Shown here one piece after another: positions 1-6,032 of a stretch of 6,032 nucleotides of DNA. The notes beneath the pieces are model-generated. The model made no database searches, had not been told where the DNA came from, and worked only from the letters and a program-made list of their open reading frames with translations. The stretch is from a bacterium (lineage in GTDB: Bacteria; Ratteibacteria; UBA8468; B48-G9; JAFGKM01): positions 1 through 6,032 of the forward strand of contig JAGGVW010000248.1 in NCBI GenBank assembly GCA_021157805.1, written 5' to 3'. Both the position numbers and the translations under genes were made by a program. Within the stretch, counting starts at the first letter, position 1; every line of letters begins with the position of its first letter.

Positions 1-132
1 ATCTGTTACAATAATAATTTCTCCATTTTCTCCATTTAAAGGAAGAAAACAGTTTCTTTTTAAAAAATTATATGGAAAGAGATTTAAAACTTCAGGCTCT
101 ATTTTTTCTTCAAGATTTTCAATTTTTTCCAT
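1..132 (-). CDS. gspE: GspE/PilB-family assembly ATPase, N-terminal fragment (3' end outside window)
   Basis: The first 44 codons of a gene run off the low end of the window. The visible protein starts MEKIENLEEKIEPEVLNLF and contains PYNFLKRNCFLPL followed by GENGEIIIVTD. This matches the N-terminal domain of type II/IV assembly ATPases, in which a Pro-x-x-x-hydrophobic-Lys/Arg-Arg segment is followed by hydrophobic-Pro-Leu and a strand ending near an Asp (usually a DP turn). The ATPase would act at the cytoplasmic face of the inner membrane to drive pseudopilin or pilin assembly. The Walker motifs lie outside the window, so catalytic competence cannot be judged. The ATG overlaps the secretin stop (TGA at 121-119) by 14 bases in a different frame and is preceded by AGGG. 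The gspD-gspE order is common in type II loci, so gspE is favoured over pilB, but the fragment does not separate them. Confidence 0.7.
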   Translation of the reverse strand, partial: MEKIENLEEKIEPEVLNLFPYNFLKRNCFLPLNGENGEIIIVTD

Positions 133-1738
133 TTTTCCCTTTATTATTCTGGTTGAAAATTTTTTCCTTCTCTTTCTTTATTTTCTCTGCCTGTTCAAAA
201 GTACTTATTATATGTGGTGTAATAAAAATTAAAAGATTTGTTTTAACACTTTTCTTTGATTCTTTTCTGAATAATTTCCCCAATCCTGGTATATCTCCTA
301 AAAACGGAACTTTAACTATTGAATTTTCTGTATCATTTCTCATTAGTCCGCCAAGAACAACTGTTTTGTTATTTGGGACTATTAAAGTTGTATCGGCTGA
401 CCTTTTTGCTGTTGTTGGTGCTTCAGGGAGTCCTCCTTCAACAAGTTTTGTTACTTCCTGAGATATTTTTAATTTTACATATTTATCCTGGCTTATCTGT
501 GGAGTTATTTTAAGAACAATTCCAACATCTTTATAATCATAACTTTTAATTACATCTCCTGTTCCCCCTGTGGATGACTGAACAAATCTTGTTTCTTTCA
601 GATAAGGAATATTCTCACTAACATTTATTATTGCTTCCTGATTGTCTGCTGTCATTATTTGAGGAGTTGAAAGAATATTGAAATGAGTATCCTTGGCGTA
701 CATATTTATTAAAGCACCGACACTTAAAGGAAAAGTTAAATCTCCTTTATACATTGCAATTGACAACCCTTCTGGTGGAACTCCTGTTGTTGCATAATTT
801 TCAAGAGTTCCTAAATTTGTTCCAGCAGCACCGGTATATTTTTCGTTTTTGAATTTTTTAGATGTAGCCCATTCTATTCCAAGTTCTTTTGTTTTATCAT
901 ATGTAACTTCAGCAATTAATGCCTCAATTAAAACCTGATTTGTAAGAACATCAAGTTCTTTTATTATTTTTTCTATTTCAGGAAAATCCTCTGGGTCAGC
1001 ATGAACAATTAAAGAATTTGTTGACTTTGCTGCTACAACTGATGGATGGATTGGAACTTTTCCTGAAACTCTTCTTGTTATTATTCTTGTTTTTTTTGAA
1101 AGAATTTGAGTTAAAATTTTTGCTACTTCTTCACTATCAGCATTTTCAAGGCGGTATATTCTGAATTCTTCTTTCCCACTTGGTGCCGGAGTATCTATTT
1201 TTTTTATTATTTCAAGCAATTTTTTAACATTTTCTCCATAATCAGCAATTATTAAACTATTTGTTCTTGAATCAACTGTTATCTGTCCTCCTTTTGAAAT
1301 ATAAGGATTTAAAATATGAGATATTGTTTCTGAAGGATAATACTTTAAAGGTACAATTTGAATTAAATAATCCTCTAACTTATCTTCAGGTATATCTCCA
1401 ACATTTATTATTTTTGTCCTTGCTTTTCCATCTGAAACAGGCACTATATATGAAATATTATTCTTTTTTATAACTGTATAACCATAAAGAGAAAGAACTG
1501 TTTTAAAAATCTGGTCTATTTGTTCTACAGGGACTGACTTATTTGAATAAATAGTTACATTTCCTCTTACAGCCGGGTCTATAACATAATTTTCTTTTAC
1601 AAATTCCCCAACAAATTTAATAAATGTTTTTATATCAACATTATTAAAATTTAAAACAAAATTATCTGCATTTATTGCAATTATCCATATGAAAGCAAAA
1701 AAAAACACTAATTTTCTTAAGAAAATTTTTTTTACCAT
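119..1738 (-). CDS. gspD: Secretin of type II secretion type (GspD-like)
   Basis: This is a second outer-membrane secretin of 539 residues. It has a signal peptide at 1-24 (KKIFLRKLVFFFAFIWIIA) and an N0 domain at about 26-100 with GspD-type features (FNNVDIKTFIKFV, YVIDPAVRGNVTI). Two N1/KH-like domains follow at about 123-185 (DSRTNSLIIADYGENV) and 191-264 (STNSLIVHADPEDFPEIEK), rather than the three of classical GspD. The secretin core spans about 268-511, with QVLIEALIAEV, the signature KVPFLGDIPGLGKLF and NLLIFITPHII. After the core only about 28 charged residues remain, so there is no obvious pilotin-binding S-domain. The start at 1738 is chosen because the signal peptide follows directly and the HEAT gene stops 13 bases earlier. 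An in-frame ATG at 1813 would add 25 charged residues ahead of the signal peptide and overlap the HEAT gene. The ribosome site is weak (GGAAAA at 1747-1742). The ATPase gene overlaps its end, and gspD-gspE adjacency is usual in type II loci. GspD is favoured over PilQ on the N-domain signature. Confidence 0.9.
   Translation of the reverse strand: MVKKIFLRKLVFFFAFIWIIAINADNFVLNFNNVDIKTFIKFVGEFVKENYVIDPAVRGNVTIYSNKSVPVEQIDQIFKTVLSLYGYTVIKKNNISYIVPVSDGKARTKIINVGDIPEDKLEDYLIQIVPLKYYPSETISHILNPYISKGGQITVDSRTNSLIIADYGENVKKLLEIIKKIDTPAPSGKEEFRIYRLENADSEEVAKILTQILSKKTRIITRRVSGKVPIHPSVVAAKSTNSLIVHADPEDFPEIEKIIKELDVLTNQVLIEALIAEVTYDKTKELGIEWATSKKFKNEKYTGAAGTNLGTLENYATTGVPPEGLSIAMYKGDLTFPLSVGALINMYAKDTHFNILSTPQIMTADNQEAIINVSENIPYLKETRFVQSSTGGTGDVIKSYDYKDVGIVLKITPQISQDKYVKLKISQEVTKLVEGGLPEAPTTAKRSADTTLIVPNNKTVVLGGLMRNDTENSIVKVPFLGDIPGLGKLFRKESKKSVKTNLLIFITPHIISTFEQAEKIKKEKEKIFNQNNKGKNGKN
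133..140 (-). promoter_or_regulatory. Ribosome binding site of the ATPase gene, inside the second secretin gene
   Basis: AGGGAAAA on the minus strand directly precedes the ATG at 132 and lies within the last Lys/Asn/Gly codons of the secretin. The same AGGGAAAAATG arrangement starts the first secretin at 4689. It fixes the ATPase start and suggests translational coupling. Confidence 0.65.
1710..1727. repeat. 18-base perfect palindrome just inside the second secretin gene
   Basis: The sequence AATTTTCTTAAGAAAATT reads the same on both strands. It lies 12-29 bases into the coding sequence, over signal-peptide codons. As RNA it could fold into a 7-pair stem with a TTAA loop, but the stem is almost all A-U and the codons are ordinary for Ile-Phe-Leu-Arg-Lys-Leu. 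It may be chance. Confidence 0.5.
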
Positions 1739-1751
1739 ATTTTTTCCAAAA

Positions 1752-2759
1752 TTATCTTCTTCTGCCTTCAATTCCTTCTTCCTGACGTGATTTCTCTTTT
1801 TGAATAAATACATCTATTGCTTTCTGAATTTCTGCTTTTACACTCTTATCCTTTTCTATCTTCAACATATCCATAAGTGTTTTTAGTACCTGTGGATTAT
1901 AATCAAGTTGAGAAATAATTTTTATAGCATTCTTTCTTATTTCAGGATTTGGGTCTTTAAGGTAGGTATATATTGCTGAATCAATCCCCCCAATATATCC
2001 TATATTATTATCCTCATTGTCTTCATTTATATTCCTTCTTAAATAATATTCTATTGAATCAGTAATAACTTTTCTTACTTCAGGGTTTTTCTCATATTTT
2101 AGACGGATGAGGAATGTTCTCAAAGCAAGAAGTTCTTTGAGGTCATTTGTATTATTATTCTCATCATCATTATTGTCATTGTTTGTATTAGAAAAAGCCC
2201 TTTTTGAATAAATTTTTGTTGCATACTTCCTTACCAGAGGGTCAGTATCATCCATAAGTCGTATTAAAGTAGTATCAGTTCCAAATAAAGCATCAAGAGC
2301 AACAGATGCAGTATCTCTTACTTCAGGGTCAGGGTCTGAAAGTAAAGTATAAAGGTCAGGGATGTAAACAACTGCTCCAACACTAGTTGTATTATCATCT
2401 GAATTATCATCATTGTTCCCGATAGAAAACAAGTTTCTTGCTCTACCTTCATTGGTGCCTGAATCATCTCCTGAAGAAGAAATCATACTTCCTGCAATTG
2501 TCTGGATTGTCTGTATTCTTATTTTAGGGTCTGGATGTCTCAACTTTCCAGCAATAATAGTCCTTACAAAGTCATAAACAACTGCTTGTCTATATTCTCC
2601 TCTATTATCATTTCTGTTGTCTCTATTTCCAAATGTGCCTCTTGAACTTCTTCTGGAACTTCTTGAAGAACTGGTTCTTCTTGATGTCTGTGCAATAGAT
2701 GGTATAACCATCCCTATAAAAATCAAAGTAATAAGAAATAACTTAATTTTATTTTTCAT
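1752..2759 (-). CDS. Exported HEAT-repeat protein with Ser/Arg-rich N-terminus and Asp/Asn-rich insertions
   Basis: No established secretion-system family is recognised for this protein. From the ATG at 2759 it has 335 residues. It begins with a signal peptide at 1-23 (KIKLFLITLIFIGMVIPSIA), probably cleaved before Gln24, with no lipobox Cys. Residues 25-40 are only Ser, Arg and Thr, followed by an Asn/Arg/Asp-rich stretch to about 57. Six HEAT-like helical repeats follow at about 59-91, 132-160, 162-187, 207-243, 259-286 and 289-320, carrying HPDPKIR, DPDPEVR, DTDPLVR, EKNPEVR, DPNPEIR and the weaker EKDKSVK. Asp/Asn-rich insertions interrupt the array at about 94-127, 190-206 and 243-259. 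HEAT arrays are protein-binding scaffolds, so a periplasmic scaffold, assembly factor or pilotin-like partner of the flanking secretins is a reasonable inference, not a demonstrated function. A start at 2774 would add five residues but has a poor ribosome site. The stop lies 13 bases before the second secretin, suggesting co-translation. Confidence 0.85.
   Translation of the reverse strand: MKNKIKLFLITLIFIGMVIPSIAQTSRRTSSSRSSRRSSRGTFGNRDNRNDNRGEYRQAVVYDFVRTIIAGKLRHPDPKIRIQTIQTIAGSMISSSGDDSGTNEGRARNLFSIGNNDDNSDDNTTSVGAVVYIPDLYTLLSDPDPEVRDTASVALDALFGTDTTLIRLMDDTDPLVRKYATKIYSKRAFSNTNNDNNDDENNNTNDLKELLALRTFLIRLKYEKNPEVRKVITDSIEYYLRRNINEDNEDNNIGYIGGIDSAIYTYLKDPNPEIRKNAIKIISQLDYNPQVLKTLMDMLKIEKDKSVKAEIQKAIDVFIQKEKSRQEEGIEGRRR
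2142..2192 (-). repeat. AAT/GAT trinucleotide-rich tract encoding an Asp/Asn insertion
   Basis: The coding strand runs through GATGATGAGAATAATAAT and similar triplets, giving 17 codons dominated by Asn and Asp (NTNNDNNDDENNNTND) between the third and fourth HEAT repeats. The triplet structure suggests expansion by slippage, which would keep the reading frame. Confidence 0.65.
2640..2687 (-). repeat. Ser/Arg low-complexity tract
   Basis: Within the HEAT-protein gene, 16 consecutive codons encode eight Ser, six Arg and two Thr, immediately after the predicted signal-peptide cleavage site. At the DNA level it consists of near-repeated GAAGTTC/AGAAGTTC-type units. Confidence 0.75.
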
Positions 2760-2763
2760 TTTT

Positions 2764-2772
2764 ATCACCCCC
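2764..2772 (-). promoter_or_regulatory. Strong ribosome binding site that decides the HEAT-protein start
   Basis: The minus strand reads GGGGGTGAT, eight of nine matches to GGAGGTGAT, the sequence complementary to the 16S rRNA tail. Eight bases (TGATAAAA) lie between the G-run and the ATG at 2759. The alternative ATG at 2774 overlaps this site and has only AAAGAAAA before it. The site therefore favours 2759. Confidence 0.8.
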
Positions 2773-2785
2773 ATTTTTCTTTATA

Positions 2786-2814
2786 GTTATACCCATTTTT
2801 TGTGAAATTGTAAA
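2786..2814 (-). promoter_or_regulatory. Candidate sigma70-like promoter ahead of the HEAT-repeat gene
   Basis: In the gap after the first secretin the minus strand has TTTACA at 2814-2809 and TATAAC at 2791-2786 with 17 bases between them, each hexamer matching five of six consensus positions. A start near 2779 would leave a leader of about 20 bases carrying the full ribosome site of the preferred start at 2759. That geometry is sensible, so this is a somewhat better candidate than the one at 4705-4733, though chance matches are common in AT-rich gaps. Confidence 0.35.
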
Positions 2815-2817
2815 CTA

Positions 2818-4689
2818 TTAAAATTTTTTCAAAATACCAGGTTCAATTTCTTTTTCTGCTTTTTTAACATCAGGTTTACTTACTTCTTCTATTTCTTTAT
2901 ATGTTGTCATTATATGAGGAGTCAAGAATAAAAGAAGTTCGCTTTTTTCAATTCTGTATGTTGGTTTTTTGAATAAGTATCCGAGAATTGGTATTTTTCT
3001 CAAGAATGGCACTCCTGTTTCAATTTTTTCCTCTCTACTCTGTATTAGTCCTCCTATAATAAGTGTTTGCCCATCAAAAAGAGTTACACTTTGGGTTGTT
3101 TCTCTTGAAGAGATAATTGGTTGTTCTGTTTCATAGTGTTGTCCTGCTGCTATTGCACTCAATTTTTTTACTTCAACAAGTCGTGAGTCATAAATATTTA
3201 GATTTAAAAATACACTTCTATTTGTTTGAATTATAGGAGTAATTTCAAATTCTGTTCCCACTTCTTCTTCATAGACAGTAACCGTTTGCTTTGTCCCTGT
3301 TCTTGCACCTGTCTGGGGATTATATGTTTCTTCATATTCAGGGATAATGTATGGATAATTTTGGGTAACACTTATCAAAGCATTTGTTCCATTAAGGCAG
3401 GTAATTTTTGGTGCTTGAATAAGTTTTACATCACCCTGAGTGGCAAGAGCAGAAATTAAAGTATTAACATCTTTGTTTGTTACCCCAAAAGAAAACCCAC
3501 TTGGAAGAGTTGTGGTATCTCCTGGAGTAAAAGCAGGATTATCTCCAAATCTTGGTCCTGTTAAAGTCCCATTAATAACATCTACAAGCCGGGAAGATAT
3601 AAGCCAGTCAATTGCAAGTAAACTTTCAGAAGATGTTCTAATTTCTATAAGTTTTGCTTCAATTAAAACCTGTGATATCGGAGAATCAAGCATTGAAATT
3701 GCTTCTTCTATTCTCTGTGCTGTAGTTGGGTTTTCTATATCCATAATTATTGAGTTTGTTCTTGGGTCTGCAATAATTCTGTCTGTTTTAAATGTATCTC
3801 TCAGTGATTTTGCTATTGAGTTTGCATCTCCATATAAAATTTTAAATACCCTTCTGTTTTGTGCTTTTACAACCTCTGCTTTTTTGTTAAATTCTTCCTC
3901 TGTCATAATTTTAATAACTCCGTTATCTTCAAGATATTTTAAATGATTTGCTTCACATATAAGGTCAAGAACTCTTTTAAGTGGAAGGTCTTTTACATTT
4001 ATTGTTACTCTTCCTTTAATCCCTTTACTTAAAACAATATTTGCACCTGTCAAGTCATATATAAGTTTTAATGTTTGTTCAAGGTCAGCATCTGTAAGAT
4101 TCAGTGTTACAGGTGTCTGCCCTATTTTGCCCAAGGAGACAATTTTTTTCTCCTGCACTTTTTTCTGAATAAGGTCTTCAAGTTGTAATCTTGCTTTATT
4201 TGCAAGTCGTATTGTCTCTGGATATTGTTTTTTATCATAAGCGGTTTTTGCCATCCTTAAAGTGCTTTCAGGAGTTGTCATATCAAAATCAGATATAGAA
4301 TATTTTTTACCTGCATCAGAGAAAAACTGATAAGTGTCAAGTAAAACTCTTTGAGATTCTCTTGCAAGTGCTTCAAGTTCCCCTTCTTTTTTTATTTTAA
4401 CTTCTTTTACTCTTGGTTCTCCAACAACAAACTTTTTCTTAACACCCATTCTTCCAAGCCGACCTTCTGCAACTCTTATATATCTTCTTATCTGGGAAGT
4501 CCTATAAGTTGGATCTTCTGCCTGTATTTCTTTAAATATAGCAATTGCTTCAGCGTAATCTTTATCATAATAGTAAGAAATCGCTTTTCTGTATTTTTCG
4601 TCAAGTTTCTGTCTATCTATTTTCGCATATGTAAGAAATGAAATTATTAAAGAAAATAACACAACAAAATTTAATATTTTTCTATTCAT
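2818..4689 (-). CDS. pilQ: Secretin with TPR-like N-terminal extension (PilQ/GspD family)
   Basis: This is an outer-membrane secretin of 623 residues, expected to form the multimeric channel for a type IV pilus or secreted substrates. It has a signal peptide at 1-22 with likely cleavage after LTYA, then helical TPR-like segments at about 31-62 and 141-175. Next come an N0/STN-type domain at about 194-262 (GRVTINVKDLPLKRVLDLI) and one N1/KH-like domain at about 278-340 (DPRTNSIIMDIENP). The secretin beta domain spans about 341-592, with VLIEAKLIEI, a VTQNYPY gate-type segment, the signature GVPFLRKIPILGYLF and the closing ELLLFLTPHI. No AMIN domain, the usual peptidoglycan-binding module of proteobacterial PilQ, is visible. 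The start is supported by GAGAGGG and the signal peptide. Position directly after a PilP/GspC-like gene suggests these two products pair. The secretin family call is firm; pilQ rather than gspD is an inference from that neighbour and from the single N1 domain. Confidence 0.9.
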   Translation of the reverse strand: MNRKILNFVVLFSLIISFLTYAKIDRQKLDEKYRKAISYYYDKDYAEAIAIFKEIQAEDPTYRTSQIRRYIRVAEGRLGRMGVKKKFVVGEPRVKEVKIKKEGELEALARESQRVLLDTYQFFSDAGKKYSISDFDMTTPESTLRMAKTAYDKKQYPETIRLANKARLQLEDLIQKKVQEKKIVSLGKIGQTPVTLNLTDADLEQTLKLIYDLTGANIVLSKGIKGRVTINVKDLPLKRVLDLICEANHLKYLEDNGVIKIMTEEEFNKKAEVVKAQNRRVFKILYGDANSIAKSLRDTFKTDRIIADPRTNSIIMDIENPTTAQRIEEAISMLDSPISQVLIEAKLIEIRTSSESLLAIDWLISSRLVDVINGTLTGPRFGDNPAFTPGDTTTLPSGFSFGVTNKDVNTLISALATQGDVKLIQAPKITCLNGTNALISVTQNYPYIIPEYEETYNPQTGARTGTKQTVTVYEEEVGTEFEITPIIQTNRSVFLNLNIYDSRLVEVKKLSAIAAGQHYETEQPIISSRETTQSVTLFDGQTLIIGGLIQSREEKIETGVPFLRKIPILGYLFKKPTYRIEKSELLLFLTPHIMTTYKEIEEVSKPDVKKAEKEIEPGILKKF

Positions 4690-4700
4690 TTTTCCCTCTC
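4690..4700 (-). promoter_or_regulatory. Ribosome binding site of the first secretin
   Basis: On the minus strand GAGAGGG followed by AAAA leads directly into the ATG at 4689. The purine-rich GAGG/AGGG core is a good Shine-Dalgarno match, and the AGGGAAAAATG context recurs at the ATPase start at 132. It supports 4689 as the start. Confidence 0.7.
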
Positions 4701-4704
4701 TTTT

Positions 4705-4733
4705 ATTTTAACTGCTATAATGAAAAAAGTCAA
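4705..4733 (-). promoter_or_regulatory. Candidate sigma70-like promoter ahead of the first secretin
   Basis: Just after the stop of the coiled-coil gene, the minus strand reads TTGACT at 4733-4728 and TAAAAT at 4710-4705, separated by exactly 17 bases. Each hexamer matches the consensus at five of six positions. Transcription would begin near 4698, leaving a very short leader that starts in the ribosome site, which argues against it. AT-rich DNA produces such -10 boxes often, so this is only a candidate for internal initiation in an operon that may be read through from upstream. Confidence 0.3.
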
Positions 4734-4734
4734 C

Positions 4735-6032
4735 TTAATAAGTGTTAATTTCATATATTATTCCATTTTTAGAAAGGACCAATTTCCTCTTTTCTTTTCT
4801 TAATATTTTAAACCCTTCCACCATATCTCCTATAGTAACTCTATATGTTCTCTTTTCTCCTTCAATGAAGAAGTATTCCATTCCATTAAATATCATCCTT
4901 CCTCTATAAATTAAATTGCATTTTCCTTTTGGAATTATAATTGGAGAAACAGGTGGTTTTGTTGGTTTTCCAATAGCAGAAAGTTCTGTTTCTTTTGAGA
5001 CAATGTAAGGAGATGGTTTCTTTGGTTTTGAAATAATTGATGTTTTTTCTGGTTTCATAAGAGTTGCTTTTTTTAATATACTTATGACTTTTGGTTTTTT
5101 GACAATTGTTATAACTTCTGGCTCTCTGGTAAGGACTATATTTGTTGGTTTTAGTTTTTTCATAACTTCCATTGTCAGTTTTCCAGACGAAAATGGGTCC
5201 CTTTCTCCTTCTATGTTTATTGGAATTTTTTTCTTTGCAAGAAGAGTTGATTCAGCAATTTCTTTCTCTTCTGTTTTTTTAGTCGGTGTTTTTTTAGTTT
5301 CTGTAATTTCTTCTCCAACGATCATTTTTAAACGTGCCTGTGGTGATTTTAAACGAGAAGCAAGTAAAAATAATTCAATAAACCATCCGATAAGTAATAA
5401 TAAAAAGACAAATTTAAATGCATTTTTCCTTAAGAATTCCCCTATGTTAAATCTCTCTTTATAACCACCAGCAATAGTTGGGATTGCTTTTCTGGCTGGT
5501 TTTTTGACAACTTTTTTCCTTTCAGGAATACCTTTTGCTTTTTCTGGTTTGCCTTTCTTTATTTTAGTTATTTCTGTCTTTATGTATTTTGATATTTCTT
5601 TCTGAGTTGACAATACTTTACTTTTTGCTTCTTTATCCAGTTCGGTTGCTCTGTTTATAATTGGGATGATAGAGGCAGTAACTCTCTTCTTTTCTTTTCT
5701 TTTTGCCTTTTCTATTCCTAATTTTTTCGGTATCTTCTTTATTGGTTTAACTTTTTCTTCTCTTTTCTTTTCAGGAACTTTCTTCTTTAATTCTTTCTTT
5801 GTCTGAATTAAAGCAAGTTTTAATTCTTTCGCTTTTTCTTTCTCAAGTTTTTCAATAAGATTCTTTCTTTCTTTTTCCCTTTTTATTTCTTCTAATAAGG
5901 CAAGTAGTTTTTCTTTTTTCTGCTGTCTGAGTTGTTCTTTTTGTTGTCTGGATAGTTGTAATTGTTTTTTTCTTTCTTCTTTTTGTTTTTTCTTTTCTTC
6001 TCTTTCTTTCTGTTTTTGTAGTAATTTTTGTC
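4735..6032 (-). CDS. Coiled-coil, single-pass inner-membrane protein with PilP/GspC-like periplasmic C-terminus (5' end outside window)
   Basis: The likely role is an inner-membrane clamp protein of a type IV pilus or type II secretion machine that contacts a secretin from the periplasm. The frame is open from 6030, the first complete codon, to TAA at 4737-4735, giving at least 431 residues. Seen in order: a Lys/Glu/Gln-rich segment at about residues 1-85 with spaced leucines (KEKLLALLEEIKREK, LIEKLEKEKAKELKLALI), likely coiled coil; a basic stretch; one membrane helix at about 205-226 (FVFLLLLIGWFIELFLL); an RDPF motif at 277-280, as found in PilP and GspC families; a Pro/Lys-rich linker; and a compact beta-type end at about 370-431 (YRVTIGDMVEGFKIL) like the PilP/GspC homology region. 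Basic residues before the helix suggest a cytoplasmic coiled coil. A TTG at 5613 could be read as a start giving 292 residues, but it has no good ribosome site and the frame continues upstream. The downstream secretin supports the role. PilP itself is usually a short lipoprotein, so the architecture is nearer GspC with a large extension. Confidence 0.7.
   Translation of the reverse strand, partial: QKLLQKQKEREEKKKQKEERKKQLQLSRQQKEQLRQQKKEKLLALLEEIKREKERKNLIEKLEKEKAKELKLALIQTKKELKKKVPEKKREEKVKPIKKIPKKLGIEKAKRKEKKRVTASIIPIINRATELDKEAKSKVLSTQKEISKYIKTEITKIKKGKPEKAKGIPERKKVVKKPARKAIPTIAGGYKERFNIGEFLRKNAFKFVFLLLLIGWFIELFLLASRLKSPQARLKMIVGEEITETKKTPTKKTEEKEIAESTLLAKKKIPINIEGERDPFSSGKLTMEVMKKLKPTNIVLTREPEVITIVKKPKVISILKKATLMKPEKTSIISKPKKPSPYIVSKETELSAIGKPTKPPVSPIIIPKGKCNLIYRGRMIFNGMEYFFIEGEKRTYRVTIGDMVEGFKILRKEKRKLVLSKNGIIYEINTY

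Follow-up and report, generated by a model that had tools for sequence, protein, structure and literature searches.

Secretins need helpers for their assembly, and the familiar ones (TPR lipoproteins, GspS-type lipoproteins, and AMIN or LysM peptidoglycan binders) come from a few model phyla. A stretch of bacterial DNA of 6,032 nucleotides, referred to below as the window, carries a gene for a HEAT-repeat protein with a putative signal peptide, and this gene lies between the genes of two secretins. The question raised by this locus is which of the two secretins, if either, the HEAT protein serves, and in what way.

The HEAT protein and the secretin Sec1

The features of the window are collected in Table 1; the genes are transcribed in the order X, Sec1, HEAT, GspD. 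The start of gspD was picked for its signal-peptide-like N-terminus, and a longer open reading frame, to 1813, overlaps the HEAT gene. The HEAT reading frame begins with the ATG at 2759 and ends with a stop codon at 1754-1752; another in-frame ATG is present upstream, at 2774.

Table 1. Features of the window, with the evidence on which each assignment rests.
Feature	Coordinates	Strand	Evidence
Exported HEAT-repeat protein (predicted), 335 aa	1752..2759	-	ORF; Pfam HEAT/HEAT_2; repeats; AlphaFold2 solenoid
Putative signal peptide, residues 1-23	2691..2759	-	Sequence by eye; helix 2-22 in AlphaFold2 model
Sec1, PilQ-like secretin, 623 aa	2818..4689	-	Pfam STN, Secretin_N, Secretin; NCBIfam; model
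GspD secretin, 539 aa from ATG at 1738	119..1738	-	TIGR02517, 447.9 bits (cut-off 351.35)
X, K/E-rich protein at PilP/GspC place, 5' end beyond window	4735..6030	-	ORF; relatives

Two Pfam families, HEAT (PF02985; E = 6.8e-17, 60.4 bits, cut-off 23.5) and HEAT_2 (PF13646; E = 2.4e-15, 57 bits, cut-off 27.7), matched the HEAT protein. A single-repeat profile built from the HEAT family located six repeats, at residues 63-95, 131-164, 158-192, 211-241, 257-289, and 290-323 (180.9 bits), and the six HEAT-like repeats described in an earlier, sequence-only reading of the window are thus confirmed. The top score of this profile in 1000 shuffles of the window protein was 9.6 bits. Since the profile contains the window's own repeats, the Pfam match is the independent test. 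The DPxxR-type signatures that had been ascribed to the repeats were found in five of the six, in the form (D/N)PxxR, and not in the sixth, which reads EKDKSVK.

Inspected by eye, the N-terminus of the HEAT protein resembles a type I signal peptide, with positive charge, a hydrophobic segment, and a small-residue site (SIA followed by QT); type I cleavage would be expected after SIA. A Ser/Arg-rich linker follows (approximately residues 24-60). No lipobox was found in the window protein, which is devoid of Cys, and a search of 75 family entries (74 distinct) with a regular expression gave one lipobox match, placed within the hydrophobic stretch. Pfam scans of the window protein at E<=1 revealed no TPR and no LysM family, and TIGR02521 was absent from its NCBIfam matches (E<=1). 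Having neither lipobox nor TPR, the protein was rejected as a classical lipoprotein pilotin, and the suggestion of a pilotin-like factor was given up in that classical sense.

An AlphaFold2 model, computed with 34 aligned sequences, is built from 13 helices and lacks strands (mean pLDDT 70.1, pTM 0.44); confidence is low at residues 23-50, 95-127, 193-198, 245-260, and 330-335, and Ser/Arg- and Asn/Asp-rich stretches are among the parts so affected. By predicted fold, the HEAT protein is an alpha-solenoid, as had been anticipated from the sequence, and the model, taken together with the putative signal peptide, agrees with the proposal of an exported helical scaffold. Foldseek and VIA-align comparisons of the model led to ARM/HEAT solenoids, such as importin and the adaptins of AP complexes, which have the fold in common with the window protein; the matches are, however, mostly eukaryotic or designed, and what they share with it is the fold only, with no implication for function.

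The best NCBIfam family of Sec1 is PilQ (TIGR02515; 194.6 bits, under the cut-off of 284.35), and its score with the GspD profile (180.6 bits) is also under the respective cut-off (351.35). A helical, TPR-like N-terminal region (residues 26-181), in which Pfam TPR matches lie below cut-off, stands before N0; N0/N1, the secretin domain, and a C-terminal tail that ends in GILKKF complete the layout. The tail is unstructured in the Sec1 model (mean pLDDT 70.0). No AMIN match was found in Sec1 (Pfam, E<=1).

Gene order around HEAT in one phylum

Forty-two matches to the HEAT protein, the window protein included, were found at E<=0.001 in a search of 5.8 billion proteins. A scan of species genomes revealed HEAT in 16 loci, all within one phylum, and nine of the 16 were deposited as Candidatus Omnitrophota. 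A relative of one diverged HEAT form, that of genome G029, is named Candidatus Ratteibacteria bacterium at NCBI (P0056), and other relatives there are named Omnitrophota; the phylum is likely Candidatus Ratteibacteria. Among viral contigs with GspD, no relative was present in 100 pattern matches.

The phylum was sampled with 35 fragmented genomes, and lineages are called main or diverged by sequence divergence. The family profile found HEAT in 24 genomes, and diverged HEAT proteins stand behind Sec1 in five of the remaining 11: G029 (200 aa), G031 (274 aa), G032 (111 aa), G033 (121 aa), and G034 (119 aa), with lengths counted from the first start codon. HEAT is thus present in 29 of the 35 genomes; the best Pfam score of the G034 protein, 21.6 bits, is under the HEAT_2 cut-off of 27.7. 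The number of repeats ranges from about two, in the versions of 111-121 aa, to six, and there is much variation in the linker, which is S/T/R/G-rich, and in the N/D-rich loops.

The first 16 loci were reached via HEAT, and their gene order is therefore conditional on it; a search for Sec1, with up to four candidates scored per genome, is the unbiased direction. Sec1 orthologues were found in 27 of the 35 genomes, 26 of them at E<=1e-100; the other, from G034, is a 158-aa end piece (122 bits for Sec1 versus 107 for GspD) whose naming leans on position. In 26 of the 27, the HEAT gene follows downstream on the strand and contig that bear Sec1. G027 is the exception: its contig ends within Sec1, and a piece of HEAT begins another contig. 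The gene is thus kept in relatives and lies behind Sec1 wherever the assembly extends beyond that gene (26/26). A dedicated secretin partner, as proposed earlier, is the best reading. The two genes adjoin directly in 25 of the 26 genomes, and in G029 a reverse-transcriptase ORF lies between them. This insert (L045 8583-10094) matches Pfam RVT_1 and is of the group II intron sort. No Sec1 orthologue was found in the six HEAT-less genomes (G019, G022, G023, G028, G030, and G035), but two of these, G023 and G030, have a contig break within gspD, and little can be read from the missing Sec1 and HEAT there.

Outside the phylum, 256 genomes were searched, and the best Sec1 match (3.9e-69) covered profile positions 194-596 only. 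Twenty neighbourhoods from 19 genomes were analysed, comprising the 19 best-scoring matches and G077, which was added for coverage. A gene matching the PilM profile (at least 50 bits) was present in 16 of the 20, and the HEAT-repeat profile revealed nothing at E<1 in any of them; the same profile recovers the HEAT genes in all in-phylum loci scanned.

A periplasmic or secreted protein with another task (binding to the surface or to peptidoglycan, for instance, or being itself a substrate of secretion) might simply ride in the operon, and the variability of linker, loops, and repeat number would suit such a protein. We consider this unlikely, since the place of HEAT is near-constant throughout the phylum, despite the reverse-transcriptase ORF of G029 and changing downstream neighbours, which argues for a functional tie. 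In one sublineage (L003, L006, L010, and L059), gspE is followed by genes that look by eye nucleotidyltransferase- and epimerase-like, in place of gspF-M.

The tie of HEAT to gspD is loose. GspD follows HEAT directly in 22 of the 29 HEAT genomes, 19 of which have Sec1 on the same contig, but a gspC gene (T2SSC/PDZ) is interposed in G029, G032, G033, and G034. G031 fits the latter order across a contig break, with gspC at C206:1-735, just before gspD. In G007, a case that consists of one MAG, gspD is on another, short contig and HEAT sits between Sec1 and gspE; in G016 a contig break splits the HEAT gene itself. The description of HEAT as lying between two secretins therefore holds for the window, where GspD and the PilQ-like Sec1 flank it, and fails in the four genomes with an interposed gspC and in G007. 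Because of these same exceptions, Sec1 is to be regarded as the constant neighbour of HEAT. At the G007 locus (L007 5110-7786 and L058), the gap between HEAT and gspE is 127 bases, and gspD is missing there.

A protein that bridges both secretins, or both systems, by contacting Sec1 and GspD would be well placed directly between the two secretin genes, where HEAT lies both in the window and in 19 of all 29 HEAT genomes. Against it stand the interposed gspC of four genomes, the gspD located elsewhere in G007, and the versions of 111-121 aa, which look too small for spanning two rings. A bridge is thus very unlikely. The spacer between secretin rings that had been put forward for the window was rejected on the gspC interposition, the G007 arrangement, and the two-repeat versions. 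Matches to gspC-like genes at E<=0.001, some of them weak and PDZ-only, were present in 31 of the 35 genomes (none in G001, G021, G023, and G030); in the main lineage they lie at a distance of about 43 kb (G008) or on separate contigs. A replacement of gspC by HEAT in the main lineage was not supported, since most of those genomes have a gspC-like gene elsewhere.

Sec1 or GspD as the candidate partner of HEAT

The place of HEAT behind Sec1 might also reflect operon order, with the protein serving type II secretion (GspC/GspD); it could, for instance, handle substrates for GspD or act on GspD in the manner of a pilotin. HEAT overlaps gspC by four bases in L042 and shares one base with it in L044; measured from first start codons, HEAT lies closer to gspD than to Sec1 in 15 of 19 genomes with both secretins adjacent; and in G024 and G026, where Sec1 was not found, a HEAT fragment adjoins gspD and the contig ends inside HEAT. 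Because of the overlaps and the shorter gaps, a role in type II secretion has to be kept in mind. We nevertheless regard it as rather unlikely: gspD is away from HEAT in G007 and gspC is away from it in the main lineage, yet HEAT stays behind Sec1 wherever the stretch is assembled, and both the distance correlations and the secretin C-termini described below point to Sec1.

Distance trees of 19 taxa, in which pairs are not independent, were compared. The uncorrected distance correlations with HEAT were 0.91 for PilM, 0.90 for GspE, 0.88 for Sec1, and 0.86 for GspD; all genes of the locus are thus similar in this respect, and Sec1 does not rise above PilM or GspE. When each secretin was controlled for the other and for GspE, the partial rank correlation was 0.32 for HEAT and Sec1 versus 0.09 for HEAT and GspD. 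The value for Sec1 was the higher one in 19 of 19 jackknifes and in 397 of 500 subsets of 13 taxa, with the opposite order in 103. The difference is small, and the partial correlations mildly favour Sec1 as the partner of HEAT.

The C-termini of the two secretins differ. The last residue is aromatic in all 27 Sec1 proteins (window included, the cut G027 protein excluded) and in none of 26 GspD proteins (window included; G001, G027, and G032 (cut) excluded). The Sec1 tail, at 2818-2920 in the window, comprises 32-35 residues beyond the last conserved (L/I/F)(T/K)P in 24 of the 27 proteins, and in the other three this pattern matched inside the tail. Twenty-two of the 27 tails end with G-[IL]-[IL]-x-x-F. 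An aromatic end was found in one of 14 secretins from outside the phylum (L104) and in neither of two second secretins from within it (L114 and L116). Judged by these sequences, the aromatic-ended tail of Sec1 is a candidate docking site for HEAT. One secretin from outside the phylum (L100 7382-9016) has, by eye, an apparent C-terminal TPR-like extension.

A proposed helper of Sec1 and the machine around it

We propose, with a probability of about one half, that HEAT acts in the periplasm as a soluble alpha-solenoid dedicated to Sec1, which it would aid in assembly or anchoring. HEAT would be exported to the periplasm via Sec and would there bind Sec1, most likely either at the TPR-like N-terminal region or at the conserved C-terminal tail; once bound, it could promote or stabilise assembly of the secretin in the envelope. 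Observed are the gene, its repeats, the predicted fold, the near-constant position behind Sec1, and the loose tie to gspD; the periplasmic location, the direct binding, and the assembly role are inferred. The role would parallel that of the six-TPR pilotins Tgl/PilF/PilW and of peptidoglycan-binding AMIN domains elsewhere. AMIN is not universal in type IV pilus secretins. In the 35 phylum genomes it was found in none (E<=0.001), and two of 14 control genomes were positive. A PilW/PilF-type protein (TIGR02521) was not found over cut-off in any of the 35 genomes; this is a weak test of pilotin absence, since none of the 14 controls passes the cut-off either and sub-threshold TPR matches occur in all 35 phylum genomes.

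HEAT repeats and secretin helpers are each known already. TsaP is a periplasmic, secretin-associated protein of type IV pili with a LysM peptidoglycan-binding domain; like it, HEAT would be a periplasmic accessory of a pilus secretin, but the Pfam scan of the window protein showed no LysM domain. GspS/AspS are the pilotins of type II secretion systems. Docking on a C-terminal secretin tail, proposed here for HEAT, would be a likeness to them; an S-domain at the secretin C-terminus is mentioned in PMC10653833. In contrast to GspS/AspS, the window protein has a HEAT fold without lipobox, and its proposed partner secretin is PilQ-like, not GspD. The same paper describes pilotins of type IVa pili as six-TPR superhelices aiding PilQ multimerisation, Tgl as an outer-membrane lipoprotein, and AMIN domains as bringing PilQ to peptidoglycan (PMC10653833). 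HEAT resembles Tgl/PilF/PilW in being a small exported protein whose helical superhelix, as proposed, acts on a PilQ-type secretin; it differs in having HEAT instead of TPR repeats, about two to six in number, in the missing lipobox, and in a gene placed directly behind that of the secretin.

Archaea are not known to have secretins. The only HEAT protein tied to a type-IV-pilus-like machine that was found in the open-access literature is archaeal, the Halobacterium HEAT_PBS protein OE2401F, which, according to PMC2666748, interacts with chemotaxis and flagellar accessory proteins. OE2401F and the window protein are alike in being HEAT-type proteins tied to machines that are related, in a broad sense, to type IV pili; OE2401F, however, functions in motor switching, where it links Che with Fla proteins and no secretin is involved. 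Among the titles and opening parts of abstracts listed from the open-access literature, none describes a HEAT protein tied to a secretin, be it as a fixed partner or otherwise.

The occurrence of HEAT next to Sec1 in a little-known phylum suggests an undescribed helper of a pilus or secretion machine. A more specific form of the proposal, which we put forward tentatively and as a possibility only, is that a non-lipidated periplasmic HEAT solenoid grips the C-terminal peptide of an AMIN-less, TPR-bearing pilus secretin, and thus represents a new class of assembly factor, convergent with TPR and GspS pilotins. If true, the phylum-wide HEAT partner, the matching secretin tail, and the finding of no AMIN would suggest a second invention of the helper role, based on a different solenoid, and HEAT and the Sec1 tail would be a defined protein-peptide pair from organisms known via metagenomes.

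HEAT would belong to a type-IV-pilus-like module with the order PilM - PilO-like - X - Sec1 - HEAT. In the fullest locus, L013, this module is preceded by pheT and a zapA-like gene and followed by GspD - GspE - GspF - GspG - (H, I) - J - K - L - M - polA. At this locus, the Pfam scores of PilM, E, F, G, and K passed the cut-offs and those of PilO, J, L, and M fell short; the names of H and I go by place, and those of pheT, zapA, and polA by eye. The T2SSE ATPase family has 2 to 13 matches per phylum genome. In the three genomes examined for it, a separate ATPase locus was found, in which a smaller, PilT-like ATPase has a PilB-like one on either side (PilB and PilT were assigned from size and score): L112 (G013), L113 (G010), and L115 (G032). 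Since no match to PilM, PilO, or a secretin was found in the 11-14 kb examined at these loci, a candidate for completing them is the PilM-PilO-X-Sec1-HEAT module. Two other pilus-like loci with a secretin and a PilM match of their own (L114 and L116) gave no HEAT match.

Protein X has one membrane-like segment, as judged by eye, and a strongly conserved C-terminal domain. Searches of the PDB (E<=1) and of Pfam at its cut-offs gave no match for it, and seven of 10 X members have a sub-threshold match to Pfam CdsD_C. Its position and appearance suggest that X is the equivalent of PilP/GspC. In L045 and L047, X is apparently doubled in tandem.
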